From: an uncultured Litoreibacter sp.
Lineage (GTDB): Bacteria > Pseudomonadota > Alphaproteobacteria > Rhodobacterales > Rhodobacteraceae
DNA: 64,000 nucleotides
NCBI GenBank assembly: GCA_947501685.1
Contig: CANMWQ010000001.1
Span: forward strand, 558,001-622,000
Direction of reading: 5' to 3'
A program made the translations under genes and the position numbers. The notes below the pieces were generated by a model. That model did no database searches. It had not been told where the DNA came from and saw nothing but the letters and a program-made list of their open reading frames with translations. Positions 1 through 64,000 of this stretch are shown here, in pieces (within the stretch, counting starts at the first letter, position 1; every line of letters starts with the position of its first letter).

Positions 1-427
1 GATTGCCGGTGGCCTTATATATGGCCATATGAAAAGCCTCGTTGGCACGCAGATAGCCCGCGCGATCTCCTGACCTTGCGGCCGCAAGGCATTCTGATTG
101 CGCTTGCTCAATCTCGCTCCGTGCCAATAAATTAAGGCGCTGTGAAGCAATACGTGCGCATGCAGCCTCGATCTCATGCATGGCTTCGAAAATCTGGGAC
201 AGTTCTTCTCGACTATATTGCGCCACAAAAACCCCCCGCTTTTCGCCGGGCACAAGGATGCCTTGGGCGGTTAAGCGGTTCAGGGCTTCGCGGATCGGTG
301 TGCGCGAAACGCCAAAGCGTTCCGCCAGCTTCGCTTCATCCAAACGCATGCCTGGTGTCAACTCTCCGACGCTGATCTCTTCGGTGAGAACCATTTCAAT
401 ACGCTGCACTGTTGAGGGAGTTGTCAT
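1..427 (-). CDS. GntR/FCD-family transcriptional regulator (3' end outside window)
   Basis: About 142 residues are visible; the gene runs off the left edge. The N-terminal winged helix-turn-helix is clear (LAERFGVSRTPIREAL near residues 34-49, then the wing GEKRGVFVAQ). The start of a helical FCD ligand domain follows, including NEAFHMAIYKATGN, where FCD proteins carry a metal or effector contact. It is divergent from the ABC importer operon beginning at 547, so it is probably the local repressor responding to the imported substrate or a product of it. The start is the ATG at 427, behind a good sigma70-type promoter. The family assignment is secure; the effector is unknown. Confidence 0.93.
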   Translation of the reverse strand, partial: MTTPSTVQRIEMVLTEEISVGELTPGMRLDEAKLAERFGVSRTPIREALNRLTAQGILVPGEKRGVFVAQYSREELSQIFEAMHEIEAACARIASQRLNLLARSEIEQAQSECLAAARSGDRAGYLRANEAFHMAIYKATGN

Positions 428-453
428 ACTATCATTCCTACCTTGAGGCTTTG

Positions 454-482
454 ATCATACCTCAAAATTACCCATCTGGCAA
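454..482 (-). promoter_or_regulatory. Putative sigma70 promoter of the GntR regulator
   Basis: On the minus strand, TTGCCA (482-477) and TATGAT (459-454) are separated by exactly 17 bases and lie 27 bases upstream of the GntR start codon. Both hexamers are close to the consensus. Confidence 0.55.
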
Positions 483-484
483 TT

Positions 485-516
485 TTGCATATTTACATTT
501 GTTTTTGTATACAAAA
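485..516 (+). promoter_or_regulatory. Putative promoter and GntR operator of the first ABC operon
   Basis: TTTTGTATACAAAA at 503-516 is a perfect 14-bp palindrome between the divergent GntR gene and the ABC operon. A TTGCAT/TATACA promoter with a 17-base spacer can be drawn at 485-513, so a protein bound to the palindrome would cover the -10 element. Short AT-flanked GTATAC palindromes are typical of GntR/FCD operators. That the neighbouring regulator binds here is inference. Confidence 0.55.
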
Positions 517-546
517 TAGTGGCCGCTAACACGAAGTGAGGATTCG

Positions 547-1635
547 ATGCCCCGAATAAGACTAGAAGGCCTTGTTAAGCGGTACGGCGCTGTCGAAGTG
601 CTGCACGGGATTGATCTGGAAATGGCCGACAATGAATTCACTGTTCTGGTCGGACCTTCTGGGTGCGGGAAATCGACCACTCTGCGGATGATTGCCGGGC
701 TTGAGGATGTGTCGGGCGGTGAGATCTATGTTGATGACGTGCCCGTCAGCCATCTGGAGCCAAAAGATCGCGATCTGGCGATGGTTTTTCAGGATTACGC
801 ACTTTACCCGCATATGAACGTCGCGCAGAACATTTCGTTCGCGCTGCGTTTGGCCAAGCGGCCCAAGGCAGAAATCGACGCGAAAGTGCGTCAGGTTGCT
901 GGCATGGTTGGCCTTACAGATTTTCTGGATCGTAAGCCCGGTGCCTTGTCAGGCGGGCAGCGTCAGCGCGTTGCCATGGCGCGTGCGCTGGCCAAAGACA
1001 GCGGCATCTTCCTGTTTGATGAGCCGCTGTCGAACCTTGACGCCAAACTGCGCGGGCAGATGCGCGCCGAACTCGCGATGATGAGTCAGCAGGTCGAGAA
1101 AAGCATGATCTATGTGACCCACGACCAGATCGAGGCGATGACTCTCGCTGACCGGATTGTTGTGATGCATGATGGTTATATCCAACAACAAGGCACTCCC
1201 GAGAAGCTTTTCAAGCAGCCCGCCAACAAGTTCGTAGCTGGCTTTCTGGGCATGCCGCCGATGAACTTTCTGAACTGTCAGATTGAGGCGCGGGGCGCCG
1301 ATACTTTTGTCAAGGGAGACGGATTCGCTCTGCGTTTGCGGGGAGAGATTGCCGCAAAAGCAGCGCGCCATGCCCGCAAGGAGGTCACCCTGGGGGTGCG
1401 CCCGTCAGATTTGTCTTTTGCGGGGGATGCACAGCCTGAAGATTCGCTCAAGCTGGATGTGAAAGTGTCCGAGTATGTCGGTGCCCAATCCGTTCTTTTA
1501 TGTGCCTGCGGTGATGCCAGTGTCACCGTCGAAGTGAATTCAGAAACACCAATGGCCCTTGGGGAAACATTGGTCTTTGAGGTGAACCCAGCACGGGTCC
1601 ACCTGTTTGATCGCGAAAGTGAAATCGCGCTCTAG
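547..1635 (+). CDS. ABC importer ATP-binding protein, MalK/UgpC type
   Basis: This 362-residue ATPase energises a carbohydrate-type (CUT1) importer at the inner face of the membrane. Walker A is GPSGCGKST (about residues 37-45), the signature is LSGGQRQRVAMARAL, Walker B ends in FLFDEPLSNLDA, and the switch histidine is in VTHDQIEA. A C-terminal regulatory OB/TOBE domain of about 125 residues follows, as in MalK and UgpC. It is the first gene of an operon with the binding protein 26 bases downstream and two permeases after that. Having the ATPase first is less common than last. The substrate cannot be read from this subunit. Confidence 0.95.
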   Translation: MPRIRLEGLVKRYGAVEVLHGIDLEMADNEFTVLVGPSGCGKSTTLRMIAGLEDVSGGEIYVDDVPVSHLEPKDRDLAMVFQDYALYPHMNVAQNISFALRLAKRPKAEIDAKVRQVAGMVGLTDFLDRKPGALSGGQRQRVAMARALAKDSGIFLFDEPLSNLDAKLRGQMRAELAMMSQQVEKSMIYVTHDQIEAMTLADRIVVMHDGYIQQQGTPEKLFKQPANKFVAGFLGMPPMNFLNCQIEARGADTFVKGDGFALRLRGEIAAKAARHARKEVTLGVRPSDLSFAGDAQPEDSLKLDVKVSEYVGAQSVLLCACGDASVTVEVNSETPMALGETLVFEVNPARVHLFDRESEIAL

Positions 1636-1661
1636 AAAAGAAAAGCAGTAGGGAGGAAACC

Positions 1662-2981
1662 ATGCTTAAAACAATAACTTACGCGTCCTTTGGCGCGGCG
1701 CTGATGGCTACAACGGCCTTTGCGAACCCATATGCTGACTACGAAGGCACGACCTTGATCGTGAACTTCCCAGCTCACCCACATTACGATGCTGTGATGC
1801 AGATTCTGCCGGAATTCACCGCGCAAACAGGGATCGAGGTTGAGGTCGATCAGCTGCCTTACCTTGCGATGCGCGAGCGTCAGACGCTGGAGCTCGGGCA
1901 GGACGAGGGTGAATATGATCTGATCGCTTACGTCGTGTTCTCAAAGGCGGACTATGTCTATGCCGACCAGCTGGAAAACCTTGCAAAATACTTCATGAAC
2001 CCACGTCTTGCGAACCCATCCTATGACGCGGATGATCTGATTGATGGCTATGTCTACAACATCGGCTTTGCTGGTGGTGAGCGCGGCTATTTGGAAGGCA
2101 AAACCGGTTCGCTGTTTGGCATTCCTTACGGCTCCGAAACATCCGTTCTGGGCTACCGCAAGGACATCTTTGAAAAGCACGGCCTTGAAGTGCCCGAAAC
2201 GTATGAAGAGATGCTGGAACTTGCGTGCCAAATCCCGGAACTTGAACCCGGCATGGGCGGGCTTGCGTCACGGGCTGCATCTGGCCACCACGCAGCGCAC
2301 GCTTTCCTGCTGCACTTGAACCCAATGGGCGGCGCCATCTTTGACGAAAACTGGGAACCAGTGATGAACAGTGCCGAGGGCGTTGCGGCAGCGGAAGCCC
2401 TGAAACAGATCGTGGATTGTGGACCCGAAGGTGCCGTGAACTTTGGCTTTGGTGAAGCCCTTGGTGCCTTCCTGAACGGTGATACAGCGATGTATCTGGA
2501 CACGACGGTCGTCGCCGGTCAGATCAACGACCCGGAGCGCAGCCAGGTTGTAGACAAAGTCGGCTGGGCACTTCACCCAATGGGCTCAGAGCGTGCGTCC
2601 CAGACCGGCGGTTTCGGCATCGGTATCCCAGCGAATGCGGAAAACAAGGAAGCCGCCTTCCTGTTGATGCAGTGGCTGACCTCCAAAGAGGGCGACAAGC
2701 TGGTCGCGCTGGCCGGTGGGAACCCATCTCGGTTCTCGACCCATGCTGATGTAGATGTCAACGCCGCATTCCCGCATATGGCGACCTTTGGTGAGGCCCT
2801 TCAGTACGCTGACCCTGACTGGCGTCCAATCATCCCCACATGGGGGCGGGTGAATGCTGACCTTGGCACAACGCTGAGCGAAGTGCTTACGCAGGATCTC
2901 GATATCCAAGAGGCATTGGACGGCGTGGCAGAGCGCGCGCGTGCCACGATGGACGAAGCTGGCTACTATACTTGGCAGTAA
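1662..2981 (+). CDS. Extracellular solute-binding protein of ABC importer (family 1)
   Basis: This is the periplasmic substrate-binding protein of the CUT1-type importer, 439 residues. A Sec signal peptide (MLKTITYASFGAALMATTAFA) precedes the mature protein, and no lipobox cysteine is present. The fold is that of MalE-like family 1 proteins, with blocks such as GIPYGSETSVLGYRKDIF and the Trp-rich C-terminal half (WRPIIPTWGRV). A strong GGGAGGAAA ribosome-binding site precedes the ATG. A GC-rich hairpin just after the gene probably keeps the binding protein more abundant than the permeases. The ligand is unknown; the neighbours suggest a sugar or polyol. Confidence 0.92.
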   Translation: MLKTITYASFGAALMATTAFANPYADYEGTTLIVNFPAHPHYDAVMQILPEFTAQTGIEVEVDQLPYLAMRERQTLELGQDEGEYDLIAYVVFSKADYVYADQLENLAKYFMNPRLANPSYDADDLIDGYVYNIGFAGGERGYLEGKTGSLFGIPYGSETSVLGYRKDIFEKHGLEVPETYEEMLELACQIPELEPGMGGLASRAASGHHAAHAFLLHLNPMGGAIFDENWEPVMNSAEGVAAAEALKQIVDCGPEGAVNFGFGEALGAFLNGDTAMYLDTTVVAGQINDPERSQVVDKVGWALHPMGSERASQTGGFGIGIPANAENKEAAFLLMQWLTSKEGDKLVALAGGNPSRFSTHADVDVNAAFPHMATFGEALQYADPDWRPIIPTWGRVNADLGTTLSEVLTQDLDIQEALDGVAERARATMDEAGYYTWQ

Positions 2982-3001
2982 GCCTGACTAAGATCGAGAA
3001 C

Positions 3002-3031
3002 GGGTGCGGCATCTGATCGGGTGCCGCACCC
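3002..3031 (+). promoter_or_regulatory. Intercistronic hairpin after the binding-protein gene
   Basis: GGGTGCGGCA (3002-3011) pairs perfectly with TGCCGCACCC (3022-3031) around a 10-base loop, 20 bases after the binding-protein stop. No T-run follows, so it looks like an mRNA-stabilising stem and not a full terminator. This is the usual way the periplasmic component is made in excess in ABC operons. Confidence 0.6.
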
Positions 3032-3072
3032 ACATCTTTCAATTTACAACCGACCCGGTCCGAGGGGACGAC

Positions 3073-4038
3073 ATGTCAGATATCACCGCTGCCACCGGCA
3101 TGAACCAACCGCGCCCCACCGTGCGAAAAGCGCGCCGTCTCGCAAACCGTTTGTCGCCCTATGCCTTTGTCGGGCCTGCCATTATCGTGTTGTTCATCGC
3201 GCTGATCATCCCGCTTGGGTATATGATCTATGGCTCGATGCTGGATTGGACGGCCAGTCAATCGATCGGTGAGGCCGACTTTATCGGGCTCAAGAATTAC
3301 ACCGACCTTTGGAACGACCCGCGCTTTATGAAAAGTGTGAGCGTGACCTTACGCTTTGCTTTCATCGTCGTAGTGGTCGAATTGCTCATCGGGGTTGGCT
3401 TGGCATTATTGCTGGACCGGGACATCAAGGGGATGACCTTCCTGCGCACGATGTTCATCCTGCCCATGATGATTGCCCCGGTCGTTGTCGGCCTGATGTG
3501 GCGCTTTATGTATCACCCGACAGACGGGACGTTTAACCGGCTTTTAGAAAAAATGGACCTGCCAACGGTGGATTGGTTGGGCCAGCACGCTCTGATGTCC
3601 GTTATCATTGCCGACATCTGGCAGTGGACCCCGTTCATCTTCATTCTTGCCTTGGCCGCCCTGCAATCCCTGCCGCGATCAGCTCTGGAGGCCGCGCGCA
3701 TTGACGGTGCCACCGCATGGCAGCAGATCATCTACATCAAACTGCCGCTGATGATGCCCGTGTTGATTGTGACCGCGCTCCTGCGCCTGATTGACGCCTT
3801 CAAAGTGCTTGAGGTGATCCTCGTGCTGACCAATGGCGGCCCGGGACAAGAGACGCAAATCCTGTCGCACCGGATCAACGAAACAATGACCGAAGTCCGC
3901 CACTTGGGCGAAGCTGCTGCCATGGCGAACTACCTGCTTATTCTTCTGATGGCGCTGACCCTGGGGATGCTCGCTTTCAACAATTGGCAAGAAAAACGCG
4001 CGGCCCGCATTCGCGCCGCCGCGGAAGAGGACGTCTAA
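3073..4038 (+). CDS. ABC importer permease, MalF/UgpA type
   Basis: This 321-residue inner-membrane permease has six predicted hydrophobic segments (first YAFVGPAIIVLFIALIIPLG). The EAA loop that docks onto the ATPase reads EAARIDGATAWQQIIYIKLPLM, with the conserved EAA-3-G spacing. The ATG at 3073 is preferred over an in-frame GTG at 3004 because GAGGGGA lies 5-11 bases ahead of it and the GTG falls inside the hairpin. It pairs with the permease 2 bases downstream. Confidence 0.93.
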   Translation: MSDITAATGMNQPRPTVRKARRLANRLSPYAFVGPAIIVLFIALIIPLGYMIYGSMLDWTASQSIGEADFIGLKNYTDLWNDPRFMKSVSVTLRFAFIVVVVELLIGVGLALLLDRDIKGMTFLRTMFILPMMIAPVVVGLMWRFMYHPTDGTFNRLLEKMDLPTVDWLGQHALMSVIIADIWQWTPFIFILALAALQSLPRSALEAARIDGATAWQQIIYIKLPLMMPVLIVTALLRLIDAFKVLEVILVLTNGGPGQETQILSHRINETMTEVRHLGEAAAMANYLLILLMALTLGMLAFNNWQEKRAARIRAAAEEDV

Positions 4039-4040
4039 TC

Positions 4041-4976
4041 ATGAGCCATGCCCCACAAAAACAGAACCCGGCATTCTATGCAGTGATTGGCTTGCTGGTC
4101 TTTATGTCCGTGGGTCCAGTACTGCTCATGTTCGTCAATTCCTTCAAGCTGGACGTCGATATCCTGTCAGGCACCAGCGGCCTGCTGTTCTTTCCAACGA
4201 TACAGAACTATGAAACCGCGCTTTGCGATATTCTATGGTACGAACCGGATCACTTGCGCTTTTGTCAGCTGAAATTTGGCGGCGCCTTCATCAATTCATT
4301 GGTCATTGCGATCATCTCGACCGTGTTGACGCTGGTTCTCGGGGCGATGGCCGCATACGGCCTTGTGCGGTTCCGTTTCATGGGGCGCGATACGGTGTCG
4401 ACGACCACCTTGCTTGTGCGGATGGTGCCGCCTGCTGTTCTGCTCGTGCCGGTGTTTGGCTTGTGGAACAATCAGTTTTGTTTGGATCAGGACGGGTTCC
4501 TCGGCGGGTGGATCAAAGATATGTTCGGGGGGCGCGGTGATCCCTGCCTTGCGGGCACGCATTCAGGCATCATTTTGATCTATGTGGCGATGAACTTGCC
4601 CTTCGTTATCTGGATTCTACAGAGTTTCATTGTGCAAGTGCCCAGGTCCCTCGAAGAGGCTGCCCGCGTCGATGGTGCTGGCCCCTTTCAGGTGTTTTTC
4701 AAAGTCGTGCTGCCCTTGATCAAACCCGGTCTCGCCGCCGCGGCGATCTTCACCTTTCGGATTGCTTGGAACGAATATCTGTTGGCCTCGGCACTATCTG
4801 ATCGAGATACCAAAACCGTGCCAATCTTGATCGTGAACAACATGTCCGAATTCAACGTCGAATGGGGGGTCATTATGGCGACTGGCATGTTGCTCGCGAT
4901 CCCGCCAATCATCTTTACGCTGCTGGCCAGCCGGCAAATCATCACCGGCATGACCGCTGGCGCGGTGAAAGGCTAG
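4041..4976 (+). CDS. ABC importer permease, MalG/UgpE type
   Basis: This is the second permease of the importer (311 residues). The EAA loop is EEAARVDGAGPFQVFFKVVLP, and the C-terminus ends in GMTAGAVKG, a sequence typical of MalG-family tails. Two periplasmic loops are longer than usual: a Cys-containing stretch after about residue 55 and the segment around NQFCLDQDGFLGGWIKDMFG. These may shape docking of the binding protein. The gene begins 2 bases after its partner and ends 3 bases before the Tm-1-like gene. Confidence 0.93.
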   Translation: MSHAPQKQNPAFYAVIGLLVFMSVGPVLLMFVNSFKLDVDILSGTSGLLFFPTIQNYETALCDILWYEPDHLRFCQLKFGGAFINSLVIAIISTVLTLVLGAMAAYGLVRFRFMGRDTVSTTTLLVRMVPPAVLLVPVFGLWNNQFCLDQDGFLGGWIKDMFGGRGDPCLAGTHSGIILIYVAMNLPFVIWILQSFIVQVPRSLEEAARVDGAGPFQVFFKVVLPLIKPGLAAAAIFTFRIAWNEYLLASALSDRDTKTVPILIVNNMSEFNVEWGVIMATGMLLAIPPIIFTLLASRQIITGMTAGAVKG

Positions 4977-4979
4977 ACA

Positions 4980-6116
4980 ATGACCAAAGTGCTGGTCCTT
5001 GTGACGATGGCCACCAAATCGCAAGAGGCGCAGTTCCTTCTGTCTGAGTTGGTCGCCGCCGGGGTCGTGCCCGAGGTGGTTGATATCTCGCTTGATAGCG
5101 GGGGCAGGGTGCTGGACGGCGAAGGAAAATGTCGGGCAATGGCCTCTGCTGCGACACGCGCGATCACGCAGGTGGATAACGCCCGAAAAGCCGGTGCCGA
5201 GGTCGTTGTAGGCATTGGCGGGGGCACGGGCGGCGAAATCGCGTTGCAAGTGATGCGCGCATTGCCCGTGACCTATCCCAAAGTGCTTTGCACGACACTG
5301 CCCTTTGATCCGCGCTTTGCGGTGGCTGACAATTCGATTGTTCTGGTGCCATCGCCCTCGGACATTCTGGGTCTGAACGGCATGCTGCGTGAATGTCTTG
5401 AGAACACCGCTCTCATCACGGCTGGATTGTGCAAGAAGAAGCGCAAGGGAGAGCTGTTTGACATCAAACCCTCGGTCGGGATCACCGCACTCGGAGCGAC
5501 CGATGGGGCGATAGGCCCGCTGGTCGGGGCACTGACCGAACAGGGCCGGGAATGCACCGTGTTTCACTCCAACGGGTTCGGCGGAGCAGCCTTCGCCCGC
5601 TTCGTAAGAAACGGTGCCATTCATGCGATCATTGATCTGACGCCCCATGAGCTGACGCGCATACATCTCGCCGGGATCCATGTCCCGATGCCGGACCGGT
5701 TCAGTGCGGGCGGGCACCTACCACGTATCGTTTTGCCGGGGGGGATGAACTTCATCGGTCTTGGCCAGAAGGATCTGATGCCCGCGCGTTATCTGGAACG
5801 TCCCCACTATGAGCATTCGTCGCTTTTCACCCATGTGAAGTTGACGGAAGAAGAAATGAAACATGTCAGCACAAAGCTGGCCGCAGAGCTGAATGCGTTG
5901 AGCGGACCTTGCGCCGTGATCGTCCCGATGGGCGGCTTCTCCCATCAAGACCGCCCGGGTGGAGAAATAGAGGACCCCGAATTGCGCGAAATCTGCGCGG
6001 CAACATTGGAAGACCAGCTTCATGACACGATCCCCGTAACCCGACTAGATGCGCATCTTTTTGCGCCCGAGGTGACACAAGCTATCACTTCGACCCTTGC
6101 CACTCTGCCTGCCTAA
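4980..6116 (+). CDS. Tm-1-like ATP-binding domain protein (UPF0261 family)
   Basis: This 378-residue protein has the two-lobed UPF0261 layout. The N-terminal Tm-1-like nucleotide-binding half includes GIGGGTGG near residue 79, and the C-terminal half has the family signature PMGGFSHQDRPGGEIEDPEL. Known homologues include the N-terminal domain of tomato Tm-1, which binds ATP; no reaction is established for the bacterial proteins. The usual N-terminal (L/F)DTKG motif is replaced by MATKS (residues 10-14), so this is a divergent member. It lies between the permeases and two sugar-phosphate enzymes in an operon that lacks an evident kinase. A role in activating the imported substrate is conceivable but is inference. 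Confidence 0.85.
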   Translation: MTKVLVLVTMATKSQEAQFLLSELVAAGVVPEVVDISLDSGGRVLDGEGKCRAMASAATRAITQVDNARKAGAEVVVGIGGGTGGEIALQVMRALPVTYPKVLCTTLPFDPRFAVADNSIVLVPSPSDILGLNGMLRECLENTALITAGLCKKKRKGELFDIKPSVGITALGATDGAIGPLVGALTEQGRECTVFHSNGFGGAAFARFVRNGAIHAIIDLTPHELTRIHLAGIHVPMPDRFSAGGHLPRIVLPGGMNFIGLGQKDLMPARYLERPHYEHSSLFTHVKLTEEEMKHVSTKLAAELNALSGPCAVIVPMGGFSHQDRPGGEIEDPELREICAATLEDQLHDTIPVTRLDAHLFAPEVTQAITSTLATLPA

Positions 6117-6126
6117 GAGGACCTTC

Positions 6127-6780
6127 ATGGACGATCTGAACGAAAAGAAAGATGCGTTGATCGCAACGGCGAAGCGCTGCTTTGATCTAAGGCTTCAAAC
6201 CAACGCAGGAGGCAACCTGTCGGTGCGGCTGGACAGCGCAAACGCGATTGTCATTAAACCCTCTGGCGTGGGCTTTAACGAATGCACGCGGGACAATCTG
6301 CAAATTGTGCATCTGGACGGGACGCTGGAGCTGTCGGATTACAAGCCGTCAAAAGACCTCGACTTCCATCTTGATCTGTACCGTATCCGCAAGGATATCC
6401 GCGCGGTCGTTCACTGCCACAGCCCTTGGGCCACAGGTTATGCCAGCGCAGGGATCGAAATCCCGTGCCTCACCGTGCAAACCATTGAAAAGATCGGGCG
6501 CATGCCCTTGATCCCGCTATCCCCGCAAGGCGGGCCGCAGACGGACAAAGAAATCAGCCCGGTGTTCGAGGACCCGAAAGTGGTCGCCGCCGTCTTGGCC
6601 AACCACGGAACAATCGGCGTGGGCAACACATTGATCAAGGCGCAGTATCTGGCCGAGATCATCGAAGAAACGGCTCATATTGCCTATGTGCGTGACACGT
6701 TGATGGCCGCTCACGGCAAAACTGCCGCTGACCTCCCACAATATGGAACTGCCGCCGATGCGCGCGCAGCGGAGCAATAA
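6127..6780 (+). CDS. Class II aldolase/adducin family protein (AraD/FucA-like)
   Basis: This 217-residue zinc enzyme belongs to the fold shared by L-fuculose-phosphate aldolase and L-ribulose-5-phosphate 4-epimerase. The phosphate-binding NAGGNLS is at residues 26-32, the zinc ligands are in HCH (96-98), and the third histidine is in ANHGTIGVG. The catalytic position that is Glu73 in FucA is Asp77 here (KPSKDLDFH), as in AraD-type epimerases, so an epimerase is as likely as an aldolase. The ATG at 6127 follows GAGGAC; an upstream in-frame ATG would overlap the previous gene. Transaldolase follows 3 bases later, pointing to pentulose-phosphate metabolism. Confidence 0.85.
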   Translation: MDDLNEKKDALIATAKRCFDLRLQTNAGGNLSVRLDSANAIVIKPSGVGFNECTRDNLQIVHLDGTLELSDYKPSKDLDFHLDLYRIRKDIRAVVHCHSPWATGYASAGIEIPCLTVQTIEKIGRMPLIPLSPQGGPQTDKEISPVFEDPKVVAAVLANHGTIGVGNTLIKAQYLAEIIEETAHIAYVRDTLMAAHGKTAADLPQYGTAADARAAEQ

Positions 6781-6783
6781 CCT

Positions 6784-7728
6784 ATGTCCACAGTCCTTGA
6801 ACAACTGCGCGGCATGACCAGCGTTGTCGCCGATACTGGCGCGCTGGATGCTGTGCGCAAATACCGACCCGTTGATTGCACAACCAATCCGTCTTTGGTG
6901 TTGAAAGCCTTTGAAAACGCCGAGTCCAAGTCTGTCCTGGACGCCGAAATAGCGCGGGGTCGCGAAGGCGGGCTGGGCAACGAAGCAATTGCCGCAAACC
7001 TTCCCATTGCATTGGGCGTTGCTTTGTCACACCTGATTAAGGGCCGCATTTCCACAGAAGTCGAAGCGAACCTATCATTTGATACAGCAGCATCCGTGGC
7101 GCGGGCCATGGACATTGTGCAAGCCTATGACGCACGCGGTGTCGGCAAGGAACGTATCTTGATCAAACTCGCCGCCACATGGGAGGGTATCCGCGCAGCC
7201 GAGGTCCTTCAAAAAGAAAGGATCGATTGCAATTTAACGCTGGTCTTTTCTCTGACGCAGGCCATCGCCTGTGCTGACGCGGGCACGTTCTTGATCTCTC
7301 CGTTTGTCGGTCGGATCACCGATTGGTTCAAAATGGCCGAAGGGGTTGATAGGTATGACCCTGCCAAGGATCCGGGCGTTTTGTCGGTCAAGAGGATCTA
7401 TGACTATTACAAATCCAACGGCATCGACACGATCATCATGGGCGCGTCTTTTCGCAATGTCGGCCAGATCAAGGCCCTGTCCGGATGTGACAAACTCACA
7501 ATCTCGCCTGCGCTTCTTGAAGAACTCGCCTCTGAAACCGTTGTCCTTCCACGTGCGCTATCACCAAAGATGGCGACCCCGGCAGAGGCGCAGGCGATCA
7601 ACGCAGGCATATTTCGTTGGAACACAGCAATGGACCCAATGGCGAACGAACAGCTTGCCAACGGTATCCGTGGCTTTGATAAGGATTTTAAGACTATGCT
7701 TGGCCTTTTGAGCAACTCGGGCCGCTAA
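6784..7728 (+). CDS. tal: Transaldolase (TalB type)
   Basis: This is a classical 314-residue class I transaldolase, close in length to E. coli TalB. It moves a dihydroxyacetone unit between sugar phosphates in the non-oxidative pentose phosphate pathway. The Schiff-base lysine is in ILIKLAATWEG, followed by CNLTLVFS and SPFVGRITDW. The TTNPS motif lies near the N-terminus. It is the last gene of the GntR-linked operon. Having its own transaldolase suggests that the imported compound enters as a pentose or heptose phosphate. Confidence 0.95.
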   Translation: MSTVLEQLRGMTSVVADTGALDAVRKYRPVDCTTNPSLVLKAFENAESKSVLDAEIARGREGGLGNEAIAANLPIALGVALSHLIKGRISTEVEANLSFDTAASVARAMDIVQAYDARGVGKERILIKLAATWEGIRAAEVLQKERIDCNLTLVFSLTQAIACADAGTFLISPFVGRITDWFKMAEGVDRYDPAKDPGVLSVKRIYDYYKSNGIDTIIMGASFRNVGQIKALSGCDKLTISPALLEELASETVVLPRALSPKMATPAEAQAINAGIFRWNTAMDPMANEQLANGIRGFDKDFKTMLGLLSNSGR

Positions 7729-7811
7729 CATAAGCAACTGCTTCGTTGAGAGGCATCGCGATCCTAAGCTGCCACTGTTTGACGTCAGACACTGACCCTA
7801 AAATCGTAACG

Positions 7812-8570
7812 CTACCTGCGGGACGTCTGCACGGAATCGGACATCGCACGCATCAACAGGTTGAAGTCATTCCCCGGTGTGACAAGGTCAAACCCTTCCT
7901 GCAGTCTTTGATGCGCCAAATCGCCATCGCTGCAAAAAATGCCAGTTGCGACTTTGGCGGATTTTGCGCTGGCAAGAACGCTCGCAATCGCTTTTGACGT
8001 TGCGCCGTTTTCCAGTTCCGCGCCGGGGCGTTCGCCAAGATCAAGCGCAAGGTCATTTGGCCCCACATAGATCATATCCACGCCGGGCACGGCCAGAATC
8101 GCGTCAATATTCTCAACGGCCTGCGCGGTTTCAATCATCGGGATGACAAGGATTTCGTCATTTGCGGCGTCAAAATAATCGACGCCTCCATATAATTTGC
8201 CCCGCGCGGGCCCAAAGGATCGACCGCCAAGAGGAGGGTAGCGGCACGCAGCGACAAGCTGCTCGGCATCTTCAGCTGTGGAGATCATCGGACAGATGAC
8301 GCCGTATGCGCCCGCATCCAGCAAGTGCATAATCGCCACCGGGTCATTCGACGGTGCGCGCACCATTGGCACAGCGGGGGTGGCTGAGATGGCTTGTAGC
8401 ATGGTCACGGCGGTCTCAAAGCCGATCATCCCGTGCTGCAGATCAACAGTCACGCTGTCGAAACCCTGATGCCCTGTACCTTCCGCTAAGTAGCCGGATG
8501 GGATCGAAAGCCACGCATTGGTGATCGGAGCCCCTTTCGCAAGCAGAGCTCTTACCAGGTTTTCTCTCAT
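7812..8570 (-). CDS. HpcH/HpaI family class II aldolase
   Basis: This 252-residue TIM-barrel aldolase belongs to the family of 4-hydroxy-2-oxoheptanedioate and 2-dehydro-3-deoxyglucarate aldolases, which cleave 4-hydroxy-2-oxo acids to pyruvate and an aldehyde. Visible active-site residues are His46 (DLQHG), Arg71 (PMVRAP), the metal ligand Glu147 (PMIETAQ) and Asp173 (GPNDLA). The usual DxEHG has Gln in place of Glu. It is divergent from the second ABC operon across a 124-base gap carrying two LacI-type operators, so it is probably co-regulated. It is convergent with the transaldolase gene. Confidence 0.9.
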   Translation of the reverse strand: MRENLVRALLAKGAPITNAWLSIPSGYLAEGTGHQGFDSVTVDLQHGMIGFETAVTMLQAISATPAVPMVRAPSNDPVAIMHLLDAGAYGVICPMISTAEDAEQLVAACRYPPLGGRSFGPARGKLYGGVDYFDAANDEILVIPMIETAQAVENIDAILAVPGVDMIYVGPNDLALDLGERPGAELENGATSKAIASVLASAKSAKVATGIFCSDGDLAHQRLQEGFDLVTPGNDFNLLMRAMSDSVQTSRR

Positions 8571-8612
8571 GTCTTTGCCCCTCAGGTGGTGGATGATACC
8601 GATTGTATGTTC

Positions 8613-8661
8613 ATGAATGCGAATTCATAGGTGTTGAATGCGCATTCATAGCATGTATAGT
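8613..8661 (+). promoter_or_regulatory. Twin LacI-type operators over the second ABC operon promoter
   Basis: TGAATGCGCATTCA (8635-8648) is a perfect 14-bp palindrome with the central CpG typical of LacI-family operators. TGAATGCGAATTCA (8614-8627) is the same site with one mismatch. Their centres are 21 bp apart, two helical turns. A TTGAAT/TATAGT promoter with a 16-base spacer (8634-8661) overlaps the perfect site, fitting direct repression. The gene for a LacI regulator lies 4.3 kb downstream in the same cluster. Confidence 0.75.
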
Positions 8662-8694
8662 CGAGCTCATAATTAGTCGCAATGGGAGGAAAAC

Positions 8695-10023
8695 ATGCGC
8701 AAACGGACATTCCTGGCCTCAGTGGCCGTGGCTGCAGCAACGGCATTGATACCTGTCGCCACATTCGCTGACGGACATCTTGAGAAATACAACCTGTTGC
8801 CGGGCAAGCCATTTGACGGCACCAAATTGAATATTCTCAGCGTGGTGACACCGCAATTCGACGGGTTGATGCTGCGCGACAACGAATTCACCGAGCTGAC
8901 AGGCATCGAAACGGAGTGGACCTTCATTCCATTCGGGTCGCTGCAGGAAAAAATCAATGCAGAAGGCATCGCGGCGAACGGGACGTTCGACGTGGTGAAC
9001 TATCTCGATAGTTGGGGCCCTCCCAACGCGCATTGGCTCAAGCGCATCGACGATTTGATGGAGCGTGATGGCATCTCCATGGACCGCTACCCGGCCGCTT
9101 TCGCGCGCTCTGCCCAATTTGAAGGTGAGACACTCGGCTTCCCGCTGCGCGCGCATCCGCAGCTGTTATTTTATCGCAAAGACCTGATCCCAGAGCCGCC
9201 CACATCGTGGGAAGATATGGTTCGCATTGGCAAAGAACTGAAAGAGACAAACCCTGATGTCGCGCCGCTGGCGCTGTACTACAACAATGACGGCAACCGT
9301 CAGAACCTGTTCATCTGGATCAACTTCCTCTGGGCTGCGGGTGCCGACATCTTCAATAAAGATGGCAGTGCCGCTTGGGCGTCTGAGGCCGGCATTCAGG
9401 CCACCAAAGACTACATCGCGCTTCACACGGAACATGGCGTGACCAACCCGAACTCGGTCGCGTTCAACGAGCAGGATGCGCGCCAGTCCTTCATGCAGGG
9501 CAACTCAGCAATGATGCCAGTGTGGTGGTGGGCCTATTCGGGCTTCTACAACCCCGAAAGCTCTACCTTGACCAAAGATCAGGTCGGCTTCGCGGGCATG
9601 CCGTCCTATAAGGGCGAGACCAAAACCTACGCGATTTCCATGCCATTCTCGATTTCGGAATATTCCCAAAATCAGGATGCGGCTTGGGAATTCCTGAAGT
9701 GGCTGTCGAATCCGGAGATGGACAAGGCAAACGCCATCGAGCGTGAAGTTGCGGGCAAGAAGATCGTCAACAACGTGGTGACGCATATCTCGTCTCTGCA
9801 AGACCCTGACGTGAACGCGGCTAATGACGGCATCCAAGCCGCCGCTTGGGACAGCTTGAAGCAGTCCGACATCATGCCACAAATCGCGGAATGGCCTGAA
9901 ATCGGTGACATCCTGTCCGCAGCCATCGCGGAAGCCGCTTCTGGTGGTGACGTGGCTGAACTGATGGCCGCTGCCGCAGAGCGCGCCGACAAGGTGCTCA
10001 AGCGCGCAGGCGTGTTGAAGTAA
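8695..10023 (+). CDS. Extracellular solute-binding protein of second ABC importer
   Basis: This 442-residue periplasmic binding protein belongs to family 1. It has a clear Sec signal (MRKRTFLASVAVAAATALIP then VATFA-DG) and a ligand-cleft region rich in aromatic residues (MMPVWWWAYSGFYNPES). GGGAGG precedes the ATG. It heads the operon for the second importer and lies under the twin LacI operators. It shares little beyond fold with the binding protein at 1662, so the two importers probably take different substrates. Confidence 0.93.
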   Translation: MRKRTFLASVAVAAATALIPVATFADGHLEKYNLLPGKPFDGTKLNILSVVTPQFDGLMLRDNEFTELTGIETEWTFIPFGSLQEKINAEGIAANGTFDVVNYLDSWGPPNAHWLKRIDDLMERDGISMDRYPAAFARSAQFEGETLGFPLRAHPQLLFYRKDLIPEPPTSWEDMVRIGKELKETNPDVAPLALYYNNDGNRQNLFIWINFLWAAGADIFNKDGSAAWASEAGIQATKDYIALHTEHGVTNPNSVAFNEQDARQSFMQGNSAMMPVWWWAYSGFYNPESSTLTKDQVGFAGMPSYKGETKTYAISMPFSISEYSQNQDAAWEFLKWLSNPEMDKANAIEREVAGKKIVNNVVTHISSLQDPDVNAANDGIQAAAWDSLKQSDIMPQIAEWPEIGDILSAAIAEAASGGDVAELMAAAAERADKVLKRAGVLK

Positions 10024-10030
10024 GCAAAGG

Positions 10031-10062
10031 CATGGAGCGCGCTGCGTCGCGCTCCGTGTTTT
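10031..10062 (+). promoter_or_regulatory. Intercistronic hairpin after the second binding-protein gene
   Basis: GGAGCGCG (10034-10041) pairs with CGCGCTCC (10048-10055) around a 6-base loop. The stem extends by three more pairs, one of them a wobble, and TTTT follows. It lies directly after the binding-protein stop and should act as a partial terminator or 3' stabiliser, as does the stem at 3002-3031 in the first cluster. Confidence 0.6.
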
Positions 10063-10107
10063 CCCGGATCAGTTTCGTTTCGGGCAATTGGGATTGGGAG
10101 CGTCCCC

Positions 10108-10986
10108 ATGCGCGACAATACACTCAAATACCTGCTGGTCTTGCCAGCAGTGCTCGTTGTCTTCGTGACGGCAATCTGGCCGTTGATCGAGGCGGCCCGG
10201 TTGTCCTTCACGGTAGGGCGATTAAACCGCCCAGGCTCGCTTGATCAGTATCTGGGCTGGGAGAACTACCTTTGGGCCTTCTTCGAGGAGCCCGCCTTTT
10301 GGAATTCCGTCTGGGTCACCGCGATCTACACTTTGCTGACTGTTGGATTGACCACAGTCTTTGCGCTTGGTCTTGCGCTGCTTCTCGCCCCTGGAGGCCG
10401 CTTGAGAAGCTCCGCACAAGCCCTGCTGATCCTGCCTTTTGCGATGAGCCCTGCGCTCATCGGCGTCTCGTTCCGCTTCATGTTCAATCCGGAATTCGGC
10501 CTGTTCGACGCCTTCTTCGGCATCGTCTTCCCGCCGCTGGCCGATGTCAGCTGGCTGGCCGACCCGCAACTGGCCTTGGCAGTGGTCGTGATGGCCGATG
10601 TCTGGGGTTGGATCCCGTTCCTGACCTTGGTGCTGATTGGCGGGCTGGCCAGTGTGCCGCGTGACACGGTCGAGGCCGCGCAGGTCGATGGGGCCAGCGG
10701 CTGGCGCGTCTTCAAAGATGTGACCCTGCCGCAGCTGGCCCCCGTGCTGGCGGTTGTCGTGATCCTCAAATCGATCTTCAGCCTCAAGACCTTTGATCAG
10801 GTGTTCATGCTGACCAATGGCGGGCCGGGCACGGCCACGCAAACGCTCAGCCACTACATCTATTTCAACGGCATGAAATACGGCCAGATCGGATACTCGG
10901 CCTCCGTCGCGTGGCTGATGGTGATCCCGATGATCTTCCTCACCTACGCCTATGCCAAGTTCGTTTTCCGGAAGGCTGATCAATGA
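10108..10986 (+). CDS. ABC importer permease, MalF/UgpA type
   Basis: This 292-residue inner-membrane permease has six hydrophobic segments. Its EAA loop is EAAQVDGASGWRVFKDVTLP. It also carries the MalF-family block VFMLTNGGPGTATQTLSHYIY. It overlaps the next permease gene by four bases (ATGA), implying translational coupling and equal amounts of the two subunits. Confidence 0.93.
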   Translation: MRDNTLKYLLVLPAVLVVFVTAIWPLIEAARLSFTVGRLNRPGSLDQYLGWENYLWAFFEEPAFWNSVWVTAIYTLLTVGLTTVFALGLALLLAPGGRLRSSAQALLILPFAMSPALIGVSFRFMFNPEFGLFDAFFGIVFPPLADVSWLADPQLALAVVVMADVWGWIPFLTLVLIGGLASVPRDTVEAAQVDGASGWRVFKDVTLPQLAPVLAVVVILKSIFSLKTFDQVFMLTNGGPGTATQTLSHYIYFNGMKYGQIGYSASVAWLMVIPMIFLTYAYAKFVFRKADQ

Positions 10987-11810
10987 CAGGTAAGCAAAAA
11001 AAGCAAATTTTTGGAGCGATCCAAACCGCTCTGATCCTGATCGCCATGTTCATCATGCTGGTGCCGATTATCTGGATTTTCTTGGCGGCCTTCAAAAGCC
11101 ATGTTGATGTATACCAATTGAAGCTGTTCTTCACCCCGACGCTGGAGAATTTTAGCGTCGTCTTCGATGATCCCTACCGACTTGGGGAGAAGCTGCTGAA
11201 CTCCACAATCGTAGCTTTCGTTACGATTCTCTTCGCCATCCCGATTGCCACGCTTGCGGCCTACTCGTTCAGCCGGTTTTCGATGCGCGGCGAGACGCTG
11301 ATGCTTGTGACAATTCTTGCGACGCAATTCGTGCCGGCTGTGGTCATCATCCTGCCGTTCTTCGTGATGTTCCGAGATATCGGGCTTTTGGACACGCGAC
11401 TTGGTCTGATACTTGTGAACCTCGCCATCGTTATGCCCTTTGCGATCTGGATGATCAAAGGCTTCATCGACGGCATCCCGATGGACACGGAGGAGGCCGC
11501 GATGGTAGATGGCTCCTCTCGCCTGCAAGTGATCCGCAACATCGTCCTGCCCATGGCCGCACCCGGCCTGCTGACCAGCGCCATTTTCTGTTTCATCATC
11601 GCGTGGAACGAGTTTCTCTTCGCGCTGATCCTCACCAACAAAGACGCGGTCACGCTGCCCATCGGGCTGGGACTTTTCAAAGGTGAGGAGGGGGATTTGT
11701 GGAACCTGCTCTCCGCCGCTGGCATCATCATCATGGCACCGATGTTCGTCCTCGCCCTCATGATCCGCAAATATTTCGTACAAGGCATGACAATGGGAGC
11801 CGTTCGATGA
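10983..11810 (+). CDS. ABC importer permease, MalG/UgpE type
   Basis: This is the second permease of the importer (275 residues). The EAA loop is EEAAMVDGSSRLQVIRNIVLP. The C-terminus reads FVQGMTMGAVR, slightly truncated relative to the family's usual GAVKG ending. A tiny in-frame-like repeat of this tail follows the stop codon and is listed separately. Confidence 0.93.
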   Translation: MTGKQKKQIFGAIQTALILIAMFIMLVPIIWIFLAAFKSHVDVYQLKLFFTPTLENFSVVFDDPYRLGEKLLNSTIVAFVTILFAIPIATLAAYSFSRFSMRGETLMLVTILATQFVPAVVIILPFFVMFRDIGLLDTRLGLILVNLAIVMPFAIWMIKGFIDGIPMDTEEAAMVDGSSRLQVIRNIVLPMAAPGLLTSAIFCFIIAWNEFLFALILTNKDAVTLPIGLGLFKGEEGDLWNLLSAAGIIIMAPMFVLALMIRKYFVQGMTMGAVR

Positions 11811-11857
11811 AATCGAACTTGAAACGTGCCGCTGGCACGACGGGGGCAGTGCGCTGA
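11807..11857 (+). other. Tiny ORF echoing the permease C-terminal tail
   Basis: A 16-codon reading frame (MKSNLKRAAGTTGAVR) begins in an ATGA overlap with the permease stop and ends just before the ATPase start. Its last residues, GTTGAVR, resemble the end of the permease (GMTMGAVR), but with different codons. It could be a remnant of another permease tail left by recombination, or a short leader coupling translation to the ATPase gene. No ribosome-binding site of its own is obvious. Confidence 0.25.
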
Positions 11858-11858
11858 C

Positions 11859-12917
11859 ATGGCCGAGATCAAACTCAACAACCTGACCAAACGCTGGGGC
11901 GATTTCATCGGCGTCGACGACCAGTCGTTGCACATCAAAGACCGTGAATTCCTTGTGCTCCTCGGCCCATCGGGCTGCGGCAAGACCACGACGATGCGGA
12001 TGATCGCAGGGCTGGAAGAACCGACGGCCGGAGAGATCTGGATCGGCGACCGCATGGTAAATGACGACCTGCCCAAAGACCGCGATGTGGCGATGGTGTT
12101 CCAGAATTACGGCCTCTACCCGCATATGACGATTTTCGACAATATCGCCTACCCGCTCAAAGTGCGCGGGACCGACAAGTCGGAGATCAGGCCGCGCGTC
12201 GAAAAAGCCGCCGAACAGGTTGAGTTGACCGAGTTCCTGCATCGCAAACCCAAAGCGCTTTCCGGCGGACAGAGACAACGCGTAGCCCTCGCGCGCGCCA
12301 TCGTTCGGACGCCGAAAGTGTTCTTGATGGACGAGCCTCTGTCCAATCTCGACGCAAAGCTGAGGGTTACGATGCGCGCTGAGCTCAAGCATTTGTCCCG
12401 CGCGCTGCAAATCACGACGGTTTACGTGACCCACGATCAGATCGAGGCAATGACGCTCGCCGACCGTGTGGCGGTGATGAAAAACGGCATTATCCAGCAG
12501 CTGGGCACGCCGGATGACATCTACAACAACCCGGCAAACCTGTTCGTCGCAGGCTTCATCGGGTCCCCGGCAATGAACCTGATCAACGGATCGGTCACGG
12601 ATGGGATGTTTGTCACAACGGGGGGGACACGGTTGGTGCCGGTGAAATCCCCTGATCGCGAGAAAGCCATCCTCGGTGTGCGGGCCGATGACATGCATGT
12701 GCATGAGGCAGGGCAGGGCGATATTGATGTGACGATTTACGCCTTTGAGAATACCGGCGAAAGTACACTTCTCACCGTGCAATGGGGCAAACAACGCGTT
12801 ATTGCCCGCGGTGATCGGCATTTGCGCAAAGATCAGGATGATGTGGTCGGCATCAGCCTCAACCAAGATCATCTTTACCTCTTCGATCCTGAAACCGAAG
12901 ACCGGATTGAAATGTAG
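11859..12917 (+). CDS. ABC importer ATP-binding protein, MalK/UgpC type
   Basis: This 352-residue ATPase powers the second importer. Walker A is GPSGCGKTT, the signature is LSGGQRQRVALARAI, Walker B is VFLMDEPLSNLDA, and VTHDQIEAMT holds the switch histidine. A C-terminal regulatory domain of about 115 residues follows. The start is the ATG at 11859 (MAEIKLNNLT); an in-frame extension to 11826 lacks homology-like sequence. LacI follows 24 bases downstream, so importer and regulator are probably co-transcribed. Confidence 0.94.
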   Translation: MAEIKLNNLTKRWGDFIGVDDQSLHIKDREFLVLLGPSGCGKTTTMRMIAGLEEPTAGEIWIGDRMVNDDLPKDRDVAMVFQNYGLYPHMTIFDNIAYPLKVRGTDKSEIRPRVEKAAEQVELTEFLHRKPKALSGGQRQRVALARAIVRTPKVFLMDEPLSNLDAKLRVTMRAELKHLSRALQITTVYVTHDQIEAMTLADRVAVMKNGIIQQLGTPDDIYNNPANLFVAGFIGSPAMNLINGSVTDGMFVTTGGTRLVPVKSPDREKAILGVRADDMHVHEAGQGDIDVTIYAFENTGESTLLTVQWGKQRVIARGDRHLRKDQDDVVGISLNQDHLYLFDPETEDRIEM

Positions 12918-12941
12918 CCAAGTAGGAGGCGCGCGCGCGAC

Positions 12942-13979
12942 ATGGCAGCGGACCGAGTAACGACCTATGATGTGGCCAAGGCAGCAGGCGTCAGCCAGCC
13001 GACTGTCAGTCGCGTCTTTTCCCGGTCCACCTCGGTTGACCCCGCCAAAGTGGAGCGTGTCCGGGCCGTGGCCCGCGAATTGGGCTACATCCCCAATCTG
13101 GTCGCCCGCTCGCTCAATTCAGGGCATTCGTTTCGAATTGGGATCGTGCTCGCCTATCTCAAGAATGGCTTCTTCGGCGAAGCGTTGCAGGATTTTTCCA
13201 AAGCGCTGAACAAGCAAGGCTATTCGGTGACGGTCTATTTCGCGGGCAACAGCTCTGACGATATTGACGGCATCATTGACGATCTTCTGGCCGATCAGGT
13301 GGACGGTATTGTGCTGGCCTCAATCAGCCTGTCAAACGCGTTGGTGACCCGTGTGCGCAAGTCGGGCATTCCCTGCGTTTTGTTCAATCGAGGGCAGTCC
13401 GACCCGGATGTCTCGATGGTGACTGCGTCGAATTTTATGGGCGGCAAACAGGCGACAGAATTTCTGATTAAAGCGGGTCATATGCGCATCGCGCATTTGG
13501 CCGGATGGCGCAAAGCCCTGAACGGCGTCGACAGGCGCGATGGCTTTTTGGCGGCGATGGAGGAGGCCGGGCTTGAGCCGCTCGCCTGTATTGATTGCCA
13601 CTTTCGCCGCACCGTCGCCATGGTTGAAACGCGCAAGCTCTTTCACCAAAAGGTGGTGCCCGACGCCCTGTTTGTCGCCAATGACCATATGGCTTTTGGC
13701 GTTCTCGAGGTCCTGCGCGAAGAGCTGGGATTGCGCGTGCCGCAGGATGTCTCGGTGATAGGATATGATGATGCGCCGATGGCCGATTGGAAGACCTTCG
13801 ATCTGACAACCGTGCGGCAACCTTTGCCACAAATGATTGACGCAACCGCCACGATGCTTTTGAGCGAGATAGCTGACCCGTCGCGCGCATCCGAGAAGAT
13901 CGAAATCCCGGGTGAACTCATCGTGCGCGGCAGCGCGCGTATGCCCGCAGGGGTGACCAGAATGACAGCAAAACCGTAG
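12942..13979 (+). CDS. LacI-family transcriptional regulator
   Basis: This 345-residue regulator has the LacI N-terminal helix-turn-helix and hinge (TTYDVAKAAGVSQPTVSRVF, then ELGYIPNLVARSL) and a periplasmic-binding-protein-like effector domain (GIVLAYLKNGFFGEAL; later VIGYDDAPMADW). It is encoded inside the operon, so it probably represses its own transcription. The palindromes at 8614-8627 and 8635-8648 are its likely operators. The inducer is presumably the imported compound or an intermediate. Confidence 0.95.
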   Translation: MAADRVTTYDVAKAAGVSQPTVSRVFSRSTSVDPAKVERVRAVARELGYIPNLVARSLNSGHSFRIGIVLAYLKNGFFGEALQDFSKALNKQGYSVTVYFAGNSSDDIDGIIDDLLADQVDGIVLASISLSNALVTRVRKSGIPCVLFNRGQSDPDVSMVTASNFMGGKQATEFLIKAGHMRIAHLAGWRKALNGVDRRDGFLAAMEEAGLEPLACIDCHFRRTVAMVETRKLFHQKVVPDALFVANDHMAFGVLEVLREELGLRVPQDVSVIGYDDAPMADWKTFDLTTVRQPLPQMIDATATMLLSEIADPSRASEKIEIPGELIVRGSARMPAGVTRMTAKP

Positions 13980-13990
13980 GACAAGAAGAC

Positions 13991-15121
13991 ATGACATATC
14001 TGACCCAAGCCGAGGCCGAAACCCGACATGTTAAGCGCAGTGACTATCAGTCTTGCACCGTGGCCTTCATCGATTGCAAAAAGCCCGGCTCACACCTCAA
14101 GCAAAACTATTCAATCATTGGTCCCGGCGTGACGTCATCGACGGAGCAGGTGATCAACTTGCCCGAGGCACATGGGTTCAACATCGGCGCGGCCGCCATG
14201 CCGCCGGGGATCACCAACAACCTGCACATCCACTTCACAGCCGAAGTCTTCATGATTTATGATGGTGAGTACACGTTTCGCTGGGGTCCGAATGGCGAGA
14301 ACGAATTTGTCGGAAAACCCGGCGATATTCTATCGGTTCCGACCTGGATTTACCGCGGTTTCGTAAATTCCGGCGAGAGCGAAGGCTGGATTTTCACCAC
14401 ACTCGGTGGAGACAATACTGGCGGCGTCATTTTCCATCCCGACATTATCCGCGAGGCTGCTGAGTACGGGCTCTACCTGTCCAAAGAAAATGTCCTGATC
14501 GACACATCAAAGGGCGACCCGGTACCGAGTGCGGATCAATGCACGACACCAATGTCCGACGAAGACGTGGCAAAGCTGCCCAGCTACAGCCCCGAAGAGA
14601 TGCGCAAACGCGCCGTCACCGCCGAGGATCGCGACTACCGCCCCGCCTTCATCGACAGAGGTATGGACGGTTGTGGCGCCGAGATTGCGCCTGTTATTGG
14701 CCACGGGATCACCCAAAACCGAGACCAGACCGCGCGGATCACCAACCCGCATGGATTCTCGATGGAATGGCTGCGATTGCAGCCGAGCCAGCGGGTCTCG
14801 CCCTTTACGCTGGACGAAAAAATGGTCGTGATCCCGCGCGAAGACGGCGTCCGTATGGTTGTGAACGATGCAAAAGATGTGACGCTTGAGCTTGGCGCGT
14901 GGGATACGCTTTCGGTGCCTGCTGGAGCGGTACGGTCGTTGGAAAACACCGGTGACACAGCCGTCGAGCTGCTGGTGATCGTGTCAGGCGACCACCAGAA
15001 ACGCCCAAAGTTTCGCAGCGACGTGCTGGAGGCGGCCCATGCGAAGGGCCACGTCCTTGACGCTCAAGGGTATGTCGCCGAAGCGCATCTGGTCCCCGCC
15101 TACGGCATGGTCGCAGAGTAG
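13991..15121 (+). CDS. Bicupin protein of unknown function
   Basis: This 376-residue protein has two cupin domains. The first has a near-perfect cupin motif 1 with two His and one Glu (HIHFTAEVFMIYDG; His79, His81, Glu85). In motif 2 (PTWIYRGFVN), Arg122 replaces the usual metal-binding His. The second domain has lost the HxH pair (SPFTLDEK) but keeps PAGAVRSLEN. It may therefore bind metal with a 2-His-Glu set, or act as an isomerase or lyase without redox chemistry. Gentisate dioxygenases share this size and layout, but the carbohydrate-type importer upstream argues for a sugar-acid substrate. It starts 11 bases after lacI. Confidence 0.75.
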   Translation: MTYLTQAEAETRHVKRSDYQSCTVAFIDCKKPGSHLKQNYSIIGPGVTSSTEQVINLPEAHGFNIGAAAMPPGITNNLHIHFTAEVFMIYDGEYTFRWGPNGENEFVGKPGDILSVPTWIYRGFVNSGESEGWIFTTLGGDNTGGVIFHPDIIREAAEYGLYLSKENVLIDTSKGDPVPSADQCTTPMSDEDVAKLPSYSPEEMRKRAVTAEDRDYRPAFIDRGMDGCGAEIAPVIGHGITQNRDQTARITNPHGFSMEWLRLQPSQRVSPFTLDEKMVVIPREDGVRMVVNDAKDVTLELGAWDTLSVPAGAVRSLENTGDTAVELLVIVSGDHQKRPKFRSDVLEAAHAKGHVLDAQGYVAEAHLVPAYGMVAE

Positions 15122-15135
15122 CCGAAAACAGGTCG

Positions 15136-15855
15136 ATGACGTTGCAAAATTCAGACTGCTGGGTTTTGGTTCCTGGCACATTATGCACGCCAGAGGTATT
15201 CACGCCGATCCTCAGGCAGTTGGACGTGCCGCCGGACCGCCAGCGGTTCATCGAAGTCTCCGCGCCGCGTGTGGAAGATTACGACGCACCGCTGCGCGCG
15301 GCGATATCGGGCGGTGAGATTGTCTGTGGCTTTAGCCTCGGTGCTATGATCTTGGCGCACAATCTCGGTGCTTTGGCAAAAGCGAAGGCCATTGTTTTTT
15401 TGGCACTTAACCCGTTTCCCGACGTCGCAGGAAACCGGGCCAGCCGAGAGGCCGTCCGTGACCGGGTCCTCACCGGGGACGCGTCGGGGTGGGTGGAAGA
15501 AAACTGGACAGTTATGTCGCGCGACTCGGGCGAAGCTGTGCAGGCGCAGGTTATCAGCATGGCCGAAGACATGTCCGGCAACGTAGACGCCCAAACCGAA
15601 CTGGCCCTCTCTCGCCCCGGAGCCGTCGAACAGTTAAATTCAACCACGCTCCCCTTGGTGTTCGTCACAGGGGCGCAAGACAAGTTGACGCCGCCAGACC
15701 CCATTCGCCCCATCGCCGAAACCTGTCGCCAAGGGGGGCTCTACGTGCTGGACGGGCTTGGCCATTTTGCGTTGCTGGAGGCCCCGGATCGCGTGGCGCA
15801 GGCCATCGCGGACGGGCTGAACGCCGTGTCGGTGGACAGCAAACAAGAAGGATGA
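15136..15855 (+). CDS. Alpha/beta-fold hydrolase
   Basis: This 239-residue hydrolase has the nucleophile elbow GFSLG, the acid in TGAQDKLTPP and the histidine in GLGHFALLEAPD, so the Ser-Asp-His triad is complete. The oxyanion region reads LVPGTLC near the N-terminus. It follows the bicupin by 14 bases and precedes the RraA-like gene by 4, so all three probably act in one pathway. Opening a lactone or cleaving an ester intermediate is the most natural role, but that is inference. Confidence 0.85.
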   Translation: MTLQNSDCWVLVPGTLCTPEVFTPILRQLDVPPDRQRFIEVSAPRVEDYDAPLRAAISGGEIVCGFSLGAMILAHNLGALAKAKAIVFLALNPFPDVAGNRASREAVRDRVLTGDASGWVEENWTVMSRDSGEAVQAQVISMAEDMSGNVDAQTELALSRPGAVEQLNSTTLPLVFVTGAQDKLTPPDPIRPIAETCRQGGLYVLDGLGHFALLEAPDRVAQAIADGLNAVSVDSKQEG

Positions 15856-15859
15856 TGCC

Positions 15860-16570
15860 ATGAAACGCCACCCAATCCCTGACACATTGCTGGCGCGGCT
15901 CGAACAGGTCGACACGCCCACCGTGTGCAACGCCATCGAGGTCGCGCAGGGCAGGCGGGGGTTCAATCGCTTTACAAAAGGCACGATGCAGCATTCCCGC
16001 CCCGGCACGCCAGCAATGGTCGGTCGAGCCCGCACGGCACGGATCGCGGGCCTCGCCCCGCCAACGGAATCCGACGAGGTCATCAAGACGCGCCGCCTCG
16101 CATATTTCCGCGCCATGGCGCGTGGGCCAGCGCCCACGGTCGCAGTGGTGGAAGACCTCGACTATCCGCATTGCATCGCGGGTTGGTGGGGGGAGGTGCA
16201 TGTCGCCGTGCACAAAGGGCTCGGTCTGAAAGGCGCGCTAACCAACGGCGTGATGCGCGACCTTGATGTGATTGATGACGGGTTCCCCATCCTCGCGGGG
16301 TCGATCGGGCCCAGCCACGGCTACGTGCATGTTCGCGATCTTGGCACAGAAGTCTCCATCATGGGGATGCAGGTGAACGAGGATGATCTGGTCCATGCCG
16401 ACCGCCACGGCGCGGTCGTGATCCCCGAACAGGTGATCCCGAGCCTAGAGGATGCCATCGCCACGGTCTTTGCGAATGAAAACCTGATCCTTGGCCCCGC
16501 CCGAGAGCCCGGCTTCACCATCGAAAAGCTGGAAGCCGCATGGGCCGAATTCGAGCGGCGCCGGACGTAG
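15860..16570 (+). CDS. RraA-like protein (HMG/CHA aldolase family)
   Basis: This 236-residue protein belongs to the family of 4-hydroxy-4-methyl-2-oxoglutarate aldolase and the RNase E inhibitor RraA. The aldolase-type residues are present: Arg-Asp in TNGVMRDLDVIDDG and the C-terminal DLVHADRHGAVVIP. This favours a class II (divalent metal) pyruvate aldolase or oxaloacetate decarboxylase over an RNase regulator. It is the last gene of the LacI-controlled cluster, which also contains an HpcH/HpaI aldolase. Two aldolases of different folds in one regulon suggest two successive cleavages or alternative intermediates. Confidence 0.85.
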   Translation: MKRHPIPDTLLARLEQVDTPTVCNAIEVAQGRRGFNRFTKGTMQHSRPGTPAMVGRARTARIAGLAPPTESDEVIKTRRLAYFRAMARGPAPTVAVVEDLDYPHCIAGWWGEVHVAVHKGLGLKGALTNGVMRDLDVIDDGFPILAGSIGPSHGYVHVRDLGTEVSIMGMQVNEDDLVHADRHGAVVIPEQVIPSLEDAIATVFANENLILGPAREPGFTIEKLEAAWAEFERRRT

Positions 16571-16635
16571 ACTTCAGGTCCGTTCTCGTCAGGAGCGGTT
16601 ACGTTTTAGGGCAAGAGAGCGAGAGCTGGGACGCT

Positions 16636-16944
16636 CTATCGTGAGGCTTTTTCGTCTATCCCGGACACGCCTTGCCTACGGCTCAATTCGGCCAAAACAG
16701 AGTCCAGCGCGATGTCGCGAGATTGAAGCATAACGATCAGATGATACATCACGTCGGCGGCTTCCGCGGTCAGGTTGTCGCGGTCATCTTTGACGCAGGC
16801 GACAATTGCCTCAATCGCTTCTTCCCCGAATTTCTCCGCACATTTCTCCGGGCCACACGATAGCAGTTTGGCAGTCCAAGAGCTCTCCGGATCAGCACTA
16901 ACGCGCTCGCGAATAGTTGCGGCCAGCGTTTCAAGCGTGTTCAT
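16636..16944 (-). CDS. hisE: Phosphoribosyl-ATP pyrophosphatase
   Basis: This 102-residue protein catalyses the second step of histidine synthesis, hydrolysing phosphoribosyl-ATP to phosphoribosyl-AMP. The all-alpha NTP pyrophosphatase metal-binding motif is visible ([13 protein letters not shown], then [14 protein letters not shown]). It overlaps hisF by four bases and is the last gene of the hisB-hisH-hisA-hisF-hisE run. Confidence 0.94.
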
Positions 16945-17705
16945 GCGGCAATCCTCATATTCAACCCGGCAGCGGCCATGTGGGCTTTGGCTTCCGCAAT
17001 CGTGAAATCCCCGAAGTGAAAGATGGAGGCCGCGAGGACCGCATCAGCCCCGCCCTGTGTGACGCCTTCCACCAAATGGTCGAGCGTGCCAACCCCTCCC
17101 GAGGCGATCACCGGCACGGAGACTGCATCTGATATCGCGCGGGTGAGGGGAAGGTTGTATCCGTCCCGCGTGCCGTCACGATCCATTGAGGTGAGCAGGA
17201 TCTCACCGGCTCCTTTTTCGACGATCATACGCGCAAATTCTACAGCATCGAGCCCCGTCGGTTTGCGGCCTCCCGCAGTAAACAATTCCCATTTGCCGGG
17301 CGCGGTCGTCTTGGCATCAAGTGCCACGACAATGCACTGTGACCCGAACCGATCGGCAGCCTTGGCCACCACGTCCGGATTTGCAACAGCTGCAGAGTTG
17401 AACGAGACTTTATCTGCGCCCGCCAAAAGCAATTTGCGGACATCTTCGTGCGTTCTGACCCCGCCACCCACGGTCAAAGGAATATAGCAGGCCTCCGCCG
17501 TGCGGGTGACAACGTCAAACATCGTGCCACGGTTTTCATGCGTTGCGTTGATGTCGAGAAAGCAAAGCTCGTCCGCACCGGCCGCGTCATAGGCTTTTGC
17601 GGCTTCCACCGGATCCCCGGCGTCGCGCAGACCGACAAAGTTGACGCCCTTCACCACGCGTCCGTCTTTGACATCAAGGCAGGGAATGATCCGGGTTTTC
17701 AGCAT
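16941..17705 (-). CDS. hisF: Imidazole glycerol phosphate synthase, cyclase subunit
   Basis: This 254-residue (beta/alpha)8 barrel cyclises PRFAR with ammonia supplied by HisH, giving imidazole glycerol phosphate and AICAR. The catalytic Asp residues are in [18 protein letters not shown] and [12 protein letters not shown]. Phosphate-binding loops ([11 protein letters not shown] and PVIASGGVG) are intact. It is coupled to hisE by a 4-base overlap. Confidence 0.96.
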
Positions 17706-17826
17706 GAAATCGCTCCAATTTGTAAGCTGACTTAGCTTGTATTGCTGCGCTATGCCAGAGATGTGATTGGAAGTTGTCGCCTGACCATGCGGTGATACCT
17801 TAGCCTAAATTCATAGGAGATCTCTC

Positions 17827-18270
17827 ATGAAAGCCCTTCTGACCTCTGCAATCTTGTCTCTTGGAGTAGCCATGCCCGCTTTTGCCGACCTCGTAACCGT
17901 TCCTTCGTCTAAATCGGTGGCGGACACCGCCGATGCCCTGGCCGCCGCCATCGAAGGGGCAGGGGCGAAAGTTGTGGCACGTGTGGATCATCAGAAAGCT
18001 GCGGCCTCGGCAGATCTGCAGATGGGAGAGGCGCAGGTCTTGATCTTCGGCAATCCAAAGATCGGCACGCCTGCGATGCAGGCCGATATTCGTGCGGCTT
18101 TGTACTTGCCTTTGAAAGTGCTGGTATACGCGGATGCGGATGGTAACACGCAACTGACCTATGACGACCCGGCGGCAATGTTTGAGGGCCTCGACATCCC
18201 GGCAGATGCGGAGTTTGTAAAGATCATGACGGGCGCGCTTGGCAAACTCACAGGTAAGGCTGCGGAATAA
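17827..18270 (+). CDS. DUF302 family periplasmic protein
   Basis: This 147-residue secreted protein has a signal peptide ending in AMPAFA and a DUF302 domain with the family's core (VVARVDHQKAAASA, then VLIFGNPKIGTPAMQ and LPLKVLVYAD). DUF302 proteins are small alpha/beta proteins of unresolved function. The gene is on the opposite strand to the his genes, between hisF and hisA, and so must have its own promoter. Confidence 0.85.
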   Translation: MKALLTSAILSLGVAMPAFADLVTVPSSKSVADTADALAAAIEGAGAKVVARVDHQKAAASADLQMGEAQVLIFGNPKIGTPAMQADIRAALYLPLKVLVYADADGNTQLTYDDPAAMFEGLDIPADAEFVKIMTGALGKLTGKAAE

Positions 18271-18307
18271 AGCTGAACGTACGCCTTTCGGCGCGCGGCA
18301 TGTTTTT

Positions 18308-18371
18308 GCGTTCTTGGAGGGCTTTGCCCTCCGCCACTCGGGTATCCTCCCAGAGTATTTTCCCCAAAACG
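18308..18371. repeat. Dispersed hairpin repeat, copy A
   Basis: This roughly 65-base intergenic element begins GCGTTCTTGG and has the stem GGAGGGC-TTT-GCCCTCC (18316-18332), then a CGCCAC...CGGGTATCC block and AGAGTATTTT. It matches the element at 60497-60564 in order and spacing. Bases in the stem differ in a compensatory way between the two copies. Confidence 0.6.
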
Positions 18372-18376
18372 AAGTT

Positions 18377-19099
18377 CTAGGATTTGAGCAGGTCCAGCGC
18401 TTCTTTCAGGTCAATTGCGCCGTCATAAAGCGCACGGCCCGAGATCGCACCATCCAAGTGAGCGCCGCTGTTTTTCAGGTCGCGGAGATCCTGCAGGGAC
18501 GAGACCCCGCCAGACGCAATCAACGGAATGGTGACGGCCCGCGCCAGCGCGGCAGTGGCCTCGACATTAGGCCCCTTCATGGCCCCGTCGCGGTTGATAT
18601 CCGTGTAGATCAAAGCCGCAACGCCCGCGTCTTCGAACTGCTTTGCAAGCGCAGTCACCTCGATATCAGTCTCTTCCGCCCAACCTCTGGTTGCGACCAA
18701 GCCATTGCGTGCATCAAGCCCGATAGCGACTTTGCCCGGAAAGGTCTTCGCGGCCTCGCGCACCAAGCTTGGGTCTTCCACCGCGACCGTCCCAAGAATG
18801 ACCCGCTGCAGCCCTTTGTCGAGCCAGGCTTCGATTGTGGCCATGTCGCGGATGCCGCCGCCAAGCTGCGCCGGAACATGTGTCTCTCTAAGGATCGCAT
18901 CGACGGCGGCACCGTTCACAGGCTCCCCTGCAAATGCACCGTTGAGGTCGACAAGGTGCAGCCACTCGCACCCGGCATCCTCAAAGGCTTTTGCCTGCGC
19001 TGCCGGGTTATCGTTAAACACCGTGGCTTGCTCCATTTCTCCTTTGTAGAGCCGCACGCAGTTGCCATCTTTGAGGTCAATCGCGGGGTAGAGTATCAT
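18377..19099 (-). CDS. hisA: ProFAR isomerase (phosphoribosylformimino-5-aminoimidazole carboxamide ribotide isomerase)
   Basis: This 240-residue (beta/alpha)8 barrel isomerises ProFAR to PRFAR, the substrate of HisF/HisH. The catalytic Asp8 is in [17 protein letters not shown] and the second Asp in [13 protein letters not shown]. The phosphate loops ([15 protein letters not shown] and [10 protein letters not shown]) are intact. I chose the ATG at 19099, giving the standard HisA N-terminus; a longer in-frame extension is not conserved. Confidence 0.96.
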
Positions 19100-19239
19100 T
19101 GGGCTGGCCTTGCTTTGGTGATTTTTCAGGCGTCTATCCCACAGTGACGCCGCGTTTGCAAAGGGCAAGGGACCCAACGTAACGCTTGCCTGAAAGCGGG
19201 GGAGGGACGCAGTCTGAGATCGACAATTGGGAGGACGAC

Positions 19240-19629
19240 ATGAAAACGATTACTCTGGCCCTCGGTTTGGCCTTGGCGAGCTCAGGCGGCGCTTTTGCCG
19301 CGGATCCGGTTTTGGGGACATGGAAGACGCAAGTGGATGACGGCGCCTTCGCGCATGTTGATATGTATCAATGTGGTGCTGCCATCTGCGGTAAAATCGT
19401 GCGGACCTTCAATGACACTGGTGAGTATAAATCTGAAAACCTTGGCAAAGACATCGTGCGCAACATGACGCCATCGGGCGACAACGCATATGCAGGCAAG
19501 GTCTGGCGACCATCGAACAACAAGATCTACAAAGGCAAGATCGCGTTGAACGGCAATTCTTTGAAACTGGCGGGCTGTGTTGCAGGCGGACTGCTGTGTT
19601 CCAAGCAGACCTGGCAGCGGATCAAGTAG
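19240..19629 (+). CDS. DUF2147 family secreted protein
   Basis: This 129-residue protein has a Sec signal (cleavage near GGAFA-AD) and a DUF2147 domain: [28 protein letters not shown], then [15 protein letters not shown] and [12 protein letters not shown]2147 domains are small lipocalin-like beta barrels. Paired cysteines fit a periplasmic protein. The ATG at 19240 follows GGGAGGACGAC. It lies between hisA and hisH on the opposite strand. Confidence 0.85.
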
Positions 19630-19632
19630 AGG

Positions 19633-20274
19633 CTAAGGCGCCCACTTCAGGAAATTGGCGATCAGCCGAAGCCCGGTGCTTTGGCTTTTCTCCGGGTGGA
19701 ACTGCGTGCCGATCATCGTATCGCGCGCCACCACAGCGGTGACCGCGCCGCCATAGTCCACATGGGCGAGACGGTGCCGCGCGTTGGTCACGTCGAACTG
19801 ATAGCTATGCACAAAATAGGCGTGATCGCCGGTTGCGATCCCGGCGAAGACAGGGTGGTCATTGTCGATTTGCAGGTCGTTCCACCCCATATGTGGCACC
19901 TTCAGCTTCGGGTCTGATGGCGTAATCTTTGTGATGTTGCCCGCAATCCAGTCAAAGCCGGGTGTGTCGAGGTATTCATGACCCATGCTGGCCATCATCT
20001 GCATGCCGACGCAGATGCCAAAAAACGGTTTCGCGTCCTTGGTTGCGGCTTGCACGATGGCCTCGTAAAGGCCCGCGCGGTCCTGCATCAGCGCGTTACG
20101 GCAAGCCGGGAAGGCGCCGTCTCCGGGCAGGACAATTCGGTCGGCCCGGAGAACATCCTCGGGCTCCGAACTGACCAGTATGTCGCCGCCATCCACCTCC
20201 AGAGCCATGCGTTGAAAAGCTTTTTCTGCGGAGTGAAGATTGCCTGAATCGTAATCCACGAGCACGGTCAGCAT
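19633..20274 (-). CDS. hisH: Imidazole glycerol phosphate synthase, glutamine amidotransferase subunit
   Basis: This 213-residue class I glutaminase delivers ammonia to HisF. The nucleophilic cysteine is in FFGICVGMQMM, and the His-Glu pair is in MIGTQFHPEKSQ. It is 55 bases downstream of hisB and ends three bases from the oppositely oriented DUF2147 gene. Confidence 0.96.
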   Translation of the reverse strand: MLTVLVDYDSGNLHSAEKAFQRMALEVDGGDILVSSEPEDVLRADRIVLPGDGAFPACRNALMQDRAGLYEAIVQAATKDAKPFFGICVGMQMMASMGHEYLDTPGFDWIAGNITKITPSDPKLKVPHMGWNDLQIDNDHPVFAGIATGDHAYFVHSYQFDVTNARHRLAHVDYGGAVTAVVARDTMIGTQFHPEKSQSTGLRLIANFLKWAP

Positions 20275-20329
20275 GTGAACGCTCCGTCAAAGCCGGAAAC
20301 GTTACGGGCCGCCAAGACCATATGCGGCA

Positions 20330-20917
20330 TCAAAGGCTGCCTTTGGTGCTAGGAATATCGCTGTCCTTGCGCGGATCGGTCTCGACCGCGTCACGCAGCG
20401 CGCGGGCCACGGCTTTGAAAGCCGCTTCCACAATGTGGTGGCTGTTAAAACCGTGAAGCTGGTCGATATGCAACGTGATGCCGCCATGCGTGGCAAAAGC
20501 CTGAAAGAACTCCCGAACAAGTTCGGTGTCGAACTGGCCGATTTTCTGGGTCGGAAGGTCGAGATTGCAGATCAGAAAAGGCCGCGCGGATAGGTCCAGT
20601 GCGCAGCGTATCTGCGCATCATCCATCGGCAAGTGGCACTCCCCATAGCGGCGAATTCCGCGTTTGTCGCTAAGGGCTTGCGCAAGGGCCTGGCCAAGTG
20701 CGATGCCGGTGTCTTCGACCGTATGGTGGTCGTCTACGTGCAGATCGCCCTTCGCGCGGATTTTGATGTCGACCAGCGAATGGCGCGACAATTGATCAAG
20801 CATATGGTCGAAAAACCCAACGCCGGTTTGGACGTCATACTTGCCGGTGCCGTCAATGTTGATCTCGACCTCAACCGCGGTCTCGGTGGTCTTGCGCTGG
20901 ATGGTGGCGGTCCGCAT
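20330..20917 (-). CDS. hisB: Imidazoleglycerol-phosphate dehydratase
   Basis: This 195-residue monofunctional dehydratase lacks the HisB phosphatase domain found in enterics. Its two manganese-binding motifs are [14 protein letters not shown] / [12 protein letters not shown] and [14 protein letters not shown] / [12 protein letters not shown]. The start is the ATG at 20917 ([10 protein letters not shown]) behind AGGAGA-like bases. It heads the his run in this window and is divergent from the Hint-domain gene. Confidence 0.96.
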
Positions 20918-21013
20918 CGGGCTCTCCTTGGGATTTGGTGCCTTATAGGCACGCAATCTGCGCGGGCCAAGAGCGGCAGCAAGCCAAGGGTCTTAAGTGT
21001 CGCGCAAATGCCG

Positions 21014-21068
21014 AAACTGATGGCTTTGGGGGGAACCGCCGACAGATTTTCCCCCCAAAGATCAGTTT
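21014..21068. promoter_or_regulatory. Very strong hairpin upstream of the Hint-domain gene
   Basis: AAACTGAT (21014-21021), a two-base bulge and CTTTGGGGGGAA (21024-21035) pair perfectly with TTCCCCCCAAAG (21049-21060) and ATCAGTTT (21061-21068). This gives 20 base pairs around a 13-base loop. It lies in the hisB/Hint divergent region, 65 bases before the Hint-domain start. No plus-strand gene ends just upstream, so a plain terminator is unlikely. A 5'-leader control structure or a protein-binding inverted repeat are the alternatives. Confidence 0.6.
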
Positions 21069-21070
21069 TA

Positions 21071-21095
21071 TGTCTAATTTTAGACAGGTTTAGAC
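21071..21095. promoter_or_regulatory. Operator-like palindrome and direct repeat
   Basis: TGTCTAA-TT-TTAGACA (21071-21086) is a 7-2-7 inverted repeat. It is followed by a further TTTAGAC half-site (21089-21095) exactly 10 bp after the TTTAGAC at 21079-21085. It lies immediately after the 20-bp hairpin and 38 bases before the Hint-domain start, where a regulator site would be expected. The binding protein is unknown. Confidence 0.45.
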
Positions 21096-21133
21096 GCATA
21101 AAAGCGGGCGCAGAAAACAGTGGATCTGAGAAA

Positions 21134-22780
21134 ATGCCCGCCTTGAACGCAAATACGTCCGCCACAGCCGTGGAGATGGCGACCGAAATCCTTGGGAATG
21201 GGTTTACTATTGATTCCGCGATCTATTTCGGGGATACGGCATCCTCTGGCACCTATGTTGACGGGGATACCACCAACCCCAATGTGCTGCCATCCGACGC
21301 AGGGGTCATCTTCTCCACAGGAAACGTCGCCGATTTCGCGAACGCGACAGGTGCGAATAATCAGGCCGGAAATACCTCGAGCGACACGTCAGGGGCGAAC
21401 GGCAACGCAGTGTTCGATGCGGCCGCCGGCACAAACACATTCGACGCCGCCTATATGGAGATTACCTTCACGCCAGAGCCGGGTCAGACGTCACTGAACA
21501 TCGAGTTTCGGTTCTATTCCGAGGAGTATAACGAATATGTTTACTCGAATTTCAACGACATCGCCTTGGTTCAGCTGGACGGGGTGACGCAGCCGATCTC
21601 TGTGGGGTCAGGTGAAATTTCGGTAAACGGGATCAACAGTGCAGGGGATACGCCGCCCGCATTTGGCAATGAAAGCAATGATCCAAATCCGGGCAATGGC
21701 CAATTCGACAGTGCCAACCCCAACCTCTATGTCGACAACACCGCCGGTGGGTTTGCCACCGAGATGGACGGGTTCACGGTGACCTTGTCGCTCGACATCC
21801 CGGTCACTCCGGGTGTGCAGCAAACTTTGTTTATCGGTATTGCGGATGTTGGCGACAACTCCTTTGACAGCTCTTTGATCATTGCGTCGAATAACGTGCC
21901 TGACCTGAGCGATACCGCCCCGGTTGCCACAGATGATACGGGCATCCTGACCTTTGGAAGCAATGACAAGACAGTCGATCTGCTGGCCAATGATACGGAC
22001 CCGAATGGCCAGACGCTGACGATCACGCAGATCAATGGTATCGACGTAGTGGCAGGCGACATCGTCACCTTGAATACCGGCCAAACCGTTGAGTTGAATG
22101 CCAGCGGGACGATTACGCTGGTGAACGCAAGCGGCAATCTTGGGGAGACGTCCTTCAGCTACACGATTGCGGATACGGATGGGAACACCGACAGCGCCTT
22201 TGTAACCTTCGATGCACAGCCAATCTGTTACTGCAGCGGAACACTGATCGAGACGCCGTTTGGCGCGCGCGCAGTTGAAGACTTGCGTTTTGGCGATCTG
22301 GTGTTGACCCGAGACCACGGCCCTCAGCCCATTCGGTGGGCCGGAGCGCGGTCGATGATGACGTCTGCGAAATCTGCGCCAATTCGGCTCACAGCGGGTT
22401 TCTTGGACAATAACACAGAGCTTTTCGTGTCCCCACAGCACCGTTTGCTGTTTTCTGGCTACCGCTCCGAACTCTATTTCGGGCAGTCTGAGGTGCTTGT
22501 CGCAGCCCAGAATTTGGTCAATGGGGACACCGTTGTGAAAATGCAGCCCGGGCTTGTCACCTACCATCATATCATGTTCGACCAGCACGAAATCATCACG
22601 GCGAACGGAACCCAAAGCGAAAGCTTCCAGCCCGGCGCGTATTCGCTGCCCGGACTCGATGTCGCCGCGCGCGAAGAGTTATTTGCGATCCTCCCGGAAC
22701 TGCGCGCCAACCCGACGGCCCATGTCAGATCGGCGCGTCAGTCCGTGCGAGGTCAAGCCGGTATACTTTTGGGGGGTTAG
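21134..22780 (+). CDS. Choice-of-anchor L and Hint domain protein
   Basis: This 548-residue protein is probably secreted. The N-terminal ~260 residues match choice-of-anchor L domains (IDSAIYFGDTASSGTYVDG, GVIFSTGNVADFANATG, FYSEEYNEYVYSNFND). A cadherin/Ig-like segment follows (VDLLANDTDPNGQTLTITQI). The C-terminal Hint module starts near residue 362 (CYCSGTLIETPFGARAVEDL, then GDLVLTRDHGPQPIRWAGAR and a VSPQHRLLFSG histidine block). There is no classical signal peptide, fitting type I secretion. Hint modules can self-cleave, so processing is plausible. I took the ATG at 21134; upstream in-frame sequence is not protein-like and overlaps hisB. Its end overlaps the convergent hydrolase gene by 4 bases. 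Confidence 0.8.
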   Translation: MPALNANTSATAVEMATEILGNGFTIDSAIYFGDTASSGTYVDGDTTNPNVLPSDAGVIFSTGNVADFANATGANNQAGNTSSDTSGANGNAVFDAAAGTNTFDAAYMEITFTPEPGQTSLNIEFRFYSEEYNEYVYSNFNDIALVQLDGVTQPISVGSGEISVNGINSAGDTPPAFGNESNDPNPGNGQFDSANPNLYVDNTAGGFATEMDGFTVTLSLDIPVTPGVQQTLFIGIADVGDNSFDSSLIIASNNVPDLSDTAPVATDDTGILTFGSNDKTVDLLANDTDPNGQTLTITQINGIDVVAGDIVTLNTGQTVELNASGTITLVNASGNLGETSFSYTIADTDGNTDSAFVTFDAQPICYCSGTLIETPFGARAVEDLRFGDLVLTRDHGPQPIRWAGARSMMTSAKSAPIRLTAGFLDNNTELFVSPQHRLLFSGYRSELYFGQSEVLVAAQNLVNGDTVVKMQPGLVTYHHIMFDQHEIITANGTQSESFQPGAYSLPGLDVAAREELFAILPELRANPTAHVRSARQSVRGQAGILLGG

Positions 22781-23541
22781 TCGCCCGCCTTCTGGTCCAG
22801 AAAGACCCGCACAGCCGCCTCAAACTCACGCGGTTTCTCTGCGTGGAGCCAATGACCTGCCTTTGAGAGTTTGGCAAACCGAGCCGATGGAAAAAGACCC
22901 CTGATTGTGTCGCGATGCTCGGGCAGCACGTAATCGGATGCCGCACCTGACAAAAACAGGGTCGCGCCGTCAAACTCGGCTTCGATCTCAGGAAAGCCAA
23001 TGATCAACGGCATGTCGGCCTCAAGCACGTCGAAGTTCAAACGCCACGCGCGGGCTTTGACGCCTAGGGATTGAAGCAAGAACGCCCGCACACCCTCTTC
23101 TTGAACGAACGCGCTCAACTGCCGATCCGCATCCCTTCTGGTGTTCACTTGGGTAAGGTTAATCTGGCGCATCGCGTCAATCAGATGCGTCTGGGTATGT
23201 CCGTATCCAACCGGGGCAATATCGGCGACAATCAACGTGTTCAACCGTTCAGGTTGGGTCAGTGCAAGCACCATCGCAGCCTTGCCACCCATGGAATGGC
23301 CCAGAACATGGGCGGGCCCGACACGGCTCAGCACCTTGGCCAAATCCTCCGCCATATCGAAATAGCTCTGCGAGCCTTCCCGAGGGCTTTGGCCGTGATT
23401 GCGCATATCGACGGCGACCACGTGGAACTGGTCAGACAGGCGTTTGGCAATTACAGCCCAGTTGCGTGCAGAGCCGAAAAGCCCATGCGCGATCAGAAGC
23501 GTGGGAGCGCTGGTCTCCCCGTAAGTGACGTAATTCAGCAT
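22777..23541 (-). CDS. Alpha/beta hydrolase, YbfF-like esterase
   Basis: This 254-residue hydrolase resembles the esterase YbfF. It has the oxyanion region AHGLFGSARNW, VAVDMRNHGQSP, the nucleophile elbow GHSMGGKAAM and the catalytic His in KAGHWLHAEKP. A conserved Asp is in SGAASDYVLPEH. YbfF-type enzymes hydrolyse acyl-CoA and short esters in vitro; the physiological substrate is not known. Its 3' end overlaps the Hint-domain gene by four bases in convergent orientation. Confidence 0.9.
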   Translation of the reverse strand: MLNYVTYGETSAPTLLIAHGLFGSARNWAVIAKRLSDQFHVVAVDMRNHGQSPREGSQSYFDMAEDLAKVLSRVGPAHVLGHSMGGKAAMVLALTQPERLNTLIVADIAPVGYGHTQTHLIDAMRQINLTQVNTRRDADRQLSAFVQEEGVRAFLLQSLGVKARAWRLNFDVLEADMPLIIGFPEIEAEFDGATLFLSGAASDYVLPEHRDTIRGLFPSARFAKLSKAGHWLHAEKPREFEAAVRVFLDQKAGD

Positions 23542-23633
23542 GCCTTTGCGCTATCAGGACTTGCAGGGCTTGGAAAGCGGCTGCGCGGGCTTATAACGGC
23601 GCTGGGATATCATTGGTAAGGTGCGCTACGTTC

Positions 23634-24005
23634 ATGGAACCGACAGAGATACAGGCGCTCGTGGCGCGGGTGTTTGCTTTGTTGGAAAGCAAACTGGACG
23701 CACGTGGTGCAACATTGCAAAAGCGGCTGGCCTACGTGCGGCGCAAGTTGCCGGGTCGCATCAGGCGGGCAGGGGAGGTGCTGGTGGATGCACAGGGCAT
23801 GGCCGAAAACCCGCGGCTCGCCATGCGGTTGGAGCCCGAAACCCTCACCCGCGCCACCACCCAGATGGAACGTTTTCTCAACGAGATCGACGCCCCAGCA
23901 GAGCGCTCAAGGCGGCGCTACAACAAGATGGCCACCGTGGCGGGGCAGCTGCTGCTTGCTGTTGGTGCGTTGATCGCCTTGCTTGTCTGGCGTGGATATA
24001 TTTAG
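23634..24005 (+). CDS. Hypothetical membrane-anchored protein
   Basis: This 123-residue protein of unrecognised family is basic and largely helical, with heptad-like stretches around residues 5-95. A single C-terminal transmembrane segment follows (VAGQLLLAVGALIALLVW), so it would be a tail-anchored inner-membrane protein with a cytoplasmic helical head. The ATG at 23634 gives MEPTEIQALVARVF. It ends 13 bases from the convergent pirin gene. Confidence 0.6.
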   Translation: MEPTEIQALVARVFALLESKLDARGATLQKRLAYVRRKLPGRIRRAGEVLVDAQGMAENPRLAMRLEPETLTRATTQMERFLNEIDAPAERSRRRYNKMATVAGQLLLAVGALIALLVWRGYI

Positions 24006-24018
24006 GCCGTCCAGCGCT

Positions 24019-24930
24019 TCAATGCGCCGGTCTGATAAATGTATCGTTGCGCAGATCAGCCATAGCCTGACGCAGCTCTTCTTGCGTGTTCATCACGATC
24101 GGCCCGTGCCAGGCAACCGGCTCTTCAATGGGCGCGCCTGAGATCAGTAGGAACCGAATGCCCTGCTCCCCGGCTTGAACGCTCACCTCGTCACCGGTTC
24201 CAAACTGGATCAGCGTCCGGTCGCCCGAGAGGTCGCGGATATTGACCTCCTCGCCGCGCACTTCCTTCTCGAGCAAAATACCAGCAGGTGTAGAAGCGTC
24301 CCGGAAATTTCCGGCCCCCTTGAAAACATAGGCAAAAGCGCGGCGATAGGTGTCGACCTTGAAGGTCTTGCGCACACCTGCTGGCACCGTGATGTCTAGA
24401 AATTGTGGGTCTGCGGCAATCCCGTCAACCGGGCCACGCTTTCCCCAAAACTCACCAATCACGACCCGCACCTTGGTGCCGTCATCGTCGATAATTTCCG
24501 GGATCTCGCCGCCTTCGACGTCTTGGTAGCGCGGCGTGGTCATCTTCAGGCTTGCGGGAAGATTGGCCCAAAGCTGGAACCCATGCATCTGGCCCTGCGC
24601 ATTCCCTTTGGGCATTTCTTGATGAAGGATGCCGGAACCTGCCGTCATCCACTGAACGGCACCATCCCTAAGAGTGCCGGTGTTGCCAAGGCTGTCGCCG
24701 TGTTCGACCTCTCCCTTAAGAACATAGGTGATCGTCTCGATGCCCCGATGCGGATGCCACGGAAACCCGCGTTCATAATGCGCCGGGGTGTCGTTGCGAA
24801 AATCATCCATCATCAGGAACGGGTCCAGCATGGTGGGGTCCGTAAATCCAAACGCGCGGTGCAAGTGGACGCCAGCCCCCTCCATGGTGGGGACGGATTG
24901 AGATATTTCTTTTACGGGTCTGATAGACAT
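24019..24930 (-). CDS. Pirin family protein
   Basis: This 303-residue bicupin of the pirin family carries the N-terminal metal site in FPWHPHRGIETITYVLKGEV, with further ligands in SGILHQEMP. Bacterial pirins such as YhhW act as quercetin dioxygenases in vitro, and others modulate enzymes or transcription factors. The function here is unassigned. The ATG at 24930 (MSIRPVKEIS) has a good AGGAGAA site upstream; a longer in-frame extension is not conserved in character. Confidence 0.9.
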   Translation of the reverse strand: MSIRPVKEISQSVPTMEGAGVHLHRAFGFTDPTMLDPFLMMDDFRNDTPAHYERGFPWHPHRGIETITYVLKGEVEHGDSLGNTGTLRDGAVQWMTAGSGILHQEMPKGNAQGQMHGFQLWANLPASLKMTTPRYQDVEGGEIPEIIDDDGTKVRVVIGEFWGKRGPVDGIAADPQFLDITVPAGVRKTFKVDTYRRAFAYVFKGAGNFRDASTPAGILLEKEVRGEEVNIRDLSGDRTLIQFGTGDEVSVQAGEQGIRFLLISGAPIEEPVAWHGPIVMNTQEELRQAMADLRNDTFIRPAH

Positions 24931-25100
24931 CGGATGGGTTCTCCTTTGCCCCAGAGGTAGGCGCGTGCGCGGTAAGGTGCAATCTCGTCGATGAACCGTT
25001 TCTGTGCGATTTTGCGCAAAGACCGTCGCAAACAGATGGGACATGCCGCGCAGGTCCTGCAGGCTGCGCGGGAAATAGAACTTCACGACGGGTCTACAGA

Positions 25101-26057
25101 ATGAAAATCGGATTTATTGGCTTAGGAAATGTCGGCGGAAAATTGTCGGGGTCGTTGATCCGCAATGGCTTGGACGTCACCGTCCGGGACTTGGATGACA
25201 AGCTTGTCGCCGCCGCTGTCGCCAAAGGTGCAAAAACAGCGGCGACGCCGCGCGAGATGATGGAGCAATGCGACGTTGTCATCACATGCTTGCCGCACCC
25301 GACCATTTCAGCGGCGGTAGTTGAAGGAGAAGAGGGGCTACTTGGGGCCTGCGGCCCAGGCAAGATTTGGTTGGAGATGTCCACCACCGACGAGGCTGAA
25401 ATCAAGCGGCTTGGCGCAAAGGTGATTGCAACGGGTGCCGCAGCCGTCGACTGCCCCGTCTCAGGCGGATGCCACCGCGCGGATACCGGCAATATCTCGA
25501 TCTTTGCGGGATGTGACCGCGCGACCTTTGACCGCGTGCTGCCCTTGCTCACAACGATGGGCCGCCGCGTGTTGCACACGGGCGATCTGGGCACTGCCAG
25601 CATGCTGAAGGTGATGACCAACTATCTGGCGACGGCCAATTTGCTCAGCGTTTGCGAGGCCCTAACCGTCTCGAAAGCCGCTGGCATGGATTTGGCGACC
25701 ACCTATGAGGCTATCAAGATTTCCAGCGGCACGTCCTTTGCCCATGAGACGGAAAGTCAGGTTATCCTCAACGGGTCGCGCTGCGTTGATTTCACGATGG
25801 ATCTCGTGCTGAAAGATATAGGCCTGTTTCAAGAGATCGCCGACCGCAACGGGGTGCCCCTAGAGATATCGCCGAAGATGATTGAGATCTTCCGGGACGG
25901 GCAGGCGCGTTACGGCGATAGGGCGCAATCGGATCGGATCATTGAGCGGCTGGAGGAGGCAACAGGCCTCGACATCCGCGCGCCGGGCTTTCCGGCTGAG
26001 CTGGTAGATGACGAACCCGAGGAGCCGGGCTATGAGGTCAAAGCGCTTCGCGGTTGA
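25101..26057 (+). CDS. NAD(P)-dependent oxidoreductase, 3-hydroxyisobutyrate dehydrogenase family
   Basis: This 318-residue beta-hydroxyacid dehydrogenase has the Rossmann motif GLGNVG (7-12), the substrate-binding DCPVSGG (117-123) and the catalytic Lys170 (SMLKVMTNYL). Family members oxidise 3-hydroxyisobutyrate, tartronate semialdehyde or related beta-hydroxyacids. The C-terminus has an acidic extension (VDDEPEEPGYEV). It is not next to genes naming a pathway, so the substrate stays open. Confidence 0.9.
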   Translation: MKIGFIGLGNVGGKLSGSLIRNGLDVTVRDLDDKLVAAAVAKGAKTAATPREMMEQCDVVITCLPHPTISAAVVEGEEGLLGACGPGKIWLEMSTTDEAEIKRLGAKVIATGAAAVDCPVSGGCHRADTGNISIFAGCDRATFDRVLPLLTTMGRRVLHTGDLGTASMLKVMTNYLATANLLSVCEALTVSKAAGMDLATTYEAIKISSGTSFAHETESQVILNGSRCVDFTMDLVLKDIGLFQEIADRNGVPLEISPKMIEIFRDGQARYGDRAQSDRIIERLEEATGLDIRAPGFPAELVDDEPEEPGYEVKALRG

Positions 26058-26107
26058 GGGTGGTGGCGTGACAGTCTAAGCGGGGGCAGCCGAAAAGGAA
26101 TATGCCC

Positions 26108-26614
26108 ATGTCTGACGAACCTACCTCTCAGGTCATCACGGGGATTACGCCCTCCGCGCCGCGCCGGATGTTTGGCACGGGCGTCTTGTACGGCTTGGGG
26201 CTGCTATTGCTCTACATCGCCGCGACCAACCCGCCATCTTTCGTATATGCGGTCTTCTTGGTCGTGTGTGGAGCTGCCTGCCTTTATGGCGGATACCGCA
26301 TGTGGGAGGTCACCGGCCGCGTGATCGAACTCACCGAAGAGGAACTGCGCTTGTCCGACGGCACCCTGATTTGCCGGACCGAGGACATCCAGAAAATCGA
26401 CCGCTCGCTCTTTGCATTCAAGCCCTCCAACGGGTTCCTTGTCACCACCAAAGTCAGCTATCCTTTCAAATGGGCACCCGGTTTGTGGTGGCGGTTCGGC
26501 AAGCGCATCGGGATCGGCGGAGTGACCCCCGGTGCCCAAGGTAAGATCATGGCGGACACGTTGGCGGCCTTGGTCGCCCAGCGCAACGGGCTGTTCAAAG
26601 AGCTGGACCTCTAG
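26108..26614 (+). CDS. Hypothetical membrane protein with PH-like C-terminal domain
   Basis: This 168-residue protein has two closely spaced transmembrane helices (VLYGLGLLLLYIAAT and FVYAVFLVVCGAACLYGGY). A C-terminal beta-rich region of about 90 residues follows (VIELTEEELRLSDGTLICRT) and resembles bacterial PH-like domains. I do not recognise a named family. The second ATG (26108) is chosen because AAAGGAA sits 7 bases upstream, while the first ATG is only 1 base from it. Confidence 0.6.
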   Translation: MSDEPTSQVITGITPSAPRRMFGTGVLYGLGLLLLYIAATNPPSFVYAVFLVVCGAACLYGGYRMWEVTGRVIELTEEELRLSDGTLICRTEDIQKIDRSLFAFKPSNGFLVTTKVSYPFKWAPGLWWRFGKRIGIGGVTPGAQGKIMADTLAALVAQRNGLFKELDL

Positions 26615-26621
26615 CTGAACA

Positions 26622-26652
26622 GAAAAAGCCGCGCACTTGTTCGGCGCGGCTT
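26622..26652 (-). terminator. Rho-independent terminator of the glutamate dehydrogenase gene
   Basis: AAGCCGCGC (26626-26634) and GCGCGGCTT (26644-26652) form a perfect 9-bp stem with a 9-base loop. Read on the minus strand, it is followed by a T-run (CTTTTTCT). It lies 18 bases after the glutamate dehydrogenase stop and also separates the convergent plus-strand gene. Confidence 0.85.
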
Positions 26653-26670
26653 GAATACCTCTGAAAAAGT

Positions 26671-28101
26671 TTACAGCCCCTTGGCGCGGTAGCTGGCCGC
26701 GATACGGTCGATGGACACCAGATAGGCGGCCATTCGCAGGTCTTCGACATCGTCGCGCTCATGCCAGACCTTACGCATTGCTTGGTATGCGGTGCGCATC
26801 GTGTCATCCAGCCCGGAGCGCACCAGCTCCAGCTCTCCCGCGCCGCGCATATAGTTGTCTTTAAAATCGGAGCTCAATTCCCAACCCAGCCCCTTGTCAG
26901 CGGACAGACGCTCCAGCTCTTCAATCAGGGCGCGGTGCTGCGCCTCTTCCTGGCGCTTTTCCATGCGACCAAAGCGAATGTGGCTCAGGTTCTTGACCCA
27001 TTCGAAATAGGAGACCGTCACCCCCCCCGCATTGGCATAAAGATCGGGGATGATCACGCAGCCCTTGCTGCGCAGGATCTCGTCCGCACCGGCAGTGACT
27101 GGCCCGTTTGCGGCCTCGATGATCAGCGGCGCTTTGATGTTCTTGGCGTTTGACAGGTTGATCACCCCCTCAAGCGCCGCCGGAATAAGGATGTCGCACT
27201 CATATTCAAGCGCCGCGGACCCATCGGCCACATAGGTCCCCTTGGGGTAGCCCGAAACGCCACCGTGATCGGCGATCCACGCGCGCAGGTCTTCGACGTC
27301 AATCCCGTTCTCATCATGAATTGCGCCGTCGCGTTCGATGATTGCGGTGATCAGGCTGCCGTCGTCCTCCGACAAGAACTTGGCCGCGTGGTAGCCCACA
27401 TTTCCCAAGCCCTGGACGATGATGCGCTTGCCTTTCAATGTACCTTCAAGACCGGCTTTGGCCATGTCCTCGGGGTAGCGGAAGAACTCCTGCAGGGCGT
27501 ATTCTACGCCGCGACCCGTGGCCTCTGTGCGGCCCTGAATGCCGCCTGCATTGATCGGTTTGCCCGTCACGCATGCGCGTGCGTTGATATCCGTGGTGTT
27601 CATCCGGGCATATTGATCGGCAATCCACGCCATTTCCCGCTCCCCGGTGCCCATATCCGGCGCAGGTACGTTCTGGGACGGATGGATCAGGTCGCGCTTT
27701 GCCAGCTCATAGGCGAAACGACGGGTGATCTGCTCCAGCTCATGTTCTTCCCATGCGTTGGGGTCGATGCGCAATCCGCCCTTTGAGCCGCCAAACGGTG
27801 TTTCAACCAGCGCGCATTTGAACGTCATAAGCGCCGCAAGCGCCTCCACCTCATCTTGGTGCACCGCCATGGCAAACCGGATGCCGCCCTTTACGGGTTC
27901 CATATGCTCTGAATGAACGGCGCGGTAGCCGGTGAATGTGTGGAGCTCACCGCGAAGACGGACCCCAAAACGAACTGTGTAGGTGGCGTTGCAGACCCGA
28001 ATTTTTTCTTCCAGCCCTGGAGGCAGATCCATCAGCTTCACCGCTCTACTATACATCAGCTCAACGGAATCTCGGAAAGATGGTTCGGTGTGTGCGCTCA
28101 T
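26671..28101 (-). CDS. gdhA: Glutamate dehydrogenase (Glu/Leu/Phe/Val dehydrogenase family)
   Basis: This 476-residue enzyme interconverts glutamate with 2-oxoglutarate and ammonia. The substrate site is in PFGGSKGGLRIDP (catalytic Lys) with PAPDMGTGEREM, and the Rossmann motif is VQGLGNVGYHAAKFL. It is somewhat longer than the ~450-residue enteric NADP enzyme. Cofactor preference cannot be stated from the motifs I can see. It is monocistronic, with its own terminator, and divergent from the Tad-like genes. Confidence 0.93.
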   Translation of the reverse strand: MSAHTEPSFRDSVELMYSRAVKLMDLPPGLEEKIRVCNATYTVRFGVRLRGELHTFTGYRAVHSEHMEPVKGGIRFAMAVHQDEVEALAALMTFKCALVETPFGGSKGGLRIDPNAWEEHELEQITRRFAYELAKRDLIHPSQNVPAPDMGTGEREMAWIADQYARMNTTDINARACVTGKPINAGGIQGRTEATGRGVEYALQEFFRYPEDMAKAGLEGTLKGKRIIVQGLGNVGYHAAKFLSEDDGSLITAIIERDGAIHDENGIDVEDLRAWIADHGGVSGYPKGTYVADGSAALEYECDILIPAALEGVINLSNAKNIKAPLIIEAANGPVTAGADEILRSKGCVIIPDLYANAGGVTVSYFEWVKNLSHIRFGRMEKRQEEAQHRALIEELERLSADKGLGWELSSDFKDNYMRGAGELELVRSGLDDTMRTAYQAMRKVWHERDDVEDLRMAAYLVSIDRIAASYRAKGL

Positions 28102-28443
28102 GATGGCTCCCGCGGGTTGAGGTGGGTCGGTGAGTGGGGTGATTAAAATTTAGGCGATTTACGAATGAGCCTAACGGCAATCAGGCGCATATAGCCAGCT
28201 ACTCTTAAACATTTCCCTAAATTCCAATTGCCAGTCGCAGAGCCGATTCGGGCATGCAGTGGCATTAATCTGAAAATGGAAACACTCCTGCAAATCGAAG
28301 TAATTTGTCTGTTTTGAAAGGTTAATATGACCTGAATCAGGCCGATCTTGCCAAATTCTAGCCACAGTATTCGGGTCAATTGGCTTTGGACGAGTCTCGT
28401 CCGAGTAATTTTTCGTGCGTGCTGGCACAGGGGAAGGGCAGTC
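28102..28443. other. Intergenic region between gdhA and the Tad-like operon
   Basis: This 342-base stretch must hold two divergent promoters. It is AT-richer than its surroundings. I see no convincing gene. The one distinct element is GGACGAG-T-CTCGTCC (28388-28402), a 7-1-7 palindrome 42 bases before the TadG-like start and followed by GAGTAATTTTT. It could be an operator or a weak leader terminator. Confidence 0.5.
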
Positions 28444-30171
28444 ATGAGTGGCTCAAAGGGAATGAAGATGAAACGATTTGGCCAAGGGCGCGTGATGCGC
28501 CGCGCAATGGGGTTCCGCCGCGAAGAAGGCGGCGCGATGATTATTTTTGGCCTGACCATCTTCGTTATGATGCTGTGGGTCGGTGGGATGGCTATCGACT
28601 TCATGCGTTTCGAATACGACCGTTCCCGCGTGCAATACACCCTTGACCGCGCGGCTCTTGCTGCTGCTTCTTTGACCCAGACCGAAGACTGTGAAACAGT
28701 CGCCTTGGACTACTTCACCAAGGCTGGCATCAACACCTCCGCTGTGAGCGTGGTCGGCAATTGTAATGACCTCTCTAAAACAGTGCAGATCTCTGCTCGT
28801 ACAGAGGTCAAGAGCATGTTCTTGAACCTGCTTGGTATTGACCAGATGGTCGCCTCAGGTACCAGCACCGCTGAGGAAAGCACACAAGACGTTGAGATTA
28901 GCCTCGTGCTAGATGTTTCCGGCTCGATGAACTATTTGGATAACTCTGGCTCTCAGACCAAACTTGCAGCGCTGCAGACCGCGGCAAAGGAATTTTTGGA
29001 TGCTCTTCTGACAGAAGATAATGTCGGTCGTGTGTCGGTCAACATCATTCCCTATAACATGCAGGTCCATGCAGGCGAGGACGTGCTGAACCAACTGAAC
29101 GTCACGGACGAGCATAACTATTCGCATTGCATTGATTTCGAAGAGGCAGACTTTGAGACCGTCGAAATCTCTAGCAATGTCGCAGGTGCGTTGTCTTTGG
29201 GGGAGATCTCACTCGACGCATCCCCAATGGGCAACACGAATGACCTGCAACGGACCGGACATTTTGATTCGTACTGGACCACGATCAATCACCCGAATAC
29301 GAGCGTTGACGACAATCAGCCCCGTGCGCTCGTTTGTCCGATATCTGATGCATCTCGGATCACTCTGATGTCGGAAAATCTCGAACAGTTGGGCGATCGG
29401 ATCGACGCTCTCGTGGCAGGTGGCAACACTTCGATCGATTTGGGCGTCAAGTGGGGTTCGTATTTCCTCAACCCCAGGGCCGAGCTGGTCTTGAAGAACA
29501 TGCCTTCAGATTCTGAAAACTTCACCACTGGCGGCATACCCGCTGCTTTTGCTGGTCGCCCGTTTGAATATGATCGTGACAACACGCTCAAAATTCTTGT
29601 GGTGATGACCGACGGCGTCAATACACCGCAATTTATGTTGGATGACAATTACACTGAAGGTGACTCTACCTTGTGGTGGGATCCGGATGACAGCCAATCA
29701 AACACATGGATGTCGCATTACAGGCCACGCCCGGGTTGGAACAACGACTACTTCATGTCACGTGGGGACTACACCGAGGATTATTTCAGTGGCACGCGCC
29801 GCGATCAGGGCCGCGATGAAAGGCTGACCTGGCCTGAGGTTTGGGCCATGATGAGTGTTAAGTACTTCGCGTACTACTATCAATACGCCCGCGACTGGGA
29901 TGTGAACGATTACTGGGACACCTACAATGATGTGTTTAATTACGTCCGCTCGGATGAAAAGAATAACCGTCTGCAAGATGCTTGCGATGCGGCAAAGAGC
30001 GAAGATGTCATCGTCTATACAATCGGGTTCGAAGTCTCGGACCAGTCGGCCGTCGTCATGGAAAGATGCGCCAGTTCCGCGAGCAACTTTTTCCGTGTTG
30101 AAGGCACCGAGATCTCTGAGGCTTTCGGTGAGATCGCAAATGCTATCCAGCGTCTGAAACTGACCTTCTAA
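28444..30171 (+). CDS. TadG-like pilus assembly protein with vWA domain
   Basis: This 575-residue protein has the TadG architecture. An N-terminal membrane helix (GGAMIIFGLTIFVMMLWVGG) is followed by MAIDFMRFEYDRSRVQYTLDRAALAAA, the Tad/TadG N-terminal pattern. A von Willebrand A domain follows, with the MIDAS motif DVSGSM and TDGVNTP. A large aromatic- and Asp-rich insertion (about residues 405-495) lies within the vWA half. It is followed by TadE- and TadF-like genes but no tadA/B/C or cpaB, so the secretion machinery must be elsewhere. The ATG at 28444 is chosen; GGGAAGGGCAG precedes it. Confidence 0.82.
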   Translation: MSGSKGMKMKRFGQGRVMRRAMGFRREEGGAMIIFGLTIFVMMLWVGGMAIDFMRFEYDRSRVQYTLDRAALAAASLTQTEDCETVALDYFTKAGINTSAVSVVGNCNDLSKTVQISARTEVKSMFLNLLGIDQMVASGTSTAEESTQDVEISLVLDVSGSMNYLDNSGSQTKLAALQTAAKEFLDALLTEDNVGRVSVNIIPYNMQVHAGEDVLNQLNVTDEHNYSHCIDFEEADFETVEISSNVAGALSLGEISLDASPMGNTNDLQRTGHFDSYWTTINHPNTSVDDNQPRALVCPISDASRITLMSENLEQLGDRIDALVAGGNTSIDLGVKWGSYFLNPRAELVLKNMPSDSENFTTGGIPAAFAGRPFEYDRDNTLKILVVMTDGVNTPQFMLDDNYTEGDSTLWWDPDDSQSNTWMSHYRPRPGWNNDYFMSRGDYTEDYFSGTRRDQGRDERLTWPEVWAMMSVKYFAYYYQYARDWDVNDYWDTYNDVFNYVRSDEKNNRLQDACDAAKSEDVIVYTIGFEVSDQSAVVMERCASSASNFFRVEGTEISEAFGEIANAIQRLKLTF

Positions 30172-30187
30172 GGTATCGGAGTTCCTA

Positions 30188-30718
30188 GTGAGAAACCTGT
30201 TCAAAATCTGGCGGCGCGCCAAATCAGAGGATGGCAACGCCACCGTCGAGTTTGTGCTCGTCGTACCAGTGTTCTTGCTGCTCTTTGTGTCGATCTTCGA
30301 GCTGGGAATGGCCACCATTCGCTTGACCATCTTGGAGCATGGCATGGACAGCGCCATGCGCGATGTTCGGTTGGGCACCAGCCAAACGTTCTCGCGGGAG
30401 CAAATTCGCGACAGGGTCTGCGACAAGGCCGCAATGTTGAAGGACTGCAGGGAAAACTTGCTTCTCGAAATGGTGGTCATCAACCGTAACACGTTTGATC
30501 TTCCGCCTGTGCGGGCGACCTGTATCAACAAGAACGAATCTGCCCTTCCAATCACGGATTTCAGCAATGGTGGGCCAAGTGACCTGATGTTTATCCGGGC
30601 CTGCTACGTCATCGATCCGCTGTACCCGTCCCTCGGGCTTGGCGCGATGCTGAAAACCGATGAGGCCGGAAATATGCAGCTTGTCGCGAGTTCGATCTTT
30701 GCACAGGAGCCAAACTGA
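30188..30718 (+). CDS. TadE-like minor pseudopilin
   Basis: This 176-residue protein has the TadE signature near the N-terminus: SEDGNATVEFVLVVPVFLLL, with the invariant Glu in the hydrophobic stretch. Three cysteines in the periplasmic part may form disulphides. Translation starts at a GTG with TCGGAG upstream. It lies 16 bases after the vWA gene and its TGA overlaps the next ATG by one base (TGATG). Confidence 0.85.
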   Translation: MRNLFKIWRRAKSEDGNATVEFVLVVPVFLLLFVSIFELGMATIRLTILEHGMDSAMRDVRLGTSQTFSREQIRDRVCDKAAMLKDCRENLLLEMVVINRNTFDLPPVRATCINKNESALPITDFSNGGPSDLMFIRACYVIDPLYPSLGLGAMLKTDEAGNMQLVASSIFAQEPN

Positions 30719-31422
30719 TGTTTCAGACAAAAATCCTGCTTCCCCGCGCTTGGGAAAAGTTGGCCAGCTGCTTTCGGCGAGAAGACGGCTCAGTAACGAT
30801 TGAAGCTGTTATCATCATGCCACTTCTGGCGGCGTTTTACTGCGCAACTTTCGTGTGGTTCGATGCCTACCGGCAAAAGACGCTGGTAATGAAGGCCAGC
30901 TACGCAGTAAGCGATGTGCTGTCCCGCCAAGAGGAAGTCGACGAGCCGTTTCTCGACAATATGCGTGACGTACTCGACTACATGATCCCAAGTAATGCCG
31001 CTCCAAAAATGCGGATTTCTTTGATCAACAGCGTGCATGACTCTGATGGCGAAAGTATCTATACAGTGGTTTGGTCGTACGGTCCAAACGGTATGAATGA
31101 TCTGACACAGGCTGATATCGACGCCGACTCCTCATGGATTCCGCTGATGGGTGATGATGACAATGTTGTCGTTACCGAAACAGCCGTTTTGTACCAGCCA
31201 ATCTTTCGGGTTGGTATCGAAGACAAGGTCTATCGCAACACAATCGTGACGCGGCCTCGTTTTCATCCGACCTTGGCCAAAGCAGATGAGCCAGATACGT
31301 CTACAGATTTTGAAGATGAAGATGATCATGGCGATGGCAGTCAGATTGGTTCAGAAGACGGAAGCGATACCGGTGGTGAGTCAACCGGGAATGGCAACGT
31401 CGGTGGTTCAGGCGCCACATGA
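30718..31422 (+). CDS. TadE/TadF-like minor pseudopilin with acidic tail
   Basis: This 234-residue protein begins with a basic segment and the pseudopilin-like EDGSVTIEAVIIMPLLAAFY. A globular domain follows. The last 45 residues are a low-complexity acidic and glycine tail (TSTDFEDEDDHGDGSQIG, then GGESTGNGNVGGSGAT). It is translationally coupled to the TadE gene, and a terminator follows. The three genes look like an accessory set for a Flp-type pilus or surface structure. Confidence 0.78.
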   Translation: MFQTKILLPRAWEKLASCFRREDGSVTIEAVIIMPLLAAFYCATFVWFDAYRQKTLVMKASYAVSDVLSRQEEVDEPFLDNMRDVLDYMIPSNAAPKMRISLINSVHDSDGESIYTVVWSYGPNGMNDLTQADIDADSSWIPLMGDDDNVVVTETAVLYQPIFRVGIEDKVYRNTIVTRPRFHPTLAKADEPDTSTDFEDEDDHGDGSQIGSEDGSDTGGESTGNGNVGGSGAT

Positions 31423-31459
31423 TTTGACGCGAATGAAGCCATAGATCTAATCAAAGAAG

Positions 31460-31484
31460 GCGGCCCGAGGAGGGCCGCTTTTCT
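31460..31484 (+). terminator. Rho-independent terminator after the Tad-like operon
   Basis: GCGGCCC (31460-31466) pairs with GGGCCGC (31472-31478) around a 5-base loop, followed by TTTTCTGTTT. It lies 37 bases after the last Tad-like gene. Confidence 0.85.
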
Positions 31485-31560
31485 GTTTCGAGGCCAGAAT
31501 TTGCCATGCCCCGGTATTGAACTCGCTTGAAGGCGGTGCTTTGCTTTCAAATTGAGGTTT

Positions 31561-31570
31561 GGGGGGGGGG
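31561..31570 (+). repeat. Ten-G homopolymer in the soxB ribosome-binding region
   Basis: An uninterrupted run of ten G residues ends 6 bases before the soxB ATG, where the Shine-Dalgarno sequence would be. No other GGAGG-like site is near. Length changes in the run would alter the spacing of the ribosome-binding site. It may also be sensitive to sequencing error. Confidence 0.7.
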
Positions 31571-31576
31571 ACGTCT

Positions 31577-32830
31577 ATGGGGTACAACGCGCTTAGAGTT
31601 CTAAAGGAGGGCCTTACTGGCAATGCGGGCTGGCGCCCGATCTGGCGAAGCCCTGAACCCAAAGCCGAGTATGACATGATCATCATCGGCGGTGGCGGTC
31701 ATGGGCTCTCCACCGCATATTACCTCGCCAAGAACCATGGGATCGCCAACATTGCTGTGTTGGAAAAAGGCTATATCGGCTCCGGCAATATCGGCCGCAA
31801 CACAACCATCGTACGGGCCAATTACTTTCTGCCCGGCAATTCCGAATTCTACTCCCATTCACTCAAGCTTTGGGAGGGGTTGGAGCAAGAGCTCAATTAC
31901 AACGTGATGATGTCCCAGCGCGGCGTGATCATGCTGTGCCATTCAGACGGGCAGCGTGACGCCTTTGCGCGACGCGGCAACGCGATGATCAACCAAGGCG
32001 ACGACGCCGAGCTGTGGTCGCCGGAACAAGTGCGCGCCGAAATTCCCTATCTCGACTTCGACAATACACGGTTCCCAATTTACGGCGGGCTGATGCATGG
32101 CCGCGGCGGCTCTGCCCGCCATGATGCAGTCGCTTGGGGCTACGCGCGCGGCGCGGATCGTCTTGGCGTGGACTTGATCCAGAACTGCGAGGTTACGGGG
32201 ATTGATGTCGTCGGTGGCGTCGTCAAAGGCGTGCAAACCTCTCGCGGTGCGATCCGGGCCAAGAAGGTCGGCATCGTCACCGCAGGCCGATCCAGTCAGG
32301 TCGCGGCAATGGCAGGGATCGAGGTGCCGATTGAAAGCCACGTGCTGCAGGCCTTTGTATCCGAAGGGCTCAAACCCGCGATTGACCACGTGATCAGCTA
32401 CGGCATGGGGCATTTTTATATCAGCCAGTCGGACAAAGGCGGGTTGGTCTTTGGCGGTGATCTGGATTTCTACGCCTCCTACGCCCAACGCGGCAATCTG
32501 CCGATGATGGAACACGTCATGGAGGCCGGGATGACGCTGATGCCCGCAATCGGAAAGGCCAAGGTCTTGCGCAGTTGGGGCGGCATCATGGACATGACGC
32601 CCGACGGCTCATTTGTGATCGACCGCTCAGAGGTGGACGGGCTCTACATGGATTGCGGCTGGTGCTATGGCGGGTTCAAGGCCGTGCCCGCCAGCGGTTG
32701 GTGCATGGCGCATCTGATGGCCGAGGACCGCCCCCATGAGGTGGCGCAGCGGCACACGTTCGAACGCTTTGAAACAGGCGAAGGCCTGATGGATGAAGAG
32801 GGCACCGGCTCTCAACACAACCTGCATTAG
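31577..32830 (+). CDS. soxB: Sarcosine oxidase beta subunit
   Basis: This 417-residue flavoprotein is the catalytic subunit of heterotetrameric sarcosine oxidase, which demethylates sarcosine to glycine with transfer of the C1 unit to tetrahydrofolate. FAD binding is shown by MIIIGGGGHGLSTAYYLA and GNIGRNTTIVRANY. The histidine that carries covalent FMN is in GGSARHDAVAWG. The start is the ATG at 31577 (MGYNALRVLKEG). It heads soxBDAG. Confidence 0.96.
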   Translation: MGYNALRVLKEGLTGNAGWRPIWRSPEPKAEYDMIIIGGGGHGLSTAYYLAKNHGIANIAVLEKGYIGSGNIGRNTTIVRANYFLPGNSEFYSHSLKLWEGLEQELNYNVMMSQRGVIMLCHSDGQRDAFARRGNAMINQGDDAELWSPEQVRAEIPYLDFDNTRFPIYGGLMHGRGGSARHDAVAWGYARGADRLGVDLIQNCEVTGIDVVGGVVKGVQTSRGAIRAKKVGIVTAGRSSQVAAMAGIEVPIESHVLQAFVSEGLKPAIDHVISYGMGHFYISQSDKGGLVFGGDLDFYASYAQRGNLPMMEHVMEAGMTLMPAIGKAKVLRSWGGIMDMTPDGSFVIDRSEVDGLYMDCGWCYGGFKAVPASGWCMAHLMAEDRPHEVAQRHTFERFETGEGLMDEEGTGSQHNLH

Positions 32831-32841
32831 GGGGGCACAAA

Positions 32842-33102
32842 ATGCGGATCACATGTCCTCTTTGCGGGGAACGCGACCGGCGCGAGTTTTACTACCTCGG
32901 CGCGAAAGACTACCTCAACCGCCCCGAGGAGGGCGACACGGAGGCGATGCACCGCTACCTCCATATCCGCAGCAACCCGACACAGGTCACGCAAGACCTC
33001 TGGCAACACGAAGCTGGCTGCTCTGCTTGGATCGAAGTCGAGCGCAACGTGACCACGCATGAAATCCTGTCGGTCAAACTGGTCAATGAGGCTGCCCCAT
33101 GA
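32842..33102 (+). CDS. soxD: Sarcosine oxidase delta subunit
   Basis: This 86-residue zinc-binding subunit has CPLC near the N-terminus and HEAGCSAWIEVERN further on, giving the Cys/His ligand set of the family. It is 11 bases after soxB and overlaps soxA by four bases. Confidence 0.95.
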   Translation: MRITCPLCGERDRREFYYLGAKDYLNRPEEGDTEAMHRYLHIRSNPTQVTQDLWQHEAGCSAWIEVERNVTTHEILSVKLVNEAAP

Positions 33103-36017
33103 GGGTCGACGGCAAAGGCTTGGTGAACCGCGACACCGAGGTGACGTTCAAGTTTAACCGGACATCCTATTCAGGCTTCAAAGGCGACACGATGGCCTCG
33201 GCCTTGATGGCCAACGGTGTCTCGCTGGTGGGGCGGTCGTTCAAGTATCATCGCCCGCGCGGGATCATGTCTGATGGAAGCCAAGAGCCAAACGGTTTGG
33301 TCGAGCTGCACCGCGCTGGAGAGATCACCCCAAACGTCAGGCTCACCCAGCAGGAACTGCATTCGGGCCTAGACGCCCGCGCGCAGAATTACTGGGGGTC
33401 ACTGAACTGGGATCTGCTCGAGGCCAACGACCTGTTGTCTCCGTTTCTGAGTGCAGGCTTCTACTACAAAACCTTCATGTGGCCCAAAGCGTTCTGGGAA
33501 AAACTCTATGAGCCCATCATCCGCCGCGCCGCTGGATTGGGCCGATTGTCGATGGTGAGCAACGCGCAATATTACGAAAAGGCCTATGCGTTTTGCGATG
33601 TTCTGGTTATCGGCTCCGGCCCGGCAGGCATCATGGCCGCGCTGACTGCGGCACGCGCGGGCGCTGAGGTGATCTTGTGCGAAGAGGATTTCCGGCTCGG
33701 CGGGCGGCTGAACTTCGAAAGCCACGAGATCGCAGGAATGCCCGGCCATGCTTGGGCCACGGAGCGCTTGGTAGAGCTGCAAGCCATGGACAACGTCCGC
33801 GTGATGCGCCGGACCACCGTCACAGGGGCCTATGACGGCGGCACCTACGGCGCTCTTGAGCGCGTCTCGCACCACTTGGCCGACGCGGGCGACGCCCCGG
33901 TGGAGACCTTCTGGCGCATCGCCGCCAAGGGCTGCGTCTACGCGGCCGGCGCGATGGAGCGTCCGGTGGCGTTTCGCAACAATGACCGTCCCGGCGTGAT
34001 GATGGCCAGCGCCGTGCGCGGCTATGTGAACCGGTTTGGTGTGGCCCCCGGCAAACGGGTCGCGATCTTTGGCAACAATGATAACGCCTTCCGCACGGCG
34101 CTTGATCTGGCCGATGCCGGAGTACGCATCGCAGCATATATCGACAGCCGGCACGACTCTTCAATCGAAGGCGGTTTCCCGATCTACAAAGGGGCCCAAG
34201 TGACCAATATAAAAGGCCACAAGCGGGTGAAAGCGGTTTCGATCACAGGGCGTGGCGACGTGATGGCCGATTGCCTTGCCGTCTCTGGCGGCTGGAATCC
34301 AACCGTGCATTTGGCCTGTCATCTGGGCGGCAGACCGCAATGGAATGACGCGATTGCCGCCTTTATCCCGCGCCCTGGCATGGTGCCGGGCATGGAGGTC
34401 GCTGGGGCCGCAGGCGGGACGTTCTCCACGAAAGGCTGTCTGAAGTCCGGCATTTTCCGCGCCAAAGAGGTGCTCAAGGCACTGGGCATCACAGCCCGCG
34501 CACCTCGGATGCCTGAGGCAGAGGACGGTGCCACGAACGTGACCCCTCTCTGGTCCGTGCCCGGCAAAGGCCGCTCTTGGCTGGATTTTCAGAACGATGT
34601 GACCGTGAAGGACGTCACACTTGCAGCGCGCGAGAACATGGCCTCCGTCGAGCATATGAAACGCTACACGACGCAAGGTATGGCACCAGATCAGGGCAAA
34701 AACTCAAACATTGGCGCGCTGGCGGTGCTGGCGGATGCCACAGGGCGGGGTATCCCCGAAACCGGCACGACCACGTTCCGGCCACCCTACATGCCTGTCA
34801 GCATTGCCGCGATGGGAGCCTACGCCCAAGAGGAGGGGTTTGCCCCTCAACGGTTCACGACATCGGACCAAACGACGCGTAAGATGGGCGCGCCGATGAT
34901 CGAGGCGGGGCTTTGGTATCGGCCCTCCTATTATCCCATCGAAGGGGAAACCCATTGGCGGCAATCCTGCGACCGTGAGGTCGCCATGGTGCGCTCAACT
35001 GTCGGCGTCTGCGACGTCTCCACGCTTGGTAAGATCGACGTGCAAGGCCCTGATGCCGCAGCCTTTCTGGATTTTGTCTACACCAACACATTCAGTACCC
35101 TGAAAGTCGGCCGAGTGCGCTACGGGCTGATGCTGCGCGAAGACGGGCATGTGATGGATGACGGCACCTGCGCGCGGCTGGCCAAGGAACATTTCGTGGT
35201 CACCACGACCACCGCCGCCGCCGGGCAGGTGATGCGACACCTTGAGTTTGTGCGGCAATGCCTGAGGCCGGAGCTGGACGTGCAGCTGATCTCAGCCACG
35301 GAACAATGGGCGCAATTTACCGTCGCAGGCCCCGAATCCCGCGAGCTGCTCAACGGGCTATTGGACAAACCGATTGACAATGAGAGCTTCCCCTTCATGG
35401 CCTGCGGCGCTGTCTCCGTCAGTGGGTTCAAGGCACGGCTGTTTCGAATTTCCTTCTCCGGGGAGCATGCCTATGAGATCGCGGTCCCGGCGCGCTATGG
35501 CGAGAGCCTGTTCAACGCGTTGCTCGCCGCCGCTGAACCGCTTGGGGGCGGCGCCTACGGGATGGAGGCGCTGAACGTCATGCGGATCGAGAAGGGCTTC
35601 ATAACCCATGCCGAAATCCATGGCCGTGTGACGGCTTTCGATATCGGGATGGAGCGGATGATCTCCGCCAAAAAGGACTGCATCGGCAAGACGGCGGCGA
35701 CACGACCGGGCTTGCTTGGCAAGAACCGCGAACAGTTGGTCGGTCTGCAACCTGTCGGCGCAGTGAAGGAGATGAATGCAGGCGCCTTCCTCTTCGCGCC
35801 TGATGACGCGCCAACGCGGCTCAGTCAGCAAGGCTACACCACCTCCGTGGCATTCTCCCCCGAGCAAGGGATGCTGGCGCTTGCCTTTTTGCGCAATGGC
35901 CGCGCCCGGCATGGCGAGACGCTGCGACTGGTGGATCACGTGCGGCAGGTGCAGACCTTTGTAGTGGTGACCGACCCGGTCTTCATGGACAAGACAGGAG
36001 GCAGAGCCCGTGGTTGA
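33099..36017 (+). CDS. soxA: Sarcosine oxidase alpha subunit
   Basis: This 972-residue subunit has three parts. An N-terminal 2Fe-2S-like ubiquitin-fold region (FNRTSYSGFKGDTMASAL) comes first. An NAD-binding dinucleotide domain follows (DVLVIGSGPAGIMAALTAAR, later RVAIFGNNDNAF). The C-terminal half is a glycine-cleavage T-protein-like folate domain (YGLMLREDGHVMDDGTCARL, FSGEHAYEIAVP). The T-protein part takes up the methylene group onto tetrahydrofolate. Length is normal for the family. It overlaps soxD by 4 and soxG by 8 bases. Confidence 0.96.
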   Translation: MRVDGKGLVNRDTEVTFKFNRTSYSGFKGDTMASALMANGVSLVGRSFKYHRPRGIMSDGSQEPNGLVELHRAGEITPNVRLTQQELHSGLDARAQNYWGSLNWDLLEANDLLSPFLSAGFYYKTFMWPKAFWEKLYEPIIRRAAGLGRLSMVSNAQYYEKAYAFCDVLVIGSGPAGIMAALTAARAGAEVILCEEDFRLGGRLNFESHEIAGMPGHAWATERLVELQAMDNVRVMRRTTVTGAYDGGTYGALERVSHHLADAGDAPVETFWRIAAKGCVYAAGAMERPVAFRNNDRPGVMMASAVRGYVNRFGVAPGKRVAIFGNNDNAFRTALDLADAGVRIAAYIDSRHDSSIEGGFPIYKGAQVTNIKGHKRVKAVSITGRGDVMADCLAVSGGWNPTVHLACHLGGRPQWNDAIAAFIPRPGMVPGMEVAGAAGGTFSTKGCLKSGIFRAKEVLKALGITARAPRMPEAEDGATNVTPLWSVPGKGRSWLDFQNDVTVKDVTLAARENMASVEHMKRYTTQGMAPDQGKNSNIGALAVLADATGRGIPETGTTTFRPPYMPVSIAAMGAYAQEEGFAPQRFTTSDQTTRKMGAPMIEAGLWYRPSYYPIEGETHWRQSCDREVAMVRSTVGVCDVSTLGKIDVQGPDAAAFLDFVYTNTFSTLKVGRVRYGLMLREDGHVMDDGTCARLAKEHFVVTTTTAAAGQVMRHLEFVRQCLRPELDVQLISATEQWAQFTVAGPESRELLNGLLDKPIDNESFPFMACGAVSVSGFKARLFRISFSGEHAYEIAVPARYGESLFNALLAAAEPLGGGAYGMEALNVMRIEKGFITHAEIHGRVTAFDIGMERMISAKKDCIGKTAATRPGLLGKNREQLVGLQPVGAVKEMNAGAFLFAPDDAPTRLSQQGYTTSVAFSPEQGMLALAFLRNGRARHGETLRLVDHVRQVQTFVVVTDPVFMDKTGGRARG

Positions 36018-36543
36018 TCTGGTTGCAAAATCCCCCTGCGCCGGGCTGTTGCCGCTGACCCTTGGCGGCCTAACCCTGCGGGAGTTGAACTACGGGGCGG
36101 TCTTTTCGGTCTCGCCTTTCAAGGACAAATCCGCTGATGTGTCGAAAGCCTTGCAGAAATCCTTGGGCGCGGGCCTGCCGGACATTGGCCGCGTGCTAGC
36201 CGGCGCCTCCGGGGAGGTCATCTGGACCGGTCAGGGCCAGTATTTCGTGCGGGCCGTGAAGCTGCCAAAGCTGCCCGCGGCAATCAGTGACCAGTCGGAT
36301 GGCTGGGCCTGTGTGACCCTTGAAGGCAAGGGCGCGCTGGACGTGCTTGCAAGGCTCTGCCCCCTCAACCTGCAAGCCATGAAGGAAGGGGAAGTCGCAC
36401 GCTCACTGATCGGGCATATGACGGCGATCATCATTCTGCGTTCTGGCGGCGTCGATGTGATGGTGTTCCGTTCAATGGCCGTAACACTGGTTCATGGGTT
36501 TGAGCGCGTGATGCGCTCGGTCCACGCGCAGCGCGGCCTCTAG
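36010..36543 (+). CDS. soxG: Sarcosine oxidase gamma subunit
   Basis: This 177-residue subunit completes the heterotetramer and resembles a folate-binding T-protein fragment (GQGQYFVRAVKLP, VTLEGKGALDVLARLCPL). It starts with GTG at 36010, inside the end of soxA, implying coupling. No glyA or purU gene follows, unlike many sox operons; dnaG begins 32 bases later. Confidence 0.93.
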   Translation: MVDLVAKSPCAGLLPLTLGGLTLRELNYGAVFSVSPFKDKSADVSKALQKSLGAGLPDIGRVLAGASGEVIWTGQGQYFVRAVKLPKLPAAISDQSDGWACVTLEGKGALDVLARLCPLNLQAMKEGEVARSLIGHMTAIIILRSGGVDVMVFRSMAVTLVHGFERVMRSVHAQRGL

Positions 36544-36575
36544 ACTCTGCGCCTTGGCGGCCCGATATAGGAAGC

Positions 36576-38537
36576 ATGAGCCTGCCACCCGGATTTCTAG
36601 ATGAGCTGAAGAGCCGCACCTCCATCGCTCAGGTGGTCGGGCGAAAGGTGATGTGGGATCAGCGCAAGTCTCAGCCCGGAAAGGGCGACATGTGGGCCCC
36701 ATGCCCGTTCCATCAGGAAAAGTCGGCCTCCTTCCACGTGGATGACAAGAAGGGCTACTATTATTGCTTCGGCTGCCACGCCAAAGGCGACGCGCTCGGG
36801 TTCATCAAAGAGACCGAGAACGTGTCCTTCATGGAGGCTGTTGAGATAATGGCGCGCGAGGCCGGGATGACCATGCCCGCCCGCGATCCCAAGGCGCAGG
36901 AAAAACAGGACCGCCGCACCGAGCTTGTTGGGGTCATGGAACAAGCCGCCCAGTTCTTCAAATTGCAACTCAAGACCAATGCAGGCACCGCCGCGCGCGA
37001 CTACCTCAAGAGCCGCAAGCTGGACGAGGCAGCTGTGGAGCGCTGGGATATCGGTTTCGCGCCTGAAGGCTGGCAAAACCTTTGGGACCATTTGACGGGC
37101 AAGAACGTCAAGGAGGACCTGATCCTCGCAGCCGGTCTGGCCAAAGCGTCCAACAAGGGCAAGAAGCCCTATGACACCTTCCGCAATCGCATCATGTTCC
37201 CGATCCGCGACGCGCGCGGGCGCTGCATTGCCTTTGGTGGCCGGGCGATGGACCCGGCGGACAATGCGAAATATCTCAACTCCCCGGAGACAGAGCTCTT
37301 CGACAAGGGCCGCTCGCTCTACAATCTTGCGCCCGCCCGCGAGGCCACAAGCAAAGAGCAACCGCTGCTGGTCGCCGAGGGTTATATGGACGTCATCGCG
37401 CTCAGCGAGGCGGGCTTTGGCGCCACGGTAGCGCCGCTCGGGACTGCGGTGACCGAAATGCAGTTGCAGATGCTCTGGCGGCTGGCACCGGAGCCGATCA
37501 TCACCCTAGATGGTGACACGGCAGGCCAGCGCGCGGCCATGCGGTTGATCGACCTTGCGCTGCCGCTGATTGGCCCCGGCCAGTCGCTGCGCTTTTGCGT
37601 GATGCCCGAGGGCCAAGACCCCGACGATCTGTTGCGGGCCGAAGGCGCGGGCGCGATGCGCAAGCTGATCGAGAATGCCAAGCCTCTGGTACACCTACTC
37701 TGGCAGCGCGAAACCAATGGCATGGTCCTCGACAGCCCGGAACGCAAGGCGGCGCTGGACCAGTCGCTCCGGCAGGCCTTGGGGAAGATCACCGATGCGG
37801 GGCTGCGCAATCACTATGCGGCAGAGATCAAATACCTGCGCGCCGAACTCTTCGCCGCCCAACGGCCCCAGCGGGAGACAGGCGGGTGGCAGAATAGCAA
37901 CAAGTCCGGCAAGGGACGACGCGACGGCACGTTTGGTGGCAAGGGCGTCGCGGTGCCCTCGACCAAGAACTCCCTGCTGGCGCAAAGCACAGATGTGGAG
38001 GAGCGCGTGCGCGAAGCGGTGATCCTCGCCATCCTGACGCGCCACCCTTTTCTGATCTCTGAATTCCTCTCCGACCTTGAGGTGCTGGACATGCACGGCC
38101 CCGACCACCGGGCTTTGATGCAAGCCCTGCTGCGCCATGAGCGCGAGCATGCGCCTGACATGTTGCGCAATATTTTAGAGGCCGAACTGGGGCCCGTGCC
38201 CCTTGAAAAGCTGTATTCCTTGAGCCATGTGCAAATCACGCCCGCCGTCAGACCAGGGGCGGATGCAGAGCTTACACGTATGACCTTGGCGGAGGAACTC
38301 GCGAAGTTGGAAGCCCGCAGAGGGGTTCAACGCGAAGTCCAAGACGCCGTCGAAGATCTGGAAGGGTTGGCCGATGAAGGGCTGACCTGGAGGGTTGGGC
38401 AGGCGGCCGAGGCGCGCGAAATGGCGAACCGAAAAGGAATGTCGGACGAGAGTGGTGACACAGAGGATCGTGGCGCTATGTCCAACTACTTGCAAAGCCT
38501 CATAGATGGTGAGGTTTGGGTCAAGAAAAGAAAGTAA
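36576..38537 (+). CDS. dnaG: DNA primase
   Basis: This 653-residue primase makes RNA primers at the replication fork. The N-terminal CHC2 zinc finger is visible (CPFH about residue 46, then YYCFGCHAKGD). The core includes NRIMFPIRDARGRCIAFGGR, and the Toprim motif is LVAEGYMDVIALSEAG with LDGDTAGQRAA. A C-terminal helicase-binding region follows. It precedes rpoD as in the widespread dnaG-rpoD arrangement; rpsU is absent. Confidence 0.97.
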   Translation: MSLPPGFLDELKSRTSIAQVVGRKVMWDQRKSQPGKGDMWAPCPFHQEKSASFHVDDKKGYYYCFGCHAKGDALGFIKETENVSFMEAVEIMAREAGMTMPARDPKAQEKQDRRTELVGVMEQAAQFFKLQLKTNAGTAARDYLKSRKLDEAAVERWDIGFAPEGWQNLWDHLTGKNVKEDLILAAGLAKASNKGKKPYDTFRNRIMFPIRDARGRCIAFGGRAMDPADNAKYLNSPETELFDKGRSLYNLAPAREATSKEQPLLVAEGYMDVIALSEAGFGATVAPLGTAVTEMQLQMLWRLAPEPIITLDGDTAGQRAAMRLIDLALPLIGPGQSLRFCVMPEGQDPDDLLRAEGAGAMRKLIENAKPLVHLLWQRETNGMVLDSPERKAALDQSLRQALGKITDAGLRNHYAAEIKYLRAELFAAQRPQRETGGWQNSNKSGKGRRDGTFGGKGVAVPSTKNSLLAQSTDVEERVREAVILAILTRHPFLISEFLSDLEVLDMHGPDHRALMQALLRHEREHAPDMLRNILEAELGPVPLEKLYSLSHVQITPAVRPGADAELTRMTLAEELAKLEARRGVQREVQDAVEDLEGLADEGLTWRVGQAAEAREMANRKGMSDESGDTEDRGAMSNYLQSLIDGEVWVKKRK

Positions 38538-38538
38538 A

Positions 38539-38556
38539 TCGGTTTCCGGAAACCGA
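38539..38556. repeat. Perfect 18-bp palindrome after dnaG
   Basis: TCGGTTTCCGGAAACCGA begins two bases after the dnaG stop. It is perfectly self-complementary and could form a stem in the transcript or be a protein site. No T-run follows. The GANTC cluster begins six bases later. Confidence 0.6.
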
Positions 38557-38559
38557 CGT

Positions 38560-38622
38560 GCGAATCATCACGATTCGCGGTAATGATTCGGAAACGAATC
38601 GATGCGAATCATAAGATGAGTC
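38560..38622. promoter_or_regulatory. Cluster of six GANTC (CcrM) sites upstream of rpoD
   Basis: GANTC pentamers begin at 38562, 38572, 38585, 38596, 38606 and 38618, spaced 10, 13, 11, 10 and 12 bases. Five are in GATTCG/CGAATC hexamers arranged as inverted pairs: GCGAATC (38560-38566) with GATTCGC (38572-38578), and GATTCGGAAACGAATC (38585-38600). GANTC is the target of the alphaproteobacterial cell-cycle methylase CcrM. The cluster is 44 bases upstream of the rpoD start, in its leader or promoter region. Confidence 0.75.
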
Positions 38623-38666
38623 ATTTCGGCGAGCCCGTAGTAACGCCGCGTTAGCAGGAGCACCCC

Positions 38667-40646
38667 ATGGCCCCCAAAGACACAGACGATCAGAAGCAGG
38701 AACGCGAAGACACTGCCGCAGGCCTCGATATGAGCCAGGCTGCGGTCAAGAAGATGATCAACGAGGCGCGGCAACGCGGCTACATCACCTATGATCAGCT
38801 GAACCAAGTGCTTCCACCCGATCAAGTGGCTTCCGAACAGATCGAGGACGTAATGTCGATGCTCTCCGAGATGGGCATCAACATCATCGAGGAAGAAGAG
38901 GCCGAAGACGACGGCACTTCGAAAGAAGTCGCGACCACAAGTCAGGCCAAAGATGTGGTGCTGGCGACCTCCACCACCGAAGCGCTTGACCGCACGGACG
39001 ACCCGGTTCGGATGTACCTGCGCGAAATGGGCTCCGTGGAGCTTCTCAGCCGCGAAGGCGAGATCGCGATTGCCAAACGCATCGAGGCTGGCCGCAAAAC
39101 CATGATCGAAGGGCTGTGCGAAAGCCCGTTGACCTTCCAGGCGATCACCATCTGGCGCGACGAGCTTTTGTCCGAGGACATCTTGCTGCGCGATGTGATT
39201 GATCTGGAAACGACCTTCGGCGACCAACTGGAAGAAGAAGGTGAAGAAGAAAACGTCGTGGCAGCGCCCGGCGCTGAAAAGGCCGATGGCAAAGAGGAGA
39301 CGCAAGAGCTCGATGCCGACGGCAACCCGATCACCACCGATGATGATGACGATGACGACGAGGATGAACAGGCCAACCTGTCGCTCGCCGCGATGGAGGC
39401 CGCGCTGAAGCCGCGCGTGCTGGAAACCCTTGACGTCATTGCCGGGCATTACGAAAAGCTCGCGGAAATGCAGGACCTCCGCATTTCGGCCGCGATCAAT
39501 CATGACGACACGTTCTCGAAGAAAGAAGAGGGCGCGTATCAGAAGCTACGTCAGGAAATCGTCGATCTGGTGAACTCGCTTCACCTGCATAACAACCGGA
39601 TCGAAGCGCTGATCGACCAGCTATACGGCATCAACCGCCGTATCATGTCCATCGACAGCTCCATGGTGAAGCTGGCTGACCAAGCCCGCATCAACCGCCG
39701 CGAGTTTATCGACGAATATCGCGGCTACGAGCTGGACCCCAGCTGGGTCGCCCGCATCACAGAGAAGACAGGTCGCGGCTGGCAGGCATTGATTGAAAAG
39801 TCCCGCGAAAAAGTCGAGGACCTGCGCGCGGAGATGGCTCAGGTCGGTCAGTATGTTGGCGTCGACATCACCGAATTCCGCCGCATCGTGGCACAGGTCC
39901 AGAAGGGCGAAAAAGAAGCCCGTCAGGCCAAGAAAGAGATGGTGGAGGCCAACCTGCGCCTCGTGATCTCCATCGCCAAGAAATACACGAACCGCGGCCT
40001 GCAATTCCTTGATTTGATTCAGGAAGGCAATATCGGCCTGATGAAGGCCGTCGATAAGTTCGAATATCGTCGCGGCTACAAATTCTCGACCTATGCGACA
40101 TGGTGGATCCGTCAGGCCATCACCCGCTCGATTGCCGATCAGGCCCGCACCATCCGCATCCCGGTCCACATGATCGAGACGATCAACAAGCTGGTCCGCA
40201 CTGGCCGCCAGATGCTGCACGAAATTGGCCGCGAGCCTACGCCGGAAGAGCTGGCAGAGAAGCTGCAAATGCCGCTCGAAAAAGTGCGCAAGGTCATGAA
40301 AATCGCCAAGGAGCCGATCTCCCTTGAGACACCAATCGGTGACGAGGAAGACAGCCAGCTGGGCGATTTCATCGAAGACAAGAACGCGGTGCTGCCGCTC
40401 GACAGCGCCATTCAGGAAAACCTGAAAGAGACCACAACCCGCGTGCTGGCTTCGCTCACACCTCGTGAAGAACGTGTGCTGCGGATGCGGTTCGGTATCG
40501 GCATGAACACCGATCATACATTGGAAGAGGTCGGACAGCAGTTCTCAGTGACGCGGGAACGTATCCGGCAGATTGAGGCCAAGGCCCTGCGCAAGCTGAA
40601 ACACCCAAGCCGCTCGCGCAAACTGCGCAGCTTTTTGGACCAGTAG
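38667..40646 (+). CDS. rpoD: Primary sigma factor RpoD (sigma70)
   Basis: This 659-residue housekeeping sigma factor has all regions. Region 1.1 is at the N-terminus ([20 protein letters not shown]). A long acidic non-conserved region includes seven consecutive Asp. Region 2 is [20 protein letters not shown] with [17 protein letters not shown]. Region 4.2 is [20 protein letters not shown]. It lies downstream of dnaG and is closed by a strong terminator. Confidence 0.98.
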
Positions 40647-40671
40647 GTCAACAAAAAACAGCGAAAAGCTT

Positions 40672-40695
40672 AAAGGCGCCTACGGGCGCCTTTTT
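40672..40695 (+). terminator. Rho-independent terminator of rpoD
   Basis: AAAGGCGCC (40672-40680) and GGCGCCTTT (40685-40693) form a 9-bp stem capped by a TACG tetraloop. The run TTTTTCTTT follows from 40691. It is 25 bases after the rpoD stop. Confidence 0.92.
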
Positions 40696-40760
40696 CTTTG
40701 CGGTCTCGCGGGGTTGGATTCTGTGCTAGTCTTTCCAGACGACATAGAGGAGGTCTAAAT

Positions 40761-41291
40761 TTGCGTATACTGAAGTGGATCTTAGGTTTGGTCGCAGTGT
40801 CGGCGGTCGTGTTAGTCGCAATCGGAATGATCCTGCCCCGACAGGTAAATGTCGCCCGCAGCATCGAAATCGACGCACCTGCCGGCAAAATTTTCCCGCA
40901 CATCAATTCGCTCAAGGAAATGGCCGAGTGGTCCCCTTGGATGGGGCGCGATCCGGCCATGCAAGTCTCCTACAATGAGGTTGAGGCCGGTGAGGGTGCT
41001 GCGATGGAGTGGGCCTCCGAGCAGCGCGATGTCGGCAATGGACGCCAAGAGATCGTGGCCTCAGCCGTTAATGAAAGCGTCACGACGGCTCTGGACTTCG
41101 GCGACATGGGGCTGGCCGAGGCCAAGCTTGCCTTGGTCGAAACCGACGGCGGCACGACGGTAACATGGACACTCGACAGCGACATGGGCATGAGCCCAAT
41201 CGGGCGCTGGATGGGGCTGATGATGGACAGCTGGGTTGGTGGCGATTATGAGCAGGGGCTCGCGAACCTGAAAACGCTGGTAGAAGAATGA
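40761..41291 (+). CDS. SRPBCC/polyketide cyclase-like membrane-anchored protein
   Basis: This 176-residue protein has an N-terminal membrane helix (ILKWILGLVAVSAVVLVAIG) and a START/SRPBCC fold. The fold is recognisable from RSIEIDAPAGKIFPHINSLK, then EWSPWMGRDPAM and TVTWTLDSDM. Such domains bind hydrophobic ligands. I chose the TTG at 40761 because a full AGGAGGT Shine-Dalgarno (40750-40754 region) lies 7 bases upstream. An upstream ATG would put non-conserved residues across the terminator region. Confidence 0.75.
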   Translation: MRILKWILGLVAVSAVVLVAIGMILPRQVNVARSIEIDAPAGKIFPHINSLKEMAEWSPWMGRDPAMQVSYNEVEAGEGAAMEWASEQRDVGNGRQEIVASAVNESVTTALDFGDMGLAEAKLALVETDGGTTVTWTLDSDMGMSPIGRWMGLMMDSWVGGDYEQGLANLKTLVEE

Positions 41292-41318
41292 ACGCGCCCG
41301 ATGCGCGCCCGGACCAAA

Positions 41319-41735
41319 ATGCAGACTGATTTCCACATTCAGACCAACGGGCCGGGCTTGCTGGACGTCACGCGCGAAGTGTCGCACTGGCTTGAAGGGC
41401 AGGGCGACGGCCTGCTCACCCTTCTGGTGCGCCACACGTCATGCTCCCTGCTGATCCAGGAAAACGCCGACCCCGAAGTGCAAACCGATCTGACGAATTT
41501 CTTCGCGCGGCTTGTGCCACCGACCACCGACCCGTCGATGGCCTACCTGACCCATACCTATGAGGGCCCCGACGACATGCCGGCGCATATAAAGGCGGCG
41601 CTGCTTCCCGTTTCCTTGCAAATTCCGGTTCGGGAAGGGCACATGGCTCTGGGCACTTGGCAAGGCATCTACCTCTTTGAGCATCGCGACTGGCCCCATC
41701 ACAGGCAGGTCGCGGCTCTGTTTCAGCCCATCTGA
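41319..41735 (+). CDS. yjbQ: YjbQ family protein (UPF0047)
   Basis: This 138-residue protein has the YjbQ signature: LLTLLVRHTSCSLLIQENAD, then EGPDDMPAHIKAALLPVSL and GTWQGIYLFEHRD. Family members form trimers and have low thiamine-phosphate synthase activity; the true role is unsettled. An in-frame ATG at 41301 is a possible alternative start. Confidence 0.88.
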   Translation: MQTDFHIQTNGPGLLDVTREVSHWLEGQGDGLLTLLVRHTSCSLLIQENADPEVQTDLTNFFARLVPPTTDPSMAYLTHTYEGPDDMPAHIKAALLPVSLQIPVREGHMALGTWQGIYLFEHRDWPHHRQVAALFQPI

Positions 41736-41859
41736 GACCCGAAATTGTCCATCTATAGGGTGCATAATTCACCTCTACCCAAACTCTAGGCGCTGGCCTA
41801 TAGTGGCTGTGGATAACTGGGGATGAACACCCAGCGAAGAGAGTAGAGGGAAGATCGGG

Positions 41860-42327
41860 ATGCGCTGTCCTTTTTGTGGAAATGTAGACACTCAGGTGAA
41901 GGACTCGCGTCCGGCAGAAGATCATGTAGCGATCCGAAGACGTCGGTTTTGCCCGGCCTGCGGCGGTCGTTTTACCACCTATGAACGGGTGCAGCTGCGC
42001 GATCTTGTGGTCATCAAAACCTCGGGCAAACGCGAGGATTTTGACCGCGACAAGCTGGAGCGTTCGATCCGGATTTCGATGCAGAAACGTCCAATTGATC
42101 CGGAGCGTATTGACCAGATGATCTCCGGCATCGTTCGGCGGCTTGAAAGCATGGGCGAAACCGACGTTCCGTCGACCTCCATTGGCGAGATCGTGATGGA
42201 GGCTCTGGCGCGTATCGACACGGTCGCCTATGTGCGCTTCGCCTCCGTCTACAAGAACTTCCAGGCGGCGGATGACTTTGAGGAATTTGTCTCAGAGCTG
42301 CGCCCGCCCGTCTCCAAAGAAGACTAG
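41860..42327 (+). CDS. nrdR: Transcriptional repressor NrdR
   Basis: This 155-residue zinc-ribbon and ATP-cone protein represses ribonucleotide reductase genes in response to nucleotides. The zinc ribbon is MRCPFCG...[17 protein letters not shown], and the ATP-cone begins near [17 protein letters not shown]. ribD follows four bases after its stop, a conserved pairing in alphaproteobacteria. I see no clear NrdR box in the 124 bases upstream. Confidence 0.96.
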
Positions 42328-42331
42328 TTCC

Positions 42332-43435
42332 ATGAGCGGTGCGGCATCGGCTGGCGTCGATGCGCGGTGGATGCGCGTGGCGCTGACGCTGGGCCGTCGC
42401 GGCATGGGACGCGTCTGGCCCAACCCTGCCGTCGGGTGCGTGATCGTCAAAGACGACCGCGTGATCGCGCGCGGCTGGACCCAAGACACGGGCAGGCCGC
42501 ATGCCGAAACCCACGCATTGGCGCAAGCCGGCGCAGCCGCGCGCGGGGCCACCGCTTACGTCACCCTTGAACCCTGCGCCCATACGGGCAAAACGCCCCC
42601 CTGCGCGCAAGCGCTGATAGAGGCAGGCCTGTCGCGAGTGGTGGTCGCTTTGCAAGACCCGGACCCACGCGTCGCCGGGCGCGGGTTAGAGATGTTACGC
42701 GGAGCCGGGGTCGACGTGACGCTGGGTGTCTTGAAAGACGAGGCCCAGGCCGATCACATCGGTTTTCTCAACCGCATCACCAAAGCGCGCCCCATGGTCA
42801 CGCTGAAGCTGGCAATGTCCATGGATGGCCGGATCGCGCTGAGCAATGGTCAAAGCCAGTGGATCACTGGCCCGCAGGCCCGCCGCGCTGTGCATGCGTT
42901 GCGTGCCTCTCATGACGCGGTGCTGGTCGGTGCTGGCACCGCGCGCGCGGACGCCCCGTCCCTGACGGTGCGCGATTTGGGCGTGACCCACCAACCGGTC
43001 CGCGTCGTTGTGAGCTCCGGATTGGACCTGCCGCAAAGCGGTCCCTTGTTCGAGACCTGTGACGAGGCTCCGGTCTGGATGATCTGCGGGCAGGGAACCT
43101 CGGACGAGGCGCAATCGGCATGGCGTGCGGCAGGCGCGCAGGTGATGGTCGCTGAACAGGAACAGGTCGAGATCACAGCCGCTCTGGAACTGCTTGGCAG
43201 AGAAGGCATCACCCGCGTTTTTTGCGAGGGAGGCGGCAAACTGGCCGCGTCGCTTCTTCAGGCGGGTCTGGTGGACCGCCTGATGGTTTTCAGCGCAGGC
43301 CTTGCATTGGGCGCAGATGCGCGTGCCGGCGTAGGGCCGCTGGGCCTGACTGATCTAGACGTTGTTCCACGGTTCCAGTTGCATAGCCAAAGACGCATCG
43401 GGGCTGATGCGATCTCGGAATGGCGTCGAGGCTAA
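42332..43435 (+). CDS. ribD: Bifunctional riboflavin deaminase/reductase
   Basis: This 367-residue protein performs two steps of riboflavin synthesis. The N-terminal deaminase has the zinc motif in HAETHAL and TLEPCAHTGKTPPC. The C-terminal reductase has LKLAMSMDGRIALSNGQSQW and VFCEGGGKLAASLL. The ATG at 42332 follows nrdR by 4 bases. Its last four bases overlap the convergent epimerase gene. Confidence 0.95.
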   Translation: MSGAASAGVDARWMRVALTLGRRGMGRVWPNPAVGCVIVKDDRVIARGWTQDTGRPHAETHALAQAGAAARGATAYVTLEPCAHTGKTPPCAQALIEAGLSRVVVALQDPDPRVAGRGLEMLRGAGVDVTLGVLKDEAQADHIGFLNRITKARPMVTLKLAMSMDGRIALSNGQSQWITGPQARRAVHALRASHDAVLVGAGTARADAPSLTVRDLGVTHQPVRVVVSSGLDLPQSGPLFETCDEAPVWMICGQGTSDEAQSAWRAAGAQVMVAEQEQVEITAALELLGREGITRVFCEGGGKLAASLLQAGLVDRLMVFSAGLALGADARAGVGPLGLTDLDVVPRFQLHSQRRIGADAISEWRRG

Positions 43436-44457
43436 GCGTGGTAATAGTCGCGGTACCAGTCAACGAACGCTTTAACCCCGGTGCGCACATCCGTTGAGGG
43501 CGCATAGCCCGTCAACCCGCGCAACAGCTCCGCCTCGGCCCAGGTGCCGGGCACGTCGCCGGGCTGCATATCCATCATGTTTTTCTGGGCCGTCATGCCC
43601 AACGCGTCTTCGATGGCCTCGATGTAATCCATCAATTTAACCGGAGTGCCATTGCCGATATTGACAATCCTGTAGGGCGCCACGGAGGACAGGCTGTCGC
43701 CTTGTGGGATGTCATTTTCATCCGCAGGGCGCTCGGGCACAGCGTCAATAAGCAGCCGGATCCCGTGTACAAGGTCAGTCACATAGGTGAAATCCCGCAT
43801 CATGTTGCCGTGGTTGTAGACGTCAATCGGCGCGCCTTCCAAAATGGCCTTGGTGAATTTGAACAATGCCATGTCGGGGCGGCCCCACGGCCCGTAGACG
43901 GTGAAAAAGCGGAACATAGTCGTCGGAATGTCGTAGAGATGCGCATAGCTATGCGCCATCGCCTCGTTCGCTTTCTTCGTGGCCGCATAAAAGCTCATCT
44001 GCGTGTCGGCCTTGTCGGTCTCCGCATAGGGCATCTGCGTATTCGCGCCGAACACGGATGAGGTGGAGGCCATCAGCAGGTGCTGTGGCCTGTGCGCACG
44101 AGCGGCCTCGATCACGTTGAAACTGCCGATCAGGTTGGCATCGACATAGGCGCGCGGGTTCTCGATGGACCAGCGCACCCCGGCCTGACCCGCCAGATGC
44201 ACAACAGCGTCAGGCTTATGGAGTTCAAACAGACCCATGACCAGATCGTCGGTTTCCAGCAGCCCCTCGACCGGATGAAAGGCCGGGTTCTGGCTCAGCA
44301 TCTGGTGCCTGCGCTGCTTCAAAGAGACGTCGTAATAATCGGTGAAACCGTCAAGCCCGACGACCTTCCAGCCTTCCTCCAGCAGCTTCGCGCAAAGATG
44401 GTATCCAATGAAACCGGCGGAGCCGGTGACAAGTGCACAGCGCTGGGGGTGGGTCAT
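43432..44457 (-). CDS. NAD-dependent sugar epimerase (UDP-glucuronate 4-epimerase-like)
   Basis: This 341-residue extended SDR has the nucleotide motif VTGSAGFIGYHL, the YxxxK pair in SFYAATKKANE, and FRFFTVYGPWGRPDMALFKF, which is typical of UDP-glucuronate 4-epimerases. It probably supplies UDP-galacturonate for the capsule encoded next to it. The ATG at 44457 is preceded by AGGAGAG. It begins the capsule block that separates ribD from ribE. Confidence 0.88.
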   Translation of the reverse strand: MTHPQRCALVTGSAGFIGYHLCAKLLEEGWKVVGLDGFTDYYDVSLKQRRHQMLSQNPAFHPVEGLLETDDLVMGLFELHKPDAVVHLAGQAGVRWSIENPRAYVDANLIGSFNVIEAARAHRPQHLLMASTSSVFGANTQMPYAETDKADTQMSFYAATKKANEAMAHSYAHLYDIPTTMFRFFTVYGPWGRPDMALFKFTKAILEGAPIDVYNHGNMMRDFTYVTDLVHGIRLLIDAVPERPADENDIPQGDSLSSVAPYRIVNIGNGTPVKLMDYIEAIEDALGMTAQKNMMDMQPGDVPGTWAEAELLRGLTGYAPSTDVRTGVKAFVDWYRDYYHA

Positions 44458-44622
44458 GGCGTGTCTCTCCTGTTGCGCTGTCTGCTTCGGGGAAAATGGA
44501 CATTTGGTCAAACGCTCCGTCGCACTCTACGCGAATTGCCGCTGTAGCGTGATGGTTTTGCTTGCATTTTTCGCCCGCATCGTCGTCACTGGATGAAACA
44601 CTTAGAACCGCAGGACAGTCCT

Positions 44623-45432
44623 ATGAGCATTCTTGGTTCACTATTTGGCCGAGGTAAGGCCGAAAGCAAAAGCGCGACGCCAGCACCGCAGGCCGCGGAG
44701 CAGGGGGAGAGCAAACCCGCCCCCGATCAGCCGGTTTTCGTGGTTGGAGACCTGCATGGCCGCGTCGATTTGCTCGAGCATATCCTCGAATTGATTGACC
44801 TGCGGATCGGCGAGCTGCGTTTGGACAATCCCAAACTGGTCTTTGTGGGCAATTTGATCGATCACGGCCCTGCCAGCGCGGATGTGGTCCGCCGGATGCA
44901 AGAGCTGACATCAGAGTTTCCGACAAATGTGCAGTGCCTGTTGGGCAGCAACGAGCAGATGTGCCTCGATTTTCTGGAGGCCCCGGTGGCGCGGCAGGCC
45001 CGTTGGCTCAAGGATGGCGGGGCCATGACCTTGCAAAGCTACGCAGTCGGGCTGCCCGGCTCTGAGCCGCAAGAGGCCGTCCGTGTTGCCGCAGATCTGA
45101 AACAGGCCATGGGTGATGAGGTGATCGCCTGGCTGCGCGCGCGGCCGTCTCTGGTGTCGAGCGGCAATCTGCATGTGGTGCATGCGGCAGCGGATCCGCG
45201 CCGCGCGATGGGCGATCAGGCAGACCGCGTGCTGACTTGGGGCCATCCCGAATTTCTGGGCGTGGCCCGGAGCGACAACCAATGGGTGGCCCATGGTCAT
45301 TCCGTCATGGAGCAGCCCGAAATGAAAGACAGCCGCATCTCCGTCAACACGGCCGGATGGAAAACATCCGTGCTGTCAGCCGCCATGATCTTGCCCGATG
45401 GTCGGGTAGATTTCCTGCAAACCAAGCCTTAG
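44623..45432 (+). CDS. Degenerate calcineurin-like metallophosphoesterase
   Basis: This 269-residue protein has the PPP-type phosphatase fold of small bacterial Ser/Thr phosphatases, but the metal site is altered. GDLHGR (42-47) is intact. GDxxDRG reads GNLIDHG (76-82), and GNHE reads GSNE (108-111), so a metal Asp, a metal Asn and the catalytic His are all replaced. The late HGH motif (VAHGHSVMEQPE) is kept. It is probably a pseudophosphatase or has changed chemistry. It lies between the epimerase and kpsC, overlapping the kpsC end by 4 bases in convergent orientation. The ATG at 44623 follows AGGACAG. Confidence 0.8.
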   Translation: MSILGSLFGRGKAESKSATPAPQAAEQGESKPAPDQPVFVVGDLHGRVDLLEHILELIDLRIGELRLDNPKLVFVGNLIDHGPASADVVRRMQELTSEFPTNVQCLLGSNEQMCLDFLEAPVARQARWLKDGGAMTLQSYAVGLPGSEPQEAVRVAADLKQAMGDEVIAWLRARPSLVSSGNLHVVHAAADPRRAMGDQADRVLTWGHPEFLGVARSDNQWVAHGHSVMEQPEMKDSRISVNTAGWKTSVLSAAMILPDGRVDFLQTKP

Positions 45433-47453
45433 CGCCGCCACAACGGAGCCAAGGCGCGAAGCCGATGCTGTAGCTTCGCGAGCACCCGGTTGCCTGTACT
45501 GGGTTTCGGTATGTCTGCTGTGGCAAGCCGATGAACCACAACCTCAGGAGGGCAGGGCTGGCCCGTCTTGGGATCAAAATAGCGCGGGTAACCGATCAAG
45601 CAGGCATGAACTAATTGCGCAAGCGTCGGCTCGGCATGGCGGCGCGGCGGGGTGGGGCACCGATCCTCCGTGAGACCCCAGCCTGCATAAAAGGGCACGC
45701 CGTAGCACGTCACCGGTATCTCGCGCAGCAGGGCCTCCAAGCCCAGCAGGGAGGTCAAGGTCGCAACACGGTCGCAGCGGCCCAGCACTGCAATCGGGTC
45801 GGCACGGTTGGCAACGAAATCCACCTCACTGGAAATACCGCCCGCCCGCAGGCCCGCTTCCACATCCGGGTGGGGTTTATACACAAGGAAGCTTTCCGGA
45901 AAATCCCGCCGCACGGCCTCGATCAACATGTCGTTGCTGGGCATATCCGGAGCGCCAGCTATGACAGACGCATCATCTTCAACCTGACCCACCACCAGAA
46001 TGACATCTCGCCCGCCCGCGTCAAACTCTACGGCTGGGACGTCAAGATTATACTTGCTGAGGCCCGCTTTGATCACCTCGCGCCGCAAACGCTCCGCCCG
46101 GTCTAGCGCGTCTTGCGGCAGGTCAATCGAGGCCTTGATCAGCAGCTCCAGATCACTGGCTGTTCGGGGATTATAATAGATGCCGGTCTGGTCCGTGACC
46201 AAAGACAGTGGAGGGATCAGATCAGCGCCAAGCCCGCGCGACCGCAGGAAGCCATCCTCGACGCGGTACAGCGGCGCGGTGCTTTGCCGTGGCAGCAGCT
46301 CGGAGATTTTGCCTGCCCAAGACAGGATCGGCTTGCCAGCGCGCGAGGCCTCCTGCTCTGTGCTGACAAATGTCACCTCCCCGAAAAAGCGCGAAAGATG
46401 CGGGGCCTTCCAAGCGCTCATCCCCACCGCGCTATAGCCGTGGCGATCCTGCCTGCGGGCGCGGGTCATGGCTTCCAAAGTGTCGAGCACCGTTTCCAGC
46501 TCGCATAGCCGGTCATGATAGGGGTCATACCATTTGGGGTAGAGCATCATCACGCCCGCAAACAGCTGAGCCCGTGTCAGGCGGCGCTGTCGGCGGTCAA
46601 TCGGCTGGTGGTCTTCGGTCAGCCCCCAACCTGCATAAAACGGCTGCCCAAAGACATTTGGCTTATGCCCGGCCAAGATCGCCTCGAACCCGAGGGTAGA
46701 GCTGACAGTATACACCGCCAAAGCGCCGTCCATCAACTCATAGGGCGAAATAGGATCGGTCAGCAGTGTCATCCGGTCGGTCAGATGTTCGGGGCCAAAA
46801 TGCCCGCTGCGATGGCCGTCATTCGTCTCCGGATGTGACTTAATGATGATCCGGGCGCCGGGGAAGTCTTGCTGCGCATAGACCAGCATCTCGCGGAAAT
46901 GTGCAACGGAGGCGTTGCCATGCTCAATCGCCGCATCGTCCCGTGTCTGGTCGATCACCAACACATAGCCGGGGTCGGGCGCGGGCAGGGTAAGGTCGAA
47001 ATCATTGTATTTTGAAAGATGCAACGCGCGCATTCGGGCCATAGCGTCGCGGGCGCGGCTCAGCAATGCTGCGTCATCGAACGGAGTCTCTTTCAACAAG
47101 AGCTCCAAATCAGACGGCCCCGCACTGTCAAAATACGGACGCAGCCGATCGATGGTCAGCCCCAAAGGCGGCTCGCCAGACCGACCCGGCTTTATGGACC
47201 GCAAGAACGCGTCTTCGACATAGAGCAGGGGGGAGCCCGTAGCGCCGCTAACAGCTTCACCACGTCCTGAGGTGGGGCTTTTGCCCCAGACGGCGACAAG
47301 ATCATCTGCGCCGGGCTTGCCGAGGGTCAGGTCATAACCGGCAAGGTCGAGAATACGGCGCACGCGCGATTGCGTGAAAAAGCCACCGTTAAAATAAAAG
47401 AGCCGCGAGCGGTGGGAGGTGCCGCTCGCGGTCTTGTTTTGGACATCGTCCAC
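45429..47453 (-). CDS. kpsC: Capsular polysaccharide beta-Kdo transferase KpsC
   Basis: This 674-residue protein has two tandem glycosyltransferase modules of the KpsC type. Each ends in a near-identical block (FGQPFYAGWGLTEDHQP and YGVPFYAGWGLTEDRCP) and has a matching LHLSKYN/AGLSKYN segment. KpsC and KpsS build the poly-Kdo linker on phosphatidylglycerol to which group 2 capsules are attached. Translation appears to start at GTG 47453, since the conserved LFYFNGGFFTQSRVRR lies just inside. A terminator-like hairpin overlaps codons 8-17. Confidence 0.92.
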   Translation of the reverse strand: MDDVQNKTASGTSHRSRLFYFNGGFFTQSRVRRILDLAGYDLTLGKPGADDLVAVWGKSPTSGRGEAVSGATGSPLLYVEDAFLRSIKPGRSGEPPLGLTIDRLRPYFDSAGPSDLELLLKETPFDDAALLSRARDAMARMRALHLSKYNDFDLTLPAPDPGYVLVIDQTRDDAAIEHGNASVAHFREMLVYAQQDFPGARIIIKSHPETNDGHRSGHFGPEHLTDRMTLLTDPISPYELMDGALAVYTVSSTLGFEAILAGHKPNVFGQPFYAGWGLTEDHQPIDRRQRRLTRAQLFAGVMMLYPKWYDPYHDRLCELETVLDTLEAMTRARRQDRHGYSAVGMSAWKAPHLSRFFGEVTFVSTEQEASRAGKPILSWAGKISELLPRQSTAPLYRVEDGFLRSRGLGADLIPPLSLVTDQTGIYYNPRTASDLELLIKASIDLPQDALDRAERLRREVIKAGLSKYNLDVPAVEFDAGGRDVILVVGQVEDDASVIAGAPDMPSNDMLIEAVRRDFPESFLVYKPHPDVEAGLRAGGISSEVDFVANRADPIAVLGRCDRVATLTSLLGLEALLREIPVTCYGVPFYAGWGLTEDRCPTPPRRHAEPTLAQLVHACLIGYPRYFDPKTGQPCPPEVVVHRLATADIPKPSTGNRVLAKLQHRLRALAPLWRR
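47391..47431 (-). promoter_or_regulatory. Attenuator-like hairpin inside the 5' end of kpsC
   Basis: CCGCGAGCGG (47403-47412) and CCGCTCGCGG (47422-47431) form a perfect 10-bp GC-rich stem with a 9-base loop. In the minus-strand transcript, CTCTTTTATTTT follows at once. It starts 37 bases after the stop of the OPX gene but lies within kpsC codons. It may terminate part of the transcripts coming from the OPX gene. Confidence 0.6.
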
Positions 47454-47467
47454 GGTCGCGAACTTCG

Positions 47468-48598
47468 TTATTCGACGATATTCGCCACCGCAGCTACAGT
47501 CCCAAGTGAACCTGTCAACGTGGAGATCGTTTTGCTCCAGGTCACGAATGGCGCTTCCGTTACGTAAACCGTGTCTTCGTCGCGAATGATAAAATCACGC
47601 GCCTCGAACATGCCATTAGGCTCTGTCAGATCGAGAACATAGACCAAACGCTGCTCACCTTGCAGGTCGGTCCGGCCAAGCACTTGATTGGCGATCTCGG
47701 CAGGCTCGTTGCGGAACACGAAAACGCCTGTCGGGTCGGCCGCATTGGTGCTCAGACCGCCAACCTGAGCCAGCGCTTCGATGGCCGACAATGTTTGCGA
47801 CGCAAACTCAACCCGGTTTTGAGCGCCTGTCGAGCCCAGCACGGTGAACGCCCGGCTGTCTTGCTCGATCAAAATACGATCCCCGCCACGCAGGGCAATA
47901 TCGAACTCAGGGTTGGTATAGAGGTCGTCAAACCAGATGGTGCAGCGATGTGAGCCACGGATCACGGTGATCTGCGCCACTTCCGGGGGCAAAGCGATAC
48001 CGCCGGCGCGTGCAATCATGGACGACAAGGTGCGGGTAGGGCGCTCAATGGCGTAGAGGCCCTGGCTGCCGACACCGCCCACAAGCGACACAGTCGAGCC
48101 GTCACCAGCCAGACGACGCACGATGACCTGTGGGTCGGGGGTCTGAGTGTCCAGTTTGTTAGTGATGATCCGGCGCAGACCTTCTGGCGTGTTGCCAGCG
48201 GCCATGATGCGACCCGCGTAAGGGACAAAGATAAAGCCTTGGCCATCGACCTGAACCTCGTCCAGAGCCGTGGCATTCGCGCCAGCGGCGGCCAGCAGGC
48301 CGTCATCCACGTTTTCGTAGATCAGCAGGCCCAGCGTATCGCCGGGGTTGATCGTGTCAGAGCCGACAACGCCCGCATTCAGGAAGGATTGAGAGAAACC
48401 GAGCACCGGTTGCACGGCTGTCGCGCGTGTCACCCGGCTGTTGACGGACACGATAAACGCGTCGCCTTCATTTTGCACGGAACCTGCAAAGATTTCCTGT
48501 TTGCTGGGACCTGAACGGGGTAGACCGCAAGACGCGACAAGGGCCGTCACAAGAACGAAGGACGCAACACGGGCGCCCTTTTTAGATATAGTAGTCAC
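47468..48598 (-). CDS. Polysaccharide export OPX lipoprotein (Wza/KpsD-like)
   Basis: This 376-residue protein has a lipoprotein signal (VLVTALVASC, lipobox Cys24). A poly-export/SLBB architecture follows: INPGDTLGLLIYENV, VDGQGFIFVPYAGRIMAAG, then two SLBB-like repeats (GGVGSQGLYAIERPTRTL and GSTGAQNRVEFASQTL). It would form the outer-membrane or periplasmic part of the capsule export channel. The start is GTG at 48598 with GAGGAG nine bases upstream. kpsC begins 14 bases after its stop. Confidence 0.9.
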   Translation of the reverse strand: MTTISKKGARVASFVLVTALVASCGLPRSGPSKQEIFAGSVQNEGDAFIVSVNSRVTRATAVQPVLGFSQSFLNAGVVGSDTINPGDTLGLLIYENVDDGLLAAAGANATALDEVQVDGQGFIFVPYAGRIMAAGNTPEGLRRIITNKLDTQTPDPQVIVRRLAGDGSTVSLVGGVGSQGLYAIERPTRTLSSMIARAGGIALPPEVAQITVIRGSHRCTIWFDDLYTNPEFDIALRGGDRILIEQDSRAFTVLGSTGAQNRVEFASQTLSAIEALAQVGGLSTNAADPTGVFVFRNEPAEIANQVLGRTDLQGEQRLVYVLDLTEPNGMFEARDFIIRDEDTVYVTEAPFVTWSKTISTLTGSLGTVAAVANIVE

Positions 48599-48682
48599 TG
48601 CGTGAGCTCCTCGTTGGGAAACTGCCTCAAGTTTTTATTTTTTTTAACCGTATAGAATCATTCGCAAAAAGATAGCTGTGTT

Positions 48683-49966
48683 TCAGCGAACCACGCGCAA
48701 CTGTTGCCGTGGCGTCGCAGTGCCTGCTTTCAGCGCGTCATATGGATCGCTGTTTTGGATCATCATATCGACCACTTGGCGCAGCAATTGCCGCCGCCCG
48801 GCCGCCGAGTAAAACCCGCCCGGAATTTGCGAGGTTTCCAGCAAATAATGGCGATAATCGCGGTAGGCCACACTGTCGGGGCGCGACGGGTTATTGAAGA
48901 AGTCAGGCAGCGACTGGGTGGAGACGAACTCAGGCTTGTTATACACAGCCTCCCCAAACACCTTCAGCGGTAATCCGCGCCAAAGCACCTGCTGGGCCGC
49001 TGTGGAGTTCACCGTGACCGCGCTGCGCGCCGTGTTCAGCAGGCCCGCAAGCTTGCCGCCCCGCACAAAATGAACGCGTTCCGCGACGCCATGCGTGCGG
49101 GCCATGGACCTGATCAACCGGCGCAAGGGGACGCGGCCATCCTCAAGCGGATGCGCTTTCAGTACAAGATGATGATGCCGCGGCGCGCCCTTGGCGAACC
49201 CGGCAATTACCACATCCAGAAAATCGGCCATCGTGTCGAAGCGTGAATGCATTTGAAAGCTCGCGTCATGCTCAAGCTGCAACAGACAAAGGTGATACGG
49301 AAAGCCGCCCCATTTGATCCGTCGCGACGCAAGCGCGCGGCTGGCAGCCGTGTAAGGCATGGTCAGCAAGCGTTTGATATAAAGCCGAAATTCATCAGCC
49401 ACCGTCATCGCGCGATGAGGCTGGAACTGGCGGTAGCTCTGATTTCGCAGCAGAACAAAGAAATGATACACAGCGCCGTAAAACACATGCTGGCGCATAT
49501 CCCCCCATCGCGCCGGCGCGTCCGGCAGGTCGGGGTCAATCCCCTCAAGCGCGCGCCGCATCTGAGGCACATCCATATCCATCAGTCGCGAATTGCCATT
49601 CGTCCCACCCCGCTCATAGGTGACCCAGTAGGGGCGCAGATACCCCTCCTCGAAGACATGAACGGTCAGGCCCAACGCATTGGCAATCTCTACCGCGCGG
49701 GCATGGATGGGGCGCGTATCGCCGTAGAGGACGATGTCGGTGACAGACTTCTCGGCCACAATGTCTCGGAACTGGTCTGGCCAGCGGTCCTGGTCGTCTT
49801 GAAACGGAATATAGGAGCGGCGCTTCGGCCAAAACGCCTGATCCCCGCGGTTGAACCCAACCCGCCAGACGGAGGCGCCTGCCGCCTCAAGTATCTTGCC
49901 CAATCCGTAGAAAAACGGCCCATGCGGGCCTTGCAGGAACAGGTAGGTTTTCGTCGCCTGAGACAT
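48683..49966 (-). CDS. kpsS: Capsular polysaccharide Kdo transferase KpsS
   Basis: This 427-residue protein matches the KpsS family: FLQGPHGPFFYGLGKILEA, the VFEEGYLRPYWVTYER block, LVLKAHPLEDGR and NSTAAQQVLWRGLPLKVFGE. KpsS adds the first Kdo of the capsule linker, before KpsC extends it. The ATG at 49966 gives MSQATKTYLF. It is first in the minus-strand order kpsS-OPX-kpsC. No kpsM/kpsT transporter genes are in the window. Confidence 0.92.
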   Translation of the reverse strand: MSQATKTYLFLQGPHGPFFYGLGKILEAAGASVWRVGFNRGDQAFWPKRRSYIPFQDDQDRWPDQFRDIVAEKSVTDIVLYGDTRPIHARAVEIANALGLTVHVFEEGYLRPYWVTYERGGTNGNSRLMDMDVPQMRRALEGIDPDLPDAPARWGDMRQHVFYGAVYHFFVLLRNQSYRQFQPHRAMTVADEFRLYIKRLLTMPYTAASRALASRRIKWGGFPYHLCLLQLEHDASFQMHSRFDTMADFLDVVIAGFAKGAPRHHHLVLKAHPLEDGRVPLRRLIRSMARTHGVAERVHFVRGGKLAGLLNTARSAVTVNSTAAQQVLWRGLPLKVFGEAVYNKPEFVSTQSLPDFFNNPSRPDSVAYRDYRHYLLETSQIPGGFYSAAGRRQLLRQVVDMMIQNSDPYDALKAGTATPRQQLRVVR

Positions 49967-50165
49967 TGATGCCTTTCTTTGGCTGCAGCCAGATATGCAG
50001 GGCACACTGGTAGCTCACTATCCTCAAAAGAGGGCAAAAACCCAACCCTCGCGCCACGTTTGGGCTGAATTCTGCGCATGCATTGGCAAAATCCGGCATT
50101 GGGACGGGCTTGCGGCAGTCAAACCCGCGCGCTACGTCACGTATAGAACGCAAGGAGTTAGCACT

Positions 50166-50753
50166 TTGTTTACAGGCATCATCACCGATATCGGGCGGAT
50201 CACGCAACTTGAGCAGCGCGGCGACCTCCGGGCGAGGATCGCGTGCAGCTACGACACGGGCGGCATCGACTTGGGCGCCTCGATTGCGTGCAATGGCTGT
50301 TGCCTGACCGTCGTGACGCTGGGTGATGAGTGGTTCGAGGTCGACATCTCCGGCGAAAGCCTGTCGAAAACCAATCTGGGCGACTGGGCTGAGGGCAGCC
50401 GCATCAACCTTGAACGCGCCCTCAAGGTTGGCGACGAGCTGGGCGGGCATATCGTCTCTGGCCATGTCGACGGGGTCGCTACAATCACCGCCATGACGGA
50501 GGAGGGCGACAGCACGAGGGTCACCTTGCAAGCCCCTGAAAATTTAGCAAAATTTATCGCTCCGAAAGGCTCTGTTGCGCTGAATGGAACGTCCTTGACA
50601 GTGAATGAGGTCGACGGCACCAGCTTTGGCATCAACTTCATCCCGCACACAAAATCCGTCACCAACTGGGGCGACGCAGAGGTCGGGGATCGGATCAATC
50701 TGGAGATCGACACGCTGGCCCGCTACGTCGCACGCCTGCAGGACTGGGCTTGA
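50166..50753 (+). CDS. ribE: Riboflavin synthase alpha chain
   Basis: This 195-residue enzyme dismutates two lumazines to riboflavin. It has the classic N-terminus FTGIITDIG and two lumazine-binding halves (GCCLTVV...FEVDISGESL and GTSLTVN...FGINFIPHT). The start is TTG at 50166, chosen because AAGGAG lies 8 bases upstream and the sequence then matches (M)FTGII. No RFN/FMN riboswitch consensus is visible upstream. Confidence 0.95.
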   Translation: MFTGIITDIGRITQLEQRGDLRARIACSYDTGGIDLGASIACNGCCLTVVTLGDEWFEVDISGESLSKTNLGDWAEGSRINLERALKVGDELGGHIVSGHVDGVATITAMTEEGDSTRVTLQAPENLAKFIAPKGSVALNGTSLTVNEVDGTSFGINFIPHTKSVTNWGDAEVGDRINLEIDTLARYVARLQDWA

Positions 50754-51325
50754 CCCAGCTGGGCCACAATAACGGCCCCACCATGGAGCCCGGCTACGGC
50801 TGGCGCAAACACAGCTGGGCCAAAGCCCGCGCCGACCTTTTGCCGACCCTACCCATTGAAGTGTTGCGAACCCGTGTCAAACGCGCCAAGGCCTTGGGCC
50901 TACCCTATAAAACCTACGCGTCCATACGTGCTGCGTCGGGCCATGACGTCGTCGGGTTCTTGTTTTCAAACAACGCATTGCGCGCCATACGTAATGTAGA
51001 TGAACTGCCCGAGGGCAGATGCGCCAGATTGTCAGACTGTGCCGCTAGCTTCGCCGCTTTGGTCCATCGCCCGCTGAACCCGGACGCTCTAGCCCAAAGC
51101 CTGCAAGACCGCGGCATCGACATCACGGCTGCCCGCGCGCCCCATTTTGCCGACCGCTGGTCTGACATCGCGCGCGCTGTAGCAACCCCGCTGCGCCAAG
51201 CCGGTTTGCCCCGAGACGGCGTGCTGGTGATAGGCGAGACCGTGTTCGAGCAAGAATGGTCCCAAGCCGGGCGTCTTGCGGGCTTTATCAGCGCTGACCA
51301 GTTTTTCGCCGCGTCAAACGCCTGA
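50750..51325 (+). CDS. Conserved hypothetical protein in the riboflavin cluster
   Basis: This 191-residue protein of unknown function appears to start at a TTG overlapping the ribE stop; an ATG at 50783 is the alternative. The N-terminus HNNGPTMEPGYGWRKHSW and the block RAKALGLPYKTYASIRAASG look like a recurrent Rhodobacterales protein, from memory and not from a search. No catalytic motif is evident. Its position between ribE and ribB suggests co-expression with flavin synthesis only. Confidence 0.65.
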   Translation: MTQLGHNNGPTMEPGYGWRKHSWAKARADLLPTLPIEVLRTRVKRAKALGLPYKTYASIRAASGHDVVGFLFSNNALRAIRNVDELPEGRCARLSDCAASFAALVHRPLNPDALAQSLQDRGIDITAARAPHFADRWSDIARAVATPLRQAGLPRDGVLVIGETVFEQEWSQAGRLAGFISADQFFAASNA

Positions 51326-51386
51326 CCGTGCCCTTCCCAAACTCACCCAAACGCACTATCTCGCGTTCCAGCAAAGGACGCTGACC

Positions 51387-52481
51387 ATGACCGACTATTC
51401 CGACGCGATTTCTCCGATTGAGGAGATATTGGACGATGCCCGCAATGGCCGCATGTTCATTCTGGTGGACCATGAGGATCGCGAGAACGAGGGCGATCTG
51501 GTGATCCCTGCGCAAATGGCCACGCCTGAGGCAATCAATTTCATGGCCAAGCACGGGCGCGGGCTGATCTGTCTGACCCTCACCAATGAGCGCATTGACG
51601 CGCTGGGGCTGCCCTTGATGGCCTCCTACAACTCCTCGCGGCACGAAACGGCCTTCACGATCTCCATTGAGGCCCGTGAGGGGGTGACCACGGGCATTTC
51701 AGCCCAAGACCGCGCGCGGACCGTTGCTGTGGCCATCGACAGCTCCAAGACCGCCGCTGACATCGCCACGCCGGGCCACGTGTTCCCGCTGCGCGCCCGC
51801 GAGGGCGGCGTCTTGGTGCGCGCGGGCCATACGGAGGCCGCTGTGGACGTGTCCCGGCTGGCCGGGCTGAACCCGTCTGGCGTGATCTGCGAGATCATGA
51901 ACGAAGACGGCACCATGTCGCGGCTGCCGGATCTGGTCAGCTTCGCGCAGCTGCACAACCTCAAGATCGGCACGATCAGCGACCTGATCGCCTATCGGCG
52001 CAGGCATGACAATCTGGTCAAGCAGATCTCTGAGGCCCAAGTGTCGTCAGAGTTCGGCGGCGATTGGACAATGCGCATTTTCAGCGATGAAACCCAAGGC
52101 GCGGAGCATATCGCGCTGAGCGTGGGCAATCTAGGGGACCCGGCGCCGGTGCTGGTCCGTATGCACGCGCTGAACCCGCTGCAAGATCTGCTGGGGCTGG
52201 GGCCGTCCCCGGCGGATGAGCTGCGATCTTCGATGAAGGTGATCGCCGCGGAAGGGCGCGGTGCCGTGGTGCTCCTGCGCGACACGATGATGAAGCTGGT
52301 GCCCGACAGCGAGGCCGCCCCTCAGAAGCTGCGGCAATACGGGGTGGGCGCGCAAATCCTAGCGGCTCTGGGCCTGCATAAGCTGGAACTGCTGACCAAC
52401 AGCCCGTCGCCCAATGTGGTGGGGCTGGACGCCTACGGGCTGGAGATCACCGGCACCCGCAAAATACCGATGGAGGGCTAG
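51387..52481 (+). CDS. ribB: 3,4-dihydroxy-2-butanone 4-phosphate synthase with degenerate GTP cyclohydrolase II-like domain
   Basis: This 364-residue protein has an intact RibB half (LVDHEDRENEGDLVIPAQ, HGRGLICLTL, GHTEAAVDVSRLAGLNPSG), which makes the four-carbon unit of riboflavin from ribulose 5-phosphate. The C-terminal half aligns with GTP cyclohydrolase II, but the zinc and catalytic motif normally reading HxECxTGDxxGSxRCDC is RMHALNPLQDLLG here, with no cysteines. It is therefore a RibBX-type protein, and the cell needs a separate GTP cyclohydrolase II. The ATG at 51387 follows AAAGGACG. Confidence 0.92.
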   Translation: MTDYSDAISPIEEILDDARNGRMFILVDHEDRENEGDLVIPAQMATPEAINFMAKHGRGLICLTLTNERIDALGLPLMASYNSSRHETAFTISIEAREGVTTGISAQDRARTVAVAIDSSKTAADIATPGHVFPLRAREGGVLVRAGHTEAAVDVSRLAGLNPSGVICEIMNEDGTMSRLPDLVSFAQLHNLKIGTISDLIAYRRRHDNLVKQISEAQVSSEFGGDWTMRIFSDETQGAEHIALSVGNLGDPAPVLVRMHALNPLQDLLGLGPSPADELRSSMKVIAAEGRGAVVLLRDTMMKLVPDSEAAPQKLRQYGVGAQILAALGLHKLELLTNSPSPNVVGLDAYGLEITGTRKIPMEG

Positions 52482-52484
52482 GAC

Positions 52485-53024
52485 ATGGCCGGCACAGAGA
52501 CACATTTCGTAATGGACACCCCCAAGGTCAGTGCGCCGACCAGGCTGCTGATCGTGGTCTCGCCTTACTACAAAGATATCGCCGACAATCTGGTCGCAGG
52601 CGCCCGCGCCGAGATCGAGGCCGCAGGGGCCATCTGCGAGGTCCAGCAGATGCCCGGCGCGCTGGAAATCCCGCCCGCCATTCGCATCGCGGACAGGCAG
52701 GGGGAGTATGACGGCTACGTTGCCCTTGGCTGCATCATTCGCGGCGAGACCACGCATTACGAGACGGTCTGCAATGACAGCTCGCGCGGGCTGATGTTGC
52801 TAGGGCTGCAAGGCTGCAATATCGGCAATGGTATCCTGACTGTCGAGACCCGGGCGCAGGCAGAGGTGCGGGCGGATCCGGGCGATCAAAACAAAGGCGG
52901 CGGGGCGGCGGCGGCGGCCTTGCATCTCATTGAGATGCAGCGCACATACGGCCGCAACAAGAAGGGCATCGGCTTCAAGCCCAGCTCTTCGCTTGATGAT
53001 GACGGAAGCTTCCAGATCGCATGA
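52485..53024 (+). CDS. ribH: 6,7-dimethyl-8-ribityllumazine synthase
   Basis: This 179-residue enzyme condenses the RibB product with the pyrimidine intermediate. Key segments are VSPYYKDIADNLVAGA, PGALEIPPAI, ALGCIIRGETTHYETV (with the conserved His) and GNGILTVETRAQAEVRA. It starts 3 bases after ribB and overlaps nusB by four bases. Confidence 0.95.
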   Translation: MAGTETHFVMDTPKVSAPTRLLIVVSPYYKDIADNLVAGARAEIEAAGAICEVQQMPGALEIPPAIRIADRQGEYDGYVALGCIIRGETTHYETVCNDSSRGLMLLGLQGCNIGNGILTVETRAQAEVRADPGDQNKGGGAAAAALHLIEMQRTYGRNKKGIGFKPSSSLDDDGSFQIA

Positions 53025-53488
53025 CAGTCTCGAACAACCAGAAACGGGCGATGAAATCCGCCTCGCGGCTCTATGCAGTGCAGGCGCTCTTTCAGATGGA
53101 GCATTCCGCGCAGTCGATTGATGCGGTGCGCGCGGAATTTGAGGACCATCGCTTCGGGGCGGTCTATGAGGGTGAGGAGATGATCGAGGGGGATGTCGAC
53201 ACGTTTCGCGCCCTTTTGGAAGGGGCCGTGGCGGAGCAGTCGACCATCGACCGGCTGGCGGATGCGGCGATTGTGGAGACGTGGAAGATCGACCGGATTG
53301 ACCCGACCCTGCGCGCGCTCTTTCGGGCGGCGGGGGCGGAGCTGGTGGCGGGCAAGACGCCGCCCAAGGTTGTGATCGTGGAGTTTGTAGACGTTGCCCG
53401 CGCCTTTTTTGAGGGCGGGCGGGAGCCCAAATTTGTCAACGCGGTGCTTGATCATATGGCCCGCGCGGCGCGGCCTGAGGCGTTCTGA
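53021..53488 (+). CDS. nusB: Transcription antitermination factor NusB
   Basis: This 155-residue all-helical protein binds boxA RNA with NusE for rRNA antitermination. SASRLYAVQALFQMEHSA, RIDPTLRALFRAAGAELV and the C-terminal KVVIVEFVDVARAFFEGGRE are family hallmarks. The ATGA overlap with ribH is a widespread ribH-nusB coupling. Confidence 0.95.
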   Translation: MTVSNNQKRAMKSASRLYAVQALFQMEHSAQSIDAVRAEFEDHRFGAVYEGEEMIEGDVDTFRALLEGAVAEQSTIDRLADAAIVETWKIDRIDPTLRALFRAAGAELVAGKTPPKVVIVEFVDVARAFFEGGREPKFVNAVLDHMARAARPEAF

Positions 53489-53539
53489 CCTTCGCGCGAC
53501 GCATGCGCCGCATCGGTCTAAGATGCTGATTTAAAAAGA

Positions 53540-53557
53540 TTTCCAAAAATTTGGAAA
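53540..53557. repeat. AT-rich palindrome after nusB
   Basis: TTTCCAAA-AA-TTTGGAAA is an 8-2-8 inverted repeat 51 bases after the nusB stop and 30 bases from the end of the convergent secreted-protein gene. It has no adjacent T-run. It may work as a weak bidirectional terminator or a protein site. Confidence 0.4.
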
Positions 53558-53586
53558 CCATTTGTTAACCTAGAGATTTGGACGTT

Positions 53587-54102
53587 TCAGCCGGTGCAGG
53601 CGGCTGTGCGCAGCGTCGCGTGGCTGGTATTGTCAAAGACGCCAAACCGCGTGCCTGACGGGGTTTCAAGGCTGATCGTGGCCCCGGCAATCTCGCTATC
53701 TGTCACCTGTATCTGGCCAAGCGCGGAATGGCGCAGCGTGTCGTCAACATCTATGGTGAAGGCCACGGTTTGCGCGGGCGCAAGCCCTGTGAGGGTCAGG
53801 GACACGGATGTGTCGCCATCGGTGACCGGGGTGACGCTGCTGACGGCCTGCGCGCCGGAGACGGTCTCGAAGGGTTGAAACACCTCGACGCCAGCGCCGT
53901 CGCCGGTTGTGTCGAAAATCAAGCCGCCGACGCTGTCTTCCAGCGACAGGGTCAATGTGACGGGGCCGAGATCGCAGTTGCCCGTACTGGTGAAGGAAAA
54001 ACGGTCCTTCGGTGCGGATTCTGTGAACACCGCTTCCATATTGGCCAAAGCCGGGCTTGCAGTGAGGGCTGCGAGCAGCGCGAGTGTGGGTGCGTGTGAC
54101 AT
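53587..54102 (-). CDS. Secreted hypothetical protein (beta-rich)
   Basis: This 171-residue protein has a Sec signal (MSHAPTLALLAALTASPALA). The mature part, rich in Thr, Ser and Val, has alternating beta pattern (SFTSTGNCDLGPVTLTLSLE, then FDTTGDGAGVEVFQPFETVS). Two cysteines, one near the C-terminus, could form a disulphide. It resembles Rhodobacterales proteins sometimes labelled aggregation factor core, but I cannot confirm that. The ATG at 54102 is the start that gives the signal peptide. Confidence 0.6.
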   Translation of the reverse strand: MSHAPTLALLAALTASPALANMEAVFTESAPKDRFSFTSTGNCDLGPVTLTLSLEDSVGGLIFDTTGDGAGVEVFQPFETVSGAQAVSSVTPVTDGDTSVSLTLTGLAPAQTVAFTIDVDDTLRHSALGQIQVTDSEIAGATISLETPSGTRFGVFDNTSHATLRTAACTG

Positions 54103-54110
54103 CTGTGGAA

Positions 54111-54143
54111 GCCTCCGGCGGGGATATTTTGAAACATGGAAAG
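54111..54143. repeat. Dispersed hairpin repeat, partial copy C
   Basis: This segment carries only the 3' part of the element: CTCCGGCGGGGATATTTTGA followed by AACATGGAAAG. It closely matches the end of the copy at 60497-60564 (GAGGATATTTCTGAACATGG then AAAG). It overlaps the upstream region of the secreted-protein gene. Confidence 0.5.
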
Positions 54144-54161
54144 GGGCGCGCGCGATATGGG

Positions 54162-55001
54162 TCACCTGTCGGGCTCCGTGTCCATCCTATAGTCTGTGAG
54201 CTGTTCGGGCAGCAGCACGTAGATCTCGTCTGGTGGGGTCACCAGCGCGTGGCGCATGATCAGGGGATCGACGCCCATATCATTGAGATAGGCCATGACC
54301 TCACCCTGTCCACGTTGGATATCTTCGACGGCCAGAAAGGCAGGCAGGGCGGATTTCGTGCCGAAATAATGTTGATGGACACCGACTTGCGCGTCGTTGT
54401 GAATGTTGCGCGAGAGGCCGGAGGCCAGAATATAGGGGCAGGCGGAGAGGCAAATATCGCCCGCGCCCATGACTGTCTCCACCTCCGCCGCGCGCAATTG
54501 CCGTCCGATGAGCAGCGCATCCTGCACCGAGCCGCCGGGCGAGTTTAGCCGGATCATGGCGGGCATCGTCGGGTCGGTGGCCAGATACTCTTTGAAGCGC
54601 TCCGCATCGCCTTGCGCAATTTGACCTGTCAGGGTCAGCGTCTCGCCGGAGCGCTCAAAGGCGAGCCGCGCGGGCATGTCGCCGGTGGAGCGGTAGGGAC
54701 GGTCGGGATTGCCCTCATCCGGTTGTCTGAGCGGTGTGTCGCGCGGGTTGTAGCGACGGGTCTGGTCGCCGGGGATCACCGGTGTGTCAAAGCGCGGCTG
54801 CGAGGACGGCCAAGCAATATGCGGGATCGCCCTGAACAGATCGCTGCCCATCAAGAACAGCGCGATGGCCAGTTGCACAGCCAGAACGCCCGTTATGGCG
54901 GATTTGGCCGAGACGCGGCGGGGCGCTTTGCTGGCCTCTTTCCGCGCCGCTTTTCGTGCGGCCCGCTTGGGCGGCAGGACGGGGATTTCGCTGCTGCTCA
55001 C
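54162..55001 (-). CDS. Membrane-anchored ClpP/SppA-fold protein
   Basis: This 279-residue protein has a basic cytoplasmic N-terminus, one membrane helix (residues ~35-53) and a periplasmic ClpP/crotonase-fold domain. The oxyanion loop is LNSPGGSVQDA (152-162), the candidate nucleophile is Ser186 in CLSACPYILASG, and His209 is in QVGVHQHYF. The third triad residue is not certain. It belongs to the loosely described periplasmic ClpP-class proteins (COG3904-like). It overlaps the coiled-coil membrane-protein gene upstream by four bases, so the two are probably one functional unit. Confidence 0.75.
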   Translation of the reverse strand: MSSSEIPVLPPKRAARKAARKEASKAPRRVSAKSAITGVLAVQLAIALFLMGSDLFRAIPHIAWPSSQPRFDTPVIPGDQTRRYNPRDTPLRQPDEGNPDRPYRSTGDMPARLAFERSGETLTLTGQIAQGDAERFKEYLATDPTMPAMIRLNSPGGSVQDALLIGRQLRAAEVETVMGAGDICLSACPYILASGLSRNIHNDAQVGVHQHYFGTKSALPAFLAVEDIQRGQGEVMAYLNDMGVDPLIMRHALVTPPDEIYVLLPEQLTDYRMDTEPDR

Positions 55002-56308
55002 GCCTGCTTGTCCGGTTTAACTTCGGTGGGCAAAGGTTTGATCTTGTTGGGATCTGGCGCAGGTGGCGTCCATGTCTCGCTGCCCCTGAGCGAGGTTTCG
55101 ACCTCCTGGATGGCATTGAGGGCGGCGCGCAGCTCCGCCAAGGTCAGCGTGTCTTCGACGCCGACGCGGGAGGTGCCGGACCGGATCGCGGCCTGAGTGA
55201 TGGCGAGAATGAAGACCAGCACTGCAGGCAGCAGATCAATCGCGATGGCCCCAGCCCAGCTGGGCACGAAATTCTCCGCATAGCGGATCACGGCGTCGGC
55301 GGTCGAAATCGGTGTGTAGATCGTCTCTGCCGGGGGCTCCATGCCGATAACGCCATCTGCGGCAATGCGCAGCGTGTCGGCGCGTTGGCCCAGAAGTTGC
55401 AGCACGGCAGAGATGGTCGATTGCTGGCCCGCGCGGGTCTCCGCGGTGCGGCCGTCGAGCTCGGGCAGGATGACGGAGGCCGAAAGATCCTGTGCGGCGC
55501 GCGAGACAAGTGGCGCCACGGAAAGCTGGCGCAGCTGGGTGATGACGCCTGCAAGGCGCACGGCTTCTTCGGAAAACTGCACGGAGCGCGCCTCGATCGG
55601 GCCGGGTTCGACGGTGAGGGAGCGCATGCGGGACAGGATCGCGTTGCCTTCGGTGAAGGCCGCGTTGACCAGCGGCTGTTGCGAGGCAATCTGTGCCTCA
55701 AGGCTGGCCAGCTCGTCGGATTTCTGGCGCAGCACCCGGAAGACCGCGCCCCGGCCCGCGAGGCCAGACAGATCGCCGGTGGCTTCTTGCTCGGAGAGGT
55801 CCTCGAAGGACTGGCGCACGCGGGCGACGTCCCGGCCAAGCCCTTGGGCGGAGATGGCGATTTCGTTGGAGCGCTCAAGCGCGGTTTGGTAGTCCTGCAC
55901 CGTGCGGGCAAGATGCTGCTCCACTGCGGCAGCCCCGGCAAGGGCGGCGGCGTTCAGCCAGGAGGACATTGCGATGATGGCGGCCGAGCCCAACAGCATC
56001 GAGACAAAGAGCCCGATCCGCGCACCCATCGTGCGCACGGCAGGCAAGAGCCGCATCAGGTAGGACCAGAACACGAAGATGCCGACGGAGACGGCGATGG
56101 AATAGCTGACGGCGGCAAAGAAGCTGAGCGCGCCATTGTCATCCAAGAGCGAGGAGACGCCGAGATAGGTGTAGATGCCCGAGGCCACGGCCAGCACCCC
56201 TAGGGCTGCGGCGGTGAAGCTGTCGAGCCAAGAGACATGGCCCTCGAGCTCTTTGGCGTAGCGCAGGCCCTGCGCCTCCGCACGGGTCAACTTGTCCTGG
56301 TCGCTCAT
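54998..56308 (-). CDS. Hypothetical coiled-coil membrane protein
   Basis: This 436-residue protein of unrecognised family has three N-terminal membrane helices (about 31-53, 62-88, 98-117). A long soluble helical region with coiled-coil character follows (about 125-320, for example LARTVQDYQTALERSN and LASLEAQIASQQPLVNAA). A fourth membrane helix (about 353-376) and an acidic, Pro-rich C-terminus complete it. The even number of helices would put both ends in the cytoplasm and the coiled coil in the periplasm. It is translationally coupled to the ClpP-fold protein. Confidence 0.65.
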   Translation of the reverse strand: MSDQDKLTRAEAQGLRYAKELEGHVSWLDSFTAAALGVLAVASGIYTYLGVSSLLDDNGALSFFAAVSYSIAVSVGIFVFWSYLMRLLPAVRTMGARIGLFVSMLLGSAAIIAMSSWLNAAALAGAAAVEQHLARTVQDYQTALERSNEIAISAQGLGRDVARVRQSFEDLSEQEATGDLSGLAGRGAVFRVLRQKSDELASLEAQIASQQPLVNAAFTEGNAILSRMRSLTVEPGPIEARSVQFSEEAVRLAGVITQLRQLSVAPLVSRAAQDLSASVILPELDGRTAETRAGQQSTISAVLQLLGQRADTLRIAADGVIGMEPPAETIYTPISTADAVIRYAENFVPSWAGAIAIDLLPAVLVFILAITQAAIRSGTSRVGVEDTLTLAELRAALNAIQEVETSLRGSETWTPPAPDPNKIKPLPTEVKPDKQA

Positions 56309-56312
56309 GAAA

Positions 56313-56337
56313 AAGGCCCTCCTGACGGGAAGGCCTT
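56313..56337 (-). promoter_or_regulatory. Hairpin presenting the ribosome-binding site of the coiled-coil membrane-protein gene
   Basis: On the minus strand, AAGGCC (56337-56332) can pair with GGCCTT (56318-56313). AGGAGG, the Shine-Dalgarno sequence, falls at the loop/stem edge (56323-56318), nine bases before the ATG at 56308. T residues follow the stem. The 6-bp stem is short, so this may be chance. Confidence 0.3.
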
Positions 56338-56402
56338 AATATGGGGCAGGGAGGCGGAGTTTTCCAGCCGGGTCGGGGGGAGCCGGCCCAATATCTGCGT
56401 GA

Positions 56403-56939
56403 TCAGGCGCTTTGTTCGATGAAATTCAGCGATGCGCCGTTGATGCAATGCACCACTTCGCCGGAGACCTTCAGGTGGTGGCCCAGATGCGAGCCGCAGC
56501 GGCGGCAATGAACCTCCGCGATGGCGGTGCCGGGGGCCATGGCGCCGTATTCTGGGACCTTGCCGTCAATGCCAAACAGCACCGAATCCGGGACCGCGTG
56601 AAAGAAGAACACCCAGCCCTTGTCCAAAAGCACCTTCCACTGGCCGTCATAGACCGGCAGATCGCAGCCCTTGCAATTGTACATGCCGGGCTTCACCTCC
56701 AGCCAATAGGGGCTGGATCTGGGCTTCTCGGTGAAGCCTTCGCGCAGAATGGCGAAATCATCATCGCCCAGCTGGGCACGCCATTCCTCGTCCGTCTTGG
56801 TGATCTCATAGACGAAATCCGAGCTGCTGCCTGCAGGAAGACGCGCCTTGGCCGCGCCGGTGATGGCGGCAAAGGCGGAGGCGGCTCCCCCGGCGAAAAG
56901 GCGGCGGCGGCTCAGGGATTTGGCGAGGATGCGTTTCAT
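56403..56939 (-). CDS. Tat-exported methionine-R-sulfoxide reductase (MsrB family)
   Basis: This 178-residue protein has a twin-arginine signal (SRRRLFAGGAASAFAAITGA, Arg-Arg at 11-13) and an MsrB domain. The zinc cysteines are 89, 92, 145 and 148 (YNCKGC and VHCRRC), and the catalytic Cys165 is in VHCINGASLNF. The usual SGWPSF segment is KGWVFF here. MsrB enzymes repair oxidised methionine; a Tat signal places this one, already folded with zinc, in the periplasm. The ATG at 56939 follows GGAGGGC. Confidence 0.85.
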   Translation of the reverse strand: MKRILAKSLSRRRLFAGGAASAFAAITGAAKARLPAGSSSDFVYEITKTDEEWRAQLGDDDFAILREGFTEKPRSSPYWLEVKPGMYNCKGCDLPVYDGQWKVLLDKGWVFFFHAVPDSVLFGIDGKVPEYGAMAPGTAIAEVHCRRCGSHLGHHLKVSGEVVHCINGASLNFIEQSA

Positions 56940-56991
56940 GCAGCCCTCCTTTTCATAACGATGAAAGTTGCGGTGCGGCTGTCGTTCTGAG

Positions 56992-57024
56992 GCCCCGGGC
57001 AAAGGCGCAATGGCTGCCCGGGGC
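56992..57024. terminator. Strong GC hairpin between msrB and the small secreted-protein gene
   Basis: GCCCCGGGCA (56992-57001) and TGCCCGGGGC (57015-57024) form a perfect 10-bp stem with a 13-base loop. The T-rich tail (TTTGTTTT) is on the plus-strand side, although the upstream minus-strand gene is the one that would need termination. It may act as a transcript 3' end or processing stem. Confidence 0.5.
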
Positions 57025-57046
57025 TTTGTTTTCGAAGGCCTAGGGC

Positions 57047-57367
57047 TTAGTTGCCTTCGGCGAATGCGTTTGCTTCAGCAGCCATTTCGGCGGCGCTGTT
57101 GCTGTCACCGAAGATCACGGCTTTTTCTAGGATGCGCAGGCGATCCACGTGGTCGGCCTGGAAGAAGGCTTCACGCTCAGCGGAGCTCATATTGCCCAAG
57201 GCGAGTTGCAGGCGAGCGGTTGTGACGTCGCCCATGGACGTTTCACGGACCAGCGTCTCGGCGGCAGAGGAGTTGCTCATGGCAAAGAGCTCTGCGGGTG
57301 AGGTCTCCGCGAAGCTAGGGGCCGCGGAAGCTACAGCGAATGCGACAGCAAGTTTCAGGGTTTTCAT
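57047..57367 (-). CDS. Small secreted hypothetical protein
   Basis: This 106-residue protein has a Sec signal (MKTLKLAVAFAVASAAPSFA) and a short helical, Ala/Glu-rich mature region (SSAAETLVRETSMGDVTTAR, then SSAEREAFFQADHVDRL). It has no cysteines and no known motif. The start at 57367 is chosen over an ATG four codons earlier because it begins the signal peptide. Confidence 0.6.
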   Translation of the reverse strand: MKTLKLAVAFAVASAAPSFAETSPAELFAMSNSSAAETLVRETSMGDVTTARLQLALGNMSSAEREAFFQADHVDRLRILEKAVIFGDSNSAAEMAAEANAFAEGN

Positions 57368-57451
57368 GTACGTCTCCAAAGTTAAGTCTTAGGCTATGAT
57401 CCGAAAATTCACCGAAAAGCTATCCGTTCGGGATTTCAAAACACGGCTATG

Positions 57452-57467
57452 CTGACATAGTTGTCAG
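57452..57467. promoter_or_regulatory. Operator-like palindrome upstream of the AraC-family gene
   Basis: CTGACA-TAGT-TGTCAG is a 6-4-6 inverted repeat in the 236-base divergent gap between the small secreted-protein gene and the AraC-family gene. No regulator can be named. Confidence 0.35.
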
Positions 57468-57603
57468 TGCAAGTGTACAGTAAAAATCGTTCACGTGCGG
57501 TAAAATAGTGGTGATGCGCCTGTATATCTTGCTGAAAACACAATTCGTGCTCGGGATTATTGGCTGCAATCCGGATTGCTCATAATCAAGAAGGATGAAC
57601 CAT

Positions 57604-58539
57604 ATGATCTCGGATCTGCTCGATATGATGCGGGTAAGAAGCACCGCATTTGTCGGCAAGAACCTCACCGCCCCCTGGGGGGTCAATGTCACCGAAAGTC
57701 CAAACGTCGCGCGGTTTCATCTCGTCATGGAGGGCGCGACCTGGGTCCGGCTGGAAGGCGATAAAGGCCCGTCTCAGCGGCTGGGCTTAGGCGATATTGC
57801 GATCATCCCGCATGGGGATGCGCATATTTATAGTCACGTCGAGAACGGTGCCGTCGAGAAAGCCGGCGACCTGCCCGACTATCAGGTCGGCCCCTATTTT
57901 CACCGTCTGGGTGAAATAGAAGACGCGTCAAACCTGCTTTGCGGTTTTTTCGAATTCTCCAGCAACACCCCGCCCGTCATTATGGAGCGGCTGCCGAGGC
58001 TGATCGTGGCCAATGTCGCGGGGCGCAGCGATGACGGCTCTCACAGCCCGCTTCTGGAGCTGCTGCGGGTGGAGCTGAGCAAGGAAAACGAGCCCTCAAC
58101 AGTCGTTCTGAACCGCCTGACAGAGCTGATCTGCCTCTTTGCGATTGAGGATTGGCTTGAGGACGCGCTAACCGAGGACGAGCGCATGACGGCGCTGGCG
58201 CAACCCAAGATCAAGCTGGTTCTGGATCAAATTCATAGCAACCCGGCCCATGACTGGACGGTTGAGGCCCTGGCAGAGCTTTATGGCCAGTCGCGCAACG
58301 CGTTTGCCGGGCAGTTCAAGCATGCCACCGGTCTGGCCCCGATGAGCTATGTGCGGCGCTGGCGGATCCAGTCCGCCACCCGGATGTTGGCGGAACCCGG
58401 CCTGACCATTGACGAGATTGCGTTCAAATCCGGCTATGCGGACACCAATGCGTTCAGCAGGGCCTTCAAGCGCGAAATCGGGGCCTCGCCGGGGGCCTAT
58501 AAGCGCAATCTGCGCGATGAGGCCCGAAAGAGGGCCTAG
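57604..58539 (+). CDS. AraC-family regulator with N-terminal cupin
   Basis: This 311-residue regulator has an N-terminal cupin sensor (FHLVMEGATWVRLEGDKG, then LGLGDIAIIPHGDAHIYSH). The C-terminal double helix-turn-helix is of the AraC/XylS type (TVEALAELYGQSRNAFAGQF; LTIDEIAFKSGYADTNAFSR with AFKREIGASPGAYK). The second ATG (57604) is preferred, with AAGAAGGA 8 bases upstream. It is convergent with the dioxygenase gene, so that enzyme is a plausible but unproven target. Confidence 0.9.
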   Translation: MISDLLDMMRVRSTAFVGKNLTAPWGVNVTESPNVARFHLVMEGATWVRLEGDKGPSQRLGLGDIAIIPHGDAHIYSHVENGAVEKAGDLPDYQVGPYFHRLGEIEDASNLLCGFFEFSSNTPPVIMERLPRLIVANVAGRSDDGSHSPLLELLRVELSKENEPSTVVLNRLTELICLFAIEDWLEDALTEDERMTALAQPKIKLVLDQIHSNPAHDWTVEALAELYGQSRNAFAGQFKHATGLAPMSYVRRWRIQSATRMLAEPGLTIDEIAFKSGYADTNAFSRAFKREIGASPGAYKRNLRDEARKRA

Positions 58540-58554
58540 CTTACGGGGTTTTGT

Positions 58555-59694
58555 TTACGGGGTTTTGCGCTCTGTCTGGGCGCTGAGCTGCGCTTGGAAC
58601 GCATCAAAAGAGAGACCCTCTCGCAAGCCACGTGCGAGCAGCTCGGCCTGGCTTTCCGGGATCAATCCGCCAACAGGCGGGTCCGCGTCCAGATTGGTTG
58701 GAAAGGCGTAGCCTTCGGCGGCGGCTGCAATGACGCGTCCGCGCTCCGCCACGCCCATCTCTTGCAACACCGGGTAAAGCGCGCGGCACATGGCGTCACG
58801 GTCCACGGCCTCGATGGAGCGGCCAAAGGGCGAGCCGATTTGCAGCAGATTGGCCATGCGGAACTGATTTTTTGTGCTGTTGGTGCCTGCGCCATGCATC
58901 ACAGCAGGGTTGAAAAACACCGCGTCACCCTTTTGCAGCGGCAGCTGCGTGTGATGCTCGGCAAAGAAATCCTGAAATTCCGGCCGGCCAAAGGCCACAT
59001 AGCCCTCAAGCATCTGGTGCGAGTAGGGCAGATAGAGCGTCGGGCCCGTCTCAAGCGGCATATCGCAATGCGCAATCGCCCCTTGCAAGGTCAAAAGCGG
59101 CGAGAGCGCATGGACCTGCGCGGGGTAGCTGGCAACGCGGGCGGCATCCATGAAGCCCAGATGGTAGTCACGATGCGCCTTTTGCGCCGCCCCGCCGGGA
59201 TTGACTCGGTTGACCTGCGCGGTGAGCTGATAGCCGTGCCCCAGCCACGCGCGGCAAGGCAGATCAATCGCCGGGCTGTTGAAATAGGTCGCAAAACTCT
59301 GCGGATCGGCCAGACAATGTTTTTGCGCGGCGTTCCAGACCCGGTCATTGGCGCCCGGCTTGGCGAAGTGATCGCCGCCGCCGGTACCACGCTCCTCCTC
59401 GATCATGTGCTCGAACAGCGCGGTGGCCGCGTCGATCACGCTGTGATCTGGCAGCGCGCCGCGAATGGCGATGATGCCAGGGCCCTGATCAAAAGCGCGG
59501 TTGATCTCGGACATCAGCGCGCGCGGATCGGCGCTGTGAAAAGTCTCGCCCGCATAGATGACGGTGTTTTGCACGATCTCGGCCGCCAGCGGGTAATCCT
59601 GCGCCCGCGTCTTGGCTGCGACCAGCGCCTTGAGCTGGTCCAGCGAACCGGCGGTCTCGTCCAGCCAGATTTTCGGATGTGGTTGTGTGAGCAT
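58555..59694 (-). CDS. Phytanoyl-CoA dioxygenase (PhyH) family oxygenase
   Basis: This 379-residue non-haem iron, 2-oxoglutarate-dependent oxygenase has the iron triad His174-x-Asp176 (KAHRDYHLGF) and His267 (AVMHGAG), and the 2-oxoglutarate Arg279 (NQFRMAN). A long N-terminal region (about 100 residues) and a C-terminal helical region flank the double-stranded beta-helix. PhyH relatives hydroxylate fatty acyl groups, ectoine and other small molecules; the substrate here is unknown. The ATG at 59694 follows GGGAGGGTC. Confidence 0.85.
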   Translation of the reverse strand: MLTQPHPKIWLDETAGSLDQLKALVAAKTRAQDYPLAAEIVQNTVIYAGETFHSADPRALMSEINRAFDQGPGIIAIRGALPDHSVIDAATALFEHMIEEERGTGGGDHFAKPGANDRVWNAAQKHCLADPQSFATYFNSPAIDLPCRAWLGHGYQLTAQVNRVNPGGAAQKAHRDYHLGFMDAARVASYPAQVHALSPLLTLQGAIAHCDMPLETGPTLYLPYSHQMLEGYVAFGRPEFQDFFAEHHTQLPLQKGDAVFFNPAVMHGAGTNSTKNQFRMANLLQIGSPFGRSIEAVDRDAMCRALYPVLQEMGVAERGRVIAAAAEGYAFPTNLDADPPVGGLIPESQAELLARGLREGLSFDAFQAQLSAQTERKTP

Positions 59695-59797
59695 GCTGAC
59701 CCTCCCGAGCTGCCTGGCCAGCTTGCCAAAACCAAAGCGCATAGGAAAGGGGGCAGGTGACGGAACCGCCCAGACGTAAGGGAGCTTATTCCCGCAG

Positions 59798-59813
59798 ACC
59801 TGTATATACAGGT
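59798..59813. promoter_or_regulatory. Perfect 16-bp palindrome ACCTGTATATACAGGT
   Basis: The sequence is fully self-complementary and lies 104 bases upstream of the dioxygenase start and 190 bases before mmcB. Its half-sites (ACCTGTA/TACAGGT) equal those of the Vibrio lux box, but the spacer is 2 bases in place of 6. A dimeric regulator site is likely; its protein is unknown. Confidence 0.5.
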
Positions 59814-59977
59814 GGGCGCCAGGTAACTGAACCAGGGTCCAGACAGAGCCAGCTCCCGCGGAATTGCTTAAGGCCACCGGAATGTAGTCCCTATGGCACG
59901 TTGAGGGCAGAACCGTCACCTCAGCAGATAGGCCGCGCAGGCCGGTCTGGCAAGGCGCGACGCAGGCTTGACTTTTT

Positions 59978-59992
59978 GTTTACGTTTTGTTC
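59978..59992 (+). promoter_or_regulatory. LexA (SOS) box upstream of mmcB
   Basis: GTTTACGTTTTGTTC fits the alphaproteobacterial LexA consensus GTTC-N7-GTTC with one mismatch in the first half-site. It ends 10 bases before the mmcB start. mmcB is a LexA target in Caulobacter, which supports the call. Confidence 0.75.
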
Positions 59993-60002
59993 ACAATTGC
60001 AC

Positions 60003-60467
60003 ATGCCAGATGATCTGACGCCCTCTGTCCACACCCAACCGGGCCAATTGCTGGCACGCGGCGTCTGCCGCCATTTGGCCAGCCACGGCTTCGCCTGCAT
60101 CGAGGAATTCGTGCCCGAGCGCAGCAAACGCGTGGACGTGATGGGGCTGGGGCCGAAGGGCGAGATTTGGGTGATCGAATGCAAATCCTCGCGCTCGGAT
60201 TTTCAGACCGACAAGAAGTGGGAAGGCTACCTGGAATGGTGCGACCGCTATTTCTGGGCAGTGGATGAGGCCTTTCCGACGGAGCTGCTGCCGGAGGGCA
60301 CCGGCCTGATCATCGCGGATGCCTATGACGCGGAGATCATCCGCATGGGCGAGGAAGACACGCTGGCCGCGGCGCGGCGCAAAGTGCTGCTGGCCAAATT
60401 TGCCCGCCACGCCGCGCGGCGGCTGCAAACGCTGCGAGACCCGGATTTTGTGCAGCCCTTTGGCTGA
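60003..60467 (+). CDS. mmcB: MmcB family DNA repair protein
   Basis: This 154-residue protein has a PD-(D/E)xK-like nuclease fold: RSKRVDVMGLGPKGEIWVIE followed by CKSSRSDF carries the Asp and the ExK motif. MmcB is an SOS-induced protein implicated in mitomycin C survival in Caulobacter, acting with translesion synthesis. The ATG at 60003 lies just downstream of the LexA box; upstream in-frame codons would cross the box and are not conserved-looking. Confidence 0.88.
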   Translation: MPDDLTPSVHTQPGQLLARGVCRHLASHGFACIEEFVPERSKRVDVMGLGPKGEIWVIECKSSRSDFQTDKKWEGYLEWCDRYFWAVDEAFPTELLPEGTGLIIADAYDAEIIRMGEEDTLAAARRKVLLAKFARHAARRLQTLRDPDFVQPFG

Positions 60468-60496
60468 CCTGAATGTGCTGCGCAAGGGATATTTTA

Positions 60497-60564
60497 GCGT
60501 TCTTGGGGAGGTTCCCTCCCCGCCACGCGGGCATCCCCTAGAGGATATTTCTGAACATGGAAAG
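60497..60564. repeat. Dispersed hairpin repeat, copy B
   Basis: This element is the counterpart of the copy at 18308-18371. It has GCGTTCTTGG, the stem GGGGAGG-TTC-CCTCCCC, CGCCAC, CGGGCATCC and GAGGATATTTC in the same order. Its stem bases differ from copy A, but pairing is kept. It lies between mmcB and the DUF6324 gene. Confidence 0.6.
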
Positions 60565-60580
60565 ACATGGGGGCAGGGGA

Positions 60581-60766
60581 TCAGGCCATGGAGCGCGCGC
60601 GGGCGGCGGCGGCTTTGATTTCCTCGGCGATCTCTTCGGCTTCCTCAGGGTCAAAATCGAAAGGCAGGTCGATGCCCTCGCCCTGCACATAGAGGCGCAC
60701 CATGCCTTGATCGGTGGGGCCGATTTGCAGATTGGCCGCGACGTCGCTTTCTGAATTGATACCCAT
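60581..60766 (-). CDS. DUF6324 family small protein
   Basis: This 61-residue acidic protein (MGINSESDVAANLQIGPTDQ... ending in an EEAEEIAEEIKAAAARAR helix) is of the small Rhodobacterales family I recall as DUF6324; its function is unknown. A strong AAAGGAG site precedes the ATG. Its short beta region and acidic helix suggest a cytoplasmic protein. Confidence 0.7.
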   Translation of the reverse strand: MGINSESDVAANLQIGPTDQGMVRLYVQGEGIDLPFDFDPEEAEEIAEEIKAAAARARSMA

Positions 60767-60899
60767 GGCGGTGATCTCCTTTTATATGGCGCTGTGCTAC
60801 CCAGATGCGGCGGGGGTGGCAAGGCTGAGGGGCGTGTTGCTTTTCTTCGAGAACATCTCTGCCCCGTGCTTTCGGGTGCTTTCCTGCGCTTTAGGGGTC

Positions 60900-60928
60900 T
60901 TGCAATCGCTCACGGGCTTGGCTACATC
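60900..60928 (+). promoter_or_regulatory. Putative sigma70 promoter of tRNA-His
   Basis: TTGCAA (60900-60905) and TACATC (60923-60928) are separated by 17 bases. The -10 element ends ten bases before the mature tRNA 5' end. Confidence 0.5.
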
Positions 60929-60938
60929 GGCCCCGTGT

Positions 60939-61015
60939 GCCGCCTTAGCTCAGTTGGTTAGAGCACTGGTTTGTGGAACCAGGGGTCCCCCGTTCAAGCC
61001 GGGGAGGCGGTACCA
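60939..61015 (+). tRNA. tRNA-His (anticodon GTG)
   Basis: A full cloverleaf can be drawn. The acceptor GCCGCCT pairs with AGGCGGT, with a G-T pair at 1-72. The anticodon stem is CTGGT/ACCAG with loop TTGTGGA (anticodon GTG at 60973-60975), and the T arm is CCCCG-TTCAAGC-CGGGG. The discriminator is A (61012), and CCA is encoded (61013-61015). The base before position 1 is T, so no G-1 is encoded. This G-1-less, A73 tRNA-His is the variant known from a large part of the alphaproteobacteria. Confidence 0.95.
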
Positions 61016-61026
61016 TCCTCCCCCCT

Positions 61027-61344
61027 CTATTTGACGTCGATAGTCTGGGTCAGCTCATGTGTGACGCGGTCATAGATCAGGATTTGATTGTCGCCCGTCA
61101 CCACCGCATACCAGTCGGGCGTGGCGGTAAAGGCCGTGGCGGTGGCGCCGCTGGGTAGGGTGATCTGCTCCGGGATGGCCAATCCGGGGGAGGGCTGCTG
61201 TACACGGATGACAATCAGCGTGATGAGGATTAGAAGGCCCCCAATCATCACGGCCGTCAACGTTGTCACCAGGCGGCGCAGAAATTTCAGGTTGGCAGGC
61301 TCGGGACCTGTCCCCTCAGGATCATTTATGTCTGACACGATCAT
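61027..61344 (-). CDS. DUF6476 family membrane protein
   Basis: This 105-residue protein has a short cytoplasmic N-terminus, one membrane helix (LTAVMIGGLLILITLIVIRV) and a small periplasmic domain (ITLPSGATATAFTATPDWYA, then DNQILIYDRVTHELTQTI). It matches the Rhodobacterales family DUF6476; its function is unknown. The likely start (ATG 61344, or GTG 61338) lies inside the first codons of the divergent pseudouridine synthase gene, so the two 5' ends overlap by 11-17 bases. Confidence 0.75.
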   Translation of the reverse strand: MIVSDINDPEGTGPEPANLKFLRRLVTTLTAVMIGGLLILITLIVIRVQQPSPGLAIPEQITLPSGATATAFTATPDWYAVVTGDNQILIYDRVTHELTQTIDVK

Positions 61345-62353
61345 CTCCGTTGAAATCAGCGACCCTGCGCTTGCGCGACTTGATAAGGCATTGGCGCGCG
61401 ACGTGCCAGTGGAGGCGAACCTGTCGCGCTCGCGGATCGCGCGGCTGATCGCGGAAGGCGCGGTCAGCAAAGGCGGCGTGGCGGTGACGGATCAGAAGGC
61501 CAAAGTGGCGCTGGGCGAGGTCTATGACATCGCGGTGGCAGAGGCGGCGGAGCTGGAGACCGGGCCGGAGGATATCCCTTTGGACGTGGTTTATGAGGAC
61601 GCAGCACTCATCGTGGTCAACAAGCCTGCGGGGATGGTGGTACATCCGGCCCCGGGTTCGCCGACGGGGACGCTTGTGAACGCGCTGCTGCATCATTGCG
61701 CGGACAGCTTGTCGGGGATTGGCGGGGCGAAGCGGCCCGGCATTGTGCACCGGATCGACAAGGACACGTCGGGGCTTCTTGTGGTCGCCAAATCCGACGC
61801 GGCACATCATGGGCTGGCCAAGCAATTCGAAAAACACAGCGTGGAGCGGCATTACCGGGCGCTGGCTTACGGCATGCCGGATGCGGCTGACCCGCGTTTG
61901 CGGGGCATGGCAGGGGTGGATTTCGAGGCCTCGAACCTGCTGCGCGTCAACGCCAATCTCGCGCGCCACAAGACCGACAGACAACGCCAGGCGGTGGTCA
62001 AGAATGCCGGGCGGCATGCGATCACGCGCGCACGGGTGGTTGAGGGGTTTGGCACGCCGCCCACTGCCAGCCTGCTGGATTGCTGGCTGGAGACCGGGCG
62101 CACCCATCAAATCCGGGTGCATCTGGCCTATTGCGGCCATGCGCTGATTGGTGATCCGACCTATGGCGGCAAGCGCAAACTGGCCAAAACGGCACTGTCT
62201 GAGACCGCAATCGCGGCGATCGGGGCCTTCCCACGGCAGGCGCTCCACGCGGCGAGTTTGGGGTTTATGCACCCGGTGTCCGGCGAAACGCTGCACTTTG
62301 AGGCAGATCTGCCAACAGATTTCGCAGAGCTGATCGCAGCGCTCCACCGCTGA
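61328..62353 (+). CDS. RluA-family pseudouridine synthase (RluD-like)
   Basis: This 341-residue enzyme has an N-terminal S4 RNA-binding domain (LARLDKALARDVPVEANLSR) and the RluA catalytic motif GIVHRIDKDTSGLLVVAK, with the nucleophilic Asp. GRTHQIRVHLAYCGHALIGD follows. The domain order fits RluC/RluD, which modify 23S rRNA. Which sites it modifies cannot be told. The ATG at 61328 gives MSDTIISVEISD; its 5' end overlaps DUF6476. Confidence 0.92.
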   Translation: MSDTIISVEISDPALARLDKALARDVPVEANLSRSRIARLIAEGAVSKGGVAVTDQKAKVALGEVYDIAVAEAAELETGPEDIPLDVVYEDAALIVVNKPAGMVVHPAPGSPTGTLVNALLHHCADSLSGIGGAKRPGIVHRIDKDTSGLLVVAKSDAAHHGLAKQFEKHSVERHYRALAYGMPDAADPRLRGMAGVDFEASNLLRVNANLARHKTDRQRQAVVKNAGRHAITRARVVEGFGTPPTASLLDCWLETGRTHQIRVHLAYCGHALIGDPTYGGKRKLAKTALSETAIAAIGAFPRQALHAASLGFMHPVSGETLHFEADLPTDFAELIAALHR

Positions 62354-62515
62354 GACCCTGAGATAACACCTTCTCGTGAGCGCGGATTACAAGCTCTTTT
62401 ACGACAGGCACCGGCTCTTTACCTTTTGGTAACATGCGTGGCGCAAACCTGTGCCGCGCCTGCGGGTCGCACAGGCTTTGTGCGCCATATCGGCGATGAA
62501 CGCGCAGGGCTATGG

Positions 62516-62545
62516 CTTGAAATTGAACCGACCAGTTCATATTTC
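62516..62545 (+). promoter_or_regulatory. Putative rpoH promoter
   Basis: TTGAAA (62517-62522) and TATTTC (62540-62545) have a 17-base spacer, and lie 43 bases before the start. The same -35 reads CTTGAAA, and TTCATATT lies 13 bases on, which also resembles a sigma32 promoter. Self-activation by RpoH is therefore possible but unproven. Confidence 0.4.
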
Positions 62546-62588
62546 TATGTCAAGAAACGAACACGACCTTAAAGGGGGGCACTTTCTT

Positions 62589-63485
62589 ATGTCTAATATC
62601 GGCAATCTTCCCGCACCAAGCCCGGAGCAGGGCCTGAACCGCTATATGCAGGAAATTCGCAAGTTCCCGATGCTGGAACCCGAAGAAGAATATATGCTGG
62701 CCAAGCGCTGGGTGGAAGAAGAAGACACCGAGGCCGCCCATAAAATGGTGACGTCGCATCTGCGGCTGGCCGCCAAAATCGCCATGGGCTATCGCGGCTA
62801 CGGCCTGCCGACGGCGGAGGTGATCTCGGAGGCGAATGTTGGATTGATGCAAGCGGTCAAGAAGTTTGACCCCGAAAAAGGCTTCCGCCTTGCGACCTAT
62901 GCCATGTGGTGGATCCGGGCGAGCATTCAGGAATATGTGCTGCGCTCTTGGTCCATGGTGAAGCTGGGCACGACGAGTGCGCAAAAGAAGCTGTTCTTCA
63001 ACCTGCGCAAGGCGAAGAACCGCATCGGGGCGCTGGAAGACGGTGACCTGCGGCCTGAAAACGTAGCCCGGATTGCCAACGATCTGAATGTGACGGAGGC
63101 GGAGGTGATCTCCATGAACCGTCGCATGTCGGGCGGGGATGCGTCGCTGAACGCGGTGATCTCGGCGGATGGCGAGGGGGCCACGCAGTGGCAGGACTGG
63201 CTGGAAGACGAGGACGCGGATCAGGCGGGTGACTACGCCGAGAAAGACGAGCTGGAGACGCGGCGCGAAATGCTGGCCGAGGCAATGGATGTGCTCAATG
63301 ACCGTGAGAAAGACATCCTGATGCAGCGCCGCCTGTCGGAGAAGACGGTGACGCTGGAAGATCTGTCCGGCCAATATGACGTCAGCCGCGAACGCATCCG
63401 CCAGATCGAGGTGCGCGCTTTTGAAAAGCTGCAAAAGCGCATGCGCGAGCTGGCCAAGGAAAAGGGCCTGCTGGCCGACGCGTAA
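62589..63485 (+). CDS. rpoH: RNA polymerase heat-shock sigma factor RpoH (sigma32)
   Basis: This 298-residue sigma factor lacks region 1.1. It has region 2 (VTSHLRLAAKIAMGYRGYGL, FRLATYAMWWIRASIQEYVL), the diagnostic RpoH box (SAQKKLFFNLRKAKNRI) and region 4.2 ([20 protein letters not shown]). The ATG at 62589 gives MSNIGNLPAPSPEQG, with AAAGGGGGG upstream. Many Rhodobacterales have two rpoH paralogues; which one this is cannot be told. Confidence 0.96.
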   Translation: MSNIGNLPAPSPEQGLNRYMQEIRKFPMLEPEEEYMLAKRWVEEEDTEAAHKMVTSHLRLAAKIAMGYRGYGLPTAEVISEANVGLMQAVKKFDPEKGFRLATYAMWWIRASIQEYVLRSWSMVKLGTTSAQKKLFFNLRKAKNRIGALEDGDLRPENVARIANDLNVTEAEVISMNRRMSGGDASLNAVISADGEGATQWQDWLEDEDADQAGDYAEKDELETRREMLAEAMDVLNDREKDILMQRRLSEKTVTLEDLSGQYDVSRERIRQIEVRAFEKLQKRMRELAKEKGLLADA

Positions 63486-63514
63486 CGGTTTTAAGCCCTG
63501 AGGAACAAGACAGA

Positions 63515-63539
63515 GCCCGCCCTTTCGGCGGGCTTTTTT
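63515..63539 (+). terminator. Rho-independent terminator of rpoH
   Basis: GCCCGCC (63515-63521) pairs with GGCGGGC (63527-63533) around CTTTC, followed by six T residues (63534-63539). It is 29 bases after the rpoH stop. Confidence 0.93.
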
Positions 63540-63577
63540 CTGTTCTAGGCTGGACGTTATATGTGAGGGAGACAGAC

Positions 63578-64000
63578 ATGACGCCAGTAAACTGGGGCAT
63601 CTTAGGTGCTGCGAAATTTGCACGGGAGCATATGGGCCCTGCGATTCATGCGGCCCGTGGCGCGCGGCTTGCCGGTGTGGCGTCCCGCTCTGGAGATATA
63701 TCCGGGTTTCAGGCCTTTGCGCCTGACTGTGTGGGGTTTGACAGCTATGATGCGCTGCTGGCCTCTCCCGAGATTGACGCGGTCTATATCCCGCTGCCCA
63801 ACCACCTGCATGTCGAATGGGCCGAGAAAGCCCTGAGGGCCGGCAAACACGTGCTTTGCGAAAAACCCATCGCCATGAGCGCCGCTGAGATCGACCCGTT
63901 GATTGCGCTGCGGGATGAGACCGGGCTGCTCTGCGCCGAGGCCTATATGATCGTGCATCACCCGCAATGGCAGCGCGCCCGGAAGATTGTGCAATCGGGC
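63578..64000 (+). CDS. Gfo/Idh/MocA family oxidoreductase (3' end outside window)
   Basis: The first 141 residues are visible. The N-terminal Rossmann fold begins WGILGAAKFAREHM; IDAVYIPLPNHLHVEWAEKA and the catalytic-lysine motif AGKHVLCEKPIAM follow. Family members oxidise sugars, inositols or related compounds with NAD(P). The ATG at 63578 follows GAGGGAGACAG. The substrate cannot be inferred because the C-terminal domain is missing. Confidence 0.9.
   Translation, partial: MTPVNWGILGAAKFAREHMGPAIHAARGARLAGVASRSGDISGFQAFAPDCVGFDSYDALLASPEIDAVYIPLPNHLHVEWAEKALRAGKHVLCEKPIAMSAAEIDPLIALRDETGLLCAEAYMIVHHPQWQRARKIVQSG

Follow-up and report, generated by a model that had tools for sequence, protein, structure and literature searches.

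A conserved cluster of GANTC sites before rpoD in Rhodobacteraceae, a candidate control region for GcrA/CcrM-dependent transcription

Among the closest described counterparts of the locus reported here is the ctrA P1 promoter of Caulobacter, in which, according to the accessible part of the cited paper, a GANTC site lies at -28/-29 of the transcription start (PMC4287350). Binding of GcrA to this promoter rises with methylation: in the text available, unmethylated DNA gives no footprint, DNA hemimethylated on the plus strand gives one of about 12 nt, and the region from -35 to -10 is covered when the DNA is fully methylated (PMC3667746). An extended motif for activation by Caulobacter GcrA (TGATTCG/YGAKTCK) has been described, and Brevundimonas GcrA is stated in the same source, as far as it was accessible, to have no preference for the extended motif except a slight one for C (PMC7987155). 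Other CcrM-methylated GANTC promoters, those of mipZ and ftsZ, belong to essential division genes in the passages available (PMC8116508, PMC3667746), whereas rpoD is a sigma factor gene. For Rhodobacterales, Tomasch and colleagues noted few GANTC sites before ctrA and suggested from this gene that methylation might not be of major importance in the order (PMC8116508, accessible part). GANTC depletion together with intergenic enrichment has been described across CcrM-bearing alphaproteobacteria, with the authors' caution, in the text available, that other factors may contribute (PMC3973325).

Cell-cycle control of rpoD has a precedent, because the rpoD promoter of Brucella abortus, also an alphaproteobacterium, is bound by the cell-cycle regulator CtrA; regulator and motif are different there, and a GANTC cluster is not mentioned in the accessible part of that paper (PMC2877005). 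In the literature on GcrA, CcrM and GANTC in connection with rpoD, searched mostly among papers outside subscription, we found no report of control of rpoD by GcrA or CcrM in the text accessible. The word "rpoD" is absent from the main text of seven papers (PMC7987155, PMC9836097, PMC8116508, PMC6473078, PMC3667746, PMC3973325 and PMC6813329), and the available portions of four others (PMC4287350, PMC2877005, PMC4414408 and PMC5928217) do not report control of rpoD by GcrA/CcrM.

The window analyzed is a stretch of 64,000 nucleotides from an uncultured Litoreibacter sp. (contig CANMWQ010000001.1), and its coordinates are used below. On the plus strand, dnaG (36576 to 38537, 653 aa, stop codon at 38535-38537) is followed by a gap of 129 bp (38538 to 38666) and by rpoD, the housekeeping sigma factor gene (38667 to 40646, 659 aa, ATG at 38667), which was matched in all 61 family genomes searched. 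A first-pass annotation of this DNA had placed six GANTC pentamers in front of rpoD, and their starts at 38562, 38572, 38585, 38596, 38606 and 38618 were reproduced exactly, all between the dnaG stop and the rpoD ATG. Site 1 is CGAATCA at 38561-38567 (TGATTCG on the minus strand, with GANTC at 38562-38566) and corresponds to the conserved forward site; site 2 is GATTC at 38572-38576 on the plus strand, within CGATTCG, which fits YGAKTCK; and site 3, TGATTCG at 38584-38590 on the plus strand, is the anchor site of the family alignment described below. Site 4 (GAATC at 38596-38600, within CGAATCG) fits YGAKTCK on the minus strand, site 5 was found by the motif scan as CGAATCA at 38605-38611 on the minus strand, and site 6 (GAGTC at 38618-38622, plus strand), which is flanked by T and A, falls outside YGAKTCK. 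Five of the six sites are in GATTCG/CGAATC hexamers, and inverted pairs are present, as had been annotated. Directly 3' of the dnaG stop, an 18-bp perfect palindrome, TCGGTTTCCGGAAACCGA, occupies window positions 38539-38556; it is broken in several near relatives and is terminator-like solely on the minus strand.

The earlier claim that this density exceeds chance was borne out, and the rarity had even been understated because GANTC is depleted in the genome: the window contains 50 sites against 278 expected from dinucleotide shuffles, and 275 sites were counted in 457 kb (0.60 per kb; 20 chosen stretches plus the window, 14% of the genome). In these 457 kb the place before rpoD was alone in having at least three GANTC in 61 bp, so that no equally dense cluster was met elsewhere in the sample. 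By a Poisson calculation, such a cluster is expected less than 1e-6 times in the genome at the sampled GANTC density and 0.03 times at the density given by base composition alone. TGATTCG has 40 copies in the 3.32-Mb genome, three of them in the upstream region of rpoD; since none of the 40 places falls in the 20 sampled stretches, they were examined separately, and GANTC triplets within 61 bp were found for two genes, upstream of mraZ (L090) and, for pheS (L099), at its 5' end. In the whole genome, two TGATTCG within 100 bp occur, besides rpoD, solely upstream of mraZ.

For comparison with relatives, the best 80 of 206 related stretches in a dnaG similarity search were kept as loci; they include Litoreibacter, Ruegeria, Octadecabacter and Leisingera, and some are close species. 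Four of these loci end before rpoD, and with our own locus added 77 were readable (76 relatives and our own). In all 77, the stretch from 130 to 20 nt upstream of rpoD holds three to seven GANTC sites. The 111-nt upstream regions hold 299 GANTC sites in total (35.0 per kb) against 1.10 per kb elsewhere in the same loci, a 32-fold enrichment, and the sequence around the sites is variable among relatives while the sites themselves stand out.

Because these loci are in part closely related, a second set was drawn evenly from the family. It consists of 51 rpoD regions (our own included) from 51 of 62 family genomes (61 plus G215), 20 of which were hand-picked to take in the most divergent members, so that the set leans toward divergent genomes. 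TGATTCG was found at most 150 nt before rpoD in 45 of the 51, each of another genus; three GANTC were found within the same distance in 41, and 42 have a GANTC triplet in 61 bp when the 300 nt before rpoD are considered. Among genomes of other alphaproteobacterial families, represented by the best-matching 28 of 112 and belonging to as many families, TGATTCG before rpoD was found in 0 of 28, and 24 of the 28 have no GANTC within 150 nt. The distances are counted from rpoD start codons estimated by alignment, and in one outgroup locus (L141) the true start is not reached; in L159, the two sites are 184 and 198 nt upstream of the start so estimated. Four CcrM-bearing members (G017, G511, G459 and G194), which fall close to the outgroup rows in the rpoD tree, lack TGATTCG in the 300 nt before rpoD, and three other genomes of this tree group (G054, G083 and G479) have one copy in the 200 nt before the gene. 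Conservation upstream of rpoD, for which the first-pass annotation had asked, was thus found in 77 of 77 loci and in 45 of 51 genomes of the broader set, and the site cluster is a family trait in the genomes sampled.

CcrM itself requires no more than GANTC. In the 77 loci, exact TGATTCG/CGAATCA was found at 242 of the 299 sites upstream of rpoD against 38 of 564 outside, and 286 of the 299 fit YGAKTCK against 164 of 564 outside, so that the extended motif is shared with the GcrA-activated promoters of Caulobacter. The array differs from those promoters in having multiple sites with preferred spacings of 21 and 13-14 bp, and from Caulobacter ctrA P1 in having several sites instead of one named site and a sigma-70 gene as its target. 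The switch proposed earlier had been worded as methylation-sensitive or as depending on a methyl-reader. Because the sites carry GcrA-type flanks, a methyl-reader switch is favored over bare CcrM sites; it would act on rpoD through a candidate promoter. Any dependence of the switch on methylation is tentative, since the canonical cluster is kept in one genome without CcrM (G314).

The commonest distances between sites in the 77 loci are 21, 14, 35 and 13 bp, independently of any anchor rule. For an anchored alignment, five divergent family loci and the duplicate of our own were removed; the full alignment span was present in 117 of 122, of which 111 are distinct. The anchor was TGANTC, with a bonus for GANTC 13-14 or 21-23 bp upstream, so that the columns and partly the spacings are fixed by construction. 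With this rule favoring some spacings, 70 of 111 distinct sequences have GAATC 21 bp upstream of the anchor TGATTCG, and 18 have GATTC 13 bp upstream of it, as a direct repeat; GAATC 13-15 bp after the anchor was found in 55 (the sum over three distances). Upstream of the anchor, the alignment shows a GCTAWT-like box immediately adjacent to it and an A-rich stretch at a distance of 41-46 nt. The helical phasing that had been annotated is present loosely in our own sequence (R 0.68 at 10.5 bp, a value reached by 2% of random step sets). In the family as a whole it is weak, with R 0.23 for a period of 10.5 bp and R 0.42 for one of 11.0 bp over 275 distances, and it was rejected as the organizing rule for this reason.

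A scan of the region found no consensus sigma-70 promoter. From partial column conservation we infer a candidate -10-like hexamer, GGTAAT at 38579-38584 on the plus strand, for which the tendency in the family is GCTAWT. If this box served as -10, transcription would start near 38591-38593, and site 1 would lie near -30, close to the position of the GANTC site in Caulobacter ctrA P1, with site 3 at the 3' edge of this -10 box and site 4 near +5.

The proteins needed for such control are encoded in the genome. A family-model search found GcrA in 197 of 198 family genomes, including all 174 rated good, with imperfect specificity, since the model also matches one archaeal control. The GcrA of our genome aligns with the solved chains of Caulobacter GcrA, with 37 of 45 residues identical in the DNA-binding domain, and its CcrM has N6_N4_Mtase and RAMA domains. 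In the same genome TGATTCG is found upstream of gcrA (at 111 nt) and of ccrM (at 73 nt), in two copies upstream of mraZ, in front of a gene for a response regulator, and within several genes. At least two GANTC within 200 nt upstream of ccrM were found in 29 of 30 genomes (our own included), and TGATTCG in 9 of 30; the corresponding numbers before gcrA are 4 of 21 and 3 of 21 (our own again included), and autoregulation of gcrA as a family feature was rejected on this last number. Upstream of mraZ (30 of 41 genomes), TGATTCG was found within 700 nt in 13 and a GANTC triplet in 61 bp in 9, and mraZ was rejected as an equal target since rpoD has 42 of 51 on the same density test. In many relatives (L090 2023-2052 and L298-L327), GANTC sites lie about 535-605 nt before the aligned start of mraZ, which is at the head of the division-gene cluster. 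In most relatives read (L195-L224), the region roughly 50-150 nt upstream of where ccrM starts in the alignment shows a second conserved layout, consisting of TTGAC, then GAATC/GATTC, and then GACTC/GAATC 11 bp further.

Natural loss of CcrM provides a comparison within the family. A CcrM-like match at 1e-20 was found in 386 of 395 family genomes and was absent from nine, and G497 and G102 have a weak match only. Ten genomes were treated as CcrM-less (G014, G494, G029, G497, G059, G513, G109, G314, G321 and G333); in none of them was there a RAMA match above the cut-off, with one in G513 just below it. GcrA matches are kept in all ten, and the copy in G109 has an in-frame stop. G102 (1488 CGAATCA copies, weak CcrM match, no rpoD match) was excluded from both sides of the motif-count comparison. 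Without correction for base composition, CGAATCA has 35-230 copies per genome in 13 CcrM-bearing genomes against 262-953 in the ten CcrM-less ones, the lowest of which has 75 per Mb, also uncorrected. One per-Mb comparison used nine of the 13 CcrM-bearing genomes, without G017, G054, G511 and G459; these four have 30-59 per Mb, which is above the other nine and below 75. Single loci vary in GANTC per kb. Because of the higher CGAATCA counts in the CcrM-less genomes, the data suggest that the loss of CcrM is real and old enough to have relaxed the depletion of the motif.

At least two TGATTCG within 200 nt of rpoD were found in 47 of 59 CcrM-bearing genomes against 2 of 10 CcrM-less ones (Fisher p 0.0005, or 0.01 with three same-genus pairs merged, other relatedness being uncorrected). 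The 59 include 11 CcrM-bearing genomes picked for low CcrM scores, of which 5 pass by TGATTCG and 8 by GANTC density; without them the number is 42 of 48. When the 300 nt before rpoD were scanned for a pair of GANTC in 61 bp, 55 of 59 CcrM-bearing genomes had one, against 4 of 10 CcrM-less ones (G109, G314, G321 and G494). G333, which is CcrM-less, groups with the cluster-bearing G064 on the rpoD tree (support 96/79) and has one GANTC left. A clean co-loss with CcrM, perfect with three CcrM-less genomes, was broken by the larger set: G314, with no CcrM at 1e-20, no RAMA match and 432 CGAATCA copies, has the complete canonical cluster, and part of the cluster persists in G109. Because these two keep sites, and because the rpoD tree has weak inner support with CcrM-less genomes partly on long branches, the co-loss test is favorable but not decisive for dependence of the sites on CcrM.

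Several other explanations of the cluster have to be weighed against these data. The motif could be bound by another regulator that is independent of methylation, or by GcrA acting free of methylation, the overlap with CcrM sites being incidental; a fixed asymmetric 7-mer indeed exceeds what CcrM needs, and this account, though unlikely, retains some probability mainly because of G314, where the cluster is kept although the motif is no longer rare (G109 keeps part of it). It is weakened by the identity of the 7-mer with the published GcrA motif, as given in the accessible text (PMC7987155), by the presence of the same 7-mer before ccrM and gcrA in this genome, and by the eight of ten CcrM-less genomes that have fewer than two copies before rpoD. 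Methylation might also act on polymerase or another protein directly at the -10, without GcrA, as the abutment of the anchor site on the -10-like GCTAWT box would allow; the GcrA-type flanks and the sites distant from the -10 are left unexplained, and we regard this as improbable. Chance, or shared descent without function, is strongly disfavored: some of the 77 loci are close, non-independent species, but the 32-fold enrichment, the fixed motif amid variable flanks, the occurrence in 45 of 51 family genomes of different genera, and the expectation of less than 1e-6 such clusters in our genome at the sampled GANTC density speak against it.

The inverted pairs also raise an RNA reading, in which the functional element would be a terminator or hairpins, formed in the tail of dnaG or in the leader of rpoD, and GANTC a by-product of palindromes. 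The RNA folds somewhat better than shuffles (z -1.46, with 12 of 200 shuffles equal or better), and two outer pairs are slightly over-complementary (0.61 against 0.50 and 0.54 against 0.45 expected), but across 70 distinct sequences none of the nine neighboring pairs tested departs from expectation by more than 0.11. Orientation varies in the family, 18 of 111 sequences having GATTC at -13 as a direct repeat, and a hairpin or attenuator was rejected since there is little complementarity beyond the 7-mers and the inverted orientation is not conserved. An Rfam search of the region gave no match. No intrinsic terminator, as a GC stem followed by a T run, was found on the plus strand, and a dnaG terminator was likewise rejected, the lone candidate being on the minus strand over the palindrome (38538-38557). 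With pairing near expectation, variable orientation and a blank Rfam search, the region is probably not an RNA element, and we give this account very little weight.

The cluster marks a genuine regulatory region, conserved and characteristic of a single family, and, judged from its sequence features, it is likely to be the control region of a multi-site GcrA/CcrM-dependent promoter of rpoD. Points against this assignment are the full cluster in G314, the partial one in G109, the four CcrM-bearing genomes without TGATTCG (G017, G511, G459 and G194), the pass by TGATTCG of just 5 of the 11 genomes with low CcrM scores, the low share of ccrM and gcrA upstream regions with TGATTCG, the near lack of an extended-motif preference in Brevundimonas GcrA, and the scan that gave no consensus promoter. 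Most likely, it represents a known mechanism at an unexpected, central target, with an array of sites instead of one or few. CcrM would methylate the adenines of the array, and GcrA, a cofactor of sigma-70, would bind methylated or hemimethylated sites and raise initiation by sigma-70 polymerase, or block it once every site is occupied. A passing replication fork would leave the sites hemimethylated and thereby shift rpoD output, and several sites over one promoter could give a graded or switch-like response. This would close a loop, in which the supply of sigma-70 is governed by its own methylation-reading cofactor.

A broader proposal, which we put forward tentatively and hold to be possible but somewhat doubtful, is that a main output of CcrM/GcrA in Rhodobacteraceae has moved from ctrA to rpoD, with a multi-site methylation counter and a GcrA loop on sigma-70. 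Such a counter at the sigma-70 promoter would make the supply of sigma-70 follow replication; in a variant, GcrA would cover and hold down the fully methylated promoter, and fork passage would release one pulse of sigma-70 per round. The site pattern suggests that the family may tie the supply of its main transcription factor to DNA replication, and the replication-linked methylation sites of Rhodobacterales may sit at rpoD instead of ctrA. Should GcrA govern the gene of the sigma factor with which it works, the influence of the cell cycle would extend beyond a regulon to the overall capacity for transcription. The prediction is sharp, as it concerns a few adenines in about 60 bp, and naturally CcrM-less species provide a built-in control. 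Rhodobacteraceae comprise many marine species that can be cultured and modified in the laboratory.

Two further observations were made on sequences collected in this study. In G059 (L328, 865-5580) and G513 (L329), two species of one genus whose genomes have no CcrM match, RpoD is in an intact frame of 1572 residues, counted from the first ATG, against 659 in our genome, and the two versions are 93% identical. The C-terminal third is closest to ordinary RpoD, and the N-terminal part has weaker sigma-70-like stretches and three Sigma70_ner matches, as if the protein were a tandem fusion of sigma copies. One locus, L060 (JAHBAN010000154.1), is titled Flavobacteriia (unverified organism), and it has a Rhodobacteraceae-like dnaG, and its contig shares assembly name and length with that of L059; it is probably a mislabelled bin.
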